A stretch of DNA of 64,000 bases, taken from the NCBI GenBank assembly GCA_002354655.1, contig DELY01000001.1:20662-84661 (forward strand). The letters are read 5' to 3'. Source of the DNA: Pseudomonas sp. UBA2684 (GTDB taxonomy: Bacteria > Pseudomonadota > Gammaproteobacteria > Pseudomonadales > Pseudomonadaceae). Shown one piece after another: positions 1 through 64,000 of this stretch. The notes below the pieces were generated by a model. That model made no database searches. It saw nothing but the letters and a program-made list of their open reading frames with translations, and had not been told where the DNA came from. How positions within the stretch are numbered: the first letter of the stretch is position 1; each line of letters opens with the position of its first letter. The translations under genes and the position numbers were made by a program.

Positions 1-621
1 CCACACGCCACGGCCGAAGTCCATGGCGGCGAAGCTTTGCCCGGCGCTGCAGTTGTATTGGGTGCGGCCCAGTTGCACGTTGCCGCTGGCGGGTAGGCCC
101 AGTTGTCGGCAGGTGGCGTGAAAGCCATGCCGACTCAGCGGGGCGACCAGGTTGACCGAGTCGAGGTGAGCGGGGCGCTGGATGTCCAGGGCAACCTGCA
201 GCGGCTGGCCGCCGATGTCCGGCGCGGCAACCGTCAGACGCAGGCGCCCGGGATGCTCGGCAAAACGCAAGTGCAGGCGCGGGTGGTTGAATTCATGGCT
301 TTGCTGCGGTTGGTTGGGCAGCCGGCAGCCGCGGGCAAACCAGCGCAACTGGCTGTGTTCGACGGCCTGGCCGGTTTCCAGGTCGAGAAAATACGCGGCG
401 CCGTAGCCCAGGTAGTCGATATCGGCCTGGGTCAGCGAGAGCATCCATTGCGGGGTGGTGATGCACCAGTGGTTCCAGCGTTTGCGCCGGCCGATGTGAC
501 CGGGCAGCGTGCAGTCGACCTGTGGCCGAGGCGACCAGCCGATGGCCTGCGGATTGAGTTGCCCTTGTGCATCGCACAGGGCGATCGCGGAAGAAGGCTG
601 TGGATCAATGAAGCTGTTCAT
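1..621 (-). CDS. DUF2804 family protein (3' part outside window)
   Basis: The minus strand is open from an ATG at 621 to the window edge (207 codons, no stop). The N-terminus has the features I associate with DUF2804 proteins: an LCDAQGQLNPQAIGWSPRP stretch, then GRRKRWNHWCITTPQWMLSL, and later LDIQRP and AMDFGRGVW. The function of the family is not established; the fold is thought to be lipocalin-like. An in-frame ATG at 645 is an alternative start, but the family-like sequence begins just after 621. No strong ribosome site decides between them. The gene is transcribed away from the DUF2059 gene, with a 257-bp gap between the two starts in which I recognise no convincing promoter. Family assignment is from recall of conserved motifs. 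Confidence 0.75.
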   Translation of the reverse strand, partial: MNSFIDPQPSSAIALCDAQGQLNPQAIGWSPRPQVDCTLPGHIGRRKRWNHWCITTPQWMLSLTQADIDYLGYGAAYFLDLETGQAVEHSQLRWFARGCRLPNQPQQSHEFNHPRLHLRFAEHPGRLRLTVAAPDIGGQPLQVALDIQRPAHLDSVNLVAPLSRHGFHATCRQLGLPASGNVQLGRTQYNCSAGQSFAAMDFGRGVW

Positions 622-878
622 CGGACACGTCCATGTGCGCTGCATGCGGTTCGGGCAGAACACCGCGTTGAATGAGCATAGAGGTTACTGGCGAGCATGC
701 CCAGGCCGCTGGGCTTGATCAAGTACTGGCATTTTGATCTTTCGCCAAGCAGTGCGCCAGTCGGCAGCCGGGGTGTGACGGTTGACACGGTAGGGCGTGC
801 TTGAGTGTCGCGCCGGCTTGGGCACAAAATGGCAGCTCATGCGGTCGAAACAGCTCGACCCATTGCCAGGAGTTCCTA

Positions 879-1379
879 ATGTCTCGTTTATCAGCCCTCT
901 GCGCCGCCGTTCTGTTGACGTGCAGCAGTGCCCAGGTGCTGGCCGATGCCAGCAGCCATGCCGCCGATGCAGAGCGTTTCCTGCAGTTGGCCCGGGCGGA
1001 CAAGCTGGCCGTGCCGGTGTATGCCCAGGTACAGCAGATGTTTGCTCAGCGCTTTGCCGAGAGCGGCGCGCCTGAAAGCAAGCAGGCGATGCTGGAAACC
1101 TACCAGGCCAAGGCCAATACCGCGCTGGACCAGGCGGTCGGTTGGGACAAGATCAAGCCGGATATGGTCAAGCTCTACACCAGCAATTTCAACGAGCAGG
1201 AGTTGCGGGAGCTGATTGCCTTCTATCAATCGCCGCTGGGCCAGAAAGTGCTCCAGAAAATGCCGACGTTGACCGCGCAATCGGCGCAGTTGACCCAAAG
1301 CAAGCTGGAGGCAGCGGTGCCGCAAGTGAATAAACTGCTGGCGGACATGACCGCCGAGCTGGGGCCGAAAAAGCCGTAA
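879..1379 (+). CDS. DUF2059 domain-containing exported protein
   Basis: Encodes 166 residues. The ATG at 879 follows an AGGAG ribosome site (868-872). It starts a typical Sec signal peptide (MSRLSALCAAVLLTCSSAQ, probable cleavage after VLA around residue 22), so the mature protein should be periplasmic. The remaining helical sequence (AERFLQLARADKLAVPVYAQV, then ELRELIAFYQSPLGQKVLQKMP) is the DUF2059 signature. The family has no proven function. An open extension upstream to 801 would destroy the signal peptide and is rejected. The gene is 12 bp before the BolA-family gene and probably cotranscribed. I recall the same gene order (DUF2059, bolA-like, trhO) from Pseudomonas aeruginosa and P. 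putida. Confidence 0.88.
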   Translation: MSRLSALCAAVLLTCSSAQVLADASSHAADAERFLQLARADKLAVPVYAQVQQMFAQRFAESGAPESKQAMLETYQAKANTALDQAVGWDKIKPDMVKLYTSNFNEQELRELIAFYQSPLGQKVLQKMPTLTAQSAQLTQSKLEAAVPQVNKLLADMTAELGPKKP

Positions 1380-1391
1380 ACGGGAGTTCAG

Positions 1392-1697
1392 ATGTCCAAG
1401 CTTGCCCAGCTCCAGGCGGTCTTTGCCGGCCTGGAGCCCCAGCACCTCGAGGTGCTGGACGAAAGCCACATGCACAGCCGCGGGTTGGAAACCCACTACA
1501 AAGCCGTGATCGTCAGCCCGCAGTTCGCCGGGTTGAATGCGGTCAAACGGCACCAGAAGGTCTACGCCTGCCTGGGTGAGTTGATGGGCCAGTTGCACGC
1601 CCTGGCGCTGCACACCTACACGCCCGAGGAGTGGGCGCAGCAGGGCGCCGCCCCGGACTCGCCAACCTGTAAAGGTGGCAGCAAGCACGATCACTAG
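1392..1697 (+). CDS. BolA family protein
   Basis: A 101-residue protein with the BolA class II-like fold: an N-terminal helix (LAQLQAVFAGLEPQHLEVLD), the ESHMHSRG segment with the conserved Glu-Ser-His, then HYKAVIVSPQFAGLNAVKRHQKVYACLGEL, where the R-H-Q/R motif near the C-terminal helix is typical. Many BolA proteins act with monothiol glutaredoxins in iron-sulfur handling, or bind DNA. The C-terminal tail (about residues 75-101, ending KGGSKHDH) is longer than in minimal BolA proteins and rich in Gly, Lys and His. It lies between the DUF2059 gene and trhO. Which BolA subtype it is cannot be settled from sequence reading alone, so no symbol is given. Confidence 0.88.
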   Translation: MSKLAQLQAVFAGLEPQHLEVLDESHMHSRGLETHYKAVIVSPQFAGLNAVKRHQKVYACLGELMGQLHALALHTYTPEEWAQQGAAPDSPTCKGGSKHDH

Positions 1698-1800
1698 TCG
1701 CACCTTAGCGCCCCGTGAGCGCTGGTAGGCATGCTGTCTTGCCGGCAGGTGAGGCAATTCGCCCCTACACGGCGCATCGCAAGAAACGTAAACTGCACCA

Positions 1801-1829
1801 CGCGCCGGCCTACGCCGGCGCGTTCGTTT
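1801..1829 (+). terminator. candidate hairpin terminator after the BolA gene
   Basis: Perfect 9-bp arms CGCGCCGGC (1801-1809) and GCCGGCGCG (1814-1822) enclose a CTAC loop, followed by TTCGTTT. The T-run is interrupted, so this may be a weak terminator or attenuator between the BolA gene and trhO. Confidence 0.5.
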
Positions 1830-1877
1830 ATAGACCCAGTCCGCCCTTTACGTGGGCGACTACTGAAGGACATCTGC

Positions 1878-2816
1878 ATGAGCGACAAGATTGTTGTGGC
1901 GGCGCTGTATAAATTCGTTTCCCTGCCCGATTACCAGGCGCTGCGTGAGCCGCTGCTGAACGCCCTGCTGGAACACGGGGTCAAAGGCACGCTGTTGCTC
2001 GCCGAAGAAGGCATCAACGGCACCGTTTCCGCCAGCCGTGCCGGCATCGATGGCCTGCTCGCCTGGCTCAAGCGCGACCCGCGCCTGGGCGATGTCGATC
2101 ACAAGGAGTCCTACTGCGACGAACAGCCGTTCTACCGCACCAAGGTCAAACTGAAGAAAGAGATCGTCACCCTCGGCGTCGCGGGTGTCGATCCGAATCG
2201 GCAGGTCGGCACCTATGTCGAACCGCGCGAGTGGAACGCGTTGATCAGCGACCCCGACGTGCTGTTGATCGACACGCGCAACGACTATGAAGTGGCCATT
2301 GGCACGTTCGAGGGCGCGGTCGACCCGAAGACCAAGTCGTTCCGCGATTTCCCTGCGTACATCAAGGCGCATTTTGATCCGAGCAGGCACAAGAAAGTCG
2401 CGATGTTCTGCACCGGCGGCATTCGCTGTGAAAAAGCCTCCAGCTACATGCTCGGCGAAGGCTTCGAAGAGGTGTTCCACCTCAAGGGCGGCATCCTCAA
2501 GTACCTCGAAGACGTGCCGCAGGCGCAGACCAAGTGGCAGGGCGACTGTTTTGTCTTCGATAACCGGGTGACCGTGCGCCATGACCTCAGCGAAGGCGAT
2601 TACGACCAGTGTCATGCCTGCCGCACGCCGATTTCCGTGGATGATCGCCAGTCCGAGTACTACACCCCAGGCGTCAGCTGCCCGCATTGCTGGGATTCGC
2701 TTTCCGAAAAGACCCGCGCTGGCGCCCGTGAGCGGCAGAAGCAGATCGAATTGGCCAAGGCGCGTAACCGGCCGCACCCCCTGGGTTACAACCCCCGTCA
2801 AACCAACGAGGCCTAA
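1878..2816 (+). CDS. trhO: tRNA uridine(34) hydroxylase, rhodanese-like TrhO (YceA)
   Basis: A 312-residue protein. The start at 1878 ([19 protein letters not shown]) matches the family N-terminus; a longer open extension to 1731 runs through the hairpin region and is rejected. It has an N-terminal acylphosphatase-like domain (about 1-95), then a rhodanese domain (about 125-220) with the catalytic Cys178 in the loop [16 protein letters not shown], and a C-terminal cysteine-rich segment ([22 protein letters not shown]) that may bind metal. TrhO catalyses oxygen-dependent 5-hydroxylation of U34 in tRNAs that decode with an uridine wobble base, the first step to cmo5U or mo5U. It is followed 2 bp later by the DsbA-like gene, which suggests cotranscription. 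Confidence 0.95.
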
Positions 2817-2818
2817 GC

Positions 2819-3451
2819 ATGCATGCGCGTCTGCTCTATGTGATGGACCCGATGTGTTCGTGGTGCTGGGGGTTTGCCCCGGTGATCGAATCCCTCGCTG
2901 AGCAGGCTGCGGTGGCTGGGGTATCGCTGCACCTGGTGGTCGGCGGTCTGCGCCGCGATCAGGTGGCCATCGACGCGGCGGCGCGGGTGCGCTACCTGGG
3001 GTATTGGCAGGCGGTCAACGCCAGCACCGGTCAGTTGTTCAACTTCGCCGACGGCTTGCCGGAGGGCCTGGTCTACGACACCGAACCGGCCTGCCGGGCG
3101 CTGGTCACTGCGCGTAACCTGGATACGCAAAGTGCCTGGCCGCTGCTCACGCTGATTCAGCAGGCGTTCTATGTCGAGGGCCGCGACGTGACCCAGGCTG
3201 GCGTGCTGCTCGAGTTGGCCGAGCGTGCCGGTCTGCCGCGCATCGTGTTTGCCGAAGCCTTCGACAGCGCCGAGCAGCACGCCGCCACCGCCGCCGATTT
3301 CACCTGGGTGCAAGACCTCGGCATCGCCGGTTTCCCCACCTTGTTGGCCGAGCGCAACGGCCAACTGGCCTTGCTGACCAATGGCTACCAGCCGCTGGAC
3401 GTCCTCGCGCCTCTGCTGGGGCGCTGGCTGGAGCGCGCCGCCCATGCTTGA
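2819..3451 (+). CDS. DsbA family thioredoxin-fold protein
   Basis: A 210-residue protein of the DsbA/FrnE-like branch. The CxxC redox pair is Cys13-Ser-Trp-Cys16 in MDPMCSWCWGFAPV, placed directly at the end of the first strand with no signal peptide, so it is expected to be cytoplasmic. The cis-proline loop is GIAGFPTLLAERNG (about residue 172). Cytoplasmic relatives are linked to thiol or glutathione chemistry, but the substrate here is unknown. It starts 2 bp after trhO and its last 8 bases overlap the next gene, an ABC exporter, so the three genes look translationally coupled. Confidence 0.88.
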   Translation: MHARLLYVMDPMCSWCWGFAPVIESLAEQAAVAGVSLHLVVGGLRRDQVAIDAAARVRYLGYWQAVNASTGQLFNFADGLPEGLVYDTEPACRALVTARNLDTQSAWPLLTLIQQAFYVEGRDVTQAGVLLELAERAGLPRIVFAEAFDSAEQHAATAADFTWVQDLGIAGFPTLLAERNGQLALLTNGYQPLDVLAPLLGRWLERAAHA

Positions 3452-5222
3452 CCGGTTGAGCTGGGCGGAAATCCGCCGCCTGGCCTTGCACCACAAGAAG
3501 GCCTTGCTGCTGGCCAACGGCGTGGCGGTGCTCGCCACCCTGTGCAGCGTGCCGATCCCGCTGCTGCTGCCGTTGCTGGTCGACGAAGTGCTGCTCAACG
3601 ACGGCGATGCCGCGCTCAAGGTGATGGACCGCTTCCTCCCGGCCGGCTGGGAAACTGCGGCCGGCTATATCGGCTTGATGCTCGCGCTGACCTTGCTGCT
3701 GCGCGGGGCGGCGCTGGTCTTCAACGTGCTCCAGGCGCGGCTGTTCGCGCGCCTGTCGAAGGACATCGTCTACCGCATCCGCATTCGCCTGATCGAACGC
3801 CTCAAGCGCATTTCCCTCGGCGAATACGAAAGCCTCGGTGGCGGCACGGTGACTACCCACCTGGTCACCGACTTGGACACCCTGGACAAGTTCGTTGGCG
3901 AGACCCTCAGCCGCTTTCTGGTGGCGGTGCTGACCCTGGCTGGCACCTCGGCGATCCTGCTGTGGATGCACTGGCAATTGGCGCTGCTGATCCTGCTGTT
4001 CAACCCGCTGGTGATCTACGCCACGGTGCAGCTGGGCAAGCGCGTCAAGCACTTGAAGAAGCTGGAGAACGACAGCACCTCGCGCTTCACCCAGGCGCTG
4101 ACCGAAACCCTTGAGGCGATCCAGGAAATCCGTGCCGGCAACCGCCAGGGGTTTTTCCTCGGGCGCCTGGGGCAGCGTGCCCAGGAAGTGCGCAATTACG
4201 CGGTGGCCTCGCAGTGGAAGACCGACGCCTCGAACCGCGCCAGCGGCCTGCTGTTCCAGTTCGGCATCGACGTGTTCCGCGCTGCGGCGATGCTCACCGT
4301 GCTGTTTTCCGACCTGTCGATCGGGCAGATGCTCGCGGTGTTCAGTTACCTGTGGTTCATGATCGGCCCGGTGGAGCAGTTGCTAAGCCTGCAATACGCC
4401 TTCTACGCCGCTGGCGGCGCGCTGACACGGATCAACGAGCTGCTGGCGCGTAAGGACGAGCCGCAATACCCCGGTCGCGTCGACCCGTTCAAGGGCCGTG
4501 AAACCGTAGGTATCGAGGTCCGTGGGCTGACCTTCGCCTATAACGACGAGCCGGTGCTCGATCAGCTGAATTTGACTATCGCACCGGGCGAGAAGGTCGC
4601 GATTGTCGGCGCCAGCGGCGGCGGCAAAAGCACCCTGGTGCAGCTGTTGCTCGGTCTCTACACGGCGCAGGCCGGGACCATTCGCTTTGGCGGCAGCAGC
4701 CAGCAGGAGATCGGCCTGGAAACCGTGCGCGAGAACGTCGCGGTGGTGATGCAGCATCCGGCGCTGTTCAACGACACGGTGCGCGCCAACCTGTGCATGG
4801 GCCGCGAACGCAGCGACGACGCCTGTTGGCAGGCGCTGCACATCGCGCAGTTGGGCGAGACGATCCGCCTGTTGCCGCAAGGCCTGGACAGCATCGTCGG
4901 GCGTTCCGGCGTGCGCCTGTCCGGCGGCCAGCGCCAGCGCCTGGCGATTGCGCGCATGGTGTTGGCCGAGCCGAAAGTGGTGATCCTCGACGAGGCCACC
5001 TCGGCGCTGGATGCCGCCACCGAATACGCCCTGCACCAGGCGTTGGCGCAGTTCCTCAACGGTCGCACCACCTTGATCATCGCCCACCGCTTGTCGGCGG
5101 TTAAACAGGCCGACCGGGTGCTGGTGTTCGATGGCGGCAGCATTGCCGAAGACGGCGACCATCAACAGTTGATCGCCGATGGCGGCTTGTACGCCAAGCT
5201 GTACGGGCATTTGCAGCACTAA
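3444..5222 (+). CDS. ABC exporter, fused permease and ATPase
   Basis: A 592-residue half-transporter of the MsbA/HlyB type. The N-terminal half has six hydrophobic segments (for example ALLLANGVAVLATLCSVPIP and FLVAVLTLAGTSAILLWMHW). The nucleotide-binding domain has Walker A GASGGGKST (from about residue 389), signature LSGGQRQRL (about 492) and Walker B VVILDEATSALD (about 512), with the switch His in IIAHRLSAV. Such proteins work as homodimers in the inner membrane and export lipids, peptides or drugs; the substrate here is unknown. The ATG at 3444 overlaps the stop of the DsbA-like gene. A more upstream frame start at 3381 lies inside that gene and is rejected. Confidence 0.93.
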   Translation: MLDRLSWAEIRRLALHHKKALLLANGVAVLATLCSVPIPLLLPLLVDEVLLNDGDAALKVMDRFLPAGWETAAGYIGLMLALTLLLRGAALVFNVLQARLFARLSKDIVYRIRIRLIERLKRISLGEYESLGGGTVTTHLVTDLDTLDKFVGETLSRFLVAVLTLAGTSAILLWMHWQLALLILLFNPLVIYATVQLGKRVKHLKKLENDSTSRFTQALTETLEAIQEIRAGNRQGFFLGRLGQRAQEVRNYAVASQWKTDASNRASGLLFQFGIDVFRAAAMLTVLFSDLSIGQMLAVFSYLWFMIGPVEQLLSLQYAFYAAGGALTRINELLARKDEPQYPGRVDPFKGRETVGIEVRGLTFAYNDEPVLDQLNLTIAPGEKVAIVGASGGGKSTLVQLLLGLYTAQAGTIRFGGSSQQEIGLETVRENVAVVMQHPALFNDTVRANLCMGRERSDDACWQALHIAQLGETIRLLPQGLDSIVGRSGVRLSGGQRQRLAIARMVLAEPKVVILDEATSALDAATEYALHQALAQFLNGRTTLIIAHRLSAVKQADRVLVFDGGSIAEDGDHQQLIADGGLYAKLYGHLQH

Positions 5223-5225
5223 GTC

Positions 5226-5274
5226 GTCGGCTGGGTTAGACGCGTGCGCGCTGTGCGTGGCTAACCCGGCCTAC
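5226..5274. repeat. palindromic repeat, GGCTGGGTTA variant
   Basis: GTCGGCTGGGTTAG (5226-5239) and CTAACCCGGCCTAC (5261-5274) form an imperfect inverted pair just after the ABC exporter. It is a short, divergent member of the (G/C)TGGGTTA...TAACCCA repeat family found elsewhere in this window. It may act as an mRNA 3' hairpin. Confidence 0.7.
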
Positions 5275-5375
5275 GCGGTTGGGCAATTCACGCCAACCCG
5301 CGAAGAATCTTTCTTTGGACACAGCACCCTCACGGGGACTGCGCTGCGGGCGGCGCTGCTGTGGTGCGCCTGGAC

Positions 5376-5951
5376 TCAGGGTTTCGCGCTGGGCGACGCC
5401 GGCTTGGCGTCGAGCAGTTGTTGCAGGGTCGCTACGCGCGCCTGGCTCTCGCTCAGCGGTTTATCCAGCGCCTCGTTGTAATCGTCGAGCCAGCTGCGCG
5501 AGCCGGCAATCATGCCGGCCAGGTCGCGCATGCCGTTTTTCAGCGCGGCCAGGCTGTTTTGCAGGCTCTGTTCTTGATCGATCAGCAGGTTGGTCAGACG
5601 TTGCAGCGACGCGCGCGTGCCGTCGTTCGCCGGGCTCTGGCTGGGGGCTCTGGGCGGGGTGGCGGCGAGTTGCTGTAGTTGCTCGAGTTGCCGTTGCAGA
5701 GCGGCGATCTGCTGCTCTTGTTGCACCAGCTGTTGCTGCACGGCCTCGATGTCGCTGCTGCTGACGACTGGCGGCGCCTCGCTGAACAGGCCTAGCAGGC
5801 CGGCGGTCATCCAGCTGGCGAGCGTCATGGCGAGCACGGCCGCCAGCGCGAAAATCAGGATGCGGTCGAGCCGGCCGCCTTTTTCCAGGTGTTGCAGGCG
5901 CTGCTCGTCACTCAGTGGCTCGCTTGCCGTGTGTTCGCTGTCGTTGCTCAT
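5376..5951 (-). CDS. membrane-anchored coiled-coil protein of unknown function
   Basis: A 191-residue protein. After a charged cytoplasmic N-terminus (about 1-29) comes one transmembrane helix (ILIFALAAVLAMTLASWMTAGLLG, about 31-54). Then follows a Gln-rich coiled coil (VQQQLVQQEQQIAALQRQLE, about 68-95), a Pro/Ser-rich linker and a second helical stretch (LQRLTNLLIDQEQSLQNSLA). The arrangement predicts a single-pass inner-membrane protein with a periplasmic helical domain. No enzymatic motif is visible and I do not recognise a named family. It is convergent with the exporter gene and divergent from hpd. Its start is ATG at 5951. Confidence 0.72.
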   Translation of the reverse strand: MSNDSEHTASEPLSDEQRLQHLEKGGRLDRILIFALAAVLAMTLASWMTAGLLGLFSEAPPVVSSSDIEAVQQQLVQQEQQIAALQRQLEQLQQLAATPPRAPSQSPANDGTRASLQRLTNLLIDQEQSLQNSLAALKNGMRDLAGMIAGSRSWLDDYNEALDKPLSESQARVATLQQLLDAKPASPSAKP

Positions 5952-6200
5952 TGCGGTTTCGCTCGTTTAATTGTTCTTGTCAGGGCGCATCTCTGCGCAG
6001 TGGCAGTGTGCCACTATTTTTTCTGCTGACGCTGACCACGCATCTGTTCAGGCGCTACGCCGATCTGCCGGAACTCACAGGGTGAGGCCGAAATCCGCCG
6101 CAACAGTTCCCTGCACGCGACAGATGTTGCGGTTCAACGGCTAAGCAGCGGCTTTGCATCGTGCTCAGTAGCGCTTGTTTGGCAGTTAAATGCGCCACTT

Positions 6201-6218
6201 TGTAAAAAAAACGTTACG
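6201..6218. promoter_or_regulatory. candidate PhhR/TyrR-family operator upstream of hpd
   Basis: TGTAAA-AAAAAC-GTTACG matches the described PhhR consensus TGTAAA-N6-TTTACA at 10 of 12 positions. PhhR is the aromatic amino acid responsive regulator of pseudomonads and is known to act on tyrosine catabolic genes. The site lies 209 bp before the hpd start. Function is inferred; no promoter was mapped. Confidence 0.5.
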
Positions 6219-6406
6219 AGTTGGCGGGTTTTTTGCCGGGTTCTCGATGCTCTGCTCAGGTTATTTCGAGGTGTAAGGATTTTCTGCCACAGGCGCCTGC
6301 CGGGTGCGGGCCAGGTCGCCCTGGCGTGGCTTGTAGCGCCTGCGCGCCTCGGTTGTGATGAGGTCAACCGTGGCGCCTGGCTGACCGAGGCGGGCGCCGA
6401 GCCGAG

Positions 6407-6415
6407 AACAACAAC
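6407..6415 (+). promoter_or_regulatory. candidate Hfq/Crc AAN motif before hpd
   Basis: AACAACAAC sits directly before the GAGGAGG ribosome site of hpd (start 6427). AAN triplet repeats at ribosome sites are the known binding pattern for Hfq with Crc in catabolite repression of Pseudomonas. Confidence 0.5.
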
Positions 6416-6426
6416 GAGGAGGCTGA

Positions 6427-7524
6427 ATGAACGCCGTGACTAAAATCGAACAGCACAACCCGATTGGTACTGACGGCTTCGAGTTCGTCGAATACACCGC
6501 GCCGACCCCGGAAGGTATTCAGCAGCTGCGTGAGTTGTTCACCGCCATGGGCTTCACCGAAACCGCCAAGCACCGCTCCAAGGAAGTCTGGCTGTTCCAG
6601 CAAAACGACATCAATTTCGTGCTCAACGGCAGCCCCACCGGGCATGTCCGCGAGTTCGGCTTGAAACATGGCCCGAGCGCCTGCGCCATGGCCTTCCGGG
6701 TGAAGAATGCGGCCCAGGCCGCGGCCTATGTCGAGTCCCAGGGCGCCACCTTGGTCGGCAGTCACGCCAACTTTGGCGAGCTGAACATTCCCTGCGTCGA
6801 AGGCATCGGCGGCTCGTTGCTGTACCTGGTCGACCGCTACGGCGACAAGAGCATCTACGACGTCGATTTCGAGTACATCGCAGGCCGCACGCCGCACGAC
6901 AATTCGGTCGGCCTGAAAGAGCTGGACCACCTGACCCACAACGTCAAACGCGGACAGATGGATGTGTGGTCGGGTTTCTACGAGCGCATCGCCAACTTCC
7001 GCGAGATCCGCTACTTCGACATCGAAGGCAAGCTCACCGGCCTGCTGTCGCGTGCCATGACCGCGCCGTGCGGCAAGATCCGCATCCCGATCAACGAGTC
7101 GGCCGACGACAAATCGCAGATCGAGGAATTTATCCGCGAGTACCAGGGCGAGGGTATCCAGCATATCGCCCTGAGCAGCGAGGACATCTACGCCACCGTG
7201 CGCCAGCTGCGCGCCAATGGCGTGGATTTTATGGTCACCCCCGGCACCTATTACGACAAGGTCGATACCCGCGTGGCCGGGCATGGCGAGCCGACGGAGC
7301 TGCTGCGTGAGCTGAACATCCTGATCGATGGGGCGCCAGGCGTCGGTACGTCGGGCGATGACGGCATCCTGCTGCAGATTTTCACCAATACGGTGATTGG
7401 CCCGATCTTCTTCGAGATCATCCAGCGCAAGGGTAACCAGGGCTTTGGCGAGGGCAACTTCAAGGCGTTGTTCGAGTCCATCGAGGAAGACCAGATCAAA
7501 CGCGGCGTGATCAAGGCCGACTAG
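6427..7524 (+). CDS. hpd: 4-hydroxyphenylpyruvate dioxygenase
   Basis: A 365-residue Fe(II) enzyme that turns 4-hydroxyphenylpyruvate into homogentisate in tyrosine degradation. The two vicinal-oxygen-chelate domains are visible, and the expected iron ligands appear as His168 (KELDHLTHNV), His246 (GIQHIALSSED) and Glu330 (FFEIIQRKG). Their spacing is close to that of the Pseudomonas enzyme (His161, His240, Glu322). The start follows an AGGAGG ribosome site. It is the first gene of a rightward run with the HmgA-type dioxygenase, fumarylacetoacetase and maleylacetoacetate isomerase, so the whole route from 4-hydroxyphenylpyruvate to fumarate and acetoacetate is encoded together. A PhhR-like site and an AAN motif upstream suggest control by aromatic amino acids and by catabolite repression. 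Confidence 0.96.
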   Translation: MNAVTKIEQHNPIGTDGFEFVEYTAPTPEGIQQLRELFTAMGFTETAKHRSKEVWLFQQNDINFVLNGSPTGHVREFGLKHGPSACAMAFRVKNAAQAAAYVESQGATLVGSHANFGELNIPCVEGIGGSLLYLVDRYGDKSIYDVDFEYIAGRTPHDNSVGLKELDHLTHNVKRGQMDVWSGFYERIANFREIRYFDIEGKLTGLLSRAMTAPCGKIRIPINESADDKSQIEEFIREYQGEGIQHIALSSEDIYATVRQLRANGVDFMVTPGTYYDKVDTRVAGHGEPTELLRELNILIDGAPGVGTSGDDGILLQIFTNTVIGPIFFEIIQRKGNQGFGEGNFKALFESIEEDQIKRGVIKAD

Positions 7525-7532
7525 CCTAAACC

Positions 7533-7656
7533 GTAGGGCGGGTCGGGCCGCGTAACCCACCCTGCGCTGGCAGGTCGATCATCCATGGTGGGTTACGGCG
7601 CGCAAGTATCAGCAGTGTGATTGCAAAGCGGTGGATGCGCGCCTAACCCACCCTAC
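7533..7656. repeat. double-hairpin repeat, GGTGGGTTA family
   Basis: GTAGGGCGGGTCGG (from 7533), CGTAACCCACCCTGC (about 7551-7565), GGTGGGTTACGGCGCG (about 7587-7602) and GCCTAACCCACCCTAC (7641-7656) give two nested inverted pairs. It fills the gap between hpd and the next gene and ends 30 bp before that gene's start. Confidence 0.8.
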
Positions 7657-7685
7657 AAAACCGCCGAATCGAGGAGACACCGGCC

Positions 7686-8825
7686 ATGAGCCGTAATTGG
7701 ATCAGTTTTCCCCTGCGTGAAGGCGAATGCTCGCGCCAGGCGCACTGCGACTTTCCCGAGGGCACCTACGAACGCGAGATGGGCCGCGAGGGTTTCTTCG
7801 GCCCCACCGCGCATCTGCACCACAAGCATCCGCCGACCGGCTGGATCGACTGGCAAGGGCCGTTGCGCCCGCATGCCTTCAACTTCAATCAGCTTTCCAG
7901 CGAGCGCGATTGCCCGCTGGAGGCGCCGCTGACCCTGCACAACGGCGACATGAAGCTGCGCGTGTGGAAGACCCACGGTGTCATGCGCCATCTGGTGCGC
8001 AACGCCGATGGCGATGACCTGCTGTTTATCCATGAGGGGGCCGGGCACTTCTACTGCGATTTTGGCCACCTGACTTACCGCGACGGCGATTACCTGGTGG
8101 TGCCGCGGGGCACCGCATGGCGCATCGAGGCCAGCGCGCCGACCTTTATGCTGCTGATCGAGAGCACCGACGGTGCCTATCAGCTGCCGGACAAGGGCCT
8201 GCTTGGTCCGCAGGCGATCTTCGACCCGGCGGTGCTCGATCATCCGAAGCTGGACGATGCCTTCAAGGCCCAGCAGGACGAAAACACCTGGCAGATCCGC
8301 ATCAAGCGACGCAACCAGATCAGCACCGTGACTTACCCGTACAACCCGCTGGATGTGGTTGGCTGGCATGGCGACAACACCGTGGTGCGCCTCAACTGGC
8401 GTGATATCCGCCCGCTGATGAGTCATCGCTACCACCTGCCGCCGTCGGCGCACACCACCTTCGTGGCCAATGGTTTCGTGGTATGCACCTTCACGCCGCG
8501 CCCGGTGGAGAGCGATCCCGGCGCGCTGAAGGTGCCGTTCTATCACAACAACGACGACTACGACGAAGTGCTGTTCTACCACCGTGGCAACTTCTTCAGC
8601 CGCGACAATATCGAGGCCGGCATGGTCACGCTGCACCCGTGCGGCTTCCCCCATGGCCCGCACCCGAAGGCGCTGAAGAAGAGCCAGGAAAGCCCTGCCA
8701 CCTTTGTCGAGGAAGTGGCGGTGATGATCGACAGCCGTCGCGGCCTGGAGATAGATCCGGCGGCCGCGCAGGTCGATGTCGCCGAATACGTGAACTCCTG
8801 GCGTGCGCCGGGCAAAGACAGCTGA
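7686..8825 (+). CDS. hmgA: homogentisate 1,2-dioxygenase, short type
   Basis: A 379-residue double-stranded beta-helix dioxygenase expected to open homogentisate to 4-maleylacetoacetate. It is clearly shorter than the roughly 430-residue HmgA described for P. putida and human. It resembles the shorter form I associate with Vibrio and Shewanella, where the order hpd, hmgA, FAH, maiA is the same. Likely iron ligands are His287 (FYHNNDDYDEVLFYHRG), Glu294 in the same motif and His323 (GFPHGPHP), which correspond to the His-Glu-His set of the human enzyme. The start ATG at 7686 is preceded by GAGGAG. The assignment to homogentisate rests on homology recall plus the neighbouring pathway genes. Confidence 0.85.
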   Translation: MSRNWISFPLREGECSRQAHCDFPEGTYEREMGREGFFGPTAHLHHKHPPTGWIDWQGPLRPHAFNFNQLSSERDCPLEAPLTLHNGDMKLRVWKTHGVMRHLVRNADGDDLLFIHEGAGHFYCDFGHLTYRDGDYLVVPRGTAWRIEASAPTFMLLIESTDGAYQLPDKGLLGPQAIFDPAVLDHPKLDDAFKAQQDENTWQIRIKRRNQISTVTYPYNPLDVVGWHGDNTVVRLNWRDIRPLMSHRYHLPPSAHTTFVANGFVVCTFTPRPVESDPGALKVPFYHNNDDYDEVLFYHRGNFFSRDNIEAGMVTLHPCGFPHGPHPKALKKSQESPATFVEEVAVMIDSRRGLEIDPAAAQVDVAEYVNSWRAPGKDS

Positions 8826-8833
8826 ACACGACT

Positions 8834-8892
8834 GTAGGAGCGGGCCATGCCCGCGAATGTTCTAAAGCATCGCGGGCAGGGCCCGCTCCTAC
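8834..8892. repeat. REP-type palindrome GTAGGAGCGGGC...GCCCGCTCCTAC
   Basis: GTAGGAGCGGGC (8834-8845) pairs perfectly with GCCCGCTCCTAC (8881-8892), with an inner pair ATGCCCGCGA / TCGCGGGCA. It sits between the hmgA and fumarylacetoacetase genes. This is a common intergenic palindrome type in Pseudomonas. Confidence 0.85.
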
Positions 8893-8909
8893 CATTTGAA
8901 GGATTGCTT

Positions 8910-9893
8910 ATGAAACTTGCATCACTGAATCAAGGCCGCGATGGCATTCTCGTCGTTGTCTCCCGCGACCTAAGCCGCGCCATCAAAGTCCCGGCCATCG
9001 CTACCACCCTGCAGGCCGCGCTGGATAACTGGGCGGTTGCCAAGCCCAAGTTGGAGGCGGTGTATCAGCGCTTGAACGATGGCCTGGAAGAGGGCGCGTT
9101 CGCTTTTGAACAGCGCGCTTGCCACAGCCCGTTGCCGCGCGCCTATCACTGGGCCGATGGCAGCGCCTACGTCAACCACGTCGAGTTGGTGCGCAAGGCG
9201 CGTGGCGCCGAGATGCCGGAAAGCTTCTGGCACGACCCGCTGATGTACCAGGGCGGCGCCGACAGCTTTATCCCGCCGCACAGCCCGATCCAGATGGCCG
9301 ACGAAGCCTGGGGCATCGACCTGGAGGCCGAGCTGGCGGTGATCACCGATGACGTGCCGATGGGCGCCACCCCGGCCGAAGCCGCGCAGCACATCCAATT
9401 GCTAATGCTGGTCAACGATGTATCGCTGCGTAACCTGATTCCCGGCGAGCTGGCCAAGGGCTTCGGCTTCTACCAGAGCAAGCCGTCGTCGAGTTTCTCG
9501 CCGCTGGCGATCACGCCGGACGAGCTGGGCGATAGCTGGAAAGACGGCAAGGTGCACCGGCCGTTGGTCTCGCACATCAATGGCGCGCTGTTCGGCCAGC
9601 CGGATGCCGGCACCGACATGACCTTCAACTTCCCCACCCTGGTCGCTCACGCCGCCAAGACCCGCCCACTGGGCAGCGGCACGATCATCGGCTCGGGCAC
9701 GGTGTCCAACTACGACCGCAGCGCCGGCTCTTCCTGCCTGGCGGAGCAGCGCATGCTCGAAGCCCTCGCCCAGGGCGAGGCGCAGACGCCGTTCCTCAAG
9801 TTTGGCGACCGGGTGCGCATCGAGATGTTCGATGCCGCCGGACACAGCTTGTTCGGTGCCATCGATCAGCGGGTGGAAAAGTACGAATCGTGA
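8910..9893 (+). CDS. fumarylacetoacetase (FAH family hydrolase)
   Basis: A 327-residue protein that should hydrolyse 4-fumarylacetoacetate to fumarate and acetoacetate, the last step of tyrosine breakdown. FAH-family features include DEAWGIDLEAELAVITDDVP (metal-binding Glu residues), LVNDVSLRNLIPGE, KPSSSFSPLAITPDEL and GSGTIIGSGTVSN. It is of the shorter bacterial type rather than the 420-residue animal type. The start at 8910 follows GAAGGA; an in-frame start at 8847 would lie within the repeat and is rejected. In this run it stands between hmgA and maiA, as expected for the pathway. Confidence 0.9.
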   Translation: MKLASLNQGRDGILVVVSRDLSRAIKVPAIATTLQAALDNWAVAKPKLEAVYQRLNDGLEEGAFAFEQRACHSPLPRAYHWADGSAYVNHVELVRKARGAEMPESFWHDPLMYQGGADSFIPPHSPIQMADEAWGIDLEAELAVITDDVPMGATPAEAAQHIQLLMLVNDVSLRNLIPGELAKGFGFYQSKPSSSFSPLAITPDELGDSWKDGKVHRPLVSHINGALFGQPDAGTDMTFNFPTLVAHAAKTRPLGSGTIIGSGTVSNYDRSAGSSCLAEQRMLEALAQGEAQTPFLKFGDRVRIEMFDAAGHSLFGAIDQRVEKYES

Positions 9894-9896
9894 ATT

Positions 9897-9969
9897 CGTA
9901 GGATGGGTTGAGCGAAGCGATACCCATCAAATTGAGCCGATGGGTATCGCAGGCTCAACCCATCCTACG
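9897..9969. repeat. palindromic repeat GTAGGATGGGTTGAGC...GCTCAACCCATCCTAC
   Basis: The arms CGTAGGATGGGTTGAGC and GCTCAACCCATCCTACG are nearly perfect and carry an inner pair GCGATACCCATC / GATGGGTATCGC. It lies between the fumarylacetoacetase and maiA genes. A second copy of this family is at 31223-31298. Confidence 0.88.
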
Positions 9970-10004
9970 GTTGAACCCAATATATGTCGGCACAAGGAGT
10001 TCGC

Positions 10005-10646
10005 ATGCTGACGCTTTATTCCTACTGGCGCTCCAGCGCCGCCTACCGGGTGCGCATCGCACTTAACCTGAAAGGCCTGAGTTACCGGCAGGTGCCGGTG
10101 CACCTGGTCAAGGACGGCGGCCAGCAGCATTCGCCTGACTACCTGGCGCTCAACCCGCAGGGGCTGTTGCCGCTGCTGGTCGATGGCCCGACCAGGATCG
10201 CGCAGTCCCTGGCGATTCTCGAATACCTCGAAGAAACCCAGCCGCAGCCGGCGCTGCTGCCCCGCGACCCGGCGCTGCGTGCCCAGGTACGCGCCCTGGC
10301 GCTGCACATCGCCTGCGACATCCACCCGCTGAACAACCTGCGGGTGTTGCAGTACTTGTCTACCGAGTTGGGCGTCGGCGACGAGGCGAAGAACGCCTGG
10401 TACGCGCACTGGGTACACAGCGGCCTGGCGGCGCTGGAACAGGGCCTGGGGGTGTTTGCCGGTCGTCTGTCGCTGGGTGAGCGGCCGGGCTATCTGGAAG
10501 CCTGTTTGATTCCACAGGTGTACAATGCGCGCCGTTTTAACTGTGACCTCGATGCGTACCCGCGCATTCTCGCTATGACCGCGCGTTGCGCTGCCCTCGA
10601 AGCCTTCAAACAGGCGGCTCCGGACGCGCAGCCCGACGCGCAATAA
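10005..10646 (+). CDS. maiA: maleylacetoacetate isomerase (zeta-class GST)
   Basis: A 213-residue glutathione S-transferase-fold enzyme converting 4-maleylacetoacetate to 4-fumarylacetoacetate with glutathione. The N-terminus LYSYWRSSAAYRVRIALNLKG carries the zeta-class motif, with Ala-Ala-Tyr in place of the eukaryotic Cys-X-Trp after Ser-Ser, as in other bacterial MaiA proteins. The glutathione-binding segment is LNPQGLLPLLVDG, then AILEYLEETQPQPALLP. The ATG at 10005 follows AAGGAG (9994-9999); the in-frame ATG at 9984 lacks such a site. It completes the tyrosine catabolic set. Confidence 0.93.
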   Translation: MLTLYSYWRSSAAYRVRIALNLKGLSYRQVPVHLVKDGGQQHSPDYLALNPQGLLPLLVDGPTRIAQSLAILEYLEETQPQPALLPRDPALRAQVRALALHIACDIHPLNNLRVLQYLSTELGVGDEAKNAWYAHWVHSGLAALEQGLGVFAGRLSLGERPGYLEACLIPQVYNARRFNCDLDAYPRILAMTARCAALEAFKQAAPDAQPDAQ

Positions 10647-10669
10647 AGGTTTACCCAACCTTGCTCATT

Positions 10670-10692
10670 CCGCCGCGCCACAAGCGCGGCGG
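10670..10692. terminator. hairpin between maiA and the symporter gene
   Basis: CCGCCGCGC (10670-10678) pairs with GCGCGGCGG (10684-10692) around a CACAA loop. It is followed by GTTCGATT rather than a T-run, so it may attenuate rather than terminate. Confidence 0.4.
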
Positions 10693-10711
10693 GTTCGATT
10701 CCGTCACGGAT

Positions 10712-10720
10712 AAAAACAAC
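10712..10720 (+). promoter_or_regulatory. candidate Hfq/Crc AAN motif before the symporter
   Basis: AAAAACAAC followed by AGGTGA lies just before the ATG at 10730, giving three consecutive AAN triplets at the ribosome site. Confidence 0.45.
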
Positions 10721-10729
10721 AGGTGACGC

Positions 10730-12199
10730 ATGACCCGTGAAAAACCCAAGAACCTCTGGCTCTCGCGCTGGGGCTTCATCCTCGCTGCAACCGGCTCCGC
10801 CGTGGGCCTCGGCAATATCTGGAAATTCCCCTACATCACCGGTGAGTACGGCGGCGGCGCCTTCGTGCTGATGTACCTGGCCTGCATCCTGGCCATCGGT
10901 ATTCCGGTGATGATGACCGAGATCGCCCTGGGGCGTCGCGGCCGTGGCAGCCCGATCGACGCGATTGGCCGAGTGGTTCGCGAGAACAGCGGCAACCCGC
11001 TGTGGAAGGCGGTTGGCGGCATGGCCATGCTCGCCGGTTTCATGATCCTGTGCTTTTACGTGGTGGTGGCCGGCTGGGCCTTTGCCTACACCTGGAAAAT
11101 GCTCGACGGCTCGCTGGCGGCGACCAGTGTCGAGGCGCTCGGTGGGGTATTCGAGGCGCACAATGCCAATCCCTGGCAGTTGGGCGGCTGGAGCGTGCTG
11201 GTGGCGCTGCTGACCCTGTGGATCGTCGGCAAGGGCGTGCAGGCCGGCGTCGAGCGGGCCTTCCGCTGGATGATGCCGGGCCTGGCGGTGATGCTGATCG
11301 TGCTGGTGACCTATGCCTGGACCAGCGGCAGCTTCCAGCAGGGCTTCGATTTCCTGTTCACCTTCGATGCCTCGAAGATCACCGGCGAAGCCTTGCTCGC
11401 GGCGCTCGGCCATGCCTTCTTCACCCTCAGCCTGGCATCGGGCGCGATCCTCACGTATGGCTCCTACCTGCCGGACGGCCAGTCCATCGCACGGACCACC
11501 TTCGTCGTGGCCATCGCCGACACCTGCGTGGCCTTGCTCGCCGGGTTGGCGATCTTCCCGGTGATCTTCGCCAACGGCATGAACCCGAGCGCCGGTCCGG
11601 GGCTGATCTTCATGAGCCTGCCGCTGGCCTTCCAGCAGATGCCGTTCGGCACGCTGTTTGGCGTGCTGTTCTTCGCCATGGTCTCGGTGGCGGCACTGAC
11701 CTCGGCAATCTCGATGATCGAGGCCGCCGTGGCTTATCTCAATGAAAAACACGGCATCAGCCGTGCCAGGGCTGCCATGGGCGCCGGCGCTTTGCTGCTG
11801 CTGATCAGCCTGCTGGCGATGCTGTCGTTCAACGTCGGCGCAGAGTGGAAATTGTTCGGTTTCACCCTGTTCGATGGCCTGGATTACCTGACCTCGCGCT
11901 GGATGATGCCGTTGGGCGGCATCCTCATGGTGATCCTCGCCGGTTACTGCCTGCGTCCGGAAATCATGCGCGACGAACTGGCCTTGCCGGCGGCGGGGTA
12001 TGCGCTGTGGTTGTTTATGGCGCGTTACGTCAGCCCGGTGCTGATCATGATGGTGTTCCTGCACGCCCTCGGTTGGTTGGGTTTCGACCCGATTGCCGAG
12101 TGGTACTGGATCGCTGGCGCCATCGGCCTGCTGGCCGTGCTGGGTGAACTGCTGCACCCGCGGGTGATGCCGGCGCTGGTGGGGCGCGAAGCCGACTGA
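10730..12199 (+). CDS. sodium-dependent neurotransmitter:sodium symporter family transporter
   Basis: A 489-residue polytopic protein of the NSS (LeuT/TnaT/MhsT) family. TM1 has the unwound sodium-site sequence (ATGSAVGLGNIWKFPYITGEYGGGAF). There are about eleven or twelve hydrophobic segments, and the family features AFFTLSLASGAILTYGSYLP (TM6) and TSAISMIEAAVAYL (TM8) are present. Bacterial members import amino acids, often hydrophobic or aromatic ones. Being 83 bp downstream of maiA and ahead of a strong terminator, it plausibly brings in tyrosine or phenylalanine for the upstream catabolic enzymes. That substrate is an inference from position only. The AAN motif at its ribosome site fits catabolite control. 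Confidence 0.9.
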   Translation: MTREKPKNLWLSRWGFILAATGSAVGLGNIWKFPYITGEYGGGAFVLMYLACILAIGIPVMMTEIALGRRGRGSPIDAIGRVVRENSGNPLWKAVGGMAMLAGFMILCFYVVVAGWAFAYTWKMLDGSLAATSVEALGGVFEAHNANPWQLGGWSVLVALLTLWIVGKGVQAGVERAFRWMMPGLAVMLIVLVTYAWTSGSFQQGFDFLFTFDASKITGEALLAALGHAFFTLSLASGAILTYGSYLPDGQSIARTTFVVAIADTCVALLAGLAIFPVIFANGMNPSAGPGLIFMSLPLAFQQMPFGTLFGVLFFAMVSVAALTSAISMIEAAVAYLNEKHGISRARAAMGAGALLLLISLLAMLSFNVGAEWKLFGFTLFDGLDYLTSRWMMPLGGILMVILAGYCLRPEIMRDELALPAAGYALWLFMARYVSPVLIMMVFLHALGWLGFDPIAEWYWIAGAIGLLAVLGELLHPRVMPALVGREAD

Positions 12200-12218
12200 G
12201 CGTAGCGGTTAAATACCA

Positions 12219-12251
12219 GGGCGTACGGTGTTGAGCCGTACGCCCTTTTTT
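12219..12251 (+). terminator. intrinsic terminator after the symporter gene
   Basis: GGGCGTACGG (12219-12228), loop TGTTGAG, CCGTACGGCCC-type arm CCGTACGCCC (12236-12245), then a run of T (12246-12251). This is a strong rho-independent terminator that should end the hpd-to-symporter transcript. Confidence 0.9.
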
Positions 12252-12258
12252 GTGGCTC

Positions 12259-12383
12259 TGTACCCGTTAACTGTGTGTACGCAGATTCGCTAGGGTGGGT
12301 TACGGCGCAACGGACGATGCAGCAGCCGCTAGTCCGTGGTCATGCGCCTAACCCACCCTACGAATTACTGCGCTCCCGGCTGC
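12259..12383 (-). repeat. short derivative of the 215-bp GGTGGGTTA element, inverted
   Basis: It begins with CTGTACCCGTTAACTGTGTG and ends with CCTAACCCACCCTACGAATT and the following CTGCGCTCCCGG. Read on the minus strand it matches both ends of the longer copies at 19490-19701 and 58997-59219 but lacks the central part. The remaining sequence to the MITE-like element (12384-12572) holds nothing I can name. Confidence 0.7.
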
Positions 12384-12572
12384 ACGTTTCAACACATAAC
12401 GGGGAGAGCCTTTTTGCGGGCGCGGACAAACCTGGCGGGTTGTTGGCGTCGAAGGTGTGGCGAAAAGCCGCCATTCGCCACTATAGATCGGCGGAAAATT
12501 GCCGATTGTCGGGGCGTGTGTACTGAGCAGGGCTGATCGACAGTCAAGCAGTGGCCGATTATCAACGCGCTA

Positions 12573-12734
12573 GGAGCCTGTCGGACTCGCGAGGGACAGT
12601 GCGGATCGAGTCGGTTTTGTCGGTCTTTTGCGGCGAATAGCACGCTATTTAACGAGAAATAGCAGCAAAACTCCCCCCATCTATCCAGAAAAGGGGCTTT
12701 CCGCAGTAGCACAGCGCCAAGTCCGACAGGCTCC
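12573..12734. mobile_element. MITE-like element with perfect 15-bp terminal inverted repeats
   Basis: GGAGCCTGTCGGACT (12573-12587) and AGTCCGACAGGCTCC (12720-12734) are perfect inverted ends of a 162-bp unit with no coding potential. The interior includes AATAGC/GCTATT-like inverted pieces (CGAATAGCACGCTATTT). No clear target duplication is seen at its borders. The size and ends suggest a non-autonomous transposable element. Confidence 0.65.
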
Positions 12735-12867
12735 CAAGCCTAAGGGATCGGCGAGAACGGCCGACTAAACCAGCAGGCGCTCGGCAAAGCTGGCACAGGG
12801 GTTGCGAGTACCGACTGATACCCCGCACACCAAACCAATTGCCGAAGCACAACAGGTTGGCGTGCCG

Positions 12868-12879
12868 AATAACAAGAAT
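12868..12879 (+). promoter_or_regulatory. candidate Hfq/Crc AAN motif before the chemoreceptor
   Basis: AATAACAAGAAT, four consecutive AAN triplets, runs straight into the GGAG ribosome site (12880-12883) of the chemoreceptor gene. Confidence 0.45.
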
Positions 12880-12889
12880 GGAGTTGTTT

Positions 12890-14845
12890 ATGTTGCAGTC
12901 TGCCACCCGCCTGTTCACCGACCTTGCTGTGGGCAAGAAACTCCTCTGCGGTTTTGCCCTGGTGTTATTGCTCACCGTCGCCGTGACAGGCAGCGGCTTC
13001 GTCGCGGTCGAGGCGGTGCTGCAAGGGCACAACCAGGCCAATCGCTTGGCCGCCATCGATGCGCAAATCCTTCACGCGCGGCGTTTCGAGCGCGACTTTG
13101 CGATGAACCAGACCGTCGAGTTGGCGCAAAGCATGCGCGATCAACTGGGCAAGGTGCGCGAGTTGCTGGCCGAGCAGATCAAGGACAGTCCCAGTGCGGA
13201 AAAAGCCCGCCTGCAGACCATGGATCAAGCCGTGGCGGATTACCTGGCGCAATTCGACAGCTTCGTGCAGCAGCAAAACAAGGCCCGCGAAGCGCGCACG
13301 CAAATGCGCGAGGCGGCCGGCGAGGCACGCGACCAGTTCGACGTGATCGAGATGGACATGTATGACGCCGTGCGCGCGTTGCGCCTGGCGGGCGACAACC
13401 TGCGCGGCAGCGATCCGCTGACCCTGGCGGAAACGGCGTCCGGCTTGAGCAAGCGCATGCTCGACCTGCGTGGCTACGAAAGCCTGTACATCATCGACGG
13501 TTCGGCCGAGGCGCTGGAGGAGTGGGCCTATATCAGCGATGACCTGCAAACCGTCGGGCGTAGCCTGATGGTGTGGCTGAACGACGATCAAAAGCGCGCC
13601 ATTGACGCCGCCTTGCAGGCATTGACCACCTACCAGCAGGCCTTCGGCAACTACCAGCAAGTGCGCGCGCAGAGCCAGGCCAGCGAAACGCGGATGATCG
13701 AGCAGGCGCGCGATGTCTTGGCTCAGGCGCAAGCGGCGAAAGCCAGCGAAGAACAGCGGATGAACGATGACAGTCGCCAGGCCTTGCTGCTGCTCGGCAG
13801 CATGGGCGCGGCAGCGGTGGTGCTCGGGCTGTTGGCGGCGGTGCTGATTTCGCGCTCGATCGTCGGGCCCTTGCAGCAGACCGTGGCCTTTGCCCAGCGC
13901 ATCGCCGAAGGTGATCTGAGCCAGGATTTAGCGCTCGGTCGGCGCGACGAGCTGGGGCAATTGATGGCCGCCATGCAGAGCATGACCAGCAGTTTGCGCA
14001 ATCTGGTCGGGCGCATCGGTGGCGGGGTCAGCCAGATCGCCGCCGCCGCCGAACAGTTGTCGGCCATCACCGCGCAAACCAGCGCCGGGGTGCAAAACCA
14101 GAAGTTGGAAACCGAACAGACCGCCACCGCCATGCATGAAATGGCCGCCACCGTGCAGGAAGTGGCGCAAAACGCCGAACAGGCCTCGCTGGCCGCGCGT
14201 GACGCCGACCGCGAAGCGCAACAGGGCAATCAGGTGGTGCAGCAGGCCGTCAGCCAGATTGATAGCCTGGCCGTGGAGGTCGAGCAGTCGGCCGAAGCGA
14301 TTCAGGCACTCAATCAGGAAAGCGCGCGGATTGGCAGCGTGCTGGAAGTGATCCGCAGCGTGGCCGAGCAGACCAACCTGCTGGCCCTGAACGCCGCCAT
14401 CGAAGCCGCCCGTGCCGGCGAGCAGGGTCGTGGTTTTGCCGTGGTCGCCGACGAGGTACGCGCCTTGGCGCGGCGTGCGCATGATTCCACCGAGGAGATC
14501 GAAAGCCTGATTGCCAGCCTGCAACGCATGGCCCAGGGCGCGGTGCAGCAGATGGAGAGCAGCCGCAACCTGACCCAGCGCACCGTCAGCCTGGCCGGTC
14601 AGGCCGGCGACGCGCTGGGGCGTATCACGCTGGCGGTGAGCACCATCGAGCAGATGAACCAGCAGATTGCCGCCGCCGCCGAAGAGCAGAGCGCGGTGGC
14701 GGAAACCATCAGCGAAAGTGTGACCCGGGTGCGTGACATCGGCGAGCAGAGTGCCAGCGCCAGCGAGCAGACCGCGGCGTCCAGCGCCGAACTGGCGCGC
14801 CTGGGGGTGGAGTTGCAAGGGTTGGTGCGCCAGTTCCGCACCTAG
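12890..14845 (+). CDS. methyl-accepting chemotaxis protein, probable HBM sensor domain
   Basis: A 651-residue transmembrane chemoreceptor. The start at 12890 is 6 bp after GGAG; ATGs further upstream are less well placed. TM1 is about residues 17-38 and TM2 about 299-321, leaving a roughly 260-residue helical periplasmic domain. This domain has two similar half-motifs ([11 protein letters not shown] and [11 protein letters not shown]), as expected for a helical bimodular (HBM) sensor, a domain known to bind organic acids or polyamines. A HAMP domain follows (about 322-375), then the cytoplasmic signalling hairpin with the conserved tip ([20 protein letters not shown], about 490-510). There is no CheR-docking pentapeptide; the protein ends VRQFRT. 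The ligand is unknown. Confidence 0.93.
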
Positions 14846-14865
14846 GATTCAGCGCTATCACCGGC

Positions 14866-14919
14866 TAGGGTCTGTTGCCGTTTCGTTCGCGGCTCGCGAC
14901 AAAACGGCAACAGACCCTA
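14866..14919. repeat. 18-bp perfect inverted repeat TAGGGTCTGTTGCCGTTT
   Basis: Left arm 14866-14883 and right arm 14902-14919 are exact reverse complements around an 18-bp loop, right after the chemoreceptor gene. There is no T-run, so it is probably a mobile palindrome rather than a classic terminator. A 12-base piece of the same end (TAGGGTCTGTTG) recurs at 27128-27139. Confidence 0.75.
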
Positions 14920-15202
14920 AGGCCCGCGCGCATGATTTTCCAGGGTGGGCTTTATCCCAGCCTGGGTTCGCCGTAATTATTGGCCGGGTTTCGGCCCGCC
15001 TACCTAGCGCATTTCGGCGCGTAAGCACGTCAATCGACGCAGCAATCGTGCTCAAGGCGAATGCATGGCTATGCGCCAATTACGTGTTGGATGAGATGCC
15101 ACGCGTTTGTGGGTGCGAATTTATCCGCGAAAATCTTCGATAACTAGAAATCTTTCGTGGCTAAAGCCACTCCTACGAGGCGCTGGGCTGCATCAGCGAT
15201 GC
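14920..15202. other. intergenic with REP-like remnants
   Basis: No gene is seen. The right part holds GTGCGAATTTATCCGCGAAAAT and CGTGGCTAAAGCCACTCCTACG (about 15112-15177), which look like decayed REP palindromes of common Pseudomonas types. The rest is unremarkable. Confidence 0.5.
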
Positions 15203-16261
15203 CTAATGCACGGCCCCCAACAACGGTTTACGCAGCTCGTTGGCCCAGTCCGTTAGCGGCACCTCTATCGTGGGCTGCCAAATACGCGTCCACAGCACCG
15301 TCAAGCGCTCCAGGTCGCCGCGCTCCATCGGCCAGCGCTGGATGTCCTGCTGCACCTGCCAGGCGCCATTTTGCCAATGGGCGAAGTCGAAACGGAACGG
15401 GTGAAAACCGGTCATGCCCAGGCGCAGGTCGGTGACCACCAGATGCTCGCCGATGCGGTCGTAGCGCAACACCCCGTTGGTGAACCAGGCCAGCCGGGCA
15501 TGCGCCGGCGAATCCGCCAGAGTGCTGGCCAGCGCCGTGCCGCGGGCAATCCGCTCGAGTTGCGGCGGGTCCTGGTCGAACCAGCCCACCAGCGTTTCAT
15601 GGTAATCCTCGCCGTCCAGCACGATCACCCGCCACAGCAGGCTGTTGAACGGTGTCGGTGTGGTGAACAGCGCTTCGGCCTGAATGCCCTGGCGCGCCAG
15701 CTGCGCTTCCACGCGGTGCTCGGCCATGTATTTGCCGGCCACCGTGAAGCCCAGATAGAGCGTCGACAGGACCAGCGCGATAGCCGGCGCCTTGGCCGCT
15801 TTATCGCGCAGCCCGAACCATGCCCCGGCCACTACGGCGGCGATCAACGGCAGCGTGTAGAGCGGGTCGATGATAAAGATGCTCGACCAGGCGGTGGGGA
15901 TCGGCATCAGCGGCCAGAACAACTGGGTGCCGTAGCTGGTGAAGCTGTCGAGTAACGGGTGGGTGAGCAAGACCAGAAAGAGGGTGAGGAACAGGCGCTG
16001 CGTCGAATAACCGGGGTGCGGGCGAAAATGCCGGGTCAGCCAAGTCAACAACAGCGCCACCGCGCTGAGCACGAACAGCGAATGACTGAAGCCGCGGTGG
16101 TAGGTCATCTCCGCTACGGCATCGCCGTAATCGATCACCACATCCAGGTCAGGCAGGGTGCCGAGCATGGCGCCATACAGCAGCGCCTTGCGCCCTTGCC
16201 AGCGGCCGAGCAGCGCGCCCTGGATAGTGGCGCCGAGCACGGCCTGGGTAATCGAATCCAT
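15203..16261 (-). CDS. YdjM-like inner-membrane metal-dependent hydrolase
   Basis: A 352-residue protein of the COG1988/DUF457 family. The N-terminus MDSITQAVLGATIQGALLG, then GTLPDLDVVIDYGD and TYHRGFSHSLF carry the conserved Asp and His residues proposed to bind metal (D-x-D and H-R-x-x-x-H). Four or more hydrophobic segments follow (for example PLIAAVVAGAWFGLR), then a soluble C-terminal half. Members are membrane proteins of unproven function, and some are LexA-regulated in Escherichia coli; I see no LexA box here. It is monocistronic, convergent with the chemoreceptor. Confidence 0.88.
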   Translation of the reverse strand: MDSITQAVLGATIQGALLGRWQGRKALLYGAMLGTLPDLDVVIDYGDAVAEMTYHRGFSHSLFVLSAVALLLTWLTRHFRPHPGYSTQRLFLTLFLVLLTHPLLDSFTSYGTQLFWPLMPIPTAWSSIFIIDPLYTLPLIAAVVAGAWFGLRDKAAKAPAIALVLSTLYLGFTVAGKYMAEHRVEAQLARQGIQAEALFTTPTPFNSLLWRVIVLDGEDYHETLVGWFDQDPPQLERIARGTALASTLADSPAHARLAWFTNGVLRYDRIGEHLVVTDLRLGMTGFHPFRFDFAHWQNGAWQVQQDIQRWPMERGDLERLTVLWTRIWQPTIEVPLTDWANELRKPLLGAVH

Positions 16262-16342
16262 GGTGCAACCTCAAGAGCAATCAGGCGGCTAACTTAGCCG
16301 AGCTGCACCGCGATTGCTGCGGGGAAATTTCAAGCAAAGGTT

Positions 16343-17374
16343 TCAGGTAACCCACGCTTCGCCGATTGGCGATGGCGCCGGCGCAATGCCCGCCGCGCGC
16401 GATGACAGACGCAGGCGTTCCAACGCTTCGTAGGGCTCGCGGGCCCAGCGCTCGACGGCTGCCTGCACTTCGGCGCTGGCGCCGTCGCGTTTGCGCTGGC
16501 TGTCGGCGATGAAGTGCAGGCTCGGCTGTTTGGCATCGTAATGGGCGAGTGTCTGCACGTGCGCGACGTCGCGTGCGCGGACATCGAACAGCGGCGCCAG
16601 GCGGCCCCAGACGGCATCCGGCAACTCCCGGTAATTCACCGGCACGCCGCCATGCTCTCGGCATTGCGCCAAGCCCTGCTGGAGAATCTTGCCGATGCTG
16701 CGGGCGGCGAACTCCAGCGGCGACAGCTGCGCTGCCTCTGCCGCGCAGACATCCAGCGGCGATGGGCCGAGCATTCCCGGCACGGTATGCGCGCCGGGTT
16801 GGCGCAGTTGTGAGACGACGATCTCCAGCGGGTCGCGGTAAAGAAATATCCACGGAGTGGTGGGGTAGAGGCGCTGCAGCACGTCCGCTTCGAAGATGTT
16901 CCAGGCGTCGAGCTTGACCACCAGGCCCTCTTCGCTGCCGCGGCGCACCTGGGCAAAGGCCGAGAGCAGGGCGCGCAGCCAGTCGGCCTGCTGCGCGGGT
17001 GCTACTGGATCGATGAGGTGTGCGCGCAACAGGCTGTCCAGCGGTGGCGGTTCGGAGAGCACGATATGCCGGTCGATGCCGGCCAGCAGTTGTGCGATCA
17101 GCGTCGAACCGCAGCGCGAGGCGTGGTAGATAAAGGCGCGCGGCGCCACGCCTGGGCTGGCGTGGTGCCAGTCGAGCAGGCTGGCGAGCGGGGTATTGCG
17201 GCGCAGGGCCTGGTTGAAGGGCAGGCGCATGGCCTGCTGCACGCTGTCGCGGTAGAACGGCCGGTTCAGCGGCATGTCGCCGAACCAGCACCAGTCCACT
17301 CGCCATTCGCCGTGCTCGGGCCATACGCGGATCGGCAGCCATTGCTGCAAGTCATCGGTCATCACACTGTCCAT
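16343..17374 (-). CDS. sulfotransferase family protein
   Basis: A 343-residue protein with the PAPS-dependent sulfotransferase core. The 5'-phosphosulfate loop is YHASRCGSTLIAQLLAG (Ser-Arg-Cys-Gly-Ser-Thr, about 86-91). The 3'-phosphate motif is IFLYRDPLEIVVSQLR (about 175-190), and a tail motif is KRDGASAEVQ. Residues 1-75 form an extra N-terminal part (VWPEHGEWRVDWCWFGDMPLN) of unknown role. It overlaps the hydroxylase-like gene upstream: an internal ATG at 17362 forms a TGATG with that gene's stop, so MTDDLQQW may be the true N-terminus instead of MDSVM. The substrate is unknown. An APS-kinase-like gene lies divergently 1 kb away and could feed it with PAPS. Confidence 0.82.
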   Translation of the reverse strand: MDSVMTDDLQQWLPIRVWPEHGEWRVDWCWFGDMPLNRPFYRDSVQQAMRLPFNQALRRNTPLASLLDWHHASPGVAPRAFIYHASRCGSTLIAQLLAGIDRHIVLSEPPPLDSLLRAHLIDPVAPAQQADWLRALLSAFAQVRRGSEEGLVVKLDAWNIFEADVLQRLYPTTPWIFLYRDPLEIVVSQLRQPGAHTVPGMLGPSPLDVCAAEAAQLSPLEFAARSIGKILQQGLAQCREHGGVPVNYRELPDAVWGRLAPLFDVRARDVAHVQTLAHYDAKQPSLHFIADSQRKRDGASAEVQAAVERWAREPYEALERLRLSSRAAGIAPAPSPIGEAWVT

Positions 17375-18174
17375 TGTTCGCTCCAGGCGCGTCGGCCCTG
17401 GCGCATGGCCGATCGCACATCGTCGATGGCGAAGTGCAAGTCGAGCTGCGCGCCGAGCTGGACGGCACGCTCGGCAAACTCGCGCGCATTCTCAAGGCGA
17501 TTGAGTTGCCCAGCCAGCAGGGTGTCGGCATGCACGCGTTGGCGAAAGCGATTGAACGCCAGGGTCGAGCGGGCTATTTGCGCAGCGGGAGTCGTGGCCA
17601 GGCCCGCGCTGATCTGTGCGCGTAGCCAGTCGTTGCGGCGGGCGTCGATCACCAGATGAATACGTGCCTGCTCGCTGCGGTTGTCCACACGGTGCGGGCG
17701 CGCCAGGTCGAGAAACCAGCATTCGCCCACGGCCATGGGGATCACCTGGCCCTCCAGGAGAAACTCCACCGCCGGGTGGCTGCGGATCGGGATATGCAGG
17801 CGCACATCGCCTTGCGGGTCGCTCAGGTCGGGGTCGCAGTGCTCGCTGATGTGCGCGCCCGCGCCCAGGCGCAGCAGGCGCGCGCTGCTGATGCGCATGG
17901 CGATGCCTGCGAGTACCTGCTGCCACCGTGCGCTGTGCCAAGGCGTGGCATGCGTGTCAGTGCTATCGCCGCCGTGGGCGGCCGCCAGCGGATCATGCGC
18001 TCCAGCGGGGCTAAGCAAGGCGACGCCGCTCCAGTCGCCACGGTAGTAATCGGTATTGAAGTGCGCGCTCCAGGCGGCATCGGGTATGGCCTGCAATGCC
18101 GCCTGCAACAGCGCGACATCGACGCGCAGGGGCAGGCGGGCGTATGCGGGTAGCGCAGAGTGGCTGGGCGTCAT
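17362..18174 (-). CDS. aspartyl/asparaginyl beta-hydroxylase domain protein
   Basis: A 270-residue protein whose central part matches the Asp_Arg_Hydrox fold, an Fe(II)/2-oxoglutarate jelly roll. ISEHCDPDLSDP gives the His-x-Asp-like pair, DVRLHIPIRSHP is typical of the family, and ECWFLDLARPHRVDNRSEQ carries the second iron His and, downstream, the Arg (ARIHLVID) that usually binds 2-oxoglutarate. The C-terminal 70 residues are helical and unassigned. An ATG at 18204 would add ten residues; neither start has a strong ribosome site. It is translationally coupled to the sulfotransferase (overlap 17362-17374), so the two enzymes probably act on the same product: hydroxylation that could provide the acceptor for sulfation. 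That order is inference. Confidence 0.8.
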   Translation of the reverse strand: MTPSHSALPAYARLPLRVDVALLQAALQAIPDAAWSAHFNTDYYRGDWSGVALLSPAGAHDPLAAAHGGDSTDTHATPWHSARWQQVLAGIAMRISSARLLRLGAGAHISEHCDPDLSDPQGDVRLHIPIRSHPAVEFLLEGQVIPMAVGECWFLDLARPHRVDNRSEQARIHLVIDARRNDWLRAQISAGLATTPAAQIARSTLAFNRFRQRVHADTLLAGQLNRLENAREFAERAVQLGAQLDLHFAIDDVRSAMRQGRRAWSEQWTV

Positions 18175-18352
18175 GCGGACTCGACTCGCTGTGGGCGGCC
18201 GCATCCGTTGTCAGCCGCGCTGGGCTCATTCTAGTGGCCTGTGTGGTTTGTTCAATGAGTCGATGTCGGCGTCTGTGGCCTTGTACTGCGGCTGGCCAGC
18301 CTCGCCCGCGCCTGCTACAAAAGCGCATCCGTTTAGCCGAGGAGTGCCTGGG

Positions 18353-18964
18353 ATGGCGAGTCACACGCATGTCGCTGCGGCCGAGGCCGTGACGCAAGGT
18401 CAGCGCGTGCAGCGCAATGGCCACGGCGCAGCCGTGTTGCTGCTGACCGGTTTGTCCGGAGCGGGGAAAACTACCCTGGCCCAGGGGCTCGCGCGGCGCC
18501 TGTTCGACCTGGGCGTGCACAGCTATGTGCTGGACGGCGATACGTTGCGTGGCGGCCTGAATGCCGATCTGGGTTTCAGTGCGCAGGATCGTCGGGAAAA
18601 CCTGCGGCGCAGCGCCGAGGCCGCCGGCTTGCTGGCCGACTCCGGTGCCATCGTGATTGCCGCGCTGATTGCGCCGTTGGCCGCATCGCGGGTGTATTGG
18701 CGCCAGCGGCTTGGGGCGAACTTTTTCGAGGTCTGGTGCAGCGCCGCGCTGCCGGTTTGCGAGGCGCGTGACGTTAAGGGCTTGTACGCCCGCGCACGGG
18801 CCGGCGAGATAGCCGATTTCACCGGTGTCTCGGCACCCTACGAAGCGCCGCAGCAGGCCGACGTGGTGATCGACAGCGCGCGCCAGAGCGTCGAGGAAAG
18901 CGTCGAGCTGCTTGTGCAACTGCTGCGCCAGCGCGGGGTGCTGACGAATGCCGCGCACGGCTGA
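18353..18964 (+). CDS. cysC: adenylylsulfate (APS) kinase-like protein
   Basis: A 203-residue P-loop kinase. Walker A is GLSGAGKTT (about 36-44), followed by VLDGDTLRGGLNADLGFS, DRRENLRRSAEAAG, ARDVKGLYARARAGEIADFTG and YEAPQQAD, all typical of CysC, which phosphorylates APS to PAPS. Two departures are seen against the E. coli enzyme as I recall it: the DGDNVRHGL box reads DGDTLRGGL, and the Ser of AFISP, phosphorylated in E. coli, is Ala here (ALIAP). The start at 18353 follows GAGGAG. It faces the hydroxylase/sulfotransferase pair across a 178-bp gap and is followed by arfB. No CysD/CysN gene is nearby, so it is not part of a full sulfate-activation operon here. Confidence 0.88.
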   Translation: MASHTHVAAAEAVTQGQRVQRNGHGAAVLLLTGLSGAGKTTLAQGLARRLFDLGVHSYVLDGDTLRGGLNADLGFSAQDRRENLRRSAEAAGLLADSGAIVIAALIAPLAASRVYWRQRLGANFFEVWCSAALPVCEARDVKGLYARARAGEIADFTGVSAPYEAPQQADVVIDSARQSVEESVELLVQLLRQRGVLTNAAHG

Positions 18965-19009
18965 CGCTCGGGTTATCCTGACGGCCCCTGAGCCGCCTGT
19001 GTCCTCGTC

Positions 19010-19423
19010 ATGCTGGTGATTTCCAATAGCATCCATCTACCGGACGATGAGGTCGAGTTGACCGCCATCCGCGCCCAGGGCGCGGGTGGGCAGAACGTCA
19101 ACAAGGTGTCCAGCGCGGTGCACCTGCGTTTCGACAGTCAGGCCTCATCCTTGCCGCCGTTCTACAAGGAACGCCTGCTGGCGCTACGCGACAGCCGCAT
19201 CACCGTAGACGGTGTGGTGATCATCAAAGCCCAGCAATACCGCACCCAGGAGCAGAACCGCGCGGATGCCCTGGAGCGCTTGGCCGAGCTGATTCGCAGC
19301 GCCGGCAAGACCGAAAAAGCCCGGCGCCCGACTAAGCCGACCCTGGGCTCGAAAAAGCGCCGCCTGGAAGGCAAGAGCAAGCGCGGAACGATCAAGGCCG
19401 GGCGCGGCAAGGTGGATTTCTAA
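19010..19423 (+). CDS. arfB: alternative ribosome-rescue factor ArfB (YaeJ)
   Basis: A 137-residue release-factor homologue. The catalytic GGQ motif is in QGAGGQNVNKVSSAVHLRFD (about residues 24-43), and no codon-recognition domain is present. The basic C-terminal tail (TEKARRPTKPTLGSKKRRLE to the end) enters the mRNA channel of stalled ribosomes in the known structures. It hydrolyses peptidyl-tRNA on non-stop complexes. It starts 45 bp after cysC. The following 66 bp contain no clear terminator before a long repeat begins. Confidence 0.95.
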   Translation: MLVISNSIHLPDDEVELTAIRAQGAGGQNVNKVSSAVHLRFDSQASSLPPFYKERLLALRDSRITVDGVVIIKAQQYRTQEQNRADALERLAELIRSAGKTEKARRPTKPTLGSKKRRLEGKSKRGTIKAGRGKVDF

Positions 19424-19489
19424 GCGCCTGTTCACGCGCTGTTGCACCGCGTTAGAAATGGCTCTGTCCCCACCATGTGTTGAACCCTA

Positions 19490-19701
19490 GGCAATGTCTG
19501 GGACGCGGTAATGCGTAGGGTGGGTTAGGCGCAGACCACGAACTATCGGCTGCCGCATAGATCAGTTGCGCCGTAACCCACCAGAGTATTAACGCTGGGT
19601 GGGTTACGTGGCGCCCCCATTGCGCAGTTGCTGTGCCAGCGCGTCTCAGCGCCACTAACCCACCCTACAAAATCGACGTACAACCGTTAACGGGTACATA
19701 G
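19490..19701 (+). repeat. long copy 1 of the 215-bp GGTGGGTTA element
   Basis: GGCAATGTCTGGGACGCGGT opens the unit; CGTAGGGTGGGTTAGGCGCA, TTGCGCCGTAACCCACCAG, GGTGGGTTACGTGGCGC and CACTAACCCACCCTAC form two hairpins; it closes with ACCGTTAACGGGTACATAG. The copy at 58997-59219 matches through its whole length. It separates arfB from the LysR gene; the rest of that 401-bp gap holds only the LysR leader. Confidence 0.85.
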
Positions 19702-19824
19702 CTTTCAAATTGGCCTCGCACAGCCGCTTGCGGCTAACGCGCGTTGGCGCGACCCGCAGTGTTGCGTCCAGCTCATGCACAAATATCGAGTTTTCAGGCG
19801 TGCATATTTGCTTAAAATGCACGA

Positions 19825-20709
19825 ATGAAAACGACCCTCGATGAACTGCAAGCCTTTGTCCACGTGGTCGACAGTGGTTCGATCAGCGCCGCTGCCGAGC
19901 AGTTGGCGCAGACCGCTTCCGGCGTCAGCCGCGCGCTTAGCCGGCTGGAAGACAAGCTCGATGTCACCTTGTTGCGCCGCACTACCCGGCGCCTGGAGCT
20001 GACCGAGGAGGGCCAGGCCTTTCTTGCCCAGGCGCGCAAGATTCTCGCGGCGGTCGAGGATGCCGAGGAGCAGATCAAGGTGCGCCGGCAGAAGCCCGCC
20101 GGACGCCTGCGGGTCAACGCCGCCGCGCCATTCATGCTGCACGCCGTGGTGCCGCTGGTGGCCGGTTTTCGTGCGCAGTACCCGGATATCCAGCTGGAGT
20201 TGCACAGCAGCGACCAGATCATCGACCTGCTCGAACAGCGCGCCGATGTCGCCATCCGCATCGGCCCGCTGCGCGATTCCACCCTGCACGCGCGCCCGCT
20301 GGGCAGCAATCGCCTGCGCATTCTCGCCAGCCCGGCCTACCTCAAGGCCCACGGCACGCCGAAAACGGTGGCCGATCTGGCCCAGCACAGCCTGCTCGGT
20401 TTCACCCAGCCCGACAGCCTCAACCAGTGGCCGCTGCGTCATCCCCTGGGCGACGCGCTGAGCATCAGCCCCAGCCTGTGCGCCTCCAGCGGCGAAACCC
20501 TGCGCCAATTGGCCCTGGCCGACGTCGGCATCGTCTGCCTGGCGGACTTCATGACCCAGGCCGACCGCGCCCGCGGCGACCTGGTGCAGTTGCTGCTGCG
20601 CGACACCGTCGAGGTGCGTCAGCCGATCCATGCGGTGTACTACCGCAACACCGCGCTGGCCTCGCGCATTACCTGCTTTCTCGACTACCTGAGTGCTCAG
20701 CTTCGCTAA
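19825..20709 (+). CDS. LysR-type transcriptional regulator
   Basis: A 294-residue regulator with an N-terminal winged helix ([42 protein letters not shown]) and a LysR substrate-binding domain from about residue 90 ([20 protein letters not shown]). No LysR target gene is divergent from it: the upstream 400 bp is mostly repeat, and it converges with cusA. Its final 41 bp overlap the 3' end of cusA on the other strand. The target and inducer are unknown. Confidence 0.92.
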
Positions 20710-23700
20710 CCGGGCGAGCCAGTGAGGCGGCTTGCCGCCTGCAGGCCGGGCGGCGCAGCAGGCTGAACAGCGCCGGAATCACCAGCAGCGAGAGCAGCGG
20801 GGCGGTGATCATGCCGCCGACCATGGGCGCGGCGATGCGGCTCATCACCTCGCTGCCGGAGCCGCTGCCCCAGAGAATTGGCAACAAACCGGCGATGATC
20901 ACCGCCACCGTCATGGCTTTGGGCCGTACGCGTTGCACCGCGCCCTCGCGGATGGCATCGAGCAATGCGGGCTCGTCGTGCTGCCCGGCGTCCTGGCGGG
21001 CGCGCCAGGCGTTTTTCAGGTACAGCAGCATGATCACGCCGAACTCGGCGGCCACGCCGGCCAGGGCGATAAAGCCGACGCCGGTGGCCACCGACAGGTT
21101 GTAGCCCAGCAGGTAGAGGAACCACACCCCGCCAGTGAGGGCGAACGGCAGCGTGAGCATGATCAACATGGCTTCGTCGAAGCGGGCGAAGGTCAGGTAG
21201 AGCAGCACGAAGATGATCAGCACGGTGGCCGGCACCAGCAGTTTCAGCCGCGCGTTGGCGCGTTCGAGGAATTCGAACTGCCCCGAGTAGCTCAGGCTCA
21301 TGCCGGGTTGCAGGGTGACCTGCTCGCCAATCGCCACGCGCAGGTCGGCGACCACCGAGGCCAGGTCGCGGCCGCGCACGTCGATATAGACCCAGCCGGA
21401 AGGCCGGGCGTTCTCGCTCTTGAGCATCGGCGGGCCATCGCTGACGCTGATCCGCGCTACGCTGCCGAGGGTGATCTGGCTGCCCAGCGGGGTGTAGATC
21501 GGCAGGTGTTCCAGGGCGCCCAGCGAGTCGCGCCACTCGCGCGGGTAACGCAGGTTTATCGGGTAGCGCGCCAGGCCTTCGATGGTTTCACCGATATTCT
21601 CGCCGCCGATGGCGCCGGCGACGATCGACTGCACGTCGGCGATATTCAGGCCGTAGCGCGCCGCCGCCTGGCGGTCGATGTCGACATCGATATAACGCCC
21701 GCCAGTCAGGCGTTCGGCGAGCGCCGAACTCACCCCCGGCACCTGCTTGGCCGCCCGCTCGACCGCCTGCGTCACCGCGTCGATGTGCGTCAGGTTACTG
21801 CCGGCCACCTTGATCCCGATCGGGCTCTTGATCCCGGTGGCGAGCATGTCGATACGGTTGCGGATCGGCGGTATCCAGATATTGCTCAGCCCCGGCACCT
21901 GCACCGTCCGGTCCAGTTCCTCCACCAGCTTTTCCGGGGTCATGCCGGGGCGCCATTGCGCGCGCGGCTTGAACTGGATGGTGGTTTCGAACATCTCCAG
22001 CGGTGCCGGGTCGGTGGCGGTTTCGGCGCGTCCGGCCTTGCCGAACACGTGTTCGACTTCCGGCAGGGTCTTGATCAGGCGGTCGGTCTGTTGCAGCAAC
22101 TGCGCGGCTTTCTGCGCCGACAGCCCGGGCAGGGCCGACGGCATGTAGAGCAGGTCGCCTTCGTCGAGTGGCGGCAGAAACTCGCCGCCGAGGCGCGAGA
22201 TCGGCCACAGCGCGCTGAGGAACACCAGCACGGCGATCAGCAGGGTGACTTTCGGCCGGCGCAGCACCGCGTCGAGGGCCGGCTGATAGAGACGGATCAG
22301 CCAGCGGTTCAGCGGATTGCTGTGCTCGTTCGGTATGCGCCCGCGAATCCAGTAGCCCATCAACACCGGCACCAGGGTCACCGATAAGCCGGCGGCGGCG
22401 GCCATAGCATAGGTCTTGGTAAACGCCAGCGGGCCGAACAGCCGACCTTCCTGGGCTTGCAGGGTGAACACCGGGATAAACGACAGGGTGATGATCAGTA
22501 GGCAGAAGAACAATGCCGGGCCGACTTCCACCGCCGCCGCCGTGATCACCTGCCAGTGTTGCTCGCCTTTTAGCTCTTGGCCCGGATGTGCGGCGTGCCA
22601 GGCTTCGAGCTTCTTGTGGGCGTTTTCGATCATCACCACGGCGGCGTCGACCATGGCGCCGATGGCGATGGCGATGCCGCCGAGGGACATGATGTTGGCG
22701 TTGATGCCTTGCTGCTGCATGACGACAAAGGCGATCAGCACGCCAATCGGCAGCGAGATGATCGCCACCAACGAGGAGCGCAGATGCCAGAGAAACACCG
22801 CGCAAACCAGCGCCACGACGATGAATTCTTCGAGCAATTTGAAGCTGAGGTTGCTGACCGCGCGATCGATCAGCTTGCTGCGGTCGTAGGTGGTGACGAT
22901 TTCCACGCCGGCCGGCAGGCTGCTTTTCAGCTCGTCGAGCTTGGCTTTCACCGCGGCAATGGTGGCGCTGGCGTTCTTGCCGCTGCGCAGAATCACCACG
23001 CCGCCGACCACTTCGCCTTCGCCATCCAACTCGGCGAGGCCGCGACGCATTTCCGGGCCGAGCTGGATCGTCGCGACATCGCCGAGGGTCACCGGCACGC
23101 CGTCTTCGCTCAGCTTGAGCACAATTGCGCGGAAGTCATTCAGGGTCTTCAGGTAGCCGGAGGCGCGCAGCATGTACTCGCTTTCCGCCAGTTCCAGCAC
23201 GGCGCCACCGGTTTCCTGGTTGGCCTGGCCAATCGCCGCGATGACCTCGGCCTGGGTGATCTTCAGGCTGGCCAGGCGGAACGGGTCGATCAGCACCTGG
23301 TATTGCTTGACCATGCCGCCGACGGTCGCCACCTCCGCGACATCGCTCAGGGTTTTCAGCTCGAACTTGAGAAACCAGTCTTGCAGCGCGCGCAACTGCG
23401 CCAGGTCATGGGTGCCGCTGCGGTCGACCAGGGCGTACTGGTAAATCCAGCCGACGCCGGTGGCATCCGGCCCGAGTGCCGGCTTGGCGCCAGCGGGCAG
23501 GCGGCTCTGCACCTGGCTGAGGTATTCCAGCACGCGCGAGCGCGCCCAGTAGAGGTCGGTGCCGTCCTCGAACAGCACATAGACGAAGCTGTCGCCGAAA
23601 AAGGAAAAGCCGCGCACCGTCTGCGCGCCGGGCACCGAGAGCATGGTGGTGGCCAGTGGGTAGGTGACCTGGTTCTCGACGATTTGCGGCGCCTGGCCAG

Positions 23701-23860
23701 GGTAGGGCGTGCGGATGATTACCTGCACGTCGGAGAGGTCCGGCAGGGCATCGATGGGGGTGTTCTGCACCGACCAGACGCCCCAGGCCGTGGCCAGTAG
23801 CGTGACCAGCAGCACCAGCATGCGGTTGAGTACCGACCAGCGAATCAGCGCGGCGATCAT
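20669..23860 (-). CDS. cusA: CusA-type heavy-metal RND efflux pump
   Basis: A 1063-residue inner-membrane RND transporter. The N-terminus ([20 protein letters not shown], then [20 protein letters not shown]) is typical of the heavy-metal (HME) branch and closest to CusA, the Cu(I)/Ag(I) pump. Transmembrane residues of the proton relay are visible in [19 protein letters not shown]. Periplasmic loops carry several Met residues, but I did not map the Met triad exactly. It overlaps cusB by 4 bp and is the last gene of the leftward cus set. The C-terminal tail ([20 protein letters not shown]) is basic and overlaps the LysR gene. Metal choice between copper/silver and others rests on the CusB partner. 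Confidence 0.92.
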
Positions 23861-25341
23861 GGCTGCTGCTCCAGTTTGTCCAGGCGCTCGACCAGCAGTC
23901 CGTCGTCGCTCTCGCGCACGCCCACGCGCACCGCATCGCCGGGCTCGATACCGATCGCCAGGGCGGGGTCGGCCAGGGTAAAGCTCATGGTCATGCCGGG
24001 CATGCCCAGGGTCTTGAACGGGCCGTGGGCCAGGGTCAGCGAGGCATTGTCGATGGCCACGACCTGACCGTCGGCCTCATGCAGGGCCGCTTGCACCGGC
24101 GCGGCCGGCGGTGTTGCCAGGCCTTGCGCGAGCAGGCCGCGCAGGCTGGCTTCGGAATCGAGCAGGAACTGTCCGGAGGCGACCACCTGCTGGCCTTCTT
24201 CGAGGCCTTGCAGCACTTCGGTCTGGCCCTCGGCCTCGCGACCCAGGCGCACCTCGACGGGCCGATAACGCCCGGCACCTTCGCCAAGCATCACCAGGGC
24301 GCGGCGCCCGGTGCGGATCACCGCCTCGCTGGGAATGAACAGGGTGGCTTGCGCGGCCGGGCGCTGCAGCCGCACCTGCGCGGTCAAGCCTGGGCGCAGG
24401 CGGCCGTCGGGGTTGTCCAGCTCGACCCGCAGGCGCAGCGTGCGGCTATTCGGCTCGGCCGCTGGGAGAATGGCGCCGACCTTGCCCGTCAGCACCTCGC
24501 CGGGGAATGCCGGCAGGCGCGCCTCGACCGGCTGTCCGCCGCGCAACCCGGCGGCTTCGGCCTCAGGCACCGCCACCTCCAGCCAGACGCTACGCAGGCC
24601 GTTGATGGTCGCCAGTGGCGCGCCGGCGGCGAGGGTCATGCCCTGGCGCACGTTGAGCTCTTGCAGCACGCCAGCGATTGGGCTGGTGACCGTCCACAGC
24701 GCTTGGCTCTTGCCGCTGCGCTCGACCTGCGCGATCAGCGCGGGCGGCATCCCGCTCAGGCGCAAACGCTGACGTGCCGCCGCCAGCAACGCCGGTTCGC
24801 CGAGCTGGCGCAGGGCCAGGAACTCCTCCTGGGCCGCCACCCATTGCGGCACGAGCAGGTCGGCCAGCGGTGCGCCAGCGGCGAGCAGGTCGTTCGGCGC
24901 GAGGGCGTAGACCCGCTCGACGAAGCCGCCACTGCGCGCCTGCACGATGGCCATGTCGCGCGCATTGAACGCCAGGCTGCCAACCGCCTCCAGGCTGCTG
25001 GGCGGCATGCCGCGGGTGACCGTGGCCAGGCGCATGCCGAGGTTCTGGCTGACGCTCGGGTCGATGCTCAGCACCGCGCTGTCGCCGCCGGCACCGGCAT
25101 AGCGCGGCACCAGTTGCATGTCCATAAAGGGCGATTGTCCGGGTTGGTCGAATCGTTGCTGCGGGTACATCGGGTCGTACCAATACAACACCTCGCCGCG
25201 ATCCGCTGTGGCGCTGGCCTGTTGCGTGGCGGGTGCGGGCATCGCGTCGCTCCGCGGCTGGGCGAGCCAGTAGCCGCCGGCAGCGCTGAGGACTAGCGAG
25301 ATGCCCGCCAGCAGGGCGCCTTGGTAGATTCGCGGGTTCAT
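23857..25341 (-). CDS. cusB: CusB-type periplasmic adaptor with fused CusF-like domain
   Basis: A 494-residue membrane-fusion protein. After an N-terminal anchor ([17 protein letters not shown]) comes the CusB metal-binding segment [20 protein letters not shown] with MDMQLVP, as in E. coli CusB. Lipoyl/barrel-sandwich and beta-barrel adaptor domains follow ([40 protein letters not shown]). The last 80 residues form a CusF-like OB domain: His439 (LAHGPF) and GMPGMTMSF with Met450 and Met452 correspond to the CusF copper ligands, with Met447 at the position of its Trp44. A fused chaperone domain would hand Cu(I) or Ag(I) to the adaptor and pump. It overlaps cusC and cusA by 4 bp each. Confidence 0.93.
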
Positions 25342-26600
25342 TGAGCGCTCTCCCCGTAAGTGAAATACAACGCGGTGCCGACCTGGGCGCGCTGCCCTTG
25401 CAGGTCGATCTGTCTTAGCCGCGCGTCGATCAGCTCGCGGCGCGCGACCAGCACATCGGCCAGCGCGCCGTTACCGGCGCGGTAGCCGGCAAGGCTCAGC
25501 GTTACTTTTTCCTCGGCCAAGGGCAGCAGCAGTTCCTCGCTGCGGCGAACCGCGCGGCTCAGGCGGGCGTATTCGCCCAGATCGCTGTGCTGCGCCTGGG
25601 CATATTCGCGCTCCAGCGCCTCGCGCTCGGCTTCAAGCCGTGCGACCTGGGCGTATTGCGCGGCAATCTTCGGATCTTGGCGGGAGCCGGGGAAAATCGG
25701 CAGGTCGATGCTGAACTGCACGCTGAGCATGTCGCCGAATTCGCGGCCGCGCCGCTGGTAATCCAGCTCCCAGCTCCAGTCGGGGCGCTTGTCGGCCAGT
25801 GCTTGGCGCACGCCCGCCGCCGCCTCTTGCTGCATCGGCGTGTAGGCGGCCAGCTCGGGGTGGCGCCGCAGGTTGTGCGGGTAGCGTGCTGCGGCTATCG
25901 GCCAATCCGGCAAGCCACCGGCCAGCGGCGCGTTGCCGGCCTCGCCGATCCAGCGTCTGAGCGCGGCGCGCGCCACCTCGCGGGATTGCATCAGTTGGTC
26001 TTCCTGCTCGGCCAGTTGCGCGGCCTCCTGCCTGGGGGCGATGCTGTCGGCAGCCTGGCCGAGACCTGCGCCGAGCTGGGCGCGCACGGCGTCGTGCAAC
26101 AGCCGGTTCTCCTGGTACAGCGTGCTGAACAGCTGCAGTTTGCGTTCGACGCTGTAGGTGGCGATCCACGCCAGCGCGGTGTCGCGGCGCACCTTGAGCG
26201 CTTCCACCTGGCGCTCGGCCTCGGCTCGATCAACCGCCGCCTGGGCGACCTCGACCCGCGCGCGGCGCTTGGCGCGGTTGGGTACTTCCTGCATGACGCC
26301 GACCATCTGCATGGTCATGAAGTCGTCGTCGAGGCTGCCGCGCTCGGGGCCGCCAATCGGGAAATTTTGCACCCCGAGTAGCAGCTTCGGATCGGGTAGC
26401 TCGCCGGCCGAAACGGCCAGGTGACTTGCCGCAGCAAGCCGGGCGCTTTGCGCGGCCAGCGAGGGCGCCTGGCGTTCGGCCAGGTTCAAGGCGTCTTCCA
26501 GGCTGAGTGAGGCTGCCAGGCTGGGCAGTGCCAACAGGCTGACGGCTGTGGCGAGTGCCAGCCGCCGCCAGCGGTGATCGCGAGAGGAAATCATGCGCAT
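25338..26600 (-). CDS. cusC: CusC/TolC-type outer-membrane efflux protein
   Basis: About 420 residues from the ATG at 26600, which has CAGGAC upstream; a start at 26684 would add 28 basic residues and spoil the signal peptide (LALATAVSLLALPSLAAS). The outer-membrane-factor domain is repeated (LSLEDALNLAERQAPSLAAQ at the N-terminus, LSRAVRRSEELLLPLAEEKV near the C-terminus), giving long coiled-coil helices. It should form the outer-membrane exit duct for CusBA. There is no lipobox Cys, unlike E. coli CusC. It overlaps cusB by 4 bp and follows a Cys-rich small gene by 122 bp. Confidence 0.88.
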   Translation of the reverse strand: MRMISSRDHRWRRLALATAVSLLALPSLAASLSLEDALNLAERQAPSLAAQSARLAAASHLAVSAGELPDPKLLLGVQNFPIGGPERGSLDDDFMTMQMVGVMQEVPNRAKRRARVEVAQAAVDRAEAERQVEALKVRRDTALAWIATYSVERKLQLFSTLYQENRLLHDAVRAQLGAGLGQAADSIAPRQEAAQLAEQEDQLMQSREVARAALRRWIGEAGNAPLAGGLPDWPIAAARYPHNLRRHPELAAYTPMQQEAAAGVRQALADKRPDWSWELDYQRRGREFGDMLSVQFSIDLPIFPGSRQDPKIAAQYAQVARLEAEREALEREYAQAQHSDLGEYARLSRAVRRSEELLLPLAEEKVTLSLAGYRAGNGALADVLVARRELIDARLRQIDLQGQRAQVGTALYFTYGESAQ

Positions 26601-26722
26601 GAGTCCTGTGAATAGCCGGCGTGGGCGAAGCAATCGCACACGCATACGCGCCACCCCAGGCAAAGCCGCTAAATGTTGGGCCAAACCGTTAAATAAGGGT
26701 GGGAGTCAGTGTCGAACAGGAA

Positions 26723-27067
26723 TCAAACGCGTGGGGGGCGCCACACCCCGGAGGGGCTTTGTTGCAGCGGGGTATCGGGGAGGTAAAGGCTGTTGCGGCT
26801 GGGCACAGGCAGCGGCAGGCTGAATGTCAGCCCCGCCAACTGGTACAGGCTGCCAGCCTTGCAGTCCTGCCCAGGTTTGCAGGACAGCTCGTGCGCCGTT
26901 GTGCTGTCGCCGTCCAGGCAGCAATCGCTGAGCATCTCCGACGCCATGCTCATGCCCGCGGCCTGCATAGGGCAGGGCGCGGCCGGCAGCTCGCCGCTCG
27001 CCAGGCCCTTGAGCGGCAGCGAGAGGATCAACAGCAGAGTGAGCAGTAAGCGCAGGCTGGGTTTCAT
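26723..27067 (-). CDS. small exported Cys/Met-rich protein of the cus block
   Basis: A 114-residue protein from the ATG at 27067. A signal peptide (LRLLLTLLLILSLPLKGLAS, cleavage near residue 24) is followed by a segment rich in metal-type ligands: PCPMQAAGMSMASEML, SDCCLDGD, HELSCKPGQDC. This suggests a periplasmic metal-binding or sensing accessory. I do not recognise a named family with certainty; short proteins like it are common upstream of cus/czc genes in pseudomonads. It lies 59 bp after the cation transporter and before cusC on the same strand. Confidence 0.72.
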   Translation of the reverse strand: MKPSLRLLLTLLLILSLPLKGLASGELPAAPCPMQAAGMSMASEMLSDCCLDGDSTTAHELSCKPGQDCKAGSLYQLAGLTFSLPLPVPSRNSLYLPDTPLQQSPSGVWRPPRV

Positions 27068-27126
27068 TGTCACAGCGTAGTGCTTCGCAGCGGCATAGAC
27101 AATTGCGCCGCTGCCATGTTGTCGAC

Positions 27127-27786
27127 CTAGGGTCTGTTGGCGGTTTCTTCCGCGCAGGCTTGGGCAGGTGTATGCCGGTGGTTGGCCGCTTGCAGTTCGG
27201 CGCGTGCTTGCACCATCACCTGGTAGGCCGCGGAAATCGCCAGGCTGGCCATGATGCTGGCCACCAGCAGGTCGGGCCAAGCGCTGCCCGTGCCGAATAC
27301 GCCGAGGGCGGCGAGCAGCACGGCGAGGTTGCCGAGGGCGTCGTTGCGCGTGCACAGCCAGACGCTGCGCATGTTGCTGTCGCCCTGGCGGTAGGCGTAG
27401 AGCAGGGCGGCCACGCCGAGGTTGGCGAGCAGCGCCAGGCTGCCGACCACGCCCATGGTCGGTGCGTCCGGCACCTGCGCGGTGAGCCAGTGCCAGATCG
27501 CCACCGCCAGCACGCCGATGCCGAATACCAGCATGGACGCCGCCTTGAGCAACGAGGCCTTGGCGCGCAGGGCCAGGCCCATGCCCAACACCCACAGGCT
27601 GATGCCGTAGTTGGCGGCGTCACCGAGAAAGTCCAGCGAGTCCGCCAGTAGCGACACCGAGCGGGCGCCGAGGCCGGCGATAATTTCCACGGCAAACATG
27701 CCGAGGTTGACCAGTAAGGCGATCCACAGAATCTTGCGGTAGCGCTGGCTGGCGGCGGCGGGTTGGTTGCAGCAGTGTGTGCCCAT
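27127..27786 (-). CDS. cation diffusion facilitator family transporter
   Basis: A 219-residue CDF-type membrane protein. KILWIALLVNLGMFAVEIIAGLGA and SVSLLADSLDFLGDAANYGIS carry the TM2 metal-site Asp residues, and CTRNDALGNLAVLLAALGVF carries the second N-D pair of TM5. The C-terminal cytoplasmic domain is very short, so it is smaller than CzcD. It starts MGTHCCNQ, with two Cys and a His. It is expected to export Zn, Cd, Pb or Co by proton antiport. Its promoter has the 19-bp spacer of MerR-controlled genes, and the MerR gene is divergent. The final codons and stop lie in a 12-base repeat piece (27128-27139). Confidence 0.88.
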   Translation of the reverse strand: MGTHCCNQPAAASQRYRKILWIALLVNLGMFAVEIIAGLGARSVSLLADSLDFLGDAANYGISLWVLGMGLALRAKASLLKAASMLVFGIGVLAVAIWHWLTAQVPDAPTMGVVGSLALLANLGVAALLYAYRQGDSNMRSVWLCTRNDALGNLAVLLAALGVFGTGSAWPDLLVASIMASLAISAAYQVMVQARAELQAANHRHTPAQACAEETANRP

Positions 27787-27815
27787 GAGGCTTCTCCTTG
27801 AAGGGGTTGAGGGGT

Positions 27816-27846
27816 ACGCTAAACCCTGTAGTCGCTACGGAGTCAA
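27816..27846 (-). promoter_or_regulatory. MerR-type promoter/operator of the cation transporter
   Basis: On the minus strand TTGACT (27846-27841) and TAGCGT (27821-27816) are separated by 19 bp that contain the dyad ACTCCGTAGC / ACCCTGTAGT. The overlong 19-bp spacer with an inner dyad is the hallmark of MerR-family activated promoters (ZntR, CadR, PbrR). The transcript would start about 23 bp before the transporter ATG, which has AAGGAG upstream. Confidence 0.8.
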
Positions 27847-27849
27847 GCC

Positions 27850-28287
27850 ATGGACAAGCCATTCACCATCAGTGCCTTGAGCCGCGAAAGCGGGGTCAAC
27901 CTGGAGACCATTCGGTTCTATGAGCGTAGCGAATTGCTGCCGACCCCCAAGCGCAGTGCTTCGGGTTATCGCCACTACGACGAGGTCGATATTCGCCGTG
28001 TGCGCTTTATCCGTCGCGGCCGCGAGCTGGGCTTCAGCCTGGAGGAAATCCGCACCTTGCTGGGCCTGGCCAAGCAGCCGCAAAGCTCCTGCGCCGAGGC
28101 GGATCGGCTGGTGCAGGAGCACTTGCTGGCCATTGATGCGCGCATCCGTGACCTGCAGTCGATGAAGACCGAGCTGAACAAGTTGGCCGGTTGCGACAGC
28201 GCACAGGCCGAGCATTGCCGTCTGCTGGAGGCGCTCGACAGCCGCAACTGTTGCGTGCACGGCGACGGGCAGGTCAGCGCCGGATAA
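27850..28287 (+). CDS. MerR-family metal-responsive regulator (Zn/Cd/Pb type)
   Basis: A 145-residue regulator. The MerR winged helix reads FTISALSRESGVNLETIRFYERSELLP, then RHYDEVDIRRVRFIRRGREL. Metal-site residues fit the ZntR/CadR/PbrR group: Cys in SSCAEADRLV before the dimer helix, GCDSAQAEHC after it, and a tail NCCVHGDG. It is divergent from the cation transporter, and its start is only 4 bp after the -35 element of that promoter, so it should also repress itself. The cognate ion cannot be settled by eye. Confidence 0.9.
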   Translation: MDKPFTISALSRESGVNLETIRFYERSELLPTPKRSASGYRHYDEVDIRRVRFIRRGRELGFSLEEIRTLLGLAKQPQSSCAEADRLVQEHLLAIDARIRDLQSMKTELNKLAGCDSAQAEHCRLLEALDSRNCCVHGDGQVSAG

Positions 28288-28289
28288 GG

Positions 28290-28311
28290 TTTTGTTGTTT
28301 TTACAACAAAA
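28290..28311. promoter_or_regulatory. HexR operator upstream of edd
   Basis: TTTTGTTGT-TTTT-ACAACAAAA is a perfect 9-bp-arm palindrome and contains TTGT-N7-ACAA, the described HexR consensus in Pseudomonas. HexR represses Entner-Doudoroff genes and is released by KDPG. The site is 95 bp before the edd start. Confidence 0.85.
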
Positions 28312-28405
28312 TATTGCGCTTGTGGCTGGAGTTATCCACTTTTGAGTGGCAGTATTTTGGTTTTAATTATAAAAAATTTGGCTTTTCCAGCCGGGAGTCG
28401 ACACC

Positions 28406-30232
28406 ATGCATCCTCGCGTCCTTGAGGTAACCGACCGCCTGATCGCCCGTAGCCGCGCTACCCGCGAACGTTACCTGGCGATGATCCATGCGGCGGCCAG
28501 CGAAGGCCCGCAGCGCGGCAAGCTGCAATGCGCCAACTTCGCCCATGGCGTGGCCGGCTGTGGCAGTGACGATAAGCAGACCTTGCGGCTGATGAATGCG
28601 GCCAACGTGGCGATTGTGTCCGCCTACAACGACATGCTCTCGGCGCACCAGCCGTATCAGGATTACCCGGAGCAGCTCAAACAGGCCTTGCGCGAGGTGG
28701 GCTCGGTCGGCCAGTTCGCCGGCGGTGTGCCGGCCATGTGCGACGGGGTGACCCAGGGCGAACCGGGCATGGAGTTGGGCATCGCCAGCCGCGAAGTGAT
28801 CGCCATGTCCACCGCCGTGGCGCTGTCGCACAACATGTTCGACGCCACGCTGTGCCTGGGCATCTGCGACAAGATCGTCCCCGGCCTGCTGATGGGCGCC
28901 CTGCGCTTTGGTCACTTGCCGACTCTGTTCGTGCCGGCCGGGCCGATGCCGTCGGGCCTGTCGAACAAGGAAAAGGCCGACGTGCGGCAACGCTACGCCG
29001 AAGGCAAGGCCAGCCGCGACGAATTGCTGGCAGCGGAGATGGCCGCTTACCACAGCCCCGGCACCTGCACCTTCTATGGCACCGCCAACACCAACCAGCT
29101 GCTGATGGAAGTGATGGGCCTGCACCTGCCGGGCGCATCCTTCGTCAACCCCAACACGCCGCTGCGCGATGCCCTGACCCGCGAAGCCGCGCAGCAGATC
29201 ACCCGCCTGACCAAGCAGAGCGGGCAGTTCATGCCGCTCGGCGAGATCGTCGACGAGCGTTGCCTGGTCAACTCCATCGTGGCGCTGAACGCCACCGGCG
29301 GCTCGACCAACCACACCTTGCACATGCCGGCCATCGCCCGGGCGGCGGGGATTCAGCTGACCTGGCAGGACATGGCCGACCTCTCCGCCGTGACCCCGAC
29401 GCTGGCCCACGTCTACCCCAATGGCAAATCCGACATCAACCACTTCCAGGCTGCCGGCGGCATGCCATTGCTTATCCGCGAGCTGCTCGACGCCGGCCTG
29501 TTGCATGAGAACGTCAACACCGTGGCCGGTCATGGCCTCAGCCGTTACACCTGCGAGCCGTTCCTCGAAGACGGTACGCTGGTCTGGCGCGACGGCCCGC
29601 GCAAGAGCCATGACGAAAGCGTGCTGCGCCCGGTGGCGCGGCCGTTCTCGGCGGAAGGCGGCCTACGCCTGATGGACGGCAACCTGGGTCGCGGGGTGAT
29701 GAAGGTCTCCGCGGTGGCGCCCGAGCAGCAGGTAGTCGAAGCGCCGGCGCGGGTGTTCCAGGACCAGCAGGAGCTGGCCGATGCCTTCAAGGCCGGCGAG
29801 CTGGAGTGCGATTTCGTCGCGGTGATGCGCTTCCAGGGCCCGCGCAGCAATGGCATGCCGGAGCTGCACAAGATGACGCCGTTTCTCGGTGTGTTGCAGG
29901 ACCGTGGGTTCAAGGTGGCGCTGGTCACCGATGGGCGCATGTCCGGTGCCTCCGGCAAGATCCCGGCGGCTATCCATGTCTGCCCGGAAGCCTTCGACGG
30001 CGGGCCGCTGGCGCGGGTGCGCGACGGCGACTTGATTCGTCTCGACGGCCACACCGGGCAATTGCAGGTATTGCTCAGCGACGCCGAACTGGCCGCGCGC
30101 GAGCCGGCGGTCGGCACCCTGGACAATGCCGTGGGCTGCGGACGCGAGCTGTTCGCCTTCATGCGCCTGGCCTTCAGTTCGGCGGAGCAGGGTGCCAGCG
30201 CCTTCACCAGCAGCCTGGAGTCGTTGCAGTGA
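28406..30232 (+). CDS. edd: phosphogluconate dehydratase
   Basis: A 608-residue IlvD/Edd-family [4Fe-4S] dehydratase that turns 6-phosphogluconate into 2-keto-3-deoxy-6-phosphogluconate (KDPG). Family motifs include [19 protein letters not shown] (cluster Cys), [40 protein letters not shown] and [13 protein letters not shown]-type [17 protein letters not shown] HexR palindrome lies in its promoter. The stop overlaps the GTG start of glk. In P. putida edd is flanked by gap-1 on the other side; here the neighbour is the MerR gene instead. Confidence 0.97.
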
Positions 30233-31194
30233 AATTGGCGCTGGTCGGCGATATCGGCGGCACCAATGCGCGTTTCGCCCTCTGGCGCGATGAGCAGCTG
30301 GAGGCGGTGCGGGTGCTGGCCACGGCGGATTATCCCGGCCCGGAGCAGGCGATTGGCGCCTACCTGGCCGAGCTGGGCCTGCCGCTCGGTGCGGTAAGCC
30401 TGGTGTGTCTGGCCTGCGCCGGGCCGGTGAGTGGCGATCTGTTTCGCTTCACCAACAACCACTGGCGCCTCAGCCGCGCGGCCTTCTGCCGCGACTTGCA
30501 GGTCGATGAACTGCTGCTGATCAACGATTTCTCGGCCATGGCTCTGGGCATGACCCGCCTGCGCGACGACGAGCGCAGCCTGGTCTGCGCGGGCCAGGCC
30601 GAGGCCAATCGACCGGCCGTGGTGATCGGCCCCGGCACCGGCCTGGGTGTCGGCACTTTGCTGGCCCTGGCCGACGGCAGCTGGCTGGCGCTGCCCGGCG
30701 AGGGTGGGCATGTCGACCTGCCGCTCGGCAGCCCGCGCGAAGCGCAGCTCTGGCAGCAGCTGTATGCCCAGCTTGGCCATGTGCGCGCCGAGGATGTGCT
30801 CAGCGGCAATGGCCTGCTGGTGCTGTATCGCGCGATCTGCGCGTTGGATGGCCACGCACTGCGGTTCGGCTCGCCGGCCGAGATCACCGCCGCGGCCCTG
30901 GCCGGCGATGCCGTGGCCGGCGCGGTGCTGGAGCAGTTCTGCTGCTGGCTGGGACGTGCGGCCGGCAACAATGTGCTGACCCTCGGTGCGCGCGGCGGGG
31001 TGTATATCGTCGGCGGCGTGGTGCCGCGCTTCGCCGAACTGTTCCTGGCCAGCGGTTTTGCCAGGAGTTTGCGCGACAAAGGCTGCATGAGCGATTACTT
31101 TGCCGGTATCCCGGTGTGGTTGGTAACGGCCGAGTACCCAGGGTTGATGGGGGCGGGCGTGGCGCTGCAACAGGCGACGAGGCACGCGTTGTAG
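30229..31194 (+). CDS. glk: glucokinase
   Basis: A 321-residue bacterial-type glucokinase. The start is the GTG at 30229 in a GTGA overlap with the edd stop, giving [19 protein letters not shown] with the phosphate-1 loop. Further motifs are [12 protein letters not shown] (catalytic Asp), [26 protein letters not shown] with the family's EGGH, and [10 protein letters not shown]. It phosphorylates cytoplasmic glucose delivered by GtsABCD. Cotranscription and translational coupling with edd are evident. A palindromic repeat follows before gltR. Confidence 0.96.
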
Positions 31195-31222
31195 GGTGGA
31201 CATGGCGCCGCCTTGTCCAGTT

Positions 31223-31298
31223 CGTAGGATGGGTTGAGCAACGCGATACCCATCGGTGACTCGGAGTAATGGGTATCGCTGCGCTCAACCCATCCTAC
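31223..31298. repeat. palindromic repeat GTAGGATGGGTTGAGC family, copy 2
   Basis: CGTAGGATGGGTTGAGCA and GCTCAACCCATCCTAC with the inner pair GCGATACCCAT / ATGGGTATCGC. It resembles 9897-9969 and lies between glk and gltR, where it may end or stabilise the edd-glk transcript. A short related piece (TAGGGTGGACATGGCG) precedes it at 31192. Confidence 0.88.
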
Positions 31299-31329
31299 AA
31301 AGTTGGTTCTTGCTCGAGATTTCTATCAG

Positions 31330-31338
31330 AACAATAAG
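31330..31338 (+). promoter_or_regulatory. candidate Hfq/Crc AAN motif before gltR
   Basis: AACAATAAG, three AAN triplets, overlaps the AAGGGA ribosome site in front of the GTG start at 31350. Confidence 0.4.
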
Positions 31339-31349
31339 GGACGGCAGAC

Positions 31350-32078
31350 GTGAGCCAAGCCGGAAAATCGATTCTGCTGGTCGATGACGACCAGGAAATC
31401 CGCGAACTGCTGAATACCTACCTGAGCCGCGCCGGTTTTCAGGTGCGTGCGGTTGGCGATGGCGCGGGCTTCCGTCAGGGGCTTTGCGCCGAGCCGGCCG
31501 ATCTGGTGATTCTCGATGTGATGCTCCCCGACGAGGACGGTTTCAGCCTCTGTCGCTGGGTGCGCGAGCACCAGCGCTTCGCCCAGGTGCCGATCATCAT
31601 GCTCACCGCCAGCTCCGACGAGGCTGATCGGGTGATCGGCCTGGAGCTGGGCGCCGACGATTACCTGGGCAAACCGTTCAGCCCGCGTGAGCTGCTGGCG
31701 CGAATCAAGGCGCTGCTGCGCCGGGTGCATTTCAGCCAGGAGCGCGGCGTCGAGGTGCTGGCCTTCGACGAGTGGCGGCTGGACATGGTCAGCCACCGTC
31801 TGTTTCACCGCGATGGCGAGGAAGTGATCCTCTCCGGCGCCGATTTCGCCCTGCTCAAGCTGTTCCTCGATCACCCGCAACAGATCCTCGACCGCGACAC
31901 CATCGGCAACGCCACCCGCGGCCGTGAGGTGATGCCGCTGGAGCGCATCGTCGACATGGCGGTCAGTCGCCTGCGTCAGCGCCTGCGCGACACCGGCAAG
32001 CCGGCGCGGCTGATCCGCACCGTGCGCGGCAGCGGTTACCAGTTGGCGGCGGCGGTTACGCCCTATAACTATGTTTAG
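31350..32078 (+). CDS. gltR: GltR, OmpR-family response regulator of glucose transport
   Basis: A 242-residue response regulator with a GTG start. The receiver domain has DDDQE near the N-terminus, phospho-acceptor Asp56 in LVILDVMLPDEDG, Thr in IIMLTASSDEAD and Lys in DDYLGKPFSPREL. The OmpR winged helix covers about 140-238 (VSHRLFHRDGEEVILSGADF, RTVRGSGYQLA). In Pseudomonas GltR with GltS controls the glucose ABC transporter and porin. It overlaps the sensor gene by 8 bp, and its position next to gts and oprB supports the name. Confidence 0.92.
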   Translation: MSQAGKSILLVDDDQEIRELLNTYLSRAGFQVRAVGDGAGFRQGLCAEPADLVILDVMLPDEDGFSLCRWVREHQRFAQVPIIMLTASSDEADRVIGLELGADDYLGKPFSPRELLARIKALLRRVHFSQERGVEVLAFDEWRLDMVSHRLFHRDGEEVILSGADFALLKLFLDHPQQILDRDTIGNATRGREVMPLERIVDMAVSRLRQRLRDTGKPARLIRTVRGSGYQLAAAVTPYNYV

Positions 32079-33525
32079 CTTGCGCAAACTGCTGCCGGTG
32101 CCGCGCTCGCTGCTTGGGCGCATGTTGCTGCTGACCTTGCTGGTGGTGTTGCTGGCGCAGGCGCTGTCCAGCGTGATCTGGGTCTCGCAATTGCGCGCCA
32201 GCCAGATGGAAGGCCTGCTCACCAGCGCGCGCAGCCTGGGGCAATCGATGGCGGCCAGCGTCAGCTACTTCCGCTCGCTGCCCATCGGCTACCGGCCGAT
32301 GGTGCTCGATCAGTTGCGCAATATGGGCGGCACGCGCTTTTTCGTCTCGCTCAACGACAAGCCGCTGAGCATGCGGGTGCTGCCGGAAACTCCGCGCAAA
32401 CGCGCGGTGCTGGACGCGGTGGACGCGACCCTGCGCGAGCGCCTGGGCAGCAACCTCGACCTGTCGGTGCAGTTCGTCAACCCCGAGGATCTGCGCATCT
32501 TCAACAGTGCGCTGAAGCTCGACGAGCTACCGCGCTCCTGGGCGCACTACGCCCTCAGCCTGGAGCCGCTGAACCCGCCGGTGCTGGTGACGCAGATCCA
32601 GATCGCACCAGGCGAGTGGCTGTACCTCGCCTCCTTGATGCCCGAGCCCTATGTTGGTCTGGAGCAGCAGGGCCTGCCGGCGCAGCAGCTGTGGTTCATC
32701 ATTCTCACCAGCAGCTTCCTGCTGCTGTTCATCGGCATTCTCGTGCACTGGCAGAGCCGGCCGCTCAAGCGCCTGGCGGTAGCGGCGCGGGACATGTCGC
32801 TGGGCAGCGAAGTGGAGCCGCTGGCCGAGGCGGGTGGCAGCGAGGTGATCGAGGTCAGTCGCGCCTTCAACAGCATGCGCGAACGGATCGGCCGTTACCT
32901 GCGCGAACGCAGCCAGTTGTTCAGCGCGATTTCCCATGACCTGCGCACGCCGATCACCCGCCTGCGCCTGCGCGTCGAGCTGCTCGACGACGAGGCGGTG
33001 CAGGCCAAGTTCAGCCGCGATCTGGACGAGCTGGAGATGCTGGTCAAGGGCGCGCTGCAATGCGTCAAGGACACCGATATCCACGAGAACATCGAGCCAG
33101 TCGATATCAACCAACTGCTGCATTGCGTGGTCGAGCCGTATCTGGCGCCGGCCGGCAATGGCCGGGTGACCGTGGATGGCCAGTCGGTCGCGTTGTATCC
33201 AGGCAAGCCGCTGGCGCTCAAGCGCTGCATCGGCAACCTGGTGGACAACGCGCTGAAGTACGGCGAGCGCGCACATCTGCATATCGAGGACGACGCGCAG
33301 GCATTCGTCCTGCACGTCGACGACGAAGGCCCAGGTGTGCCCGAACAGCGTCTGGAGCAGGTGTTCGAGCCGCATTTCCGCCTGGCCGGGCAGCAGCAGG
33401 GCTACGGTCTGGGCCTGGGCATCGCGCGCAACATCGCCCACAGCCACGGCGGCGAAGTGAGCCTGCGCAACCTGCGCGAAGGCGGCTTGCGCGTGACCCT
33501 GTGGCTGCCGCGTTTCGCCGAGTGA
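32071..33525 (+). CDS. gltS: GltS-type sensor histidine kinase
   Basis: A 484-residue membrane sensor kinase. It has TM1 (MLLLTLLVVLLAQALSSVIW, about 13-33), a periplasmic domain of about 170 residues, TM2 (LWFIILTSSFLLLFIGILVH), a HAMP linker and the H-box FSAISHDLRTPITRLRLR with His289. The ATPase motifs are NLVDNALKYG, DDEGPGVPEQRLEQVFEP and GYGLGLGIARNIAHSHGG. It is expected to phosphorylate GltR; the signal is probably a periplasmic sugar or sugar acid. Translationally coupled to gltR. Confidence 0.92.
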   Translation: MFSLRKLLPVPRSLLGRMLLLTLLVVLLAQALSSVIWVSQLRASQMEGLLTSARSLGQSMAASVSYFRSLPIGYRPMVLDQLRNMGGTRFFVSLNDKPLSMRVLPETPRKRAVLDAVDATLRERLGSNLDLSVQFVNPEDLRIFNSALKLDELPRSWAHYALSLEPLNPPVLVTQIQIAPGEWLYLASLMPEPYVGLEQQGLPAQQLWFIILTSSFLLLFIGILVHWQSRPLKRLAVAARDMSLGSEVEPLAEAGGSEVIEVSRAFNSMRERIGRYLRERSQLFSAISHDLRTPITRLRLRVELLDDEAVQAKFSRDLDELEMLVKGALQCVKDTDIHENIEPVDINQLLHCVVEPYLAPAGNGRVTVDGQSVALYPGKPLALKRCIGNLVDNALKYGERAHLHIEDDAQAFVLHVDDEGPGVPEQRLEQVFEPHFRLAGQQQGYGLGLGIARNIAHSHGGEVSLRNLREGGLRVTLWLPRFAE

Positions 33526-33542
33526 AGCGTGACCGTGGCGAC

Positions 33543-33620
33543 GTAGGCCGGACAAGGCGAAGCTTTGTCCGGCATCGGCGAGTTACACGGCGGACAAGCC
33601 TGGCGGCATGTCCGCCCTAC
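33543..33620. repeat. palindromic repeat GTAGGCCGGACAA...GTCCGCCCTAC
   Basis: GTAGGCCGGACAAGG and AGCTTTGTCCGGC form one hairpin, GGCGGACAAGCC and GGCATGTCCGCCCTAC the other. It lies between gltS and the gtsA leader and differs from the GGTGGGTTA families. Confidence 0.7.
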
Positions 33621-33685
33621 GCTTGTGGCGGTTTATGTCACCAGGCCGTGACATTTGCGCATCCCTTCGTTACCCGCCAGGCTGG

Positions 33686-33703
33686 CGAGTCTGTTTAGAC
33701 TCG
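33686..33703. promoter_or_regulatory. perfect palindrome in the gtsA leader, candidate operator
   Basis: CGAGTCT-GTTT-AGACTCG is a perfect 7-bp inverted repeat 56 bp before the gtsA start. It could be an operator (GltR is the obvious candidate) or a leader hairpin. I know of no established consensus to compare it with. Confidence 0.4.
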
Positions 33704-33733
33704 ATTCCAGCGCAAGCACCAGACTTGCCCGCG

Positions 33734-33747
33734 AATAACAACAAGAA
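33734..33747 (+). promoter_or_regulatory. candidate Hfq/Crc AAN motif before gtsA
   Basis: AATAACAACAAGAA, four AAN triplets in a row, runs into the AAGG ribosome site of gtsA. This is a strong match to the AANAANAA pattern bound by Hfq/Crc. Confidence 0.65.
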
Positions 33748-33758
33748 AGGACCTGTTC

Positions 33759-35012
33759 ATGAACGCGATCTCTCGCCTGGCAACTGCTATCTCTCTCGTC
33801 TCCCTGCTGCCGCTGGCTGCCCATGCCGGTGAAGTCGAAGTGCTGCACTGGTGGACTTCCGGCGGCGAAAAGCGCGCCGCCGATACCCTGCAAAAACTCG
33901 TCGAAGACAAAGGTCATACCTGGAAGGATTTCGCCGTGGCCGGTGGCGGTGGTGAAGCCGCCATGACCGTGCTGAAGACCCGCGCGGTTTCCGGCAACCC
34001 GCCTGCCGCCGCGCAGATCAAGGGCCCGGATATTCAGGAGTGGGGCGAGCTGGGTTTGCTCGCCGACCTCAACGCGGTGGCCGCAGAGCAGCAATGGGAC
34101 AGCCTGTTGCCCGAACAGGTGGCCAACGTCATGAAATACGATGGCGACTACGTTGCCGTGCCGATCAACGTGCACCGCGTCAACTGGCTGTGGATCAACC
34201 CGGACGTCTTCGCCAAGGCCGGCGCCACGCCGCCGACCACCCTCGATGAATTCTTCGTTGCCGCCGAAAAGCTCAAGGCCGCGGGCTTTATTGCCCTGGC
34301 CCACGGCGGCCAGCCCTGGCAGGACGGCACGGTGTTCGAAGACCTGGCGTTTAGCATCCTCGGCGCCGACGGCTACCGCAAAGCCTTCGTCGAGCAGGAC
34401 AAGGCCACCCTGACCGGCGCGAAGATGGTCGAAGTGTTCGCCGCCCTGCAAAAGTTGCGTGGCTATATCGACGCCGACGCCGCCGGGCGCGACTGGAACA
34501 CCGCCGCCAGCCTGGTGATCAACGGCAAGGCCGGCATGCAGGTGATGGGCGACTGGGCCAAAAGCGAGTGGACCGCCGCCGGCAAGGTCGCCGGCAAGGA
34601 TTACCAGTGCCTGCCATTCCCCGGCACGCAGGGTAGCTTCGCCTACAACATCGATTCGCTGGCGATGTTCAAACTCAGCGACGCGGAGAACCGCAAGGCC
34701 CAGGCGGATCTGGCGCGGACCATCATGGAGCCGCAGTTCCAGCAGTTCTTCAACCAGAACAAGGGTTCCATCCCGGTGCGTCTGGACCAGGACATGAGCA
34801 CCTTCGACGCCTGCGCCCAGGCCTCGATGCAGGACTTCAAGGAAGCCGCCGCCAGCGGTGGCCTGCAACCGAGCCTGGCCCACGGCATGGCCGCCTCCAG
34901 CTACGTGCAGGGCGCGGTATTCGACGTGGTAACCAACTTCTTCAACGACCCCAAGGCTGACCCGCAGCGCGCCGCCCACCAGTTGGCGGCGGCGATCGAA
35001 GCGGTGCAGTAA
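33759..35012 (+). CDS. gtsA: glucose ABC transporter, periplasmic binding protein
   Basis: A 417-residue solute-binding protein of the MalE-like cluster. The signal peptide is [19 protein letters not shown] with cleavage after AAHA (about residue 23). Mature features are [20 protein letters not shown], the Trp-rich sugar site ([13 protein letters not shown]) and [14 protein letters not shown]-like [17 protein letters not shown]. It binds glucose in the periplasm and delivers it to GtsBC. First gene of the gts operon, with an AAN motif at its ribosome site. A gap of 156 bp with a repeat separates it from gtsB. Confidence 0.95.
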
Positions 35013-35102
35013 AACCAGCCCGGCCGCCGGTTCGCCGGCGGCCCATTTTCTCACCGATTCCAGGGTGCCCGTATGGGGGCCGGGGATTCGTGCGCTCGAA
35101 AA

Positions 35103-35150
35103 ACGCCCTCACCCCCGGCCCCTCTCCCGGAGGGCGAGGGGAGACAAGCC
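35103..35150. repeat. interspersed palindrome inside the gts operon
   Basis: CGCCCTCACCCCCGGCCCCTCTCCCGGAGGGCGAGGGGAG, a CCCTC...GAGGG type palindrome common between Pseudomonas genes, lies between gtsA and gtsB, ending about 18 bp before gtsB. As an mRNA hairpin it could keep gtsA transcript levels above those of the membrane genes. Confidence 0.7.
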
Positions 35151-35168
35151 CAACCTCGGAGCCCTGTC

Positions 35169-36077
35169 ATGAGTTCAACCGCAGTTTTTACCAAGGCTTC
35201 GCCACTGGATGCGCTGCAACGCTGGCTGCCCAAGCTGGTGTTGGCGCCGAGCATGCTGATCGTGCTGGTCGGCTTCTACGGCTACATCCTCTGGACCTTC
35301 CTGCTGTCGTTCACCAGTTCGCGCTTTATGCCGGCCTACAAGTGGGTCGGCTTGCAGCAATACGAGCGCCTGCTGGACAACGACCGCTGGTGGGTGGCGA
35401 GCAAGAACCTGATGCTCTTCGGTGGCCTGTTCATCGGCATCAGCCTGGTGGTCGGGGTGTTGCTGGCGGTGCTGCTCGATCAGCGCATTCGCCGCGAAGG
35501 CTTTATCCGCACGATCTTTCTCTACCCCATGGCGCTGTCGATGATCGTCACCGGCACCGCCTGGAAGTGGCTGCTCAACCCCGGCCTGGGCATCGACAAG
35601 ATGCTCCGTGACTGGGGCTGGGAAGGCTTTCGTTTCGACTGGCTGGTGGACCCGCAGCGGGTGGTCTACTGCCTGGTGATCGCCGCCGTGTGGCAGGCCT
35701 CGGGCTTCGTCATGGCGCTGTTCCTCGCCGGCCTGCGCGGCGTCGACCAGTCGATCATCCGCGCCGCCCAGGTGGACGGCGCCAGCCTGCCGAATATCTA
35801 CCTGCGCATCGTGTTGCCGAGCCTCGGGCCGGTGTTTTTCAGTGCGCTGATGATCCTCGCGCACATCGCCATCAAGAGCTTCGACCTGGTCGCCTCGATG
35901 ACCGCCGGCGGCCCCGGCTACGCCTCCGATCTGCCGGCGATGTTCATGTATGCGCACACCTTCACCCGCGGCCAGATGGGCCTCGGCGCCGCCAGCGCGA
36001 TGCTCATGCTCGGCGCGGTGCTGGCGATCCTGGTGCCGTATCTGTATTCCGAATTGCGAGGCAAGCGCCATGACTAA
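35169..36077 (+). CDS. gtsB: glucose ABC transporter permease GtsB
   Basis: A 302-residue MalF-type permease with six hydrophobic segments (LVLAPSMLIVLVGFYGYILW, LFGGLFIGISLVVGVLLAVL and others). The EAA-type cytoplasmic loop is RAAQVDGASLPNIYLRIVLP (about 199-218). The start at 35169 is chosen because an in-frame start at 35073 would read through the repeat. It overlaps gtsC by 8 bp. Confidence 0.94.
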   Translation: MSSTAVFTKASPLDALQRWLPKLVLAPSMLIVLVGFYGYILWTFLLSFTSSRFMPAYKWVGLQQYERLLDNDRWWVASKNLMLFGGLFIGISLVVGVLLAVLLDQRIRREGFIRTIFLYPMALSMIVTGTAWKWLLNPGLGIDKMLRDWGWEGFRFDWLVDPQRVVYCLVIAAVWQASGFVMALFLAGLRGVDQSIIRAAQVDGASLPNIYLRIVLPSLGPVFFSALMILAHIAIKSFDLVASMTAGGPGYASDLPAMFMYAHTFTRGQMGLGAASAMLMLGAVLAILVPYLYSELRGKRHD

Positions 36078-36972
36078 GCCGCTCATTCATGCACGACCTG
36101 CCGATACCGTTCTGCCCCAGGGCGAAGGTGGCGCGAAGCGCCGGATGAAAGCCGTCAGCCTCAGTCGTCTGGCGATCTATGCCACCCTGTTGACGGCTTG
36201 CGCGGTCTACCTGATTCCGCTGCTGATCATGCTGCTGACCAGCTTTAAAACCCCGGAAGACATCCGCACCGGCAACCTGCTGTCGTGGCCCGAGTTGTTC
36301 ACCGTCATCGGTTGGATCAAGGCCTGGGACGGCGTCGGCGGGTATTTCTGGAACTCGGTGAAGATCACCATTCCGGCGGTATTGATCTCCACCTTGCTCG
36401 GCGCCTTGAACGGCTACGTGTTGGCCATGTGGCGTTTTCGCGGCTCGCAACTGTTCTTCGGCCTGCTGCTGTTCGGCTGCTTCCTGCCGTTTCAGGTGGT
36501 GCTGCTGCCGGCCTCGTTCACCCTCGGTCAGCTTGGTCTGGCCAATACCACCAGCGGCCTGGTGCTGGTGCATGTGGTCTACGGCCTGGCCTTCACCACG
36601 CTGTTCTTCCGCAACTACTACGTGAGCATCCCGGATGCCCTGGTGCGCGCCGCACGCCTGGATGGCGCGGGCTTCTTCACCATCTTCGGGCGGATTCTGC
36701 TGCCCATGTCGACGCCGATCATCATGGTCTGCCTGATCTGGCAGTTCACCCAGATCTGGAACGACTTCCTCTTCGGCGTGGTGTTCGCCAGCGGCGATAC
36801 CCAGCCGATCACCGTGGCCCTCAACAACCTGGTCAACACCAGCACCGGGGCCAAGGAATACAACGTCGACATGGCCGCGGCGATGATCGCCGGTCTGCCC
36901 ACCCTGGTCGTCTATGTATTGGCCGGTAAGTACTTCCTGCGTGGGCTGACGGCCGGCGCGGTCAAAGGTTAG
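36070..36972 (+). CDS. gtsC: glucose ABC transporter permease GtsC
   Basis: A 300-residue MalG-type permease. TM1 is IYATLLTACAVYLIPLLIML. The EAA loop is RAARLDGAGFFTIFGRILLP, and the last segment ends LAGKYFLRGLTAGAVKG as usual for the family. The first 25 residues (ARPADTVLPQGEGGAKRRMK) seem longer and less conserved than I expect; an in-frame ATG near codon 26 is an alternative, but the upstream ATG overlaps gtsB in a coupled arrangement. Works with GtsB as the membrane channel. Confidence 0.93.
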   Translation: MTKPLIHARPADTVLPQGEGGAKRRMKAVSLSRLAIYATLLTACAVYLIPLLIMLLTSFKTPEDIRTGNLLSWPELFTVIGWIKAWDGVGGYFWNSVKITIPAVLISTLLGALNGYVLAMWRFRGSQLFFGLLLFGCFLPFQVVLLPASFTLGQLGLANTTSGLVLVHVVYGLAFTTLFFRNYYVSIPDALVRAARLDGAGFFTIFGRILLPMSTPIIMVCLIWQFTQIWNDFLFGVVFASGDTQPITVALNNLVNTSTGAKEYNVDMAAAMIAGLPTLVVYVLAGKYFLRGLTAGAVKG

Positions 36973-36981
36973 GAGAACGAT

Positions 36982-38139
36982 ATGGCAACCCTCGAACTGC
37001 GCAACGTCAACAAGTCCTACGGCAGCGGCCTGACGGACACCCTGAAGAATATCGAGCTGGCGATCGACTCCGGCGAGTTCCTGATTCTGGTCGGCCCCTC
37101 CGGCTGCGGTAAATCGACCCTGATGAACTGCATCGCCGGGCTGGAGGACATCAGCGGCGGGGCGATCCTGGTGGAGGGCGCCGACATCAGCGGCATGAGC
37201 CCCAAGGACCGCGACATCGCCATGGTCTTTCAGTCCTACGCGCTGTACCCGACCATGACGGTGAAGGGCAACATCGCCTTCGGCCTGAAGATGCGCAAGA
37301 TGGCCCCGGCGGCTATCGAGGAAGAAGTGGCGCGGGTGGCCAAGCTGCTACAGATCGAACACCTGCTCAACCGCAAGCCCGGCCAGCTCTCCGGCGGCCA
37401 GCAGCAGCGCGTGGCCATGGGCCGGGCGCTGGCGCGGCGACCGAAGATCTACCTGTTCGACGAGCCGCTGTCGAATCTCGACGCCAAGCTGCGCGTGGAG
37501 ATGCGCACCGAAATCAAACTGATGCACCAGCGCCTGAAGACCACCACGGTGTACGTCACCCACGATCAGATCGAGGCCATGACCCTGGGCGACAAGGTGG
37601 CGGTGATGAAGGACGGCATCATCCAGCAGTTCGGCACCCCGCAGCAGATCTACAACGACCCGGCCAACCTGTTCGTGGCCAGCTTCATCGGTTCGCCGCC
37701 GATGAACTTCATTCCCCTGCGCCTGCAGCGCCGCGAGCGGGAGGTGTGGGCGCTGCTCGATTCCGGCCAGGCACGCTGCGAACTGCCCCTGGGCGAGATG
37801 GAGGCGGGCCTGGAGAACCGCGAGGTGATCCTCGGCATCCGTCCCGAACAGATCCAGCTGGCGGGCGAGGGCGGCGAGCTGCCGAGCATTCGCGCCGAAG
37901 TGGAAGTCACCGAACCTACCGGGCCGGACACCCTGGTGTTCGTCAACCTCAACCAGACCAAGGTCTGCTGCCGCCTGGCGCCGGACATGGCACCGCCGGT
38001 GGGGGCGACTCTGGCGCTGCAATTCGAGCCGAGCAAGGTGCTGCTGTTCGACGCGCAGAGCGGTGAGCGCCTGCTGCCGGGAAAGCCGCGCGCGGCGGTT
38101 GAGCCGGCGAACAAGGTTACCCAGCTCAAGCATCACTGA
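36982..38139 (+). CDS. gtsD: glucose ABC transporter ATP-binding protein GtsD
   Basis: A 385-residue MalK/UgpC-type ATPase. Walker A is GPSGCGKST (about 39-47), the Q-loop follows in [14 protein letters not shown], the signature is [17 protein letters not shown], and Walker B is [16 protein letters not shown]. The H-loop is [13 protein letters not shown]. The C-terminal regulatory TOBE domain covers about 245-365 ([14 protein letters not shown]). It energises glucose import through GtsBC. Starts 9 bp after gtsC. Confidence 0.95.
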
Positions 38140-38196
38140 ACGCCAGCCCAACGCATCAATCGCTCAGGGGTGTGCCTGTCGTATCCGCGCCCGTGA

Positions 38197-39462
<1,266 letters not shown>

Positions 39463-39508
39463 CCGCGGCAGGCTGAAGGGTGAAGCAGAAGGGCAGTGCG
39501 ATGCTTGC

Positions 39509-39671
39509 CTAGGGTGGTTAGCGGCGCTGTCCGGAGTCGTTGAATTGCCATGGTCATGGCGCGCCGCGTAACCCACCAGGCGGTAGTCGGTGGTGCTGCA
39601 GGGGTGGGTTACGGCGCAGCTGGGATCGCGGTGTTTGCCGCGTGGCTAACCGGCGCCTAACCCACCCTGCG
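39509..39671. repeat. double-hairpin repeat, GGTGGGTTA family
   Basis: CCTAGGGTGGTTAGCGGCGC, CGCGTAACCCACCAGGC, GGGTGGGTTACGGCGCAG and CCTAACCCACCCTGC make the same two-hairpin layout as at 7533 and 19490, but the flanking end motif TACCCGTTAAC is missing. It lies between the convergent oprB and hexR genes, where other pseudomonads can carry an aldose epimerase gene. Confidence 0.8.
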
Positions 39672-39688
39672 GGCGCCATCGGGTGGGT

Positions 39689-40558
39689 TCAGGTGGGCTC
39701 TTCGTCCGCCGGGTAGCGGCTGGCGTTGAGGCTTTCCTTGATCTTGCGCAGGTGCGGCTGGAAGTCCACGCCACGGCGCAGGGTCATCCCGGTGGCCAGT
39801 ACGTCGAGCACGGTGAGCTGGATGATCCGCGAAGTCATCGGCATGTAGATGTCGGTGTCTTCCGGGAGTGGAATATTCAGACTCAGGGTGCTGGCCTTGG
39901 CCAGCGGCGAGCCGGCGGCGGTGAGGCCGAGTACCGAGGCGCCGTTCTCCCGTGCCAAGCGCGCCACTTCCACCAGTTCGCGGGTGCGCCCGGTGTAGGA
40001 AATGATCACGAACAGGTCGCCGGTGTGTGCCACCGAGGCCAGCATGCGCTGCATCAGTACATCGGCATGGGCTGACACGGCGAGGTTGAAGCGGAAGAAT
40101 TTGTGTTGCGCATCCAGCGCCACTGGGGCCGAGGCGCCGAGGCCGAAGAAATGGATCTGCCGTGCCTGAATCAACAGGTCGACGGCACGGCTGATCAACT
40201 GCGGGTCGAGTGACTGGCAAGCGCTGTCGAGCGAGGTGATGGCGCTGCCGAAAATCTTCTGCGTGTAGGCCTCGGGACCATCGTCGGCCTCCACCGCGCG
40301 GCTGACGTAGGCGGCGCCGCTGGCCAGGCTTTGCGCCAGCTGCATTTTCAGCTCGGGGTAGCCGCTGACGCCGAACGAACGGCAGAAGCGGTTGACCGTG
40401 GGTTCGCTGACCAGCGCCGCTTGTGCCAGGGCGGCGATACTCAGGCGGGTGGCCTGCTGCGGGCTGTGCAGAATCACCTCGGCGACCTTGCGTTCGGCCT
40501 TGTTCAGGCTGTCGAGTCGGCCCTGGATCTGCTCCAGAAGATTTCGCACGCGATCCAT
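39689..40558 (-). CDS. hexR: HexR, RpiR-family regulator of central carbon genes
   Basis: A 289-residue regulator. The N-terminal RpiR helix-turn-helix is about 1-77 ([40 protein letters not shown]). The SIS domain is about 125-265 ([40 protein letters not shown]), which binds the phosphosugar effector KDPG. It is divergent from zwf with a HexR-type site in between, so it should repress zwf and possibly itself. Confidence 0.95.
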
Positions 40559-40645
40559 TTTGCTTCCTTATGCGGCGATAAAACGGCTGGCCTATCGTAC
40601 TGATGGCCTGGGGTTGCGACCACTGGTAAGTGGGTTTAGTAAAAA

Positions 40646-40664
40646 TGTTGTTTTTATTACTACA
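40646..40664. promoter_or_regulatory. HexR operator between hexR and zwf
   Basis: TGTTGT-TTTTATT-ACTACA matches the palindromic pattern of the edd operator with one mismatch (ACTACA for ACAACA). Its place, 66 bp before zwf and 88 bp before hexR, is that of the known zwf operator in Pseudomonas. Confidence 0.7.
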
Positions 40665-40716
40665 TATAGCCTTGATCAATCGCCGATAACACGGTATTTC
40701 TAGGTTAACTTGATAA

Positions 40717-40724
40717 AAGAACAA
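40717..40724 (+). promoter_or_regulatory. candidate Hfq/Crc AAN motif before zwf
   Basis: AAGAACAA within AAAAGAACAAAC, 6 bp before the zwf start, fits AANAANAA. There is no separate strong Shine-Dalgarno sequence, so binding here would cover the start region. Confidence 0.45.
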
Positions 40725-40729
40725 ACATC

Positions 40730-42199
40730 ATGCCTGCCATAACCGTTGAATCCTGTACGTTTGCCTTGTTTGGCGCGCTGGGCGACCTGGCCTTGCGCAA
40801 ACTCTTCCCGGCGCTTTACCAGCTCGACCGCGCCGGCCTGCTGCACGCCGATACGCGGATTCTCGCCTTGGCCCGCGAAACCGGCGATGCGCAGCAGCAC
40901 TTGGCTTTTATCGACGCCCAGTTGCGCCGTTATGTGCCGGCGAGCGAAGTCGATGAAGTGGCGCTGCAGCGGTTTCAAGCGCGCCTCAGCTACTTGAGCA
41001 TGGATTTTCTCCAGGCCGACGATTATCACGCGTTGGCCGCGCAGGTCGGTAGCGCCGAGCGCCTGATTGCCTATTTTGCCACCCCGGCTTCGGTGTACGG
41101 CGGCATCTGCGCCAACCTCGCGCAAATCGGCCTGGCCGAGCGCACGCGTGCCGTGCTGGAAAAACCGATTGGCCATGACCTGGCCTCTTCGCAGGCGGTC
41201 AACGAGGCGGTGGCGCAGTACTTCCCGGAAAGCCGCGTTTATCGCATCGATCATTACCTCGGCAAGGACACGGTGCAAAACCTGATCGCCCTGCGTTTTG
41301 CCAACAGCCTGTTCGAAACCCAGTGGAATCAAAACCACATCTCCCACGTCGAGATCACCGTGGCGGAGAAGGTCGGCATCGAGGGACGCTGGGGCTATTT
41401 CGATCAGGCCGGGCAGTTGCGCGACATGATCCAGAACCACCTGCTGCAACTGCTTTGCCTGATCGCCATGGATCCACCCAGCGACCTCTCCGCCGATAGC
41501 ATCCGCGACGAGAAGGTCAAGGTGCTCAAGGCGCTGGCGCCGATCACCGCCGAGCAACTCAGCCGTCAGGTGATACGCGGCCAGTACGTGGCCGGCAGCA
41601 GCGACGGCAAGGCGGTGCCGGGCTACCTGGAAGAAGACAACTCCAACACCCAGAGCGACACCGAAACCTTCGTCGCCTTGCGTGCCGAAATCCGCAACTG
41701 GCGCTGGGCCGGCGTGCCGTTCTACCTGCGCACCGGCAAGCGTATGCCGCAGAAGTTGTCGCAGATCGTTATCCACTTTAAAGAGCCGCCGCACTACATT
41801 TTTGCCCCCGAGCAGCGTCAGTTGATCGGCAACAAGTTGATCATCCGCCTGCAACCGGACGAGGGCATCGCCTTGCAGGTGATGACCAAGGATCAAGGCC
41901 TGGACAAGGGCATGCAGCTGCGCAGCGGGCCGTTGCAACTGAATTTTTCCGACACCTACCGCAGCGCGCGCATCCCCGATGCCTACGAGCGTTTGCTGTT
42001 GGAGGTGATGCGCGGCAACCAGAACCTGTTCGTGCGCAAGGACGAGATCGAGGCGGCCTGGCGCTGGTGCGACCAGTTGATCGCCGGCTGGAAGCAGCTC
42101 GGCGATTCGCCCAAGCCGTATCCTGCCGGCACCTGGGGGCCGATGGGCTCGATTGCTTTGATTACCCGCGATGGGAGGTCCTGGTATGGCGATCTCTGA
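40730..42199 (+). CDS. zwf: glucose-6-phosphate 1-dehydrogenase
   Basis: A 489-residue enzyme oxidising glucose 6-phosphate to 6-phosphogluconolactone with NAD(P)+. The Rossmann loop is [20 protein letters not shown]. The active-site motif is [20 protein letters not shown], and the structural motif [20 protein letters not shown] is present. The start at 40730 fits the family. It overlaps pgl by 14 bp, and zwf-pgl-eda form one operon under HexR. Confidence 0.97.
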
Positions 42200-42899
42200 C
42201 CTCGATTTACCGCCGGGTGTGGCCGCGCGCAGCCTGAGCAATCCGGGCCAACTCGCCACTGTTCTGGTCGATACGGTGGCCGAGGTGTTGCGAGCGGCCA
42301 TCGTCAGCCGCGGCATGGCCTGCCTGGTGGTGTCCGGCGGGCGCAGCCCGATCGCTTTTTTCGAGCGCCTGGCGCAGCAGCCGCTGGCCTGGTCGCAGGT
42401 GGTGGTGAGCCTGGCGGACGAACGTTGGGTGCCGGTTGCCCATGCCGACAGTAACGAGGGGCTGGTGCGCCGCCATCTGCTGCGCGGCCCGGCGGCGGCC
42501 GCCCGTTTTATTGGCCTGTACACGCCTGCCACCAGTCTGGAGGACGCGGCTCTCAGGGCCGACCAGGCGTTGGCCGAGCTGCCGCCCATCGATGTGCTGG
42601 TGCTGGGCATGGGTGACGACGGCCACACCGCCTCGTTATTCCCCAACAGCCCGAACCTGGCCGAGGCGCTGTGCGTCGATGGCCCGCGGCGCTGCCTGCC
42701 AATGCTGGCGCCCAGCGTGCCGCATCAGCGCCTGAGCATGAGCCTGTCGCTACTGGCCTCGGCGCGTGTGCCGCTGCTGGCGATTCAGGGCCAGGGCAAG
42801 CTGGCGACCCTGAGCGAAGCCTTGCGCAACGATGAGGAGGCGACCATGCCGGTTCGCGCCTTGCTGCATTCTCCCCTTGAGATTTACTGGTGCCCTTAG
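42186..42899 (+). CDS. pgl: 6-phosphogluconolactonase
   Basis: A 237-residue NagB-fold lactonase. Motifs are [20 protein letters not shown] (phosphate loop), [20 protein letters not shown] and [20 protein letters not shown] with the catalytic His, then [20 protein letters not shown]. It hydrolyses 6-phosphogluconolactone. Start 42186 lies within the end of zwf; eda follows after 19 bp. Confidence 0.95.
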
Positions 42900-42918
42900 G
42901 GCCGAAGGACCAGCCGAT

Positions 42919-43581
42919 ATGACCCACAACACCCAACAGCGTATGGCCGAGAAAATCGCCGAAATCGACCGCCTCTGCGCCCGTGCGCGGATCATGCCGG
43001 TGATCACCATCGCCCGCGAGGCGGACATCCTGCCGCTGGCCGATGCCCTGGCCGCCGGCGGCCTGACGGTACTGGAAATCACCCTGCGCTCCGAACACGG
43101 CCTGACCGCCATTCGCCGCCTGCGCGAAGAGCGCCCACAGCTGTGCGTCGGCGCCGGCACGGTGCTCGACCTGCAAATGCTGGCCGCCGCGGAAGCGGCC
43201 GGTGCGCAGTTCATCGTCACCCCCGGTTCCACCGTCGAGTTGCTCCAGGCCGGGCTGCAAAGCCCGCTGCCGATGCTGCCCGGCACCAGCAGCGCCTCCG
43301 ACATCATGCTCGGTTACGCCCTCGGCTACCGCCGCTTCAAGCTGTTCCCCGCCGAGGTCTGCGGTGGCGTCGCCGCGCTCAAGGCCCTGGGCGGGCCGTT
43401 TGGCGGCGTGCGCTTCTGCCCAACCGGCGGCATCAACCCGGACAACCTGCAACGTTATATGGCGCAGCCCAACGTGATGTGCGTCGGCGGCACCTGGATG
43501 TTCGACAGCCAGTGGGTCAAGAACGGCGATTGGGCGCGTATCCAGCAAGCCAGTGCCGATGCCCTGCAACTGTTGAATTAG
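42919..43581 (+). CDS. eda: KDPG aldolase (bifunctional KHG/KDPG type)
   Basis: A 220-residue class I aldolase that splits KDPG into pyruvate and glyceraldehyde 3-phosphate. The Schiff-base Lys is Lys141 in RRFKLFPAEVCGG, and Glu53 in TVLEITLRSEHG is the general acid/base. VGAGTVLDLQMLAAAEAAGA and FCPTGGINPDNLQRYMAQPN are further family segments. Last gene of the zwf operon; a repeat follows. Confidence 0.96.
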   Translation: MTHNTQQRMAEKIAEIDRLCARARIMPVITIAREADILPLADALAAGGLTVLEITLRSEHGLTAIRRLREERPQLCVGAGTVLDLQMLAAAEAAGAQFIVTPGSTVELLQAGLQSPLPMLPGTSSASDIMLGYALGYRRFKLFPAEVCGGVAALKALGGPFGGVRFCPTGGINPDNLQRYMAQPNVMCVGGTWMFDSQWVKNGDWARIQQASADALQLLN

Positions 43582-43611
43582 CGTGCTGTTTCAGAAATAA
43601 CCATCAGTTCC

Positions 43612-43775
43612 GTAGGCTGGGTTAGACGCGTGCGCGATGCTCCGCTCAAGCTGCCGGTTCTGGCGCGGCGTAACCCAGCATTGACGGCGCGAGTACCGAC
43701 GCCGTGCTGGGTTACGCGGCGTTCGGCAAGTGTGTCGCCTGTACCTCGCGGACTTGCGCCGCTAACCCAGCCTAC
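43612..43775. repeat. double-hairpin repeat, GCTGGGTTA variant
   Basis: GTAGGCTGGGTTAGACGCG, GGCGTAACCCAGCATTG, CGTGCTGGGTTACGCGGC and GCGCTAACCCAGCCTAC form two nested hairpins. It has CTGGGTTA where the main family has GTGGGTTA, with compensating changes in every arm. The rest of the 320-bp gap (43776-43901) is the leader of the next gene; no HexR-type site is seen there. Confidence 0.8.
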
Positions 43776-43901
43776 GAGGTTGTCTGCCAAGCACGGCCTC
43801 GTTTCACGCCCGTGAAGAACTTTTATTCAGAGACAGAACACTAGCTTTACCCGGCCCGATCACCCTATTCGCCCCAGTGACTGTTAAACGAGGGATAAAC
43901 C

Positions 43902-45527
43902 ATGACCACGCAGCACAACCTCGATGCCTTGTTCCCCACGCTTGCCGAGATTCCCGAGCCCTACCGTCCGGGTGCGCCGATTGAGCAGCGCGATTACCTG
44001 GTCAACGGCCAGCTGGTTCGCTGGGACGGGCCGCTGGCCAGCGTGCGCAGCCCGGTGTTCCTCGCTACCGAGCAGGGCGACCAGCAAGTGCTGTTGGGCA
44101 GCACGCCGCTGCTCGACGCCGATGCCGCCCTGGCCGCGCTGGACGCGGCGGTGGCGGCCTACGATCACGGTCAGGGGGCGTGGCCGACCCTGCGTGTGGC
44201 CGAACGTATCCAGCATGTCGAGGCATTCCTGGTGCGCATGCGTGAGCAGCGCACGGCAGTGGTCAAGCTGCTGATGTGGGAGATCGGCAAGAACCTCAAG
44301 GATTCGGAGAAAGAATTCGACCGCACCTGCGACTACATCGTCGACACCATCGAGGCGCTGAAAGAGCTGGATCGGCGCTCCAGCCGTTTCGAGCTGGAGC
44401 AGGGCACCCTCGGCCAGATCCGCCGCGTGCCGCTAGGCGTGGCGCTGTGCATGGGGCCGTTCAACTACCCGCTGAACGAGACCTTCACCACGTTGATCCC
44501 GGCGCTGATCATGGGCAACACCGTGGTGTTCAAACCGGCCAAATTCGGTGTGCTGTTGATCCGTCCGCTGCTCGAAGCCTTCCGCGACAGCTTCCCGGCG
44601 GGGGTGATCAACATCATCTACGGGCGTGGCCGCGACACGGTCAGCGCGCTGATGGCCAGCGGCAAGGTCGATGTGTTCGCCTTCATCGGCACCAACAAGG
44701 GCGCCAGCGACCTGAAGAAACTCCACCCGCGGCCGCACCGCCTGCGCGCGGCGCTGGGCCTGGACGCGAAGAACCCCGGCATCGTGCTGCCGCAGGTCGA
44801 TCTGGACAACGCGGTCAGCGAGGCCATCACCGGCGCGCTGTCGTTCAACGGCCAGCGTTGCACCGCGCTGAAGATCCTCTTCGTGCATGAGGATGTGCTG
44901 CAGCCGTTTCTCGACAAGTTCTGCGCCAAACTGGCCCAGCTCAAACCGGGCATGCCTTGGGACGCCGGCGTGGCCCTGACACCGTTGCCCGAACCGGGCA
45001 AGGTCGACTTCCTCAATGGCCTGCTTGCCGATGCCGTGGAGAAGGGCGCACGGGTGATCAATCCGGGTGGTGGCGCGCACCGCGAAAGCTTCTTCTACCC
45101 GGCGCTGCTCAGCCCGGTGACGCCGCAGATGCGCCTGTACCATGAAGAGCAGTTCGGCCCGCTGATTCCGGTGGTGCCGTACCGCGAGGTGGAGGAGGTG
45201 ATCGACTACGTGCTGCACTCGGATTTCGGCCAGCAGCTCAGCCTGTTCGGCAACGACTCCGCGCAGATCGGCCGCCTGGTCGATGCTTTTGCCAATCAGG
45301 TCGGCCGCATCAACATCAATGCGCAGTGCCAGCGTGGCCCGGACAACTTCCCGTTCAACGGCCGCAAGAACTCCGCCGAAGGCACCTTGTCGGTGCATGA
45401 CGCGCTACGCACGTTCTCCATCCGCACCCTGGTGGCGACCAAGTTTCAGGCTGACAACAAGGCGCTGATCAGCGAGATCATCCGCAACCGCGAGTCGAGC
45501 TTCCTGACTACCGATTACATCTTCTGA
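43902..45527 (+). CDS. gapN: NADP-dependent glyceraldehyde-3-phosphate dehydrogenase (ALDH superfamily)
   Basis: A 541-residue aldehyde dehydrogenase of the non-phosphorylating GAPDH-like group. The substrate-binding N-terminus is longer than average. The cofactor region includes GVALCMGPFNYPLNETFTTL, GNTVVFKPAKFGVLL and FIGTNKGASDLKK. The nucleophile is Cys320 in SFNGQRCTALKILFVH. The usual LELGGK box, which holds the general-base Glu, reads AALGLDAKNPGIVLP here. The placement right after eda suggests that it oxidises glyceraldehyde 3-phosphate from KDPG cleavage to 3-phosphoglycerate with formation of NADPH. The substrate is inferred from family recall and context. Confidence 0.8.
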   Translation: MTTQHNLDALFPTLAEIPEPYRPGAPIEQRDYLVNGQLVRWDGPLASVRSPVFLATEQGDQQVLLGSTPLLDADAALAALDAAVAAYDHGQGAWPTLRVAERIQHVEAFLVRMREQRTAVVKLLMWEIGKNLKDSEKEFDRTCDYIVDTIEALKELDRRSSRFELEQGTLGQIRRVPLGVALCMGPFNYPLNETFTTLIPALIMGNTVVFKPAKFGVLLIRPLLEAFRDSFPAGVINIIYGRGRDTVSALMASGKVDVFAFIGTNKGASDLKKLHPRPHRLRAALGLDAKNPGIVLPQVDLDNAVSEAITGALSFNGQRCTALKILFVHEDVLQPFLDKFCAKLAQLKPGMPWDAGVALTPLPEPGKVDFLNGLLADAVEKGARVINPGGGAHRESFFYPALLSPVTPQMRLYHEEQFGPLIPVVPYREVEEVIDYVLHSDFGQQLSLFGNDSAQIGRLVDAFANQVGRININAQCQRGPDNFPFNGRKNSAEGTLSVHDALRTFSIRTLVATKFQADNKALISEIIRNRESSFLTTDYIF

Positions 45528-45588
45528 GACGCCTGTGGCGGGCGGTGGGCCGAGGCTCGTCGCCGGCCGGGCGAAGGCGGAAATCCCC

Positions 45589-46407
45589 ATGTCGCGCACC
45601 CTGAACAAACACACCCAGCTGTGCATGTCGTTGTCCGCGCGCCCCGGCAACTTCGGCACGCGTTTTCACAATTACCTGTATGAAGCGCTCGGCCTGGACT
45701 TCGTCTACAAGGCCTTCAGCACCACCGATTTGCCGGCCGCCATCGGCGGTATCCGCGCGCTGGGTATTCGCGGCTGCGCCGTGTCGATGCCGTTCAAGGA
45801 AGCCTGCATCCCTTACCTGGACGCGCTGCACCCCTCGGCGGCGGTGATCGAATCGGTCAACACCATCGTTGCCGATGACGGCCGCTTGACTGGTTACAAC
45901 ACCGACTACCGCGCCGTGGTCAGCCTGCTGCACAGCCATGGCATCGCGCGTCATGCGCGCTTCGCCCTGCGTGGCAGCGGCGGCATGGCCAAGGCGGTGG
46001 CCTTCGCCTTGCGCGACAGCGGTTTTCGCCACGGCTGCATCATCGCGCGCAACCCGCAAACGGGCAGGGCGCTGGCACAGGCTTGCGGTTTTGACTGGCA
46101 GGCAGAGCTGGGTGAACTGCGCGCGGAGCTGCTGATCAACGTCACCCCGATCGGCATGCACGGCGGCCCGGAAGCCGACAGCCTGGCCTTCAGCGCTGCC
46201 GCCGTCGAGGCGGCGCATTGGGTGTTCGACGTGGTGGCGATTCCGCTGGAAACACCGCTGATCCGCCTGGCCCGCGAGCGCGGCAAACCGGTGATCAGCG
46301 GCGCCGAGGTGATCGTCCTGCAAGCGCTCGAACAGTTCGAGCTATACACCGGCGTGCGCCCCAGCGCGCAGTTGGTCGAACAGGCCGCGGCTGTTGCGCT
46401 GAGCTGA
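45589..46407 (+). CDS. shikimate 5-dehydrogenase-like protein
   Basis: A 272-residue AroE-fold oxidoreductase. The substrate site has CAVSMPFKEACIPYLDALHP, in which the Lys matches the catalytic Lys of AroE, and LTGYNTDYRAVVS, in which the Asp matches its partner. The nucleotide-binding part reads ALRGSGGMAKAVAFALRDSG, then CIIARNPQTGRALA. INVTPIGMHGG is also typical. AroE proper is normally elsewhere in Pseudomonas, so this is probably an AroE paralogue with another substrate. It follows gapN by 61 bp. The start ATG at 45589 is chosen by homology; a start at 45535 would add 18 unrelated residues. Confidence 0.82.
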   Translation: MSRTLNKHTQLCMSLSARPGNFGTRFHNYLYEALGLDFVYKAFSTTDLPAAIGGIRALGIRGCAVSMPFKEACIPYLDALHPSAAVIESVNTIVADDGRLTGYNTDYRAVVSLLHSHGIARHARFALRGSGGMAKAVAFALRDSGFRHGCIIARNPQTGRALAQACGFDWQAELGELRAELLINVTPIGMHGGPEADSLAFSAAAVEAAHWVFDVVAIPLETPLIRLARERGKPVISGAEVIVLQALEQFELYTGVRPSAQLVEQAAAVALS

Positions 46408-46468
46408 ATTGCCATCGGCGAGGCGTGGTGCTCAACACCAAGCCTTTCAAGTAAGGCTTACTCGGTCA

Positions 46469-47137
46469 TCAGATCCACTGATCGTTACGCTTGCGCCGCA
46501 CCCGCAGCAGGGTCGGCAAGATCAGCCCGGCGAGCAACCCGGCACCGGCGATGGCGCCGCCGTAAACCATGTAGCGCATCAGCACCTGCTGGTTCTCTTC
46601 GCCCAACTGCGCCTGCAATTCGCGTAACTCGGCGCTGGCCTGGCTCAGCTCGCTGTCCAGCGCCGTGCGCGCTACCTGCAACTCGTCGATCAGTGCCTTG
46701 CGCGAATCCAGCGTCTCCTGCATGCCTTGCACGCGGGTCTTCCAGGTGTCGTTGATGCCTTCCAGCTCGGCGCTGAGCTCGGCCACCTGCTGCTCCAGCT
46801 GCGGCAAGCGCTCGGCCTGACCGGGTGTCTCCTGAAGATCGCGACTGGGAATCCACACGGTATTACCGTTCTCGCCGCGCACCTGGCTGTAATCCCCTTG
46901 GGCGCGCAACAGTTCGACCTTCTCTCCGGAGGGCAGCGTACCGACGATGCGGTAGCCGTCAGTCGGACCGCTGCGCACATAGGTATTCAGGCTGTCGCTT
47001 ACCCAGCGCACAGAGCTGGCGGTCTCCTCGGCATGCGCCGGGGCACCGACCGCCAGCAGGCTGCCTAGCAGGCAAGCACCTGGGGTGAGGGACTGGAGCG
47101 GCGAAAAACAGGAGAGGGAATGACGGGATAGGGACAT
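46469..47137 (-). CDS. SH3-domain, coiled-coil membrane protein (TIGR04211 type)
   Basis: A 222-residue protein. It has a signal peptide (ending GAPAHA, about residue 35), a bacterial SH3 domain (WVSDSLNTYVRSGPTDGYRI, VELLRAQGDYSQVRGENGNT), then a long coiled coil (about 105-185) and a C-terminal transmembrane helix (YGGAIAGAGLLAGLILPTLL) with a basic tail RVRRKRNDQWI. This is the architecture of the TIGR04211 / YgiM-like family, anchored in the inner membrane with a periplasmic SH3 part. Function is unproven. Convergent with the AroE-like gene. Confidence 0.88.
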   Translation of the reverse strand: MSLSRHSLSCFSPLQSLTPGACLLGSLLAVGAPAHAEETASSVRWVSDSLNTYVRSGPTDGYRIVGTLPSGEKVELLRAQGDYSQVRGENGNTVWIPSRDLQETPGQAERLPQLEQQVAELSAELEGINDTWKTRVQGMQETLDSRKALIDELQVARTALDSELSQASAELRELQAQLGEENQQVLMRYMVYGGAIAGAGLLAGLILPTLLRVRRKRNDQWI

Positions 47138-47397
47138 GGGGCAATCTTCACATGGCGATTGAGCGAAACCCTGTAAGCGGGTGCGATAAAAGCCGGCCAG
47201 GCGAACTGTTGTAGGCAGGAGCGCGATCAGGCGGGGAAGGGGCAGCGCAATCGCTTAGAGTGGCGAATGGCCATGCAATCCACCCGGTGGGCCGACAGCA
47301 GACAGACACCGGGCGAGCGGATGGAGTTCATTTGGGTAATGGGGGGCATACGACCCAAAGCGGTCTCTGCCTTCAGGCAGAAACTGCTCAGAAGCGG

Positions 47398-48279
47398 TCA
47401 TTTATCCTCGTTGAGGGATGCCTCCAGGCGGTCGAGAAAAACCCGAACGCGATGCGGTACCTGTTGGCGAGTTGGCAGCACGGCGGTGATAAAGAGTTGC
47501 TCCGGGATTGCATCTTCAAGCGCCACCAGGCGCAGCCTGTTCTCCGCTACATCGTCGCGCACATCCCAGTAGGTGAGCATCGCCAACCCCAGCCCCTGTT
47601 TACTCGCGGTGCGCACCGCTTCGACACTGTTGGCCGAGAACACGCTTTCTACTTTGAAGCCCACCGTCTCGGCGCCACGCACGAACGGCCAGTGCGGCAT
47701 GCCGTGCAATGCGAGGCAGTGGTGGCGGCGCAGGTCGTCGAGAGTGCTGGGCACGCCATGCTGCGCCAAATAGTCGGGGCTCGCGCACAGCACGCGGGGG
47801 TTGGGTGCCAACGAGCGGGCGACCAAGGCGGAGTCGCGCAGGGTCGCGATACGGATCGCCACGTCGATACCCAGGCTGACGATATCCACGATGCTATCCG
47901 AGAGATGCAGGTCGACTTGCAGAGCGGGATGCTCGGCCAGCATTGCCGGAATCAGCGGCATGATGGCGGTCTGGCCGAACACGGTCGGTGCCGTTATCTT
48001 CAATACACCGCTGGCCGTTCCTGCATTCGCCTTCAAGGTGACTCTGGCCGCCTCGCTTGCTCCGAGAAGCGTCTTGGAAAACGGTAGGAAAACCTCCCCC
48101 TCAGGCGTCAGCGAAACCGACCGCGTGGTGCGATGCACCAGCCGTACCTCTAGTTCATGCTCAAGGGAAGCCAGCCGCCGCGACACTGTCATGGGGGACA
48201 AACCGAGGCGTCGTGCAGCCCCCGACAGGCTGCCGCTCTCGGCAATGGCAGCAAACACCTCGACGTCTGAAATTTGCAT
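47398..48279 (-). CDS. LysR-type regulator, divergent from old yellow enzyme gene
   Basis: A 293-residue LysR protein: winged helix SDVEVFAAIAESGSLSGAAR with LSPMTVSRRLASLEHELEVR, and a substrate-binding domain from about residue 88 (GVLKITAPTVFGQTAIMPLI). It is divergent from the flavin oxidoreductase gene with 119 bp between the starts, so it probably regulates that gene. The 260-bp gap on its other side (47138-47397) shows nothing I can name. Confidence 0.92.
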   Translation of the reverse strand: MQISDVEVFAAIAESGSLSGAARRLGLSPMTVSRRLASLEHELEVRLVHRTTRSVSLTPEGEVFLPFSKTLLGASEAARVTLKANAGTASGVLKITAPTVFGQTAIMPLIPAMLAEHPALQVDLHLSDSIVDIVSLGIDVAIRIATLRDSALVARSLAPNPRVLCASPDYLAQHGVPSTLDDLRRHHCLALHGMPHWPFVRGAETVGFKVESVFSANSVEAVRTASKQGLGLAMLTYWDVRDDVAENRLRLVALEDAIPEQLFITAVLPTRQQVPHRVRVFLDRLEASLNEDK

Positions 48280-48398
48280 TTTTATATCTCTTTTCGTTAC
48301 GGCGCCTTATCCATTTCGCCCGATTCTAATTGCCAGCTTCGTCACCTAACCTCTGTATATCGCCTAGCTCGGCAAACAGGATAGAGAGGACATTGAAG

Positions 48399-49496
48399 AT
48401 GGTCACCCCAAGAATTCTAACTCCATGCGATATTGCGGGCTGCTCGTTAACCAACCGCCTGGCGGTCGCCCCCATGACGCGCGTGAGTGCCACCGAGACG
48501 GGGCATGCCACCCCGGAAATGGCCCGCTATTACGAGCGCTTCGCCCAGGGAGGCTTCGGCTTGCTCATCACCGAGGGCATCTATACCGATCAGAAGCATT
48601 CACAGGGCTACCCGTTCCAACCTGGTATCACCGATAACGAGCAGGCTCAGGCGTGGCGAGCTGTGACAGATGGCATTCATAAACATCAGGGCATGGCATT
48701 CGCCCAAATCATGCACGCCGGAGCCCTCAGCCAAGGCAATCGCTTCGTCGAGGTCCCAGCCGCCCCCTCGGCACTGCGCCCTAAAGGCGAACAGATGACG
48801 TTCTACTATGGCGAAGGTCAGTACCCAGTTCCCCGCGTGATGACGGAGGAAGATATTGCCGATGCCATTCATGGCTTTGCCCGGGCCGCAAGCCTGGCAA
48901 TCAATTCCGCAGGCTTCGACGGCATCGAGATCCACGGCGCGAATGGATACCTGCTCGATCAGTTCCTTACTGACTATACAAACCGGCGTAGCGACCGCTG
49001 GGGCGGCACTGTGCAGCAGCGTATGGGCCTGATGCTGGAAGTCGTCAAAGCGGTAAGGGCAGCAGCGGGAGCAGTGCCTGTCGGCGTGCGAATCTCGCAG
49101 AGCAAGGTCAACGACTATGAACACAAGTGGGCTGAGGGGGAGCACGCTGCGGAGGTGATTTTCGGCTCACTCAGCGATGCAGGTGTTGGTTTCATTCACG
49201 TCACGGAATTCGAAGCCTGGCAACCGGCATTTCCCGCTAGTCACGCCAGCCTTGTGGCGCTGGCGCGTCGCTACGCCCCACAGGTGGCGTTGATCGCCAA
49301 TGGCGGTCTGCATACCTCAGAGCACGCTTCAGCCGCACTGGATGACGGCGCCGACATCATTGCAATAGGTAAGGCTGCTCTGGCGAATCCCGATCTGCCG
49401 AAGCGACTCGCCAACCGAGAATCCCTGGATGAGTTTGATGCTGCGATCTTGGGGCCTATCGCCAACATCAAGAGCAGCGAGCTGGCTTTGGCTTAA
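48399..49496 (+). CDS. old yellow enzyme family NADH:flavin oxidoreductase
   Basis: A 365-residue FMN-dependent TIM-barrel reductase. Typical segments are LTNRLAVAPMTRVSATETGH, AFAQIMHAGALSQGN (the position of the family's catalytic His pair reads MHAG), GFDGIEIHGANGYLLDQFLT, NRRSDRWGGTVQQRMGLMLE and ADIIAIGKAALANPDLPKRL. Such enzymes reduce activated C=C bonds of enones or nitro compounds. The start at 48399 follows GAGAGGA; a longer frame begins inside the promoter. Codon choice looks less GC-biased than in the glucose genes, compatible with acquisition. The LysR gene next to it is the probable regulator. Confidence 0.92.
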   Translation: MVTPRILTPCDIAGCSLTNRLAVAPMTRVSATETGHATPEMARYYERFAQGGFGLLITEGIYTDQKHSQGYPFQPGITDNEQAQAWRAVTDGIHKHQGMAFAQIMHAGALSQGNRFVEVPAAPSALRPKGEQMTFYYGEGQYPVPRVMTEEDIADAIHGFARAASLAINSAGFDGIEIHGANGYLLDQFLTDYTNRRSDRWGGTVQQRMGLMLEVVKAVRAAAGAVPVGVRISQSKVNDYEHKWAEGEHAAEVIFGSLSDAGVGFIHVTEFEAWQPAFPASHASLVALARRYAPQVALIANGGLHTSEHASAALDDGADIIAIGKAALANPDLPKRLANRESLDEFDAAILGPIANIKSSELALA

Positions 49497-49723
49497 TGGC
49501 GAAGTGTGGAGCGGACGACAATGGTTTCCGCTTCTGACTCAGGCTGTGTGAAAACGCTGGCCCCGCCTAGAGTTGCTAAAGCAACGTCCGCTGGGCGACG
49601 AGACGACGTGCCATCTGTTGCTCAACTGATCGAAACCATAAGCGCTGCCCGCAATCTGGCGCGCGCCGCGAGGCAGGCTAGAACGGCCGCTGATCAACCA
49701 CGCTCGGCCAGGCCGTACTGCCT

Positions 49724-50812
49724 CTACTTCAGGTTCTTGCCGAAGAAATCGGTGATCTTGTCGAAGGGAATTTTGTCCATGCGGTCGTAGAGGTCCACAT
49801 GGTTGGCATCCTTGACGATCAGCAGCTCCTTCGGCTGGGCGGCAGCCTTGAAGGCATCTTCGCTGAAGTAGCGCGAGTGTGCGTTCTCACCAGCGATAAG
49901 CAGAACCGGGCGCGGCGAAATTTCGGCAATGTGGGTCAGCAGCGGCAGGTTCATGAACGGCAGGGGCATGGTGGCCGTCCAGGCGCCGTTCGAGTTCGGC
50001 GCGTTCTTGTGATAGCCGCGCGGGGTGCGGTAGTAGTCGAAGAACTCCTCGATGATCGGCCCGTCGTTGCCGCTGAGTTTCTCGGGCAGGATGCGCGATC
50101 CTGGCGCCTGCACGCCGTTCTCGGCATCGACCCAGCGCTGCTGGCTCAACTGCTCCAGGGTCTGCGCCCGCTGTTCCGGAGTCAGGCTGTCGTTCAGGCC
50201 CTTGGCCATGACGCGCGACATGTCGTACATGGCGGTAGTGACCACGGCCTTGATGCGCGTGTCGACCGCCGCAGCGCTCAAGCCCATGCCGCCGAAACCG
50301 CAGATGCCGATGATGCCGATGCGCTTGCGATCCACGGACGCTTGCAGCCCCAGGAAGTCGACGGCGGCGCTGAAATCCTCGGTATTGATGTCTGGCGAGG
50401 CCAGGTCGCGTGGCTCGCCGCTGCTTTCACCGGTGTAGGACGGGTCGAACGCCAGCGTGACGTAGCCGCGCTCGGCCATGGTCTGGGCGTACAGGCCGGA
50501 CGACTGCTCCTTCACAGCGCCGAACGGGCCACTGACGGCCAGAGCCGGCAGTGGCTGGCTGCCGCGCTCTTTGGGCAGGTACAGATCGGCCGCCAGGGTG
50601 ATGCCGTAACGATTCTTGAAGGTCACCTTGTGCTGCTCGACCTTGTTGCTTTTGGGGAACGTCTTGTCCCACTGCTGATTGAGGGGCATGGCTTTTTCTC
50701 CTGTCGACTTTTTCGGCTCTTGGGCCAATACAGGCGACACGCTGGCGATGGCGGCAATCGCGGCGAAGATCGCGCTCTGGATCACCTTGATGGGGGAATA
50801 CGCGTTGTTCAT
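49724..50812 (-). CDS. exported alpha/beta hydrolase with Cys nucleophile
   Basis: A 362-residue protein with a signal peptide (KVIQSAIFAAIAAIASVSPV, cleavage near LAQ). The alpha/beta hydrolase core has PALAVSGPFGAVKEQSSGLY, FDPSYTGESSGEPRD and a nucleophile elbow IGIIGICGFGGMGLS, where Cys stands in place of Ser, as in dienelactone-hydrolase-like proteins. The acid and His would be in LLIAGENAHSRYF and VKDANHVDLYD. It is a homologue of the protein at 53388 and of the decayed copy at 52741. The substrate is unknown. The start is ATG at 50812; a longer reading lacks a signal peptide at its N-terminus. The 227-bp gap at 49497-49723 shows no convincing gene. Confidence 0.88.
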   Translation of the reverse strand: MNNAYSPIKVIQSAIFAAIAAIASVSPVLAQEPKKSTGEKAMPLNQQWDKTFPKSNKVEQHKVTFKNRYGITLAADLYLPKERGSQPLPALAVSGPFGAVKEQSSGLYAQTMAERGYVTLAFDPSYTGESSGEPRDLASPDINTEDFSAAVDFLGLQASVDRKRIGIIGICGFGGMGLSAAAVDTRIKAVVTTAMYDMSRVMAKGLNDSLTPEQRAQTLEQLSQQRWVDAENGVQAPGSRILPEKLSGNDGPIIEEFFDYYRTPRGYHKNAPNSNGAWTATMPLPFMNLPLLTHIAEISPRPVLLIAGENAHSRYFSEDAFKAAAQPKELLIVKDANHVDLYDRMDKIPFDKITDFFGKNLK

Positions 50813-51039
50813 TGAGTGCACTCCGGTGCTTATGTGGGTTGCTTGATCCGTTGTGCGGAGAAACTGGGTCGGCCCGCACTTGATCCGCTGCTGGATCGGT
50901 TCGCGGTTCATTCTGCGGAGCTGGCCGCGTGGCCTGTAGCGCATAGCTCTGGATTACTTGCCTGATCCGATGAGGTTGCGGGCTTTTAGTGGGAAGGCCC
51001 GAGCGGGCGGGGTAGAGTTCGGCCACGAGGTAGGCCGAC

Positions 51040-51966
51040 ATGACGATCAAGCACCACAACCCCGCTCAGAACACAGCGCTACAGCAGGCGCTGGCGCAGA
51101 CCATCGGCGCGCGCATCAGCCAACCGGGGGACTACGCCACGCCCATCGCCGGCCTCGGCTTGTTCCGCCGCGAACAGCCGTCGCCGCCGGTGGTGTGCAT
51201 GGTCGAGCCGAGCATCATTCTGGTGGCCCAGGGCGAGAAGCGCCTGTGGGTCGGTGGCGAAGGCTATCCCTATGACCCCTCGCGTTTTCTGGTCACCTCG
51301 CTGGATCTGCCCGCCAACTCCGAGGTGCTGGTGGCGAGCCCGCAGCAGCCCTGCGTGGGGCTGACCTTGAAACTCGATCTGCGCATGCTGGCCGAGCTGA
51401 TCTCCCAGGGCGGCCTGCCGCCGAGCCGTGATCGATCGGTGGCAACGAGCGTGGGCATCGGTGCCGCGACCACGCCGTTGTTGTCGTCGTTCGGGCGGCT
51501 GCTGGAGTTGCTGGATGAGCCCGACGCCATCGCGGTGCTCGCGCCGCTGATCCAGCGCGAGATTCACTACCGATTGCTGATGAGCGACCAGGCGGCTCGG
51601 CTGCGGCAGATCACCTCTGTCGATGGTCAGGGCTATCGGATCGCCAAGGCCATCGACTGGCTGAAGCTCAACTACGCCACACCACTGCGCGTCGATGATC
51701 TAGCCAGCCGTGTGCAGATGAGCACGCCGACCTTTCACCATCACTTCCGCCAACTCACCGCGATGAGCCCGTTGCAGTACCAGAAGTGGTTGCGCCTGAA
51801 CGAGGCAAAACGCCTGATGCTCAACGAGCATCTGGACGTATCCAGCGCGGCGTTCAAGGTTGGCTACGAAAGCCCCTCGCAGTTCAGTCGTGAGTACAGT
51901 CGCCTGTTTGGCGTACCGCCCAAGCGAAATATTGAGGCTCTGAGAGGGAAACTGGCTAGCAAGTGA
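51040..51966 (+). CDS. AraC-family regulator
   Basis: A 308-residue regulator with an N-terminal AraC_N cupin-like domain (PPVVCMVEPSIILVAQGEKR, FLVTSLDLPANSEVLVASPQ) and a C-terminal double helix-turn-helix (PLRVDDLASRVQMSTPTFHH, LDVSSAAFKVGYESPSQFSR). It is divergent from the exported hydrolase with 227 bp between starts, so it is the likely activator of that gene. The ATG at 51040 is preceded by CGAGGTAGG. Confidence 0.92.
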   Translation: MTIKHHNPAQNTALQQALAQTIGARISQPGDYATPIAGLGLFRREQPSPPVVCMVEPSIILVAQGEKRLWVGGEGYPYDPSRFLVTSLDLPANSEVLVASPQQPCVGLTLKLDLRMLAELISQGGLPPSRDRSVATSVGIGAATTPLLSSFGRLLELLDEPDAIAVLAPLIQREIHYRLLMSDQAARLRQITSVDGQGYRIAKAIDWLKLNYATPLRVDDLASRVQMSTPTFHHHFRQLTAMSPLQYQKWLRLNEAKRLMLNEHLDVSSAAFKVGYESPSQFSREYSRLFGVPPKRNIEALRGKLASK

Positions 51967-52130
51967 AGACAAGTACGGTGTTTCTTATCACGTCTAGCCA
52001 AGGTCAGACGTCCGGCCTGACCTGACAGTAAACTGGGGCTTACGTTGAGCGAATAGGGCAGGAAAAAATCCCTTTTGGCCGACGACCCCAGCCAAGACTG
52101 CATACAATATGCGCCCGATTAGCCTGGGCC

Positions 52131-52664
52131 ATGAATATGGCTGCATCGAACGAGGAACGCGCCTCCATGGCCTCCCCTGATAAACAGCAAAAACGCGCCC
52201 AGCGGGCCAAAGCCAAGGCCAAGCAGAACCGTATGGGCAAGCCCAAAGCCAACGTCGTGCATCCGCTACTGGCCAATCCGCTGATCAACGAGCCGTTCGA
52301 CGATGTCGAAATCGATCTGAGCACCTTCGATTTCAAAGACATCGAAGAGAACGGTTTCGACCCGGCGCACTTCGACGACTTGTTCCAGGCGATGAAAGTC
52401 GGCGAGAGCATCAGCCTGCTAGCGATGTGCCTGGTGTTCCTGCAATACCCGGTGTTGGAGCTGGTGGTCGCTGAGGAAGCGGAAGACGCGGCCACCGACT
52501 TCATGATGGGCCTGCTGATCACCTATCGCGGGATCTTCCACAATGAAGACGAAGACACGGCAGTGGATTGGATCGGCGGCGACGCCTTCCAGAATGCCTA
52601 CAACGAAGCGTCGATGATCCTGCAGAAGAAGAACGCTCGCGGCACTCCAGGCCCCCGCGCTTAG
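52131..52664 (+). CDS. conserved hypothetical protein with basic N-terminus
   Basis: A 177-residue cytoplasmic protein. Residues 1-45 are low-complexity and basic (KQQKRAQRAKAKAKQNRMGK), followed by an acidic part (EPFDDVEIDLSTFDFKDIEE) and a mixed helical domain (AMKVGESISLLAMCLVFLQY, DEDTAVDWIGGDAFQNAYNE). I recall similar proteins in Pseudomonas but no function. Starts at 52131, 52137 and 52167 are all possible; the conserved part is unaffected. It has coding character typical of the core genome, unlike its flanks. Confidence 0.7.
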   Translation: MNMAASNEERASMASPDKQQKRAQRAKAKAKQNRMGKPKANVVHPLLANPLINEPFDDVEIDLSTFDFKDIEENGFDPAHFDDLFQAMKVGESISLLAMCLVFLQYPVLELVVAEEAEDAATDFMMGLLITYRGIFHNEDEDTAVDWIGGDAFQNAYNEASMILQKKNARGTPGPRA

Positions 52665-52740
52665 CCGCGCGCCGAGCAGCCACTGCTAGCAAGTCCATTC
52701 GGCCGGTATGTGGTGAGCGCGCAGCGCACAGCCGAGGCAC

Positions 52741-53160
52741 GTGGGGCGCAGGCCCGCTATCACCAGCTACATCCCACAGAGCCAAGCGCAGCTAGAAAGC
52801 TATGGCATCACGGATGTCGATGTGGTCGAAGTGGTGGACTACACCACCACTGTGCGCGGCCAGTAGCCCGGTTCGCCCAACAAGCTGAATGTCGTCAGTA
52901 CTGGCACCGCCTTCACCTGGGACGCCTTCCACCTGACCGAGAAACTGCTGACCCAGCCGCTGCAGATCATTGTCGGCGGAGCCCAGGCCGGAGCCTTTGG
53001 CTCCTACCGTGACGGTTTCGAGCTGTTCAACAAGGCCGCCTCGAAGAACAAGAGCATCTTCGTCGCCCCTGGCGCCACTCATTACGATCTGTATGACAAG
53101 CCAGATTGTGTCAGTCAGGCGGTAGAGCGGCTCAAGACGTTCTACAGCGAGACGCTGTGA
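52741..53160 (+). pseudogene. decayed alpha/beta hydrolase gene (C-terminal remnant)
   Basis: One frame reads SYIPQSQAQLESYGITDVDV then VVDYTTTVRGQ, a TAG stop at 52864-52866, then continues in frame with PGSPNKLNVVSTGTAFTWDA, LLTQPLQIIVGGAQAGAFGS and SIFVAPGATHYDLYDKPDCV to a TGA at 53158-53160. The end matches the C-terminal acid/His region of the alpha/beta hydrolases at 49724 and 53388 (for example PGATHYDLYD versus [10 protein letters not shown]). The whole N-terminal half with the nucleophile is missing. It is therefore a truncated, stop-containing relic. The 227 bp after it hold the leader of the next hydrolase gene. Confidence 0.85.
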
Positions 53161-53387
53161 CCTGATGGCGCAAAACGGTGACCGTTGTTGGCCGGTTATC
53201 CGTCCAGCAACGGCCGGCCTGGACCACTCTGAATCGGCCGAGTAGTGCCGCTGCTGGTTGAAGTAGGTTGCGACAACCCCTGTGCATTTATGCGAATAAG
53301 GCATGATTGCTATCAAATTAATGCCATTTATCCATTAATAGTCATGGCGTAAGTTGCTCCTCAACGTTTTCCAGTCGAGAGCACCCC

Positions 53388-54470
53388 ATGACCCAGCACA
53401 CCATTTCTGTTCGTACGCAACGTAAAACGCTAAAGGCCACGCTTATGGCCGCCATTATTGGGCTCTCGGCTGCCGAGGTTGGCGCCGCCGATTACCAGCA
53501 GAACCCCTTCACCTTGGCCTACGACGGTGCAATTGCGAAGAACGAGCCGGGCAAGGTCAACATCCATCCAGTCAGCTACTCGCTCAATGGCCTGGATATT
53601 TCAGCCAACGTCTACACCCCGGCGAATTATGACCCTGCGAAGAAATACCCCGCAGTAGTCGTGGCGCACCCTAATGGCGGGGTGAAGGAGCAGGTCGCGG
53701 GTCTGTATGCCCAGCGTTTGGCGGAGCAAGGCTATATCACCGTTGCCGCCGATGCGGCTTATCAAGGTGCCAGTGCTGGCCAGCCGCGCAATGTCGACAA
53801 ACCCGCGTACCGCATCGAGGACATCCACGGCATGGCGGACTTCCTCACCCAATATGCCGGCGTCGACCAGCAGCGTTTGGGCCTGCTCGGCCTCTGCGGT
53901 GGCGGCGGCTACTCATTGGCCGCCGCGCAGACCGACAAGCGCTTTCAGTCGGTCGCGACCCTGAGCATGTTCAACTCAGGCCGGGTTCGCCGTAATGGCT
54001 ATGTGGATTCGCAACTGGGCACCATCGCCGAGCGTTTGCAGCAGGCATCCAATGCCCGCGCCCAGCAAGCAGCCGGCGGCGAGGTGGTCTATTCAGGGGA
54101 TGCCAATCTGACCGATGAGCAGATCGCCAAGTTGCCGTTCGCGCTGTATCGGCAGGGCTACGAGTACTACTGGAAGACCCACGCGCACCCCAACTCGACC
54201 TTCAAATACACCACCAGCAGCCTGCTGGACCTGATGCGCTTCGATGCCACCAACCAGATCGAACTGCTCCAGCAGCCCTTGCTGATGATCGCGGGCACTG
54301 AGGCCGACAGCCTGTATATGACTGAGGATGCCTTCGCCAAGGCTACCGGCACCCAGGACAAAGAGCTGTTCAAGATCGAGGGGGCTACCCATATCGAAAC
54401 CTACTGGGTGCCGAAGTATGTGGACGCGGCCATGGACAAGTTGACGGCGTTCTACGCCAGGACTCTCTGA
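53388..54470 (+). CDS. exported alpha/beta hydrolase with Cys nucleophile
   Basis: A 360-residue protein with a signal peptide ([18 protein letters not shown], cleavage about residue 34). Core motifs are [40 protein letters not shown], the elbow [18 protein letters not shown] with Cys as nucleophile, [14 protein letters not shown] and [11 protein letters not shown]. It is closely related to the gene at 49724 and to the relic just upstream, so this is a local family expansion. It begins a rightward run with the cupin fusion (16 bp later) and the aldo-keto reductase. The substrate is unknown. Confidence 0.88.
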
Positions 54471-54486
54471 GCAAGGATCAGCCATC

Positions 54487-55678
54487 GTGAATAATGTTTT
54501 GCTCGGGGTCGCGCTATGCGCTGCGATGCCCTTCGCCAACGCCGCCAGTCAGGCCAGTGAGCCTGTGGCCATCCAGCAGATCAGTCGCGCCGGCACTCAG
54601 GCATCGGTGACGGGATCAGCGGAATATTTCACCGGGCGCGTACGCGTCGATCCCTTGTTTCCCGCCAGCAGTGAGATCAATGCATCCGCGGCCTATGTCA
54701 CCTTCGAGCCTGGCGCCCGCTCGGCCTGGCACAGCCATCCGGCCGGGCAGCGGCTGGTTGTGGTTTCCGGTATTGGCCTGACCCAGGAATGGGGCAAACC
54801 CATACAGCACATTCACCCGGGAGACGTGGTCACCTGCCCACCGGGCGTCAAACACTGGCACGGTGCCGCAGCGACAACCGCAATGATCCACCTGGCGGTT
54901 AGTGGCGCAATGGATGGCAAGAGTGTCGAGTGGCTGGAGCACGTAAGCGACGAGCAATACAGCGCAGGCCAGAGCCCCTTGGCATTGCAGGCGATGCCCG
55001 CAGCCTCCGCGACGCTGTCCGCCAGGCAGCAGGCGATCCCGTTAATTGCCGCCGCCATGGCCACAAGCGACATGCCCAGGCTCAACGCAGCCTTGAACCA
55101 AGGGTTGGACGCGGGCCTGAGCATCAGCGAGGCGAAGGAAATTCTCGTGCAGCTTTACGCCTACAGCGGCTTTCCCCGCAGCCTTAACGCACTGGGCGAG
55201 CTGATGAAGGTAGCGGAAGCACGCCAACAGCGTGGCATCCAGGATGCAGCCGGTCGCGAACCTAGCCGCGCCATACCCAGCGGCGATGCATTGCTGGCAG
55301 TGGGTAAAGCCAACCAGACCGAGATTGCCGGAGCGCCCGTCCAGGGCCCGCTGTTCGATTTCGCCCCGGTGATCAACCAGTACCTGCAAGGGCATCTGTT
55401 CGGTGCCATCTTCGAGCGTGACAACCTGGATTGGCAAAGCCGCGAACTGGCCACCGTCGGAGCACTGGCCGCCACCCCCGGCGTGGAGGCGCAACTACGT
55501 TCGCACATGGCTGCCAGCATCAGGGTTGGTCTGACCGAATCACAGCTGCGCCAGCTGATCCAGGTGCTGGAAAAGCACGGCGATGAACAGGCCGCCAAAC
55601 GCGCCAGTGAGGCATTGGCGCAAGCGCTGGCGATGATGCCAGTCCCCAAAAGCACCTCGACACGTCAAGGAGAGCAAC

Positions 55679-55689
<11 letters not shown>
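54487..55689 (+). CDS. exported cupin-carboxymuconolactone decarboxylase fusion
   Basis: A 400-residue protein with a GTG start and a signal peptide ([20 protein letters not shown]). The cupin domain (about 55-140) has the metal motif [15 protein letters not shown], then [19 protein letters not shown]. Two CMD/AhpD-like helical parts follow: about 180-255 ([37 protein letters not shown]) and about 300-385 ([40 protein letters not shown]). No CxxC of AhpD is seen. Similar fusions without clear function are common near aldo-keto reductases and alpha/beta hydrolases. It overlaps the AKR gene by 11 bp. Confidence 0.88.
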
Positions 55690-56830
<1,141 letters not shown>

Positions 56831-56840
56831 TGCTTTCAGT

Positions 56841-57734
56841 TCAGCCCGGATAACGCAGGGCGTCGCGCAGCAAGGTAAAAGCCGGTGAACTCTGCCGCCT
56901 GCTTGGGTAATAGAGGTGGTATCCCGAGAACGGCTCGCACCAATCCACCAGCACGCGAATCAGCCGGCCTTCGGCGACATGCGTCTGTATCAGGTCTTCG
57001 GCCATGTAGGCCAAACCCAGCCCCTGGAGGGCAGCCTCCAGGCGCATGGCAATGTTGTTGAACACCAGTTGGCCCTCGACCCGTACTTTCAGTTCTTCTC
57101 CGTTCTTCTCGAACTCCCAAGGGAAGATGCCGCCATAGGTGGGCATGCGGATATTGATGCAATTGTGCTGCATCAGATCACGCGGAATTATTGGCTTCGG
57201 GTGCCGGGCGAAATACGCCGGGGAGCCGACTACCGCCATGCGCATGTCGGGGCCGATGCGCACCGCGATCATGTCCTTGGCCACTTGCTCACCGAGCCGT
57301 ACGCCGGCGTCGTAGCCCTCCGCCACGATGTCGGTCAAACCGTAATCCACGATGACCTCGATGCTGAGATCAGGGTGGCCAGGCAACAGTTTCGCCAGCA
57401 CGGGTTGCAGGAGGGTGATCGCCGAATGCTCGCCGGCGGTGATGCGCAGTTTGCCTGCTGGCTTGTCACGAAACTCGCTGAGTAATCCCAGCTCGATGTT
57501 GATTTCTTCGAACCTGGGCGCGACCACCCGCAGTAGATGTTCACCCGCCTCCGTGGGGGCAACGCTGCGGGTGGTGCGCGCGAGTAGCCTGACACCCAGG
57601 CGCTCTTCCAACTGACGCATGGCCCGACTCAAGGCCGGCTGCGACATGCCGAGCTTGGCGGCGGCGCGGGTGAAACTGCGTTCCTGCGCCACGGCCGCGA
57701 AGATCGCCAGTTGGTCGTAGCTTTCAGTGGTCAT
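56841..57734 (-). CDS. LysR-type regulator
   Basis: A 297-residue LysR protein: winged helix YDQLAIFAAVAQERSFTRAA with LGMSQPALSRAMRQLEERLG and substrate-binding domain from about 89 (KLRITAGEHSAITLLQPVLA). Its start is next to a decayed SDR gene on the other strand, which it may once have regulated. The converging aldo-keto reductase is the other candidate target. Confidence 0.92.
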   Translation of the reverse strand: MTTESYDQLAIFAAVAQERSFTRAAAKLGMSQPALSRAMRQLEERLGVRLLARTTRSVAPTEAGEHLLRVVAPRFEEINIELGLLSEFRDKPAGKLRITAGEHSAITLLQPVLAKLLPGHPDLSIEVIVDYGLTDIVAEGYDAGVRLGEQVAKDMIAVRIGPDMRMAVVGSPAYFARHPKPIIPRDLMQHNCINIRMPTYGGIFPWEFEKNGEELKVRVEGQLVFNNIAMRLEAALQGLGLAYMAEDLIQTHVAEGRLIRVLVDWCEPFSGYHLYYPSRRQSSPAFTLLRDALRYPG

Positions 57735-57897
57735 TTATGCGTTCTCGTTATGAGCCAATTGCGATTGTGCCATTTAGTCTGGTCTATCGCTCGGGTCTAC
57801 ATTGCTCTTCCGCAGGGCGTCGTGGCGACACGGCAGCCGGGGCAAAACCATCACCCGCAGCACGCCGCCGTCGACCTGTAGGTATTAGGGAAACGTT

Positions 57898-58130
57898 ATG
57901 AATGCCACTACAAGTGACGTTGTCCGGCCAGGCAATCGCACGACGGGTGGGTGTGGGCAAGCAACTGCTGCTGGCAGACTTGCGAGAGGAAAATGCCAGG
58001 ACGGCAGCCGAGGTATGGGCCAACGCCGGCAACCTGCATTGCCACTGTCGTCGGTACATGCCTTGGCCGAGAAGGCCTTGGCGCTGACACCTACCGGCAG
58101 CTTTGGGTCGAAAACAGCCCGTCACTGAGG
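57898..58130 (+). pseudogene. decayed short-chain dehydrogenase (SDR) gene
   Basis: Pieces of an SDR are spread over two frames. From the ATG at 57898 one frame gives MNATTSDVV, an SDR-like start. A shifted frame then gives GQAIARRVGVGKQLLLADLR with EENARTAAEV, the cofactor-binding helix and second strand. The first frame resumes with SSVHALAEKALALT, which normally follows about ten residues later. The glycine-rich loop and the part between the pieces are lost. The gene is thus broken by at least two deletions/frameshifts and truncated at its 3' side. The rest of the gap to trmK shows nothing clear. Confidence 0.75.
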
Positions 58131-58275
58131 TTCGTAGAGGGTGATCCCCGAGCGGTAGGTTCGGGTGGACCCACAGCGCTGGTCGTAGGGATTTGCCATG
58201 CACGGCGTTGCTCGACAAAATCGCGCTCCGATTCGGCCAAAGGCGCCGGACGCTGATGGTGAAAAGGGACTGGGG

Positions 58276-58971
58276 TTGAACGAACAGACATTGTCTATGC
58301 GCCTAGAACGTGTGGCGGCGCATGTGCCAGCAGGTGCGCGGCTAGCCGATATTGGCTCGGATCACGGCTATCTGCCGGTGGCGTTGATGAGCCGTGGTGC
58401 CATCGTGACTGCGGTGGCTGGCGAGGTGGCCTTGACCCCGTTTCACGCGGCTGAACGTAGCGTCCGCGAGAGTGGCCTGAGCCAGCGGATCAGCGTGCGC
58501 CTGGCCGATGGTTTGGCGGCAATCGAACCGGGAGACGCAATCACGGCAATCAGCCTCTGCGGGATGGGCGGCGAGAGGATTCGCGACATCCTCGACAGCG
58601 GTAAGGCCCGCCTGAGTGGTCAGGAGCGTCTGATTATGCAGCCCAACGGCGGTGAGCAGCCGCTGCGCCAATGGCTGATGGAAAACGGCTACCGCATCCT
58701 TTGCGAGGAAGTGCTCCGGGAAAACCGCTTTGCATACGAAATCATCGTTGCCGAACGCTCTGGGCCGGTGATGTACACCGCCGAGGAGCTGTACTTTGGC
58801 CCGCTGCAGATGCAGGTGCGCAGCCCGGCGTTCCTGGCCAAGTGGCAGCGCATGTTGCGGCTGAAGCAGCAGACCCTGGCCGACTTCGCTCAGGCGCGGC
58901 AGGCGGTGTCCGAGGAGAAGGTGCAGAAGGTCGCCCGACAGACGCAGTGGATTATTGAACTGCTGGCTTGA
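58276..58971 (+). CDS. trmK: tRNA (adenine(22)-N(1))-methyltransferase TrmK
   Basis: A 231-residue class I SAM-dependent methyltransferase. The SAM site is RLADIGSDHGYLPVALMSRG, followed by ISLCGMGGERIRDIL and LIMQPNGGEQPLRQWLMENG, all typical of TrmK (COG2384). The C-terminal helices (FLAKWQRMLRLKQQTLADFA) bind tRNA. The start is taken as the TTG at 58276, after GAAAAGGGACTGGGG, giving MNEQTLSMRLERVAAHVPAG as I recall for Pseudomonas relatives; ATG 58297 is the alternative. Monocistronic; the terminator at 59225 may be its end. Confidence 0.92.
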   Translation: MNEQTLSMRLERVAAHVPAGARLADIGSDHGYLPVALMSRGAIVTAVAGEVALTPFHAAERSVRESGLSQRISVRLADGLAAIEPGDAITAISLCGMGGERIRDILDSGKARLSGQERLIMQPNGGEQPLRQWLMENGYRILCEEVLRENRFAYEIIVAERSGPVMYTAEELYFGPLQMQVRSPAFLAKWQRMLRLKQQTLADFAQARQAVSEEKVQKVARQTQWIIELLA

Positions 58972-58996
58972 GGCTAGGGGCGCTAAAGGGGTGATA

Positions 58997-59219
58997 GGCG
59001 ATGCCTGGGGCGCGGTAATTCGTAGGGTGGGTTAGGCGCATGACCATGGATTATAGACTGCTGCATAGTCAGTTGCGCCGTAACCCGCCAGAGAGGGGAG
59101 GCCAATTAGCGCTTGGTGGGTTACGTGGCGCACTCATTGCGCAGTTGTTTTGCTAGCCCACCTCAGCGTCACTAACCCACCCTACAGAGTCTGCGTACAC
59201 ACAGTTAACGGGTACATAG
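58997..59219 (+). repeat. long copy 2 of the 215-bp GGTGGGTTA element
   Basis: It matches 19490-19701 along its whole length: GGCGATGCCTGGGGCGCGGT start, TAGGGTGGGTTAGGCGCATG, AGTTGCGCCGTAACC, GGTGGGTTACGTGGCGCAC, CACTAACCCACCCTAC and the end CAGTTAACGGGTACATAG. The interior differs by substitutions and small indels. Confidence 0.88.
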
Positions 59220-59223
59220 ACAA

Positions 59224-59250
59224 CAAAAAACCCGCCGAGGCGGGTTTTTT
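59224..59250. terminator. bidirectional rho-independent terminator
   Basis: AAAAAACCCGCC (59225-59236) and GGCGGGTTTTTT (59239-59250) form a near-perfect stem with T-runs on both strands. It lies between trmK (with a repeat) and polB. The remaining 266 bp to polB hold the polB leader; no LexA box was recognised. Confidence 0.9.
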
Positions 59251-59516
59251 CAGACCATTCCGACTTCCTGTCAGTTGCCGTCCTGGCGATGGTCGATCTT
59301 CCTTGATTCTGGGCGCGTCCTGCGCATCAGTGATGGGCTTAGATTAGGCGCAACGGGGGTCAGCTAATAGAGCGAATCGCAGGCTCTCCGTGTAAGCCTT
59401 TCGCTATACCCTGATGCGGACGTGCCGCGAGCGCGCGCCGGCTAAGGCGCTGCGCAAAGCACTGGCCTCTCGGCCAAGGCGAAGCGGATGTGCGCAGAGG
59501 TCGGTAGAATCGCGCC

Positions 59517-61904
59517 GTGAAACAAACGTTCGAGGTTGCAGCGGTGGAGTTACGGCAGGGCTTTGTCCTGACCCGGCAGTGGCGCGATACGGCCGCGGGC
59601 ACGGAAGTCGAGTTCTGGCTGGCGACTGATGCCGGGCCGCAGCGCGTGCGTCTGCCTTATCAGTCGTCGGTGGCGTTTATTCCGGCCGAGCAGCGCGAGC
59701 AGGCCGAGGCGCTGCTGCGGGCTGAGCACGCTGTCGAGTTGCGCGCGCTGGGTCTGCGCGACTTTCGCCATCGACCGGTGCTGGGCCTGTATTGCCAGCA
59801 GCATCGCCAGTTGATCAACCTCGACAAGCAGCTGCGCAAGGCCGGAGTGGATGTGTTCGAGGCGGATGTTCGCCCGCCGGAGCGCTACCTGATGGAGCGC
59901 TTCATTACCGCGCCGGTGCTGTTCGGCGGCACGCCCGATGCCAACGGCAGCGTGCTCGATGCGTACCTGAAACCCGCGCCGGACTACCGCCCGCGACTGC
60001 GGCTGGTGTCTCTCGACATCGAAACCACCGAGCATGGCGAGCTGTACTCCATCGCCCTGGAAGGTTGCGGCGAGCGCCAGGTGTATATGCTCGGGCCGGC
60101 CAACGGCCATGATGCCGAGGTCGACTTCAAGCTCGACTACTGCGCCAGCCATGCGCACCTGCTGGAACGGCTGAACCAGTGGCTGGCGCAGCATGATCCC
60201 GACGCCATCATCGGCTGGAATCTGGTGCAGTTCGACCTGCGCGTGCTGCACGCGCATGCCCAGCGCCTCAAGGTGCCGCTGCGGCTCGGTCGCGGTGGCG
60301 ACGAGATGGACTGGCGCGAGCACGGCAGCGGTAAACACTTCTTCGCCTCCGCCAGCGGGCGGCTGATCATCGACGGTATCGAAGCGCTGCGCTCGGCGAC
60401 CTGGAGCTTTCCCTCGTTCAGCCTGGAATACGTCGCGCAGACGTTGCTCGGCGAAGGCAAATCGATCGACACGCCGTACCAGCGCATGGATGAAATCAAC
60501 CGCATGTTCGCCGAGGACAAGCCCGCACTGGCGCGCTACAACCTCAAGGACTGCGAATTGGTGACGCGGATCTTCGCCAAGACCGAGTTGCTCACCTTTC
60601 TCCTCGAACGCGCGGCCGTCACCGGCCTGCCTGCCGACCGCAGCGGCGGTTCGGTCGCGGCTTTTGGCCACCTGTATATGCCGCTGATGCACCGCCAGGG
60701 CTTCGTCGCGCCGAACCTCGGCGAGAAGATGCCGGAGGCCAGCCCTGGCGGTTTCGTCATGGACTCGCGGCCGGGGCTGTACGAGTCGGTGTTGGTGCTC
60801 GACTACAAGAGCCTGTACCCGTCGATCATCCGCACCTTTCTGATCGACCCGGTGGGCCTGGTGGAGGGCCTGCGCCATCCCGACGACAGCCAGTCGGTGG
60901 CGGGGTTTCGCGGGGCGCGCTTTTCGCGCACGCGGCATTGCCTGCCGGCTATCGTCGAACGGGTCTGGCAGGGACGTGAGGCGGCCAAGCGCGAGCACAA
61001 CCAGCCGCTGTCACAGGCGTTGAAGATCATCATGAATGCCTTCTACGGCGTGCTCGGCTCCAGTGGCTGCCGCTTCTTCGACACCCGTCTGGCGTCGTCG
61101 ATCACCCTGCGCGGCCACGAAATCATGCGCCGCACGCGTGAGCTGATCGAAGCGCAGGGGCATGTGGTGATTTACGGCGACACCGACTCCACCTTCGTCT
61201 GGCTCGGCCGCGAGCACAGCGAAGAGGACGCGGCGCGCATCGGCCAGGCGCTGGTGCAGCACGTCAACCAGTGGTGGCGCGAACACTTGCAGCGCGAGTT
61301 CGATCTGGTCAGTGCGCTGGAACTGCAATTCGAGACGCACTTCAAGCGCTTCCTGATGCCCACCATTCGCGGCGCGGAGGAGGGCAGCAAGAAGCGCTAC
61401 GCCGGTCTGGTCAGGCGTCGCGACGGGCGCGAGGAGATGGTCTACAAGGGCCTGGAAACGGTACGCACCGACTGGTCGCCGCTGGCCCAGCAGTTCCAGC
61501 AGGAACTCTACCAGCGCATCTTCAACCGCCAGCCGTACCAGGATTATGTGCGCGATTATGTGCGACGCACCCTGACCGGTGAGCTGGATGAACTGCTGAT
61601 CTACCGCAAGCGCCTGCGCCGGCAATTGCATGACTACCAGCGCAACGTGCCGCCGCATGTCCGTGCCGCGCGCCTCGCCGACGATTACAACGACCTCCAG
61701 GGGCGGCCGCGGCAGTACCAGAACGGCGGCTGGATCAGCTACGTGATCACGCTGGCCGGGCCGGAGCCGCTGGAAATCCGGCGTGCGGCCATCGACTACG
61801 ATCACTACGTCACGCGCCAGTTGCAGCCGGTGGCGGACGCCATTCTGCCGTTCGTCCACGACAACTTCAGCACGTTGGTCGGTGGCCAACTCGGTTTGTT
61901 CTGA
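59517..61904 (+). CDS. polB: DNA polymerase II (family B)
   Basis: A 795-residue family B polymerase with proofreading. The start is a GTG. Exonuclease motif I is [13 protein letters not shown] (Asp167), motif [16 protein letters not shown] and motif [14 protein letters not shown]. Polymerase motif A is [14 protein letters not shown], motif [16 protein letters not shown], and motif [11 protein letters not shown] with Asp555 and Asp557. In E. coli PolB restarts replication and bypasses lesions within the SOS response. It stands alone here between the terminator and a convergent phospholipase D gene. Confidence 0.97.
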
Positions 61905-62002
61905 ACCCGCCGGCATGGCGCGCCAAGGCAAGCGCGCCACGGCTGAGCAGGATCAAGCAAAGCCTCCCAGCGGTAAGCTCGAGTAGCGCTCCGGCAGGCG
62001 CC

Positions 62003-63391
62003 TCACAACCAGTATTCCCACAGCCGTCCGAGCAGTTCCTTGCCGCGTACGCCGAGGGGGCGGCGGCGCCATTGATCCAGGCTCACGCTGTCCGAGTTCT
62101 GCAAGTCGGCGATAAATGCGCGGCGCATCTTCTCGCCAAACCCTGTGCCCAGAATCACCGCGTTGACCTCCTGGTTATGCAAGAAACTGCGCCAGTCGAG
62201 ATTGGTCGAGCCGACCGTCGACCAAACGCCGTCGATCACCGCGGATTTCACATGCAGCAAGGCATCGCGGCGCTCATACAGTTTCACCCCGGCCTTGAGC
62301 AGTTCGCTGTAATAGGCGCGGCCGGCATGCAGCACCAGCCACGAATCGGTGCTGCTGGGCAGGATTAGTTTCACATCGACGCCGCGCGCGGCCGCCTCCT
62401 TGAGCGCCGCCAGCAACTGCGGGTCGGGCACGAAGTAGGCGTTGGTCAGCCAGATCTCGGTTTGCGCGCTGCGCAGTGCGGAAATCAGCGTGACGTAGAT
62501 CAGGCTGTACGGATCGTCCGGCGAGCTGCCCACGGCGCGCACCACTTCGTTGCCTTTTTGTTGGGGCTCGGGGAAGTAGTTGCGCGGAGCCAGCGGTTTG
62601 CCTTGCTGTTTTTCCCAGGTTTCGATGAACAGCTTTTGCAGCTCGGTCACCACCGGGCCTTCAAGCTGCAAGTGGGTATCGCGCCAGGGCAGGGCGCCGT
62701 CAGGGCGTTTCTTCGAGGGTTGGCTGAACGAGCCGCCGGAATACACGCTGCTGATATTGACGCCGCCGAGAAAGGCCATGCGCCCGTCGACCACCAGCAG
62801 CTTGCGATGGTCGCGTTGGTTGACATCCCAGCCGGCTTTGGCAGTCAGTGGGTTGACCGGGTTGAACTCCAGCACGTTGATCCCCGCGGCGGTGAGCTCG
62901 CTGAAGAATGCCCGGGGGGTGTTGAGGGTGCCGACACTGTCATGGATCACGTTGACCTGTACGCCGGTGCGCTGCTTGGCGATCAGCGCTTGGGCGAAAC
63001 GTTGGCCGACTTCATCGTCTTCGAGAATGAAGGTTTCCAGGTTGATGTGATCGCGTGCGGCTTCGATGGCGGCGACCATGGCTTTGTAGGTGCTGGGGCC
63101 GTCTTGCAGGAGTTCGGCTTTGTTGCCGGCCGTCAGCGGGCTGCCGACGATCGCTTCTTCGAACGCCAGGTGCAGGGTGAATATATCGGTGTCGTCGCCG
63201 CTTGCCTTGAGGCGGTCGAGGATGGCCTTGCTGCGTTGGGGGGAAAGCGGGCCGTCCGGGCCGTCGAGTTGCACCGTCGGCCCACCGTGGCGCGCCATAT
63301 CCGGTGCCAGGGTCGGCAACGAGCTGCAGGCGGGCAACGCCAGGCACAGCGCCAATGAGATAGATCGCCGCCATCGAGTGAACGGATTCAT
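62003..63391 (-). CDS. phospholipase D family lipoprotein, cardiolipin-synthase-like
   Basis: A 462-residue protein. A lipoprotein signal (ISLALCLALPACSS with the lipobox Cys at about 22) anchors it to a membrane. Two HKD motifs are present: QRDHRKLLVVDGRMAFLGG (about 215) and LLHVKSAVIDGVWSTVGSTN (about 400), the catalytic pair of the PLD superfamily. This order and length resemble cardiolipin synthases (ClsA/ClsB/YbhO type), although those are usually anchored by transmembrane helices. Phospholipid transphosphatidylation is likely; strict substrate is unknown. Convergent with polB. Confidence 0.9.
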   Translation of the reverse strand: MNPFTRWRRSISLALCLALPACSSLPTLAPDMARHGGPTVQLDGPDGPLSPQRSKAILDRLKASGDDTDIFTLHLAFEEAIVGSPLTAGNKAELLQDGPSTYKAMVAAIEAARDHINLETFILEDDEVGQRFAQALIAKQRTGVQVNVIHDSVGTLNTPRAFFSELTAAGINVLEFNPVNPLTAKAGWDVNQRDHRKLLVVDGRMAFLGGVNISSVYSGGSFSQPSKKRPDGALPWRDTHLQLEGPVVTELQKLFIETWEKQQGKPLAPRNYFPEPQQKGNEVVRAVGSSPDDPYSLIYVTLISALRSAQTEIWLTNAYFVPDPQLLAALKEAAARGVDVKLILPSSTDSWLVLHAGRAYYSELLKAGVKLYERRDALLHVKSAVIDGVWSTVGSTNLDWRSFLHNQEVNAVILGTGFGEKMRRAFIADLQNSDSVSLDQWRRRPLGVRGKELLGRLWEYWL

Positions 63392-63626
63392 TAGGCATCC
63401 TCCCCGTCGTGGAAGGGCTATCGAGTCGCGTATGGCTGACCCAGTCTTTGCTTGCAGCCGATTGACGAAAGCGCTGTGGGCTTATGCGGTATAGCTGTTT
63501 TTTCGAGGTCGTACAGCGTCCAGTGCGGCACGCGTGCCGGATGCCGCGGCAAGGCGCACCACGCGGCGGCGCGCTCCGGCAATGTTGCCTGTGCAATAGC
63601 GCGCGCCGCAGTACCGGGGCGTTGGT

Positions 63627-64000
63627 TCAGGGTTCGGGGTGGCGCGGCAGGGCGCTGGAAATCAGCGCCGCCAACAGCACGAAGGCCGCCGAGATCCACA
63701 GGCAGGCCGCTAGCCCGTAAGCCTGATAGACCCAGCCGGAGAGCAGGGTGCCGAGCAGCCGGCCCAGGGCGTTGGACATGTAATAGAAGCCGACATCCAG
63801 CGACACACCGTCTTCCTTGGCGTAGGAGACGATCAGGTAGCTGTGCAGCGAGGAATTGACCGCGAACACCACCCCGAACAACAGCAAACCGCCGATCAGC
63901 ACCACCTGCGGCGCCAGGGCGCTGTGCAAGCCGAGGGCGATGGCCGCGGGCAGGCCTGCCAGGAGCAACGCCCAGAGACAGGCCGCGCGGCCATCGGGTA
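63627..64000 (-). CDS. arsJ: MFS transporter, C-terminal part, ArsJ-like (5' end outside window)
   Basis: The minus strand is open from the window edge to a stop at 63627-63629, giving 124 codons of a major-facilitator protein. Hydrophobic segments are LLAGLPAAIALGLHSA, VVLIGGLLLFGVVFAV and AACLWISAAFVLLAALIS. Between them SLHSYLIVSYAKEDGVSLDV with GFYYMSNALGRLLG looks like ArsJ, the organoarsenical efflux permease, as I recall it. If correct, an ars-type GAPDH gene should lie beyond the window edge. The 235-bp gap to the phospholipase gene shows no gene. Confidence 0.65.
   Translation of the reverse strand, partial: PDGRAACLWALLLAGLPAAIALGLHSALAPQVVLIGGLLLFGVVFAVNSSLHSYLIVSYAKEDGVSLDVGFYYMSNALGRLLGTLLSGWVYQAYGLAACLWISAAFVLLAALISSALPRHPEP

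Follow-up and report, generated by a model that had tools for sequence, protein, structure and literature searches.

Two overlapping genes of Pseudomonas sp. UBA2684, encoding a predicted hydroxylase (HYD) and a predicted sulfotransferase (ST), appear on balance to form an accessory hydroxylation-sulfation module with an optional supply of PAPS, which would modify, inside the cytoplasm, one of the exported surface proteins belonging to the DUF4347 system. This reading is based on sequence comparison. No description of the HYD-ST pairing or of such a coupled modification was found in the open-licence literature; a published account may exist.

Gene Organization and Protein Families

The genes are located in a stretch of 64,000 nucleotides (the window), with the following features:

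16343..17362, minus strand, ST, PAPS-dependent sulfotransferase, 339 aa
17362-18174, minus strand, HYD, Fe(II)/2-oxoglutarate hydroxylase of the Asp_Arg_Hydrox family, 270 aa
17365..17592, minus strand, C-terminal Nif11-like helical domain of HYD, residues about 205-280 of the 280-aa form
18175..18352, no strand, intergenic region between the divergent CysC and HYD-ST, 178 bp
18353 (ATG)..18964, plus strand, CysC, stand-alone APS kinase, 203 aa

All three genes are real and intact, and they lie where a preliminary description of this DNA had placed them. As described there, HYD and ST overlap in the sequence TGATG (read at 17364-17360), in which the HYD stop and the ST start have 1 base in common, and the APS kinase gene faces the pair at a distance of 178 bp, measured from the HYD start at 18174. 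Alternative upstream ATG codons at 18204 and 17374 would extend HYD to 280 aa and ST to 343 aa, respectively.

HYD matched the Pfam family PF05118 with 49.9 bits (cut-off 22.6, E 4.1e-13), and the same family was matched at E<=1 by 46/46 aligned HYD sequences. The motifs EHCDPD and PHRVDN, on which the first assignment was based, are present, and the residues H122, D124, H171, and R181 (280-aa numbering) were invariant across the 46 sequences; these residues correspond to the iron ligands and the 2OG-binding Arg. AspH, LpxO, and OlsC are members of PF05118. HYD has the family and the positions of His/Asp/His and Arg in common with such members; the Asp ligand is absent in AspH. HYD differs from its PF05118 relatives in its Nif11-like C-terminal domain, in its sulfotransferase partner, and in its nearest solved relative, an L-proline cis-4-hydroxylase (E 2.9e-19 in a profile search). 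A second solved relative (E 2.2e-8), deposited under the name 'proline oxidase', is a proline 3-hydroxylase, and the closest solved relatives act on free proline.

The AlphaFold2 model of HYD (mean pLDDT 93.1) contains helices at residues 212-279. PF07862 was matched at E<=1 by 33/46 aligned HYD sequences (best 8.5e-8), but the window HYD taken singly did not match it, and the HYD A1 profile matched PDB entry 9zn4, a 'Nif11 domain-containing protein', at E 4e-4. A profile of the C-terminal part matched 92/100 HYDs, 40 of which had been used to build it.

ST passed the cut-off of PF13469 narrowly (27.6 bits, cut-off 27), and 40/40 aligned ST orthologues matched this family at E<=1. The structure model had a mean pLDDT of 93.0; against solved structures the ST profile gave a weak match only (E 0.15). 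The motifs SRCGSTL and LYRDPLE were found as reported before, and R87, S90, E108, R180, and S188 (343-aa numbering) were invariant in the 40 sequences. PMC6637879 gives as hallmarks of sulfotransferases a basic residue in one PAPS motif, a Ser in the other, and a His/Glu base between them. Judged by their position in the motifs, R87, E108, and S188 of ST would fit these hallmarks. Loss of the iron ligands or of the PAPS loop in most orthologues, which had been raised as an argument against the proposal, was not seen in the 46 HYD and 40 ST sequences.

HYD and ST Are Strictly Linked in Pseudomonas

HYD and ST were adjacent and on the same strand in 92/92 HYD-bearing Pseudomonas loci, a set from which the HYD-positive genome G058 was left out as its locus comprised only 3.8 kb. 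The same adjacency was observed in 80/80 named loci, a set overlapping the 92. At the phylum level an ST-based search matched 10/398 genomes, and HYD was present in the retrieved locus of all ten. Moreover, a fusion of HYD to a sulfotransferase occurs in Diaphorobacter, where an IPTL-CTERM protein is encoded divergently next to it, and a fused frame was found in L288 and apparently in Asticcacaulis too. In a further locus (L191) HYD was decayed and no ST was detected; the giant protein described below, a second sulfotransferase, and CysC remained. A shared function of HYD and ST is therefore supported by the strict adjacency in the genus, the fusions elsewhere, and the decayed HYD without a detected ST at L191, and a chance neighbourhood is ruled out by the adjacency in 92/92 loci and the fusions. 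The tally of 17/57 takes in weak family matches. A plasmid origin was rejected, as not one of the 13 plasmid records matched by tblastn covered 80 % of HYD.

The Module Accompanies a Giant-Protein Export System

In a sample of the genus Pseudomonas, 93/398 genomes were HYD-positive. DUF4347, verified with Pfam in six giants as well as genus-wide, was present in 93/93 of these genomes compared to a base rate of 171/398 (hypergeometric 2e-43, shared ancestry uncorrected). As 78 of the 171 DUF4347 genomes were without HYD, the HYD-ST module is a dispensable accessory to the DUF4347 system. In most relatives the cluster, which seems to be little studied, comprises a giant DUF4347 protein, HlyD-type adaptors, an M50 peptidase-HlyD protein, TolC, a collar-domain protein, and a GNAT protein. 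A giant frame (at least 1000 aa and rich in D, N, G, S, T, or with a LEPR motif) was counted in 81/92 HYD-bearing loci, and the giant, its TolC, or the M50/HlyD protein stood beside HYD-ST in 86/92. The remaining six loci had none of giant, TolC, or M50 nearby, yet their genomes were DUF4347-positive. Several of the loci examined end at contig ends or at the 20-kb limit, and absences are to be read as lower bounds; the sequence of L186 stops 1.5 kb past TolC.

The preliminary description had found neither an export gene nor a substrate near the trio. This picture changed with the relatives, most of which hold the pair inside the giant DUF4347 export cluster, and with the window's own genome, which carries the cluster on two contigs. 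Contig C58 encodes HlyD, GAF-HlyD, M50-HlyD, GNAT, DUF6916, and collar proteins and the N-terminal part of the giant, and contig C24 the C-terminal part of a giant and TolC. The trio of the window is not beside a giant, and HYD-ST lies on a different contig from the giant's cluster, from which it has presumably moved away. In P. lopnurensis (L204) the divergent arrangement CysC|HYD-ST is the same as in the window and lies inside the giant cluster; its HYD falls in the clade next to that of the window HYD (support 100/95, 5-row set).

When the ORFs of 20 loci were clustered, the recurrent neighbours among annotated clusters either belonged to the giant system or were flanking genes unrelated to it. 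This argues against HYD and ST acting on a small molecule (a free amino acid, lipid, or sugar) and yielding a sulfated metabolite or a sulfated glycan attached to or associated with the giant, even though later locus maps followed only named clusters and a small-molecule gene may have escaped. The proline hydroxylases among the solved relatives of HYD speak for such an activity, as do the TonB-receptor genes next to HYD outside the genus (in part annotated, in part judged from sequence); all in all we regard it as rather improbable.

CysC Is Linked to Sulfotransferases but Optional

CysC scored 203.2 bits against TIGR00455 (APS kinase; cut-off 138.7), taken on a longer frame from 18056, and 185 bits against PF01583. 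With phmmer it matched the CysN/CysC protein 4bzp at E 3.3e-45, the P-loop and the KGLYARARAGEI motif being aligned. While the TIGR00455 score and the aligned motifs are those expected from CysC or CysN/CysC, the gene differs from usual APS kinases in sitting with sulfotransferases and not with cysD/cysN. No cysD or cysN adjoins it in the window, which bears out the earlier description for the locus; the genome as a whole encodes a bifunctional CysN/CysC on contig C44 (1005.6 bits, cut-off 715).

In the 92 HYD-bearing Pseudomonas loci, CysC was located within 300 bp of the pair in 35 and was absent from the retrieved flank in 55. Twenty DUF4347 loci without HYD, our own selection out of 78, contained CysC in 8/9 cases with a second sulfotransferase (ST2) and in 0/11 without (Fisher 7e-5). 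CysC is thus supported as a linked but optional part of the module. A role in general sulfate assimilation is unlikely, because a complete CysN/CysC is present elsewhere and CysC follows the sulfotransferases in the HYD-less loci. Co-occurrence was conserved in all HYD-bearing loci of the genus for HYD and ST and in part of them for CysC; of the shared pathway suggested earlier, the joint function of HYD and ST and the link to CysC are supported, and CysC is not obligatory.

ST2 accompanied the giant in nine of the 20 loci with no intact HYD, and therefore HYD is not required for sulfation in clusters of this kind. This would fit a modification of the same exported protein at different residues, with HYD acting on Asp/Asn/Pro and ST on tyrosine, as RaxST does on RaxX. 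Precedent comes from the bacterial Rax system, in which a secreted peptide is sulfated on tyrosine and is encoded together with components of its exporter (PMC6637879). Nevertheless, we consider independent target residues unlikely, as the presence of HYD in every locus found through ST and the HYD-sulfotransferase fusions fit consecutive steps better. Giants accompanied by sulfotransferases were also poorer in Tyr (0.95-1.91 % compared to 1.35-2.54 % in 10 listed clusters without), although the ranges overlap and lineage confounds the comparison.

Proposed Pathway and Related Systems

If HYD and ST catalyze two steps of one cytoplasmic pathway attached to the DUF4347 giant-surface-protein export system, CysC would top up the sulfate donor PAPS, and the targets of HYD would be residues (likely Asp/Asn, possibly Pro) of the still-unfolded exported protein, for which the giant repeat protein and its collar-domain partner are the two candidates. 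ST might then transfer sulfate onto the new hydroxyl, and the modified protein could exit via the HlyD/M50/TolC machinery and display additional negative charge on the cell exterior. Docking to the substrate or to the exporter may be mediated by the Nif11-like domain of HYD. More broadly, a mobile HYD-ST(-CysC) module serving M50/HlyD/TolC export might, in Pseudomonas as well as in further proteobacteria, first hydroxylate giant surface proteins of ribosomal origin and then O-sulfate the hydroxyl so formed, a generalization that we offer tentatively and hold to be possible, short of probable. Were it true, the DUF4347 cluster would gain a modification function, and with the module in nearly a quarter of the sampled Pseudomonas genomes sulfated bacterial surfaces would be common, which might affect adhesion, the binding of calcium, and the way hosts or phages recognize the cells. 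Possible substrates are by now narrowed down to a few named proteins.

The closest known system is RaxX-RaxSTAB of Xanthomonas, the sole bacterial protein-sulfation system surfacing in the open-licence literature searched; such a modification has rarely been described in bacteria. According to PMC6637879, RaxX of Xanthomonas oryzae is a 60-residue precursor sulfated on Tyr, RaxAB is a type I secretion complex, and PAPS is derived from housekeeping genes; sulfation precedes processing by the exporter, and the TolC channel is used. The likeness lies in a PAPS-dependent sulfotransferase encoded with export components and in TolC, the substrate being secreted in the case of Rax (PMC6637879). The present system differs in its dedicated hydroxylase, its optional APS kinase, and its giant protein, and no ABC transporter was detected in the seven cluster proteins scanned. 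A second point of comparison is LapA-LapBCE, a type I secretion system of giant adhesins, which likewise has a giant repeat protein, HlyD-type adaptors, and a TolC-like outer-membrane protein. In contrast to LapA-LapBCE, the DUF4347 cluster has an M50 peptidase joined to portions of HlyD, a collar-domain partner, and DUF4347 with an N-terminus of the LEPR...FDG type, and no ABC domain was detected in the seven cluster proteins scanned.

Search for a Modification Site

No modification site was found in the giants or collar proteins examined. This counts against the proposed pathway, as do the separation of the window trio from the giant, the DUF4347 genomes without HYD, the looser links outside the genus, and the proline hydroxylases closest to HYD. 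Big_12 is the commonest repeat and is present in HYD-less giants as well; it was rejected as an obligatory target, since the giants of the HYD-positive loci L107 and L108, which are complete, contain no Big_12 according to Pfam. Big_12 was also absent by Pfam from the available parts of the L204 and L249 giants. Pfam detects Big_12 in the giant of the window's own genome, which was missed by a self-built profile made from four repeats of one giant, and counts from this profile are lower bounds. An alignment of collar proteins (21 from HYD-positive loci and two from ST2 loci) revealed no obvious shared site; it stands without a comparison set, as the collars of the 11 ST-less loci were all removed by the filter.

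Loci Outside Pseudomonas

A Nif11-like domain is located at the C-terminus of HYD in Pseudomonas and at the N-terminus of ST in three loci outside the genus (L103, L104, and L105). L105 also encodes an asparagine synthase-like protein, an HPr-kinase-like protein, and another sulfotransferase, and L103 an HPr-kinase-like protein. Together with the resemblance of the M50 protein to a daptide metalloprotease model (score below cut-off), these neighbours could point to maturation of a small RiPP-like peptide, recognised via the Nif11-like domains and exported by the giant cluster. We judge this highly improbable: Nif11 is fused here to the enzyme and not to a peptide, and no recurrent small gene was found among ORFs of at least 80-90 aa. 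In this size range no RaxX-like short precursor recurred beside the sulfotransferase.

The links between HYD, ST, and the giant are looser outside Pseudomonas. The 21 loci scanned there contained a collar gene in eight cases, a giant frame of more than 2000 aa in four, and neither in 13. Nine HYD genomes were not matched by the ST search, and among them the ST profile gave one weak match, the fused frame of L288. The strands of HYD and ST differ in L103, L105, and L106, and in L104 and L109 the two genes are separated by some kb.

Organization of the trio

Three genes lie together in the window: one for a hydroxylase of the Asp_Arg_Hydrox family (HYD), one for a PAPS-dependent sulfotransferase (ST) and one for a stand-alone APS kinase (CysC). 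With their neighbors they are arranged as follows:

15203-16261, minus strand, YdjM-family protein, neighbor of the trio (Pfam/NCBIfam)
16343-17362, minus strand, ST (Pfam PF13469, 27.6 bits, cut-off 27)
17362-18174, minus strand, HYD (Pfam PF05118, 49.9 bits, cut-off 22.6)
18353-18964, plus strand, CysC (NCBIfam TIGR00455, 203.2 bits, cut-off 138.7)
19010-19423, plus strand, ArfB, neighbor of the trio (Pfam/NCBIfam)

As the preliminary description had it, HYD and ST overlap in a TGATG common to both genes, and CysC, on the plus strand, lies 178 bp from the start of HYD on the minus strand. The window comes from contig C43 in a 59-contig genome of 4.83 Mb, and the nearest relative of its HYD in a sample of 398 Pseudomonas genomes is that of G309 (75 % identity). 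AlphaFold2 models of both proteins were confident (mean pLDDT 93.1 for HYD and 93.0 for ST). Elsewhere in the window (20669-26684, minus strand), three successive ORFs of 1063, 494, and 448 aa resemble, by their sequence and size, a heavy-metal RND efflux system.

Conservation of the pair in the genus

HYD was present in 93 of the 398 genus genomes (E ≤ 1e-20). About 20 kb around HYD was taken from 92 loci, the window's included and some shortened by contig ends, and neighbors were mapped with tblastn and frame scans. The adjacency of HYD and ST seen earlier was conserved in this set: in 92/92 loci ST had the orientation of HYD and was no more than 100 bp away, and a collection of named loci, which overlaps with this set, gave 80/80. 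Neither the iron ligands nor the PAPS loop were lost, as H122, D124, H171, and R181 of HYD (280-aa numbering, n = 46 aligned) and SRCGST, E108, R180, and S188 of ST (343-aa numbering, n = 40) were invariant.

A putative giant-protein export cluster around the pair

A D/N/G/S/T-rich giant frame or its LEPR motif was found in the flank of 81 of the 92 HYD loci, and the giant protein, its TolC or an M50-HlyD protein in 86. Six giants were scanned, three of them complete frames; all carried DUF4347 (PF14252) near the N-terminus, two had Big_12 Ig-like and two PATR repeats, and three gave cadherin-like matches, two of these under the family cut-off. Two layouts were the main ones among the loci mapped: ST2 (a second sulfotransferase) - giant - TolC - (CysC) - HYD - ST (layout A), and HlyD - GAF-HlyD - M50-HlyD - HYD - ST - GNAT - DUF6916 - collar-domain protein - giant (layout B). 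DUF4347 occurred in 171 of the 398 genomes, among them all 93 with HYD (hypergeometric 2e-43, shared ancestry ignored). The giant, TolC and M50-HlyD were not nearby in six HYD loci (the window, G309, G353, G097, G340, and G151), whose genomes were nonetheless DUF4347-positive; the five of them included in a HYD tree fell into two lineages of the genus, so the six are not six independent cases.

In one locus (L092:7122-9218) an M50 peptidase is fused to HlyD parts, an unusual exporter component that scores on a daptide intramembrane metalloprotease model, under its cut-off. In another (L068:10937-14461), the genes immediately following HYD-ST encode an asparagine synthase and a protein with both GNAT and RimK-like ATP-grasp domains.

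The conserved adjacency with cysC that was also proposed held for part of the loci: CysC lay within 300 bp of HYD in 35/92 and not in the remaining ones; 37 loci had a CysC anywhere in the flank, 34 of these on the same strand as HYD and 3 divergently oriented. For comparison, loci were fetched from 20 of the 78 DUF4347-positive, HYD-negative genomes. ST2 was present in nine, and CysC in 8 of these 9 versus 0 of the 11 in which no sulfotransferase was detected (Fisher 7e-5); CysC therefore tracks sulfotransferases rather than the giant itself. The window genome has a bifunctional CysN/CysC at another place, which would account for a local CysC being dispensable.

Evidence for a probable shared pathway, and a Nif11-like domain

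We argue that HYD and ST probably serve one pathway, from gene decay and from fusions. L191 retains giant, ST2, TolC, and CysC, but its HYD has decayed to short broken pieces (13841-14125) and no ST was detected at this locus. HYD-sulfotransferase fusions were found in Diaphorobacter sp. HDW4B (630 aa; PF05118 at 69-167, PF13469 at 348-570; adjoining a divergent IPTL-CTERM protein gene), in L288, with a weak sulfotransferase part (E 1e-4), and apparently in Asticcacaulis, as an in-frame 596-aa ORF. The fused sulfotransferase regions of Diaphorobacter and Asticcacaulis were not matched by the ST profile and thus represent other branches of the family.

Searched against the PDB, a profile from aligned HYD sequences matched the Nif11 protein 9zn4 (E 4e-4, profile positions 200-255), and PF07862 matched 33 of 46 HYD members (best 8.5e-8). 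Where HYD is short (L103, L104, and L105), the HYD C-terminus profile matched the N-terminus of ST instead (E 2.1e-5, 1.5e-3, and 1.4e-4). The same Nif11-like accessory domain on either protein suggests a docking task that HYD and ST may have in common.

The cluster of the window genome

The window genome gave one LEPR-motif and one collar match, both on contig C58, where the gene order is HlyD, GAF-HlyD, M50-HlyD, GNAT, DUF6916, collar, giant; ST2 was looked for in this genome and not found. The cluster is layout B with HYD-ST absent from its usual position. The C58 giant contains DUF4347, PATR, and the start of a Big_12, and its frame runs off the contig at the C58 start; at the end of C24, TolC immediately follows a giant-like frame of which the C-terminal part is present. 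The giant gene was therefore probably divided by the assembly between C58 (N-terminal part) and C24 (C-terminal part). In Pseudomonas lopnurensis (L204), whose HYD belongs to a clade neighboring that of the window, exporter genes are present and CysC is divergent from HYD-ST within the cluster. We infer that the trio left the giant cluster in the window's lineage.

Putative substrate and mechanism

Since PAPS and 2-oxoglutarate are cytoplasmic, HYD and ST should act in the cytoplasm, prior to export of the substrate. As the giant and its export genes are the constant companion of the pair in the genus, the giant or the collar protein is the likeliest substrate, which would be hydroxylated and then sulfated. 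Pfam scans of the giants ruled out Big_12 repeats as an obligatory target, and alignment of the collar proteins revealed no clear modification site. The solved structures nearest to HYD are proline hydroxylases; proline is thus a possible target, and a small-molecule substrate is a less likely possibility.

The nearest described logic is RaxX-RaxSTAB, which has a sulfotransferase, an exported substrate and export components with TolC (PMC6637879). The Pseudomonas clusters differ from it in having a hydroxylase, a giant protein and, in part of the loci, a local PAPS kinase. A search of the open-licence literature found no paper on the HYD-ST pairing; coupled hydroxylation and sulfation, if proven, would be more than a variation on known logic.

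Occurrence beyond the genus

At the phylum level, ST matched 10 of 398 genomes, all with HYD in the same locus, and HYD matched 19; in the nine extra HYD genomes the ST profile found nothing but the fused L288. L103, L105, and L106 have HYD and ST in opposite orientations, and in L104 and L109 the two genes are separated by some kb. Scanning 21 loci from outside the genus, we found collar genes in eight (L103, L104, L105, L107, L108, L109, L285, and L291), a giant of >2000 aa in four (L107, L108, L285, and L291) and neither in 13, so the link extends past the genus and is far from universal there.

In L103 and L105 (proteobacteria, family f64), HYD and ST belong to a lasso-like mix of genes that includes GNAT, three collar genes and genes for HPr-kinase-like proteins; L105 also encodes a further sulfotransferase and a protein resembling asparagine synthase. 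As a second context, HYD stands beside TonB-receptor genes, annotated in L283 and judged from sequence in L296, L289, and L290; L283 also holds a TPR-sulfotransferase, a Sulfotransfer_2 protein and a second short HYD. DUF4915 (PF16261) proteins occur near HYD in two distant bacteria (L109:10376-11533 and L284:11875-12972).
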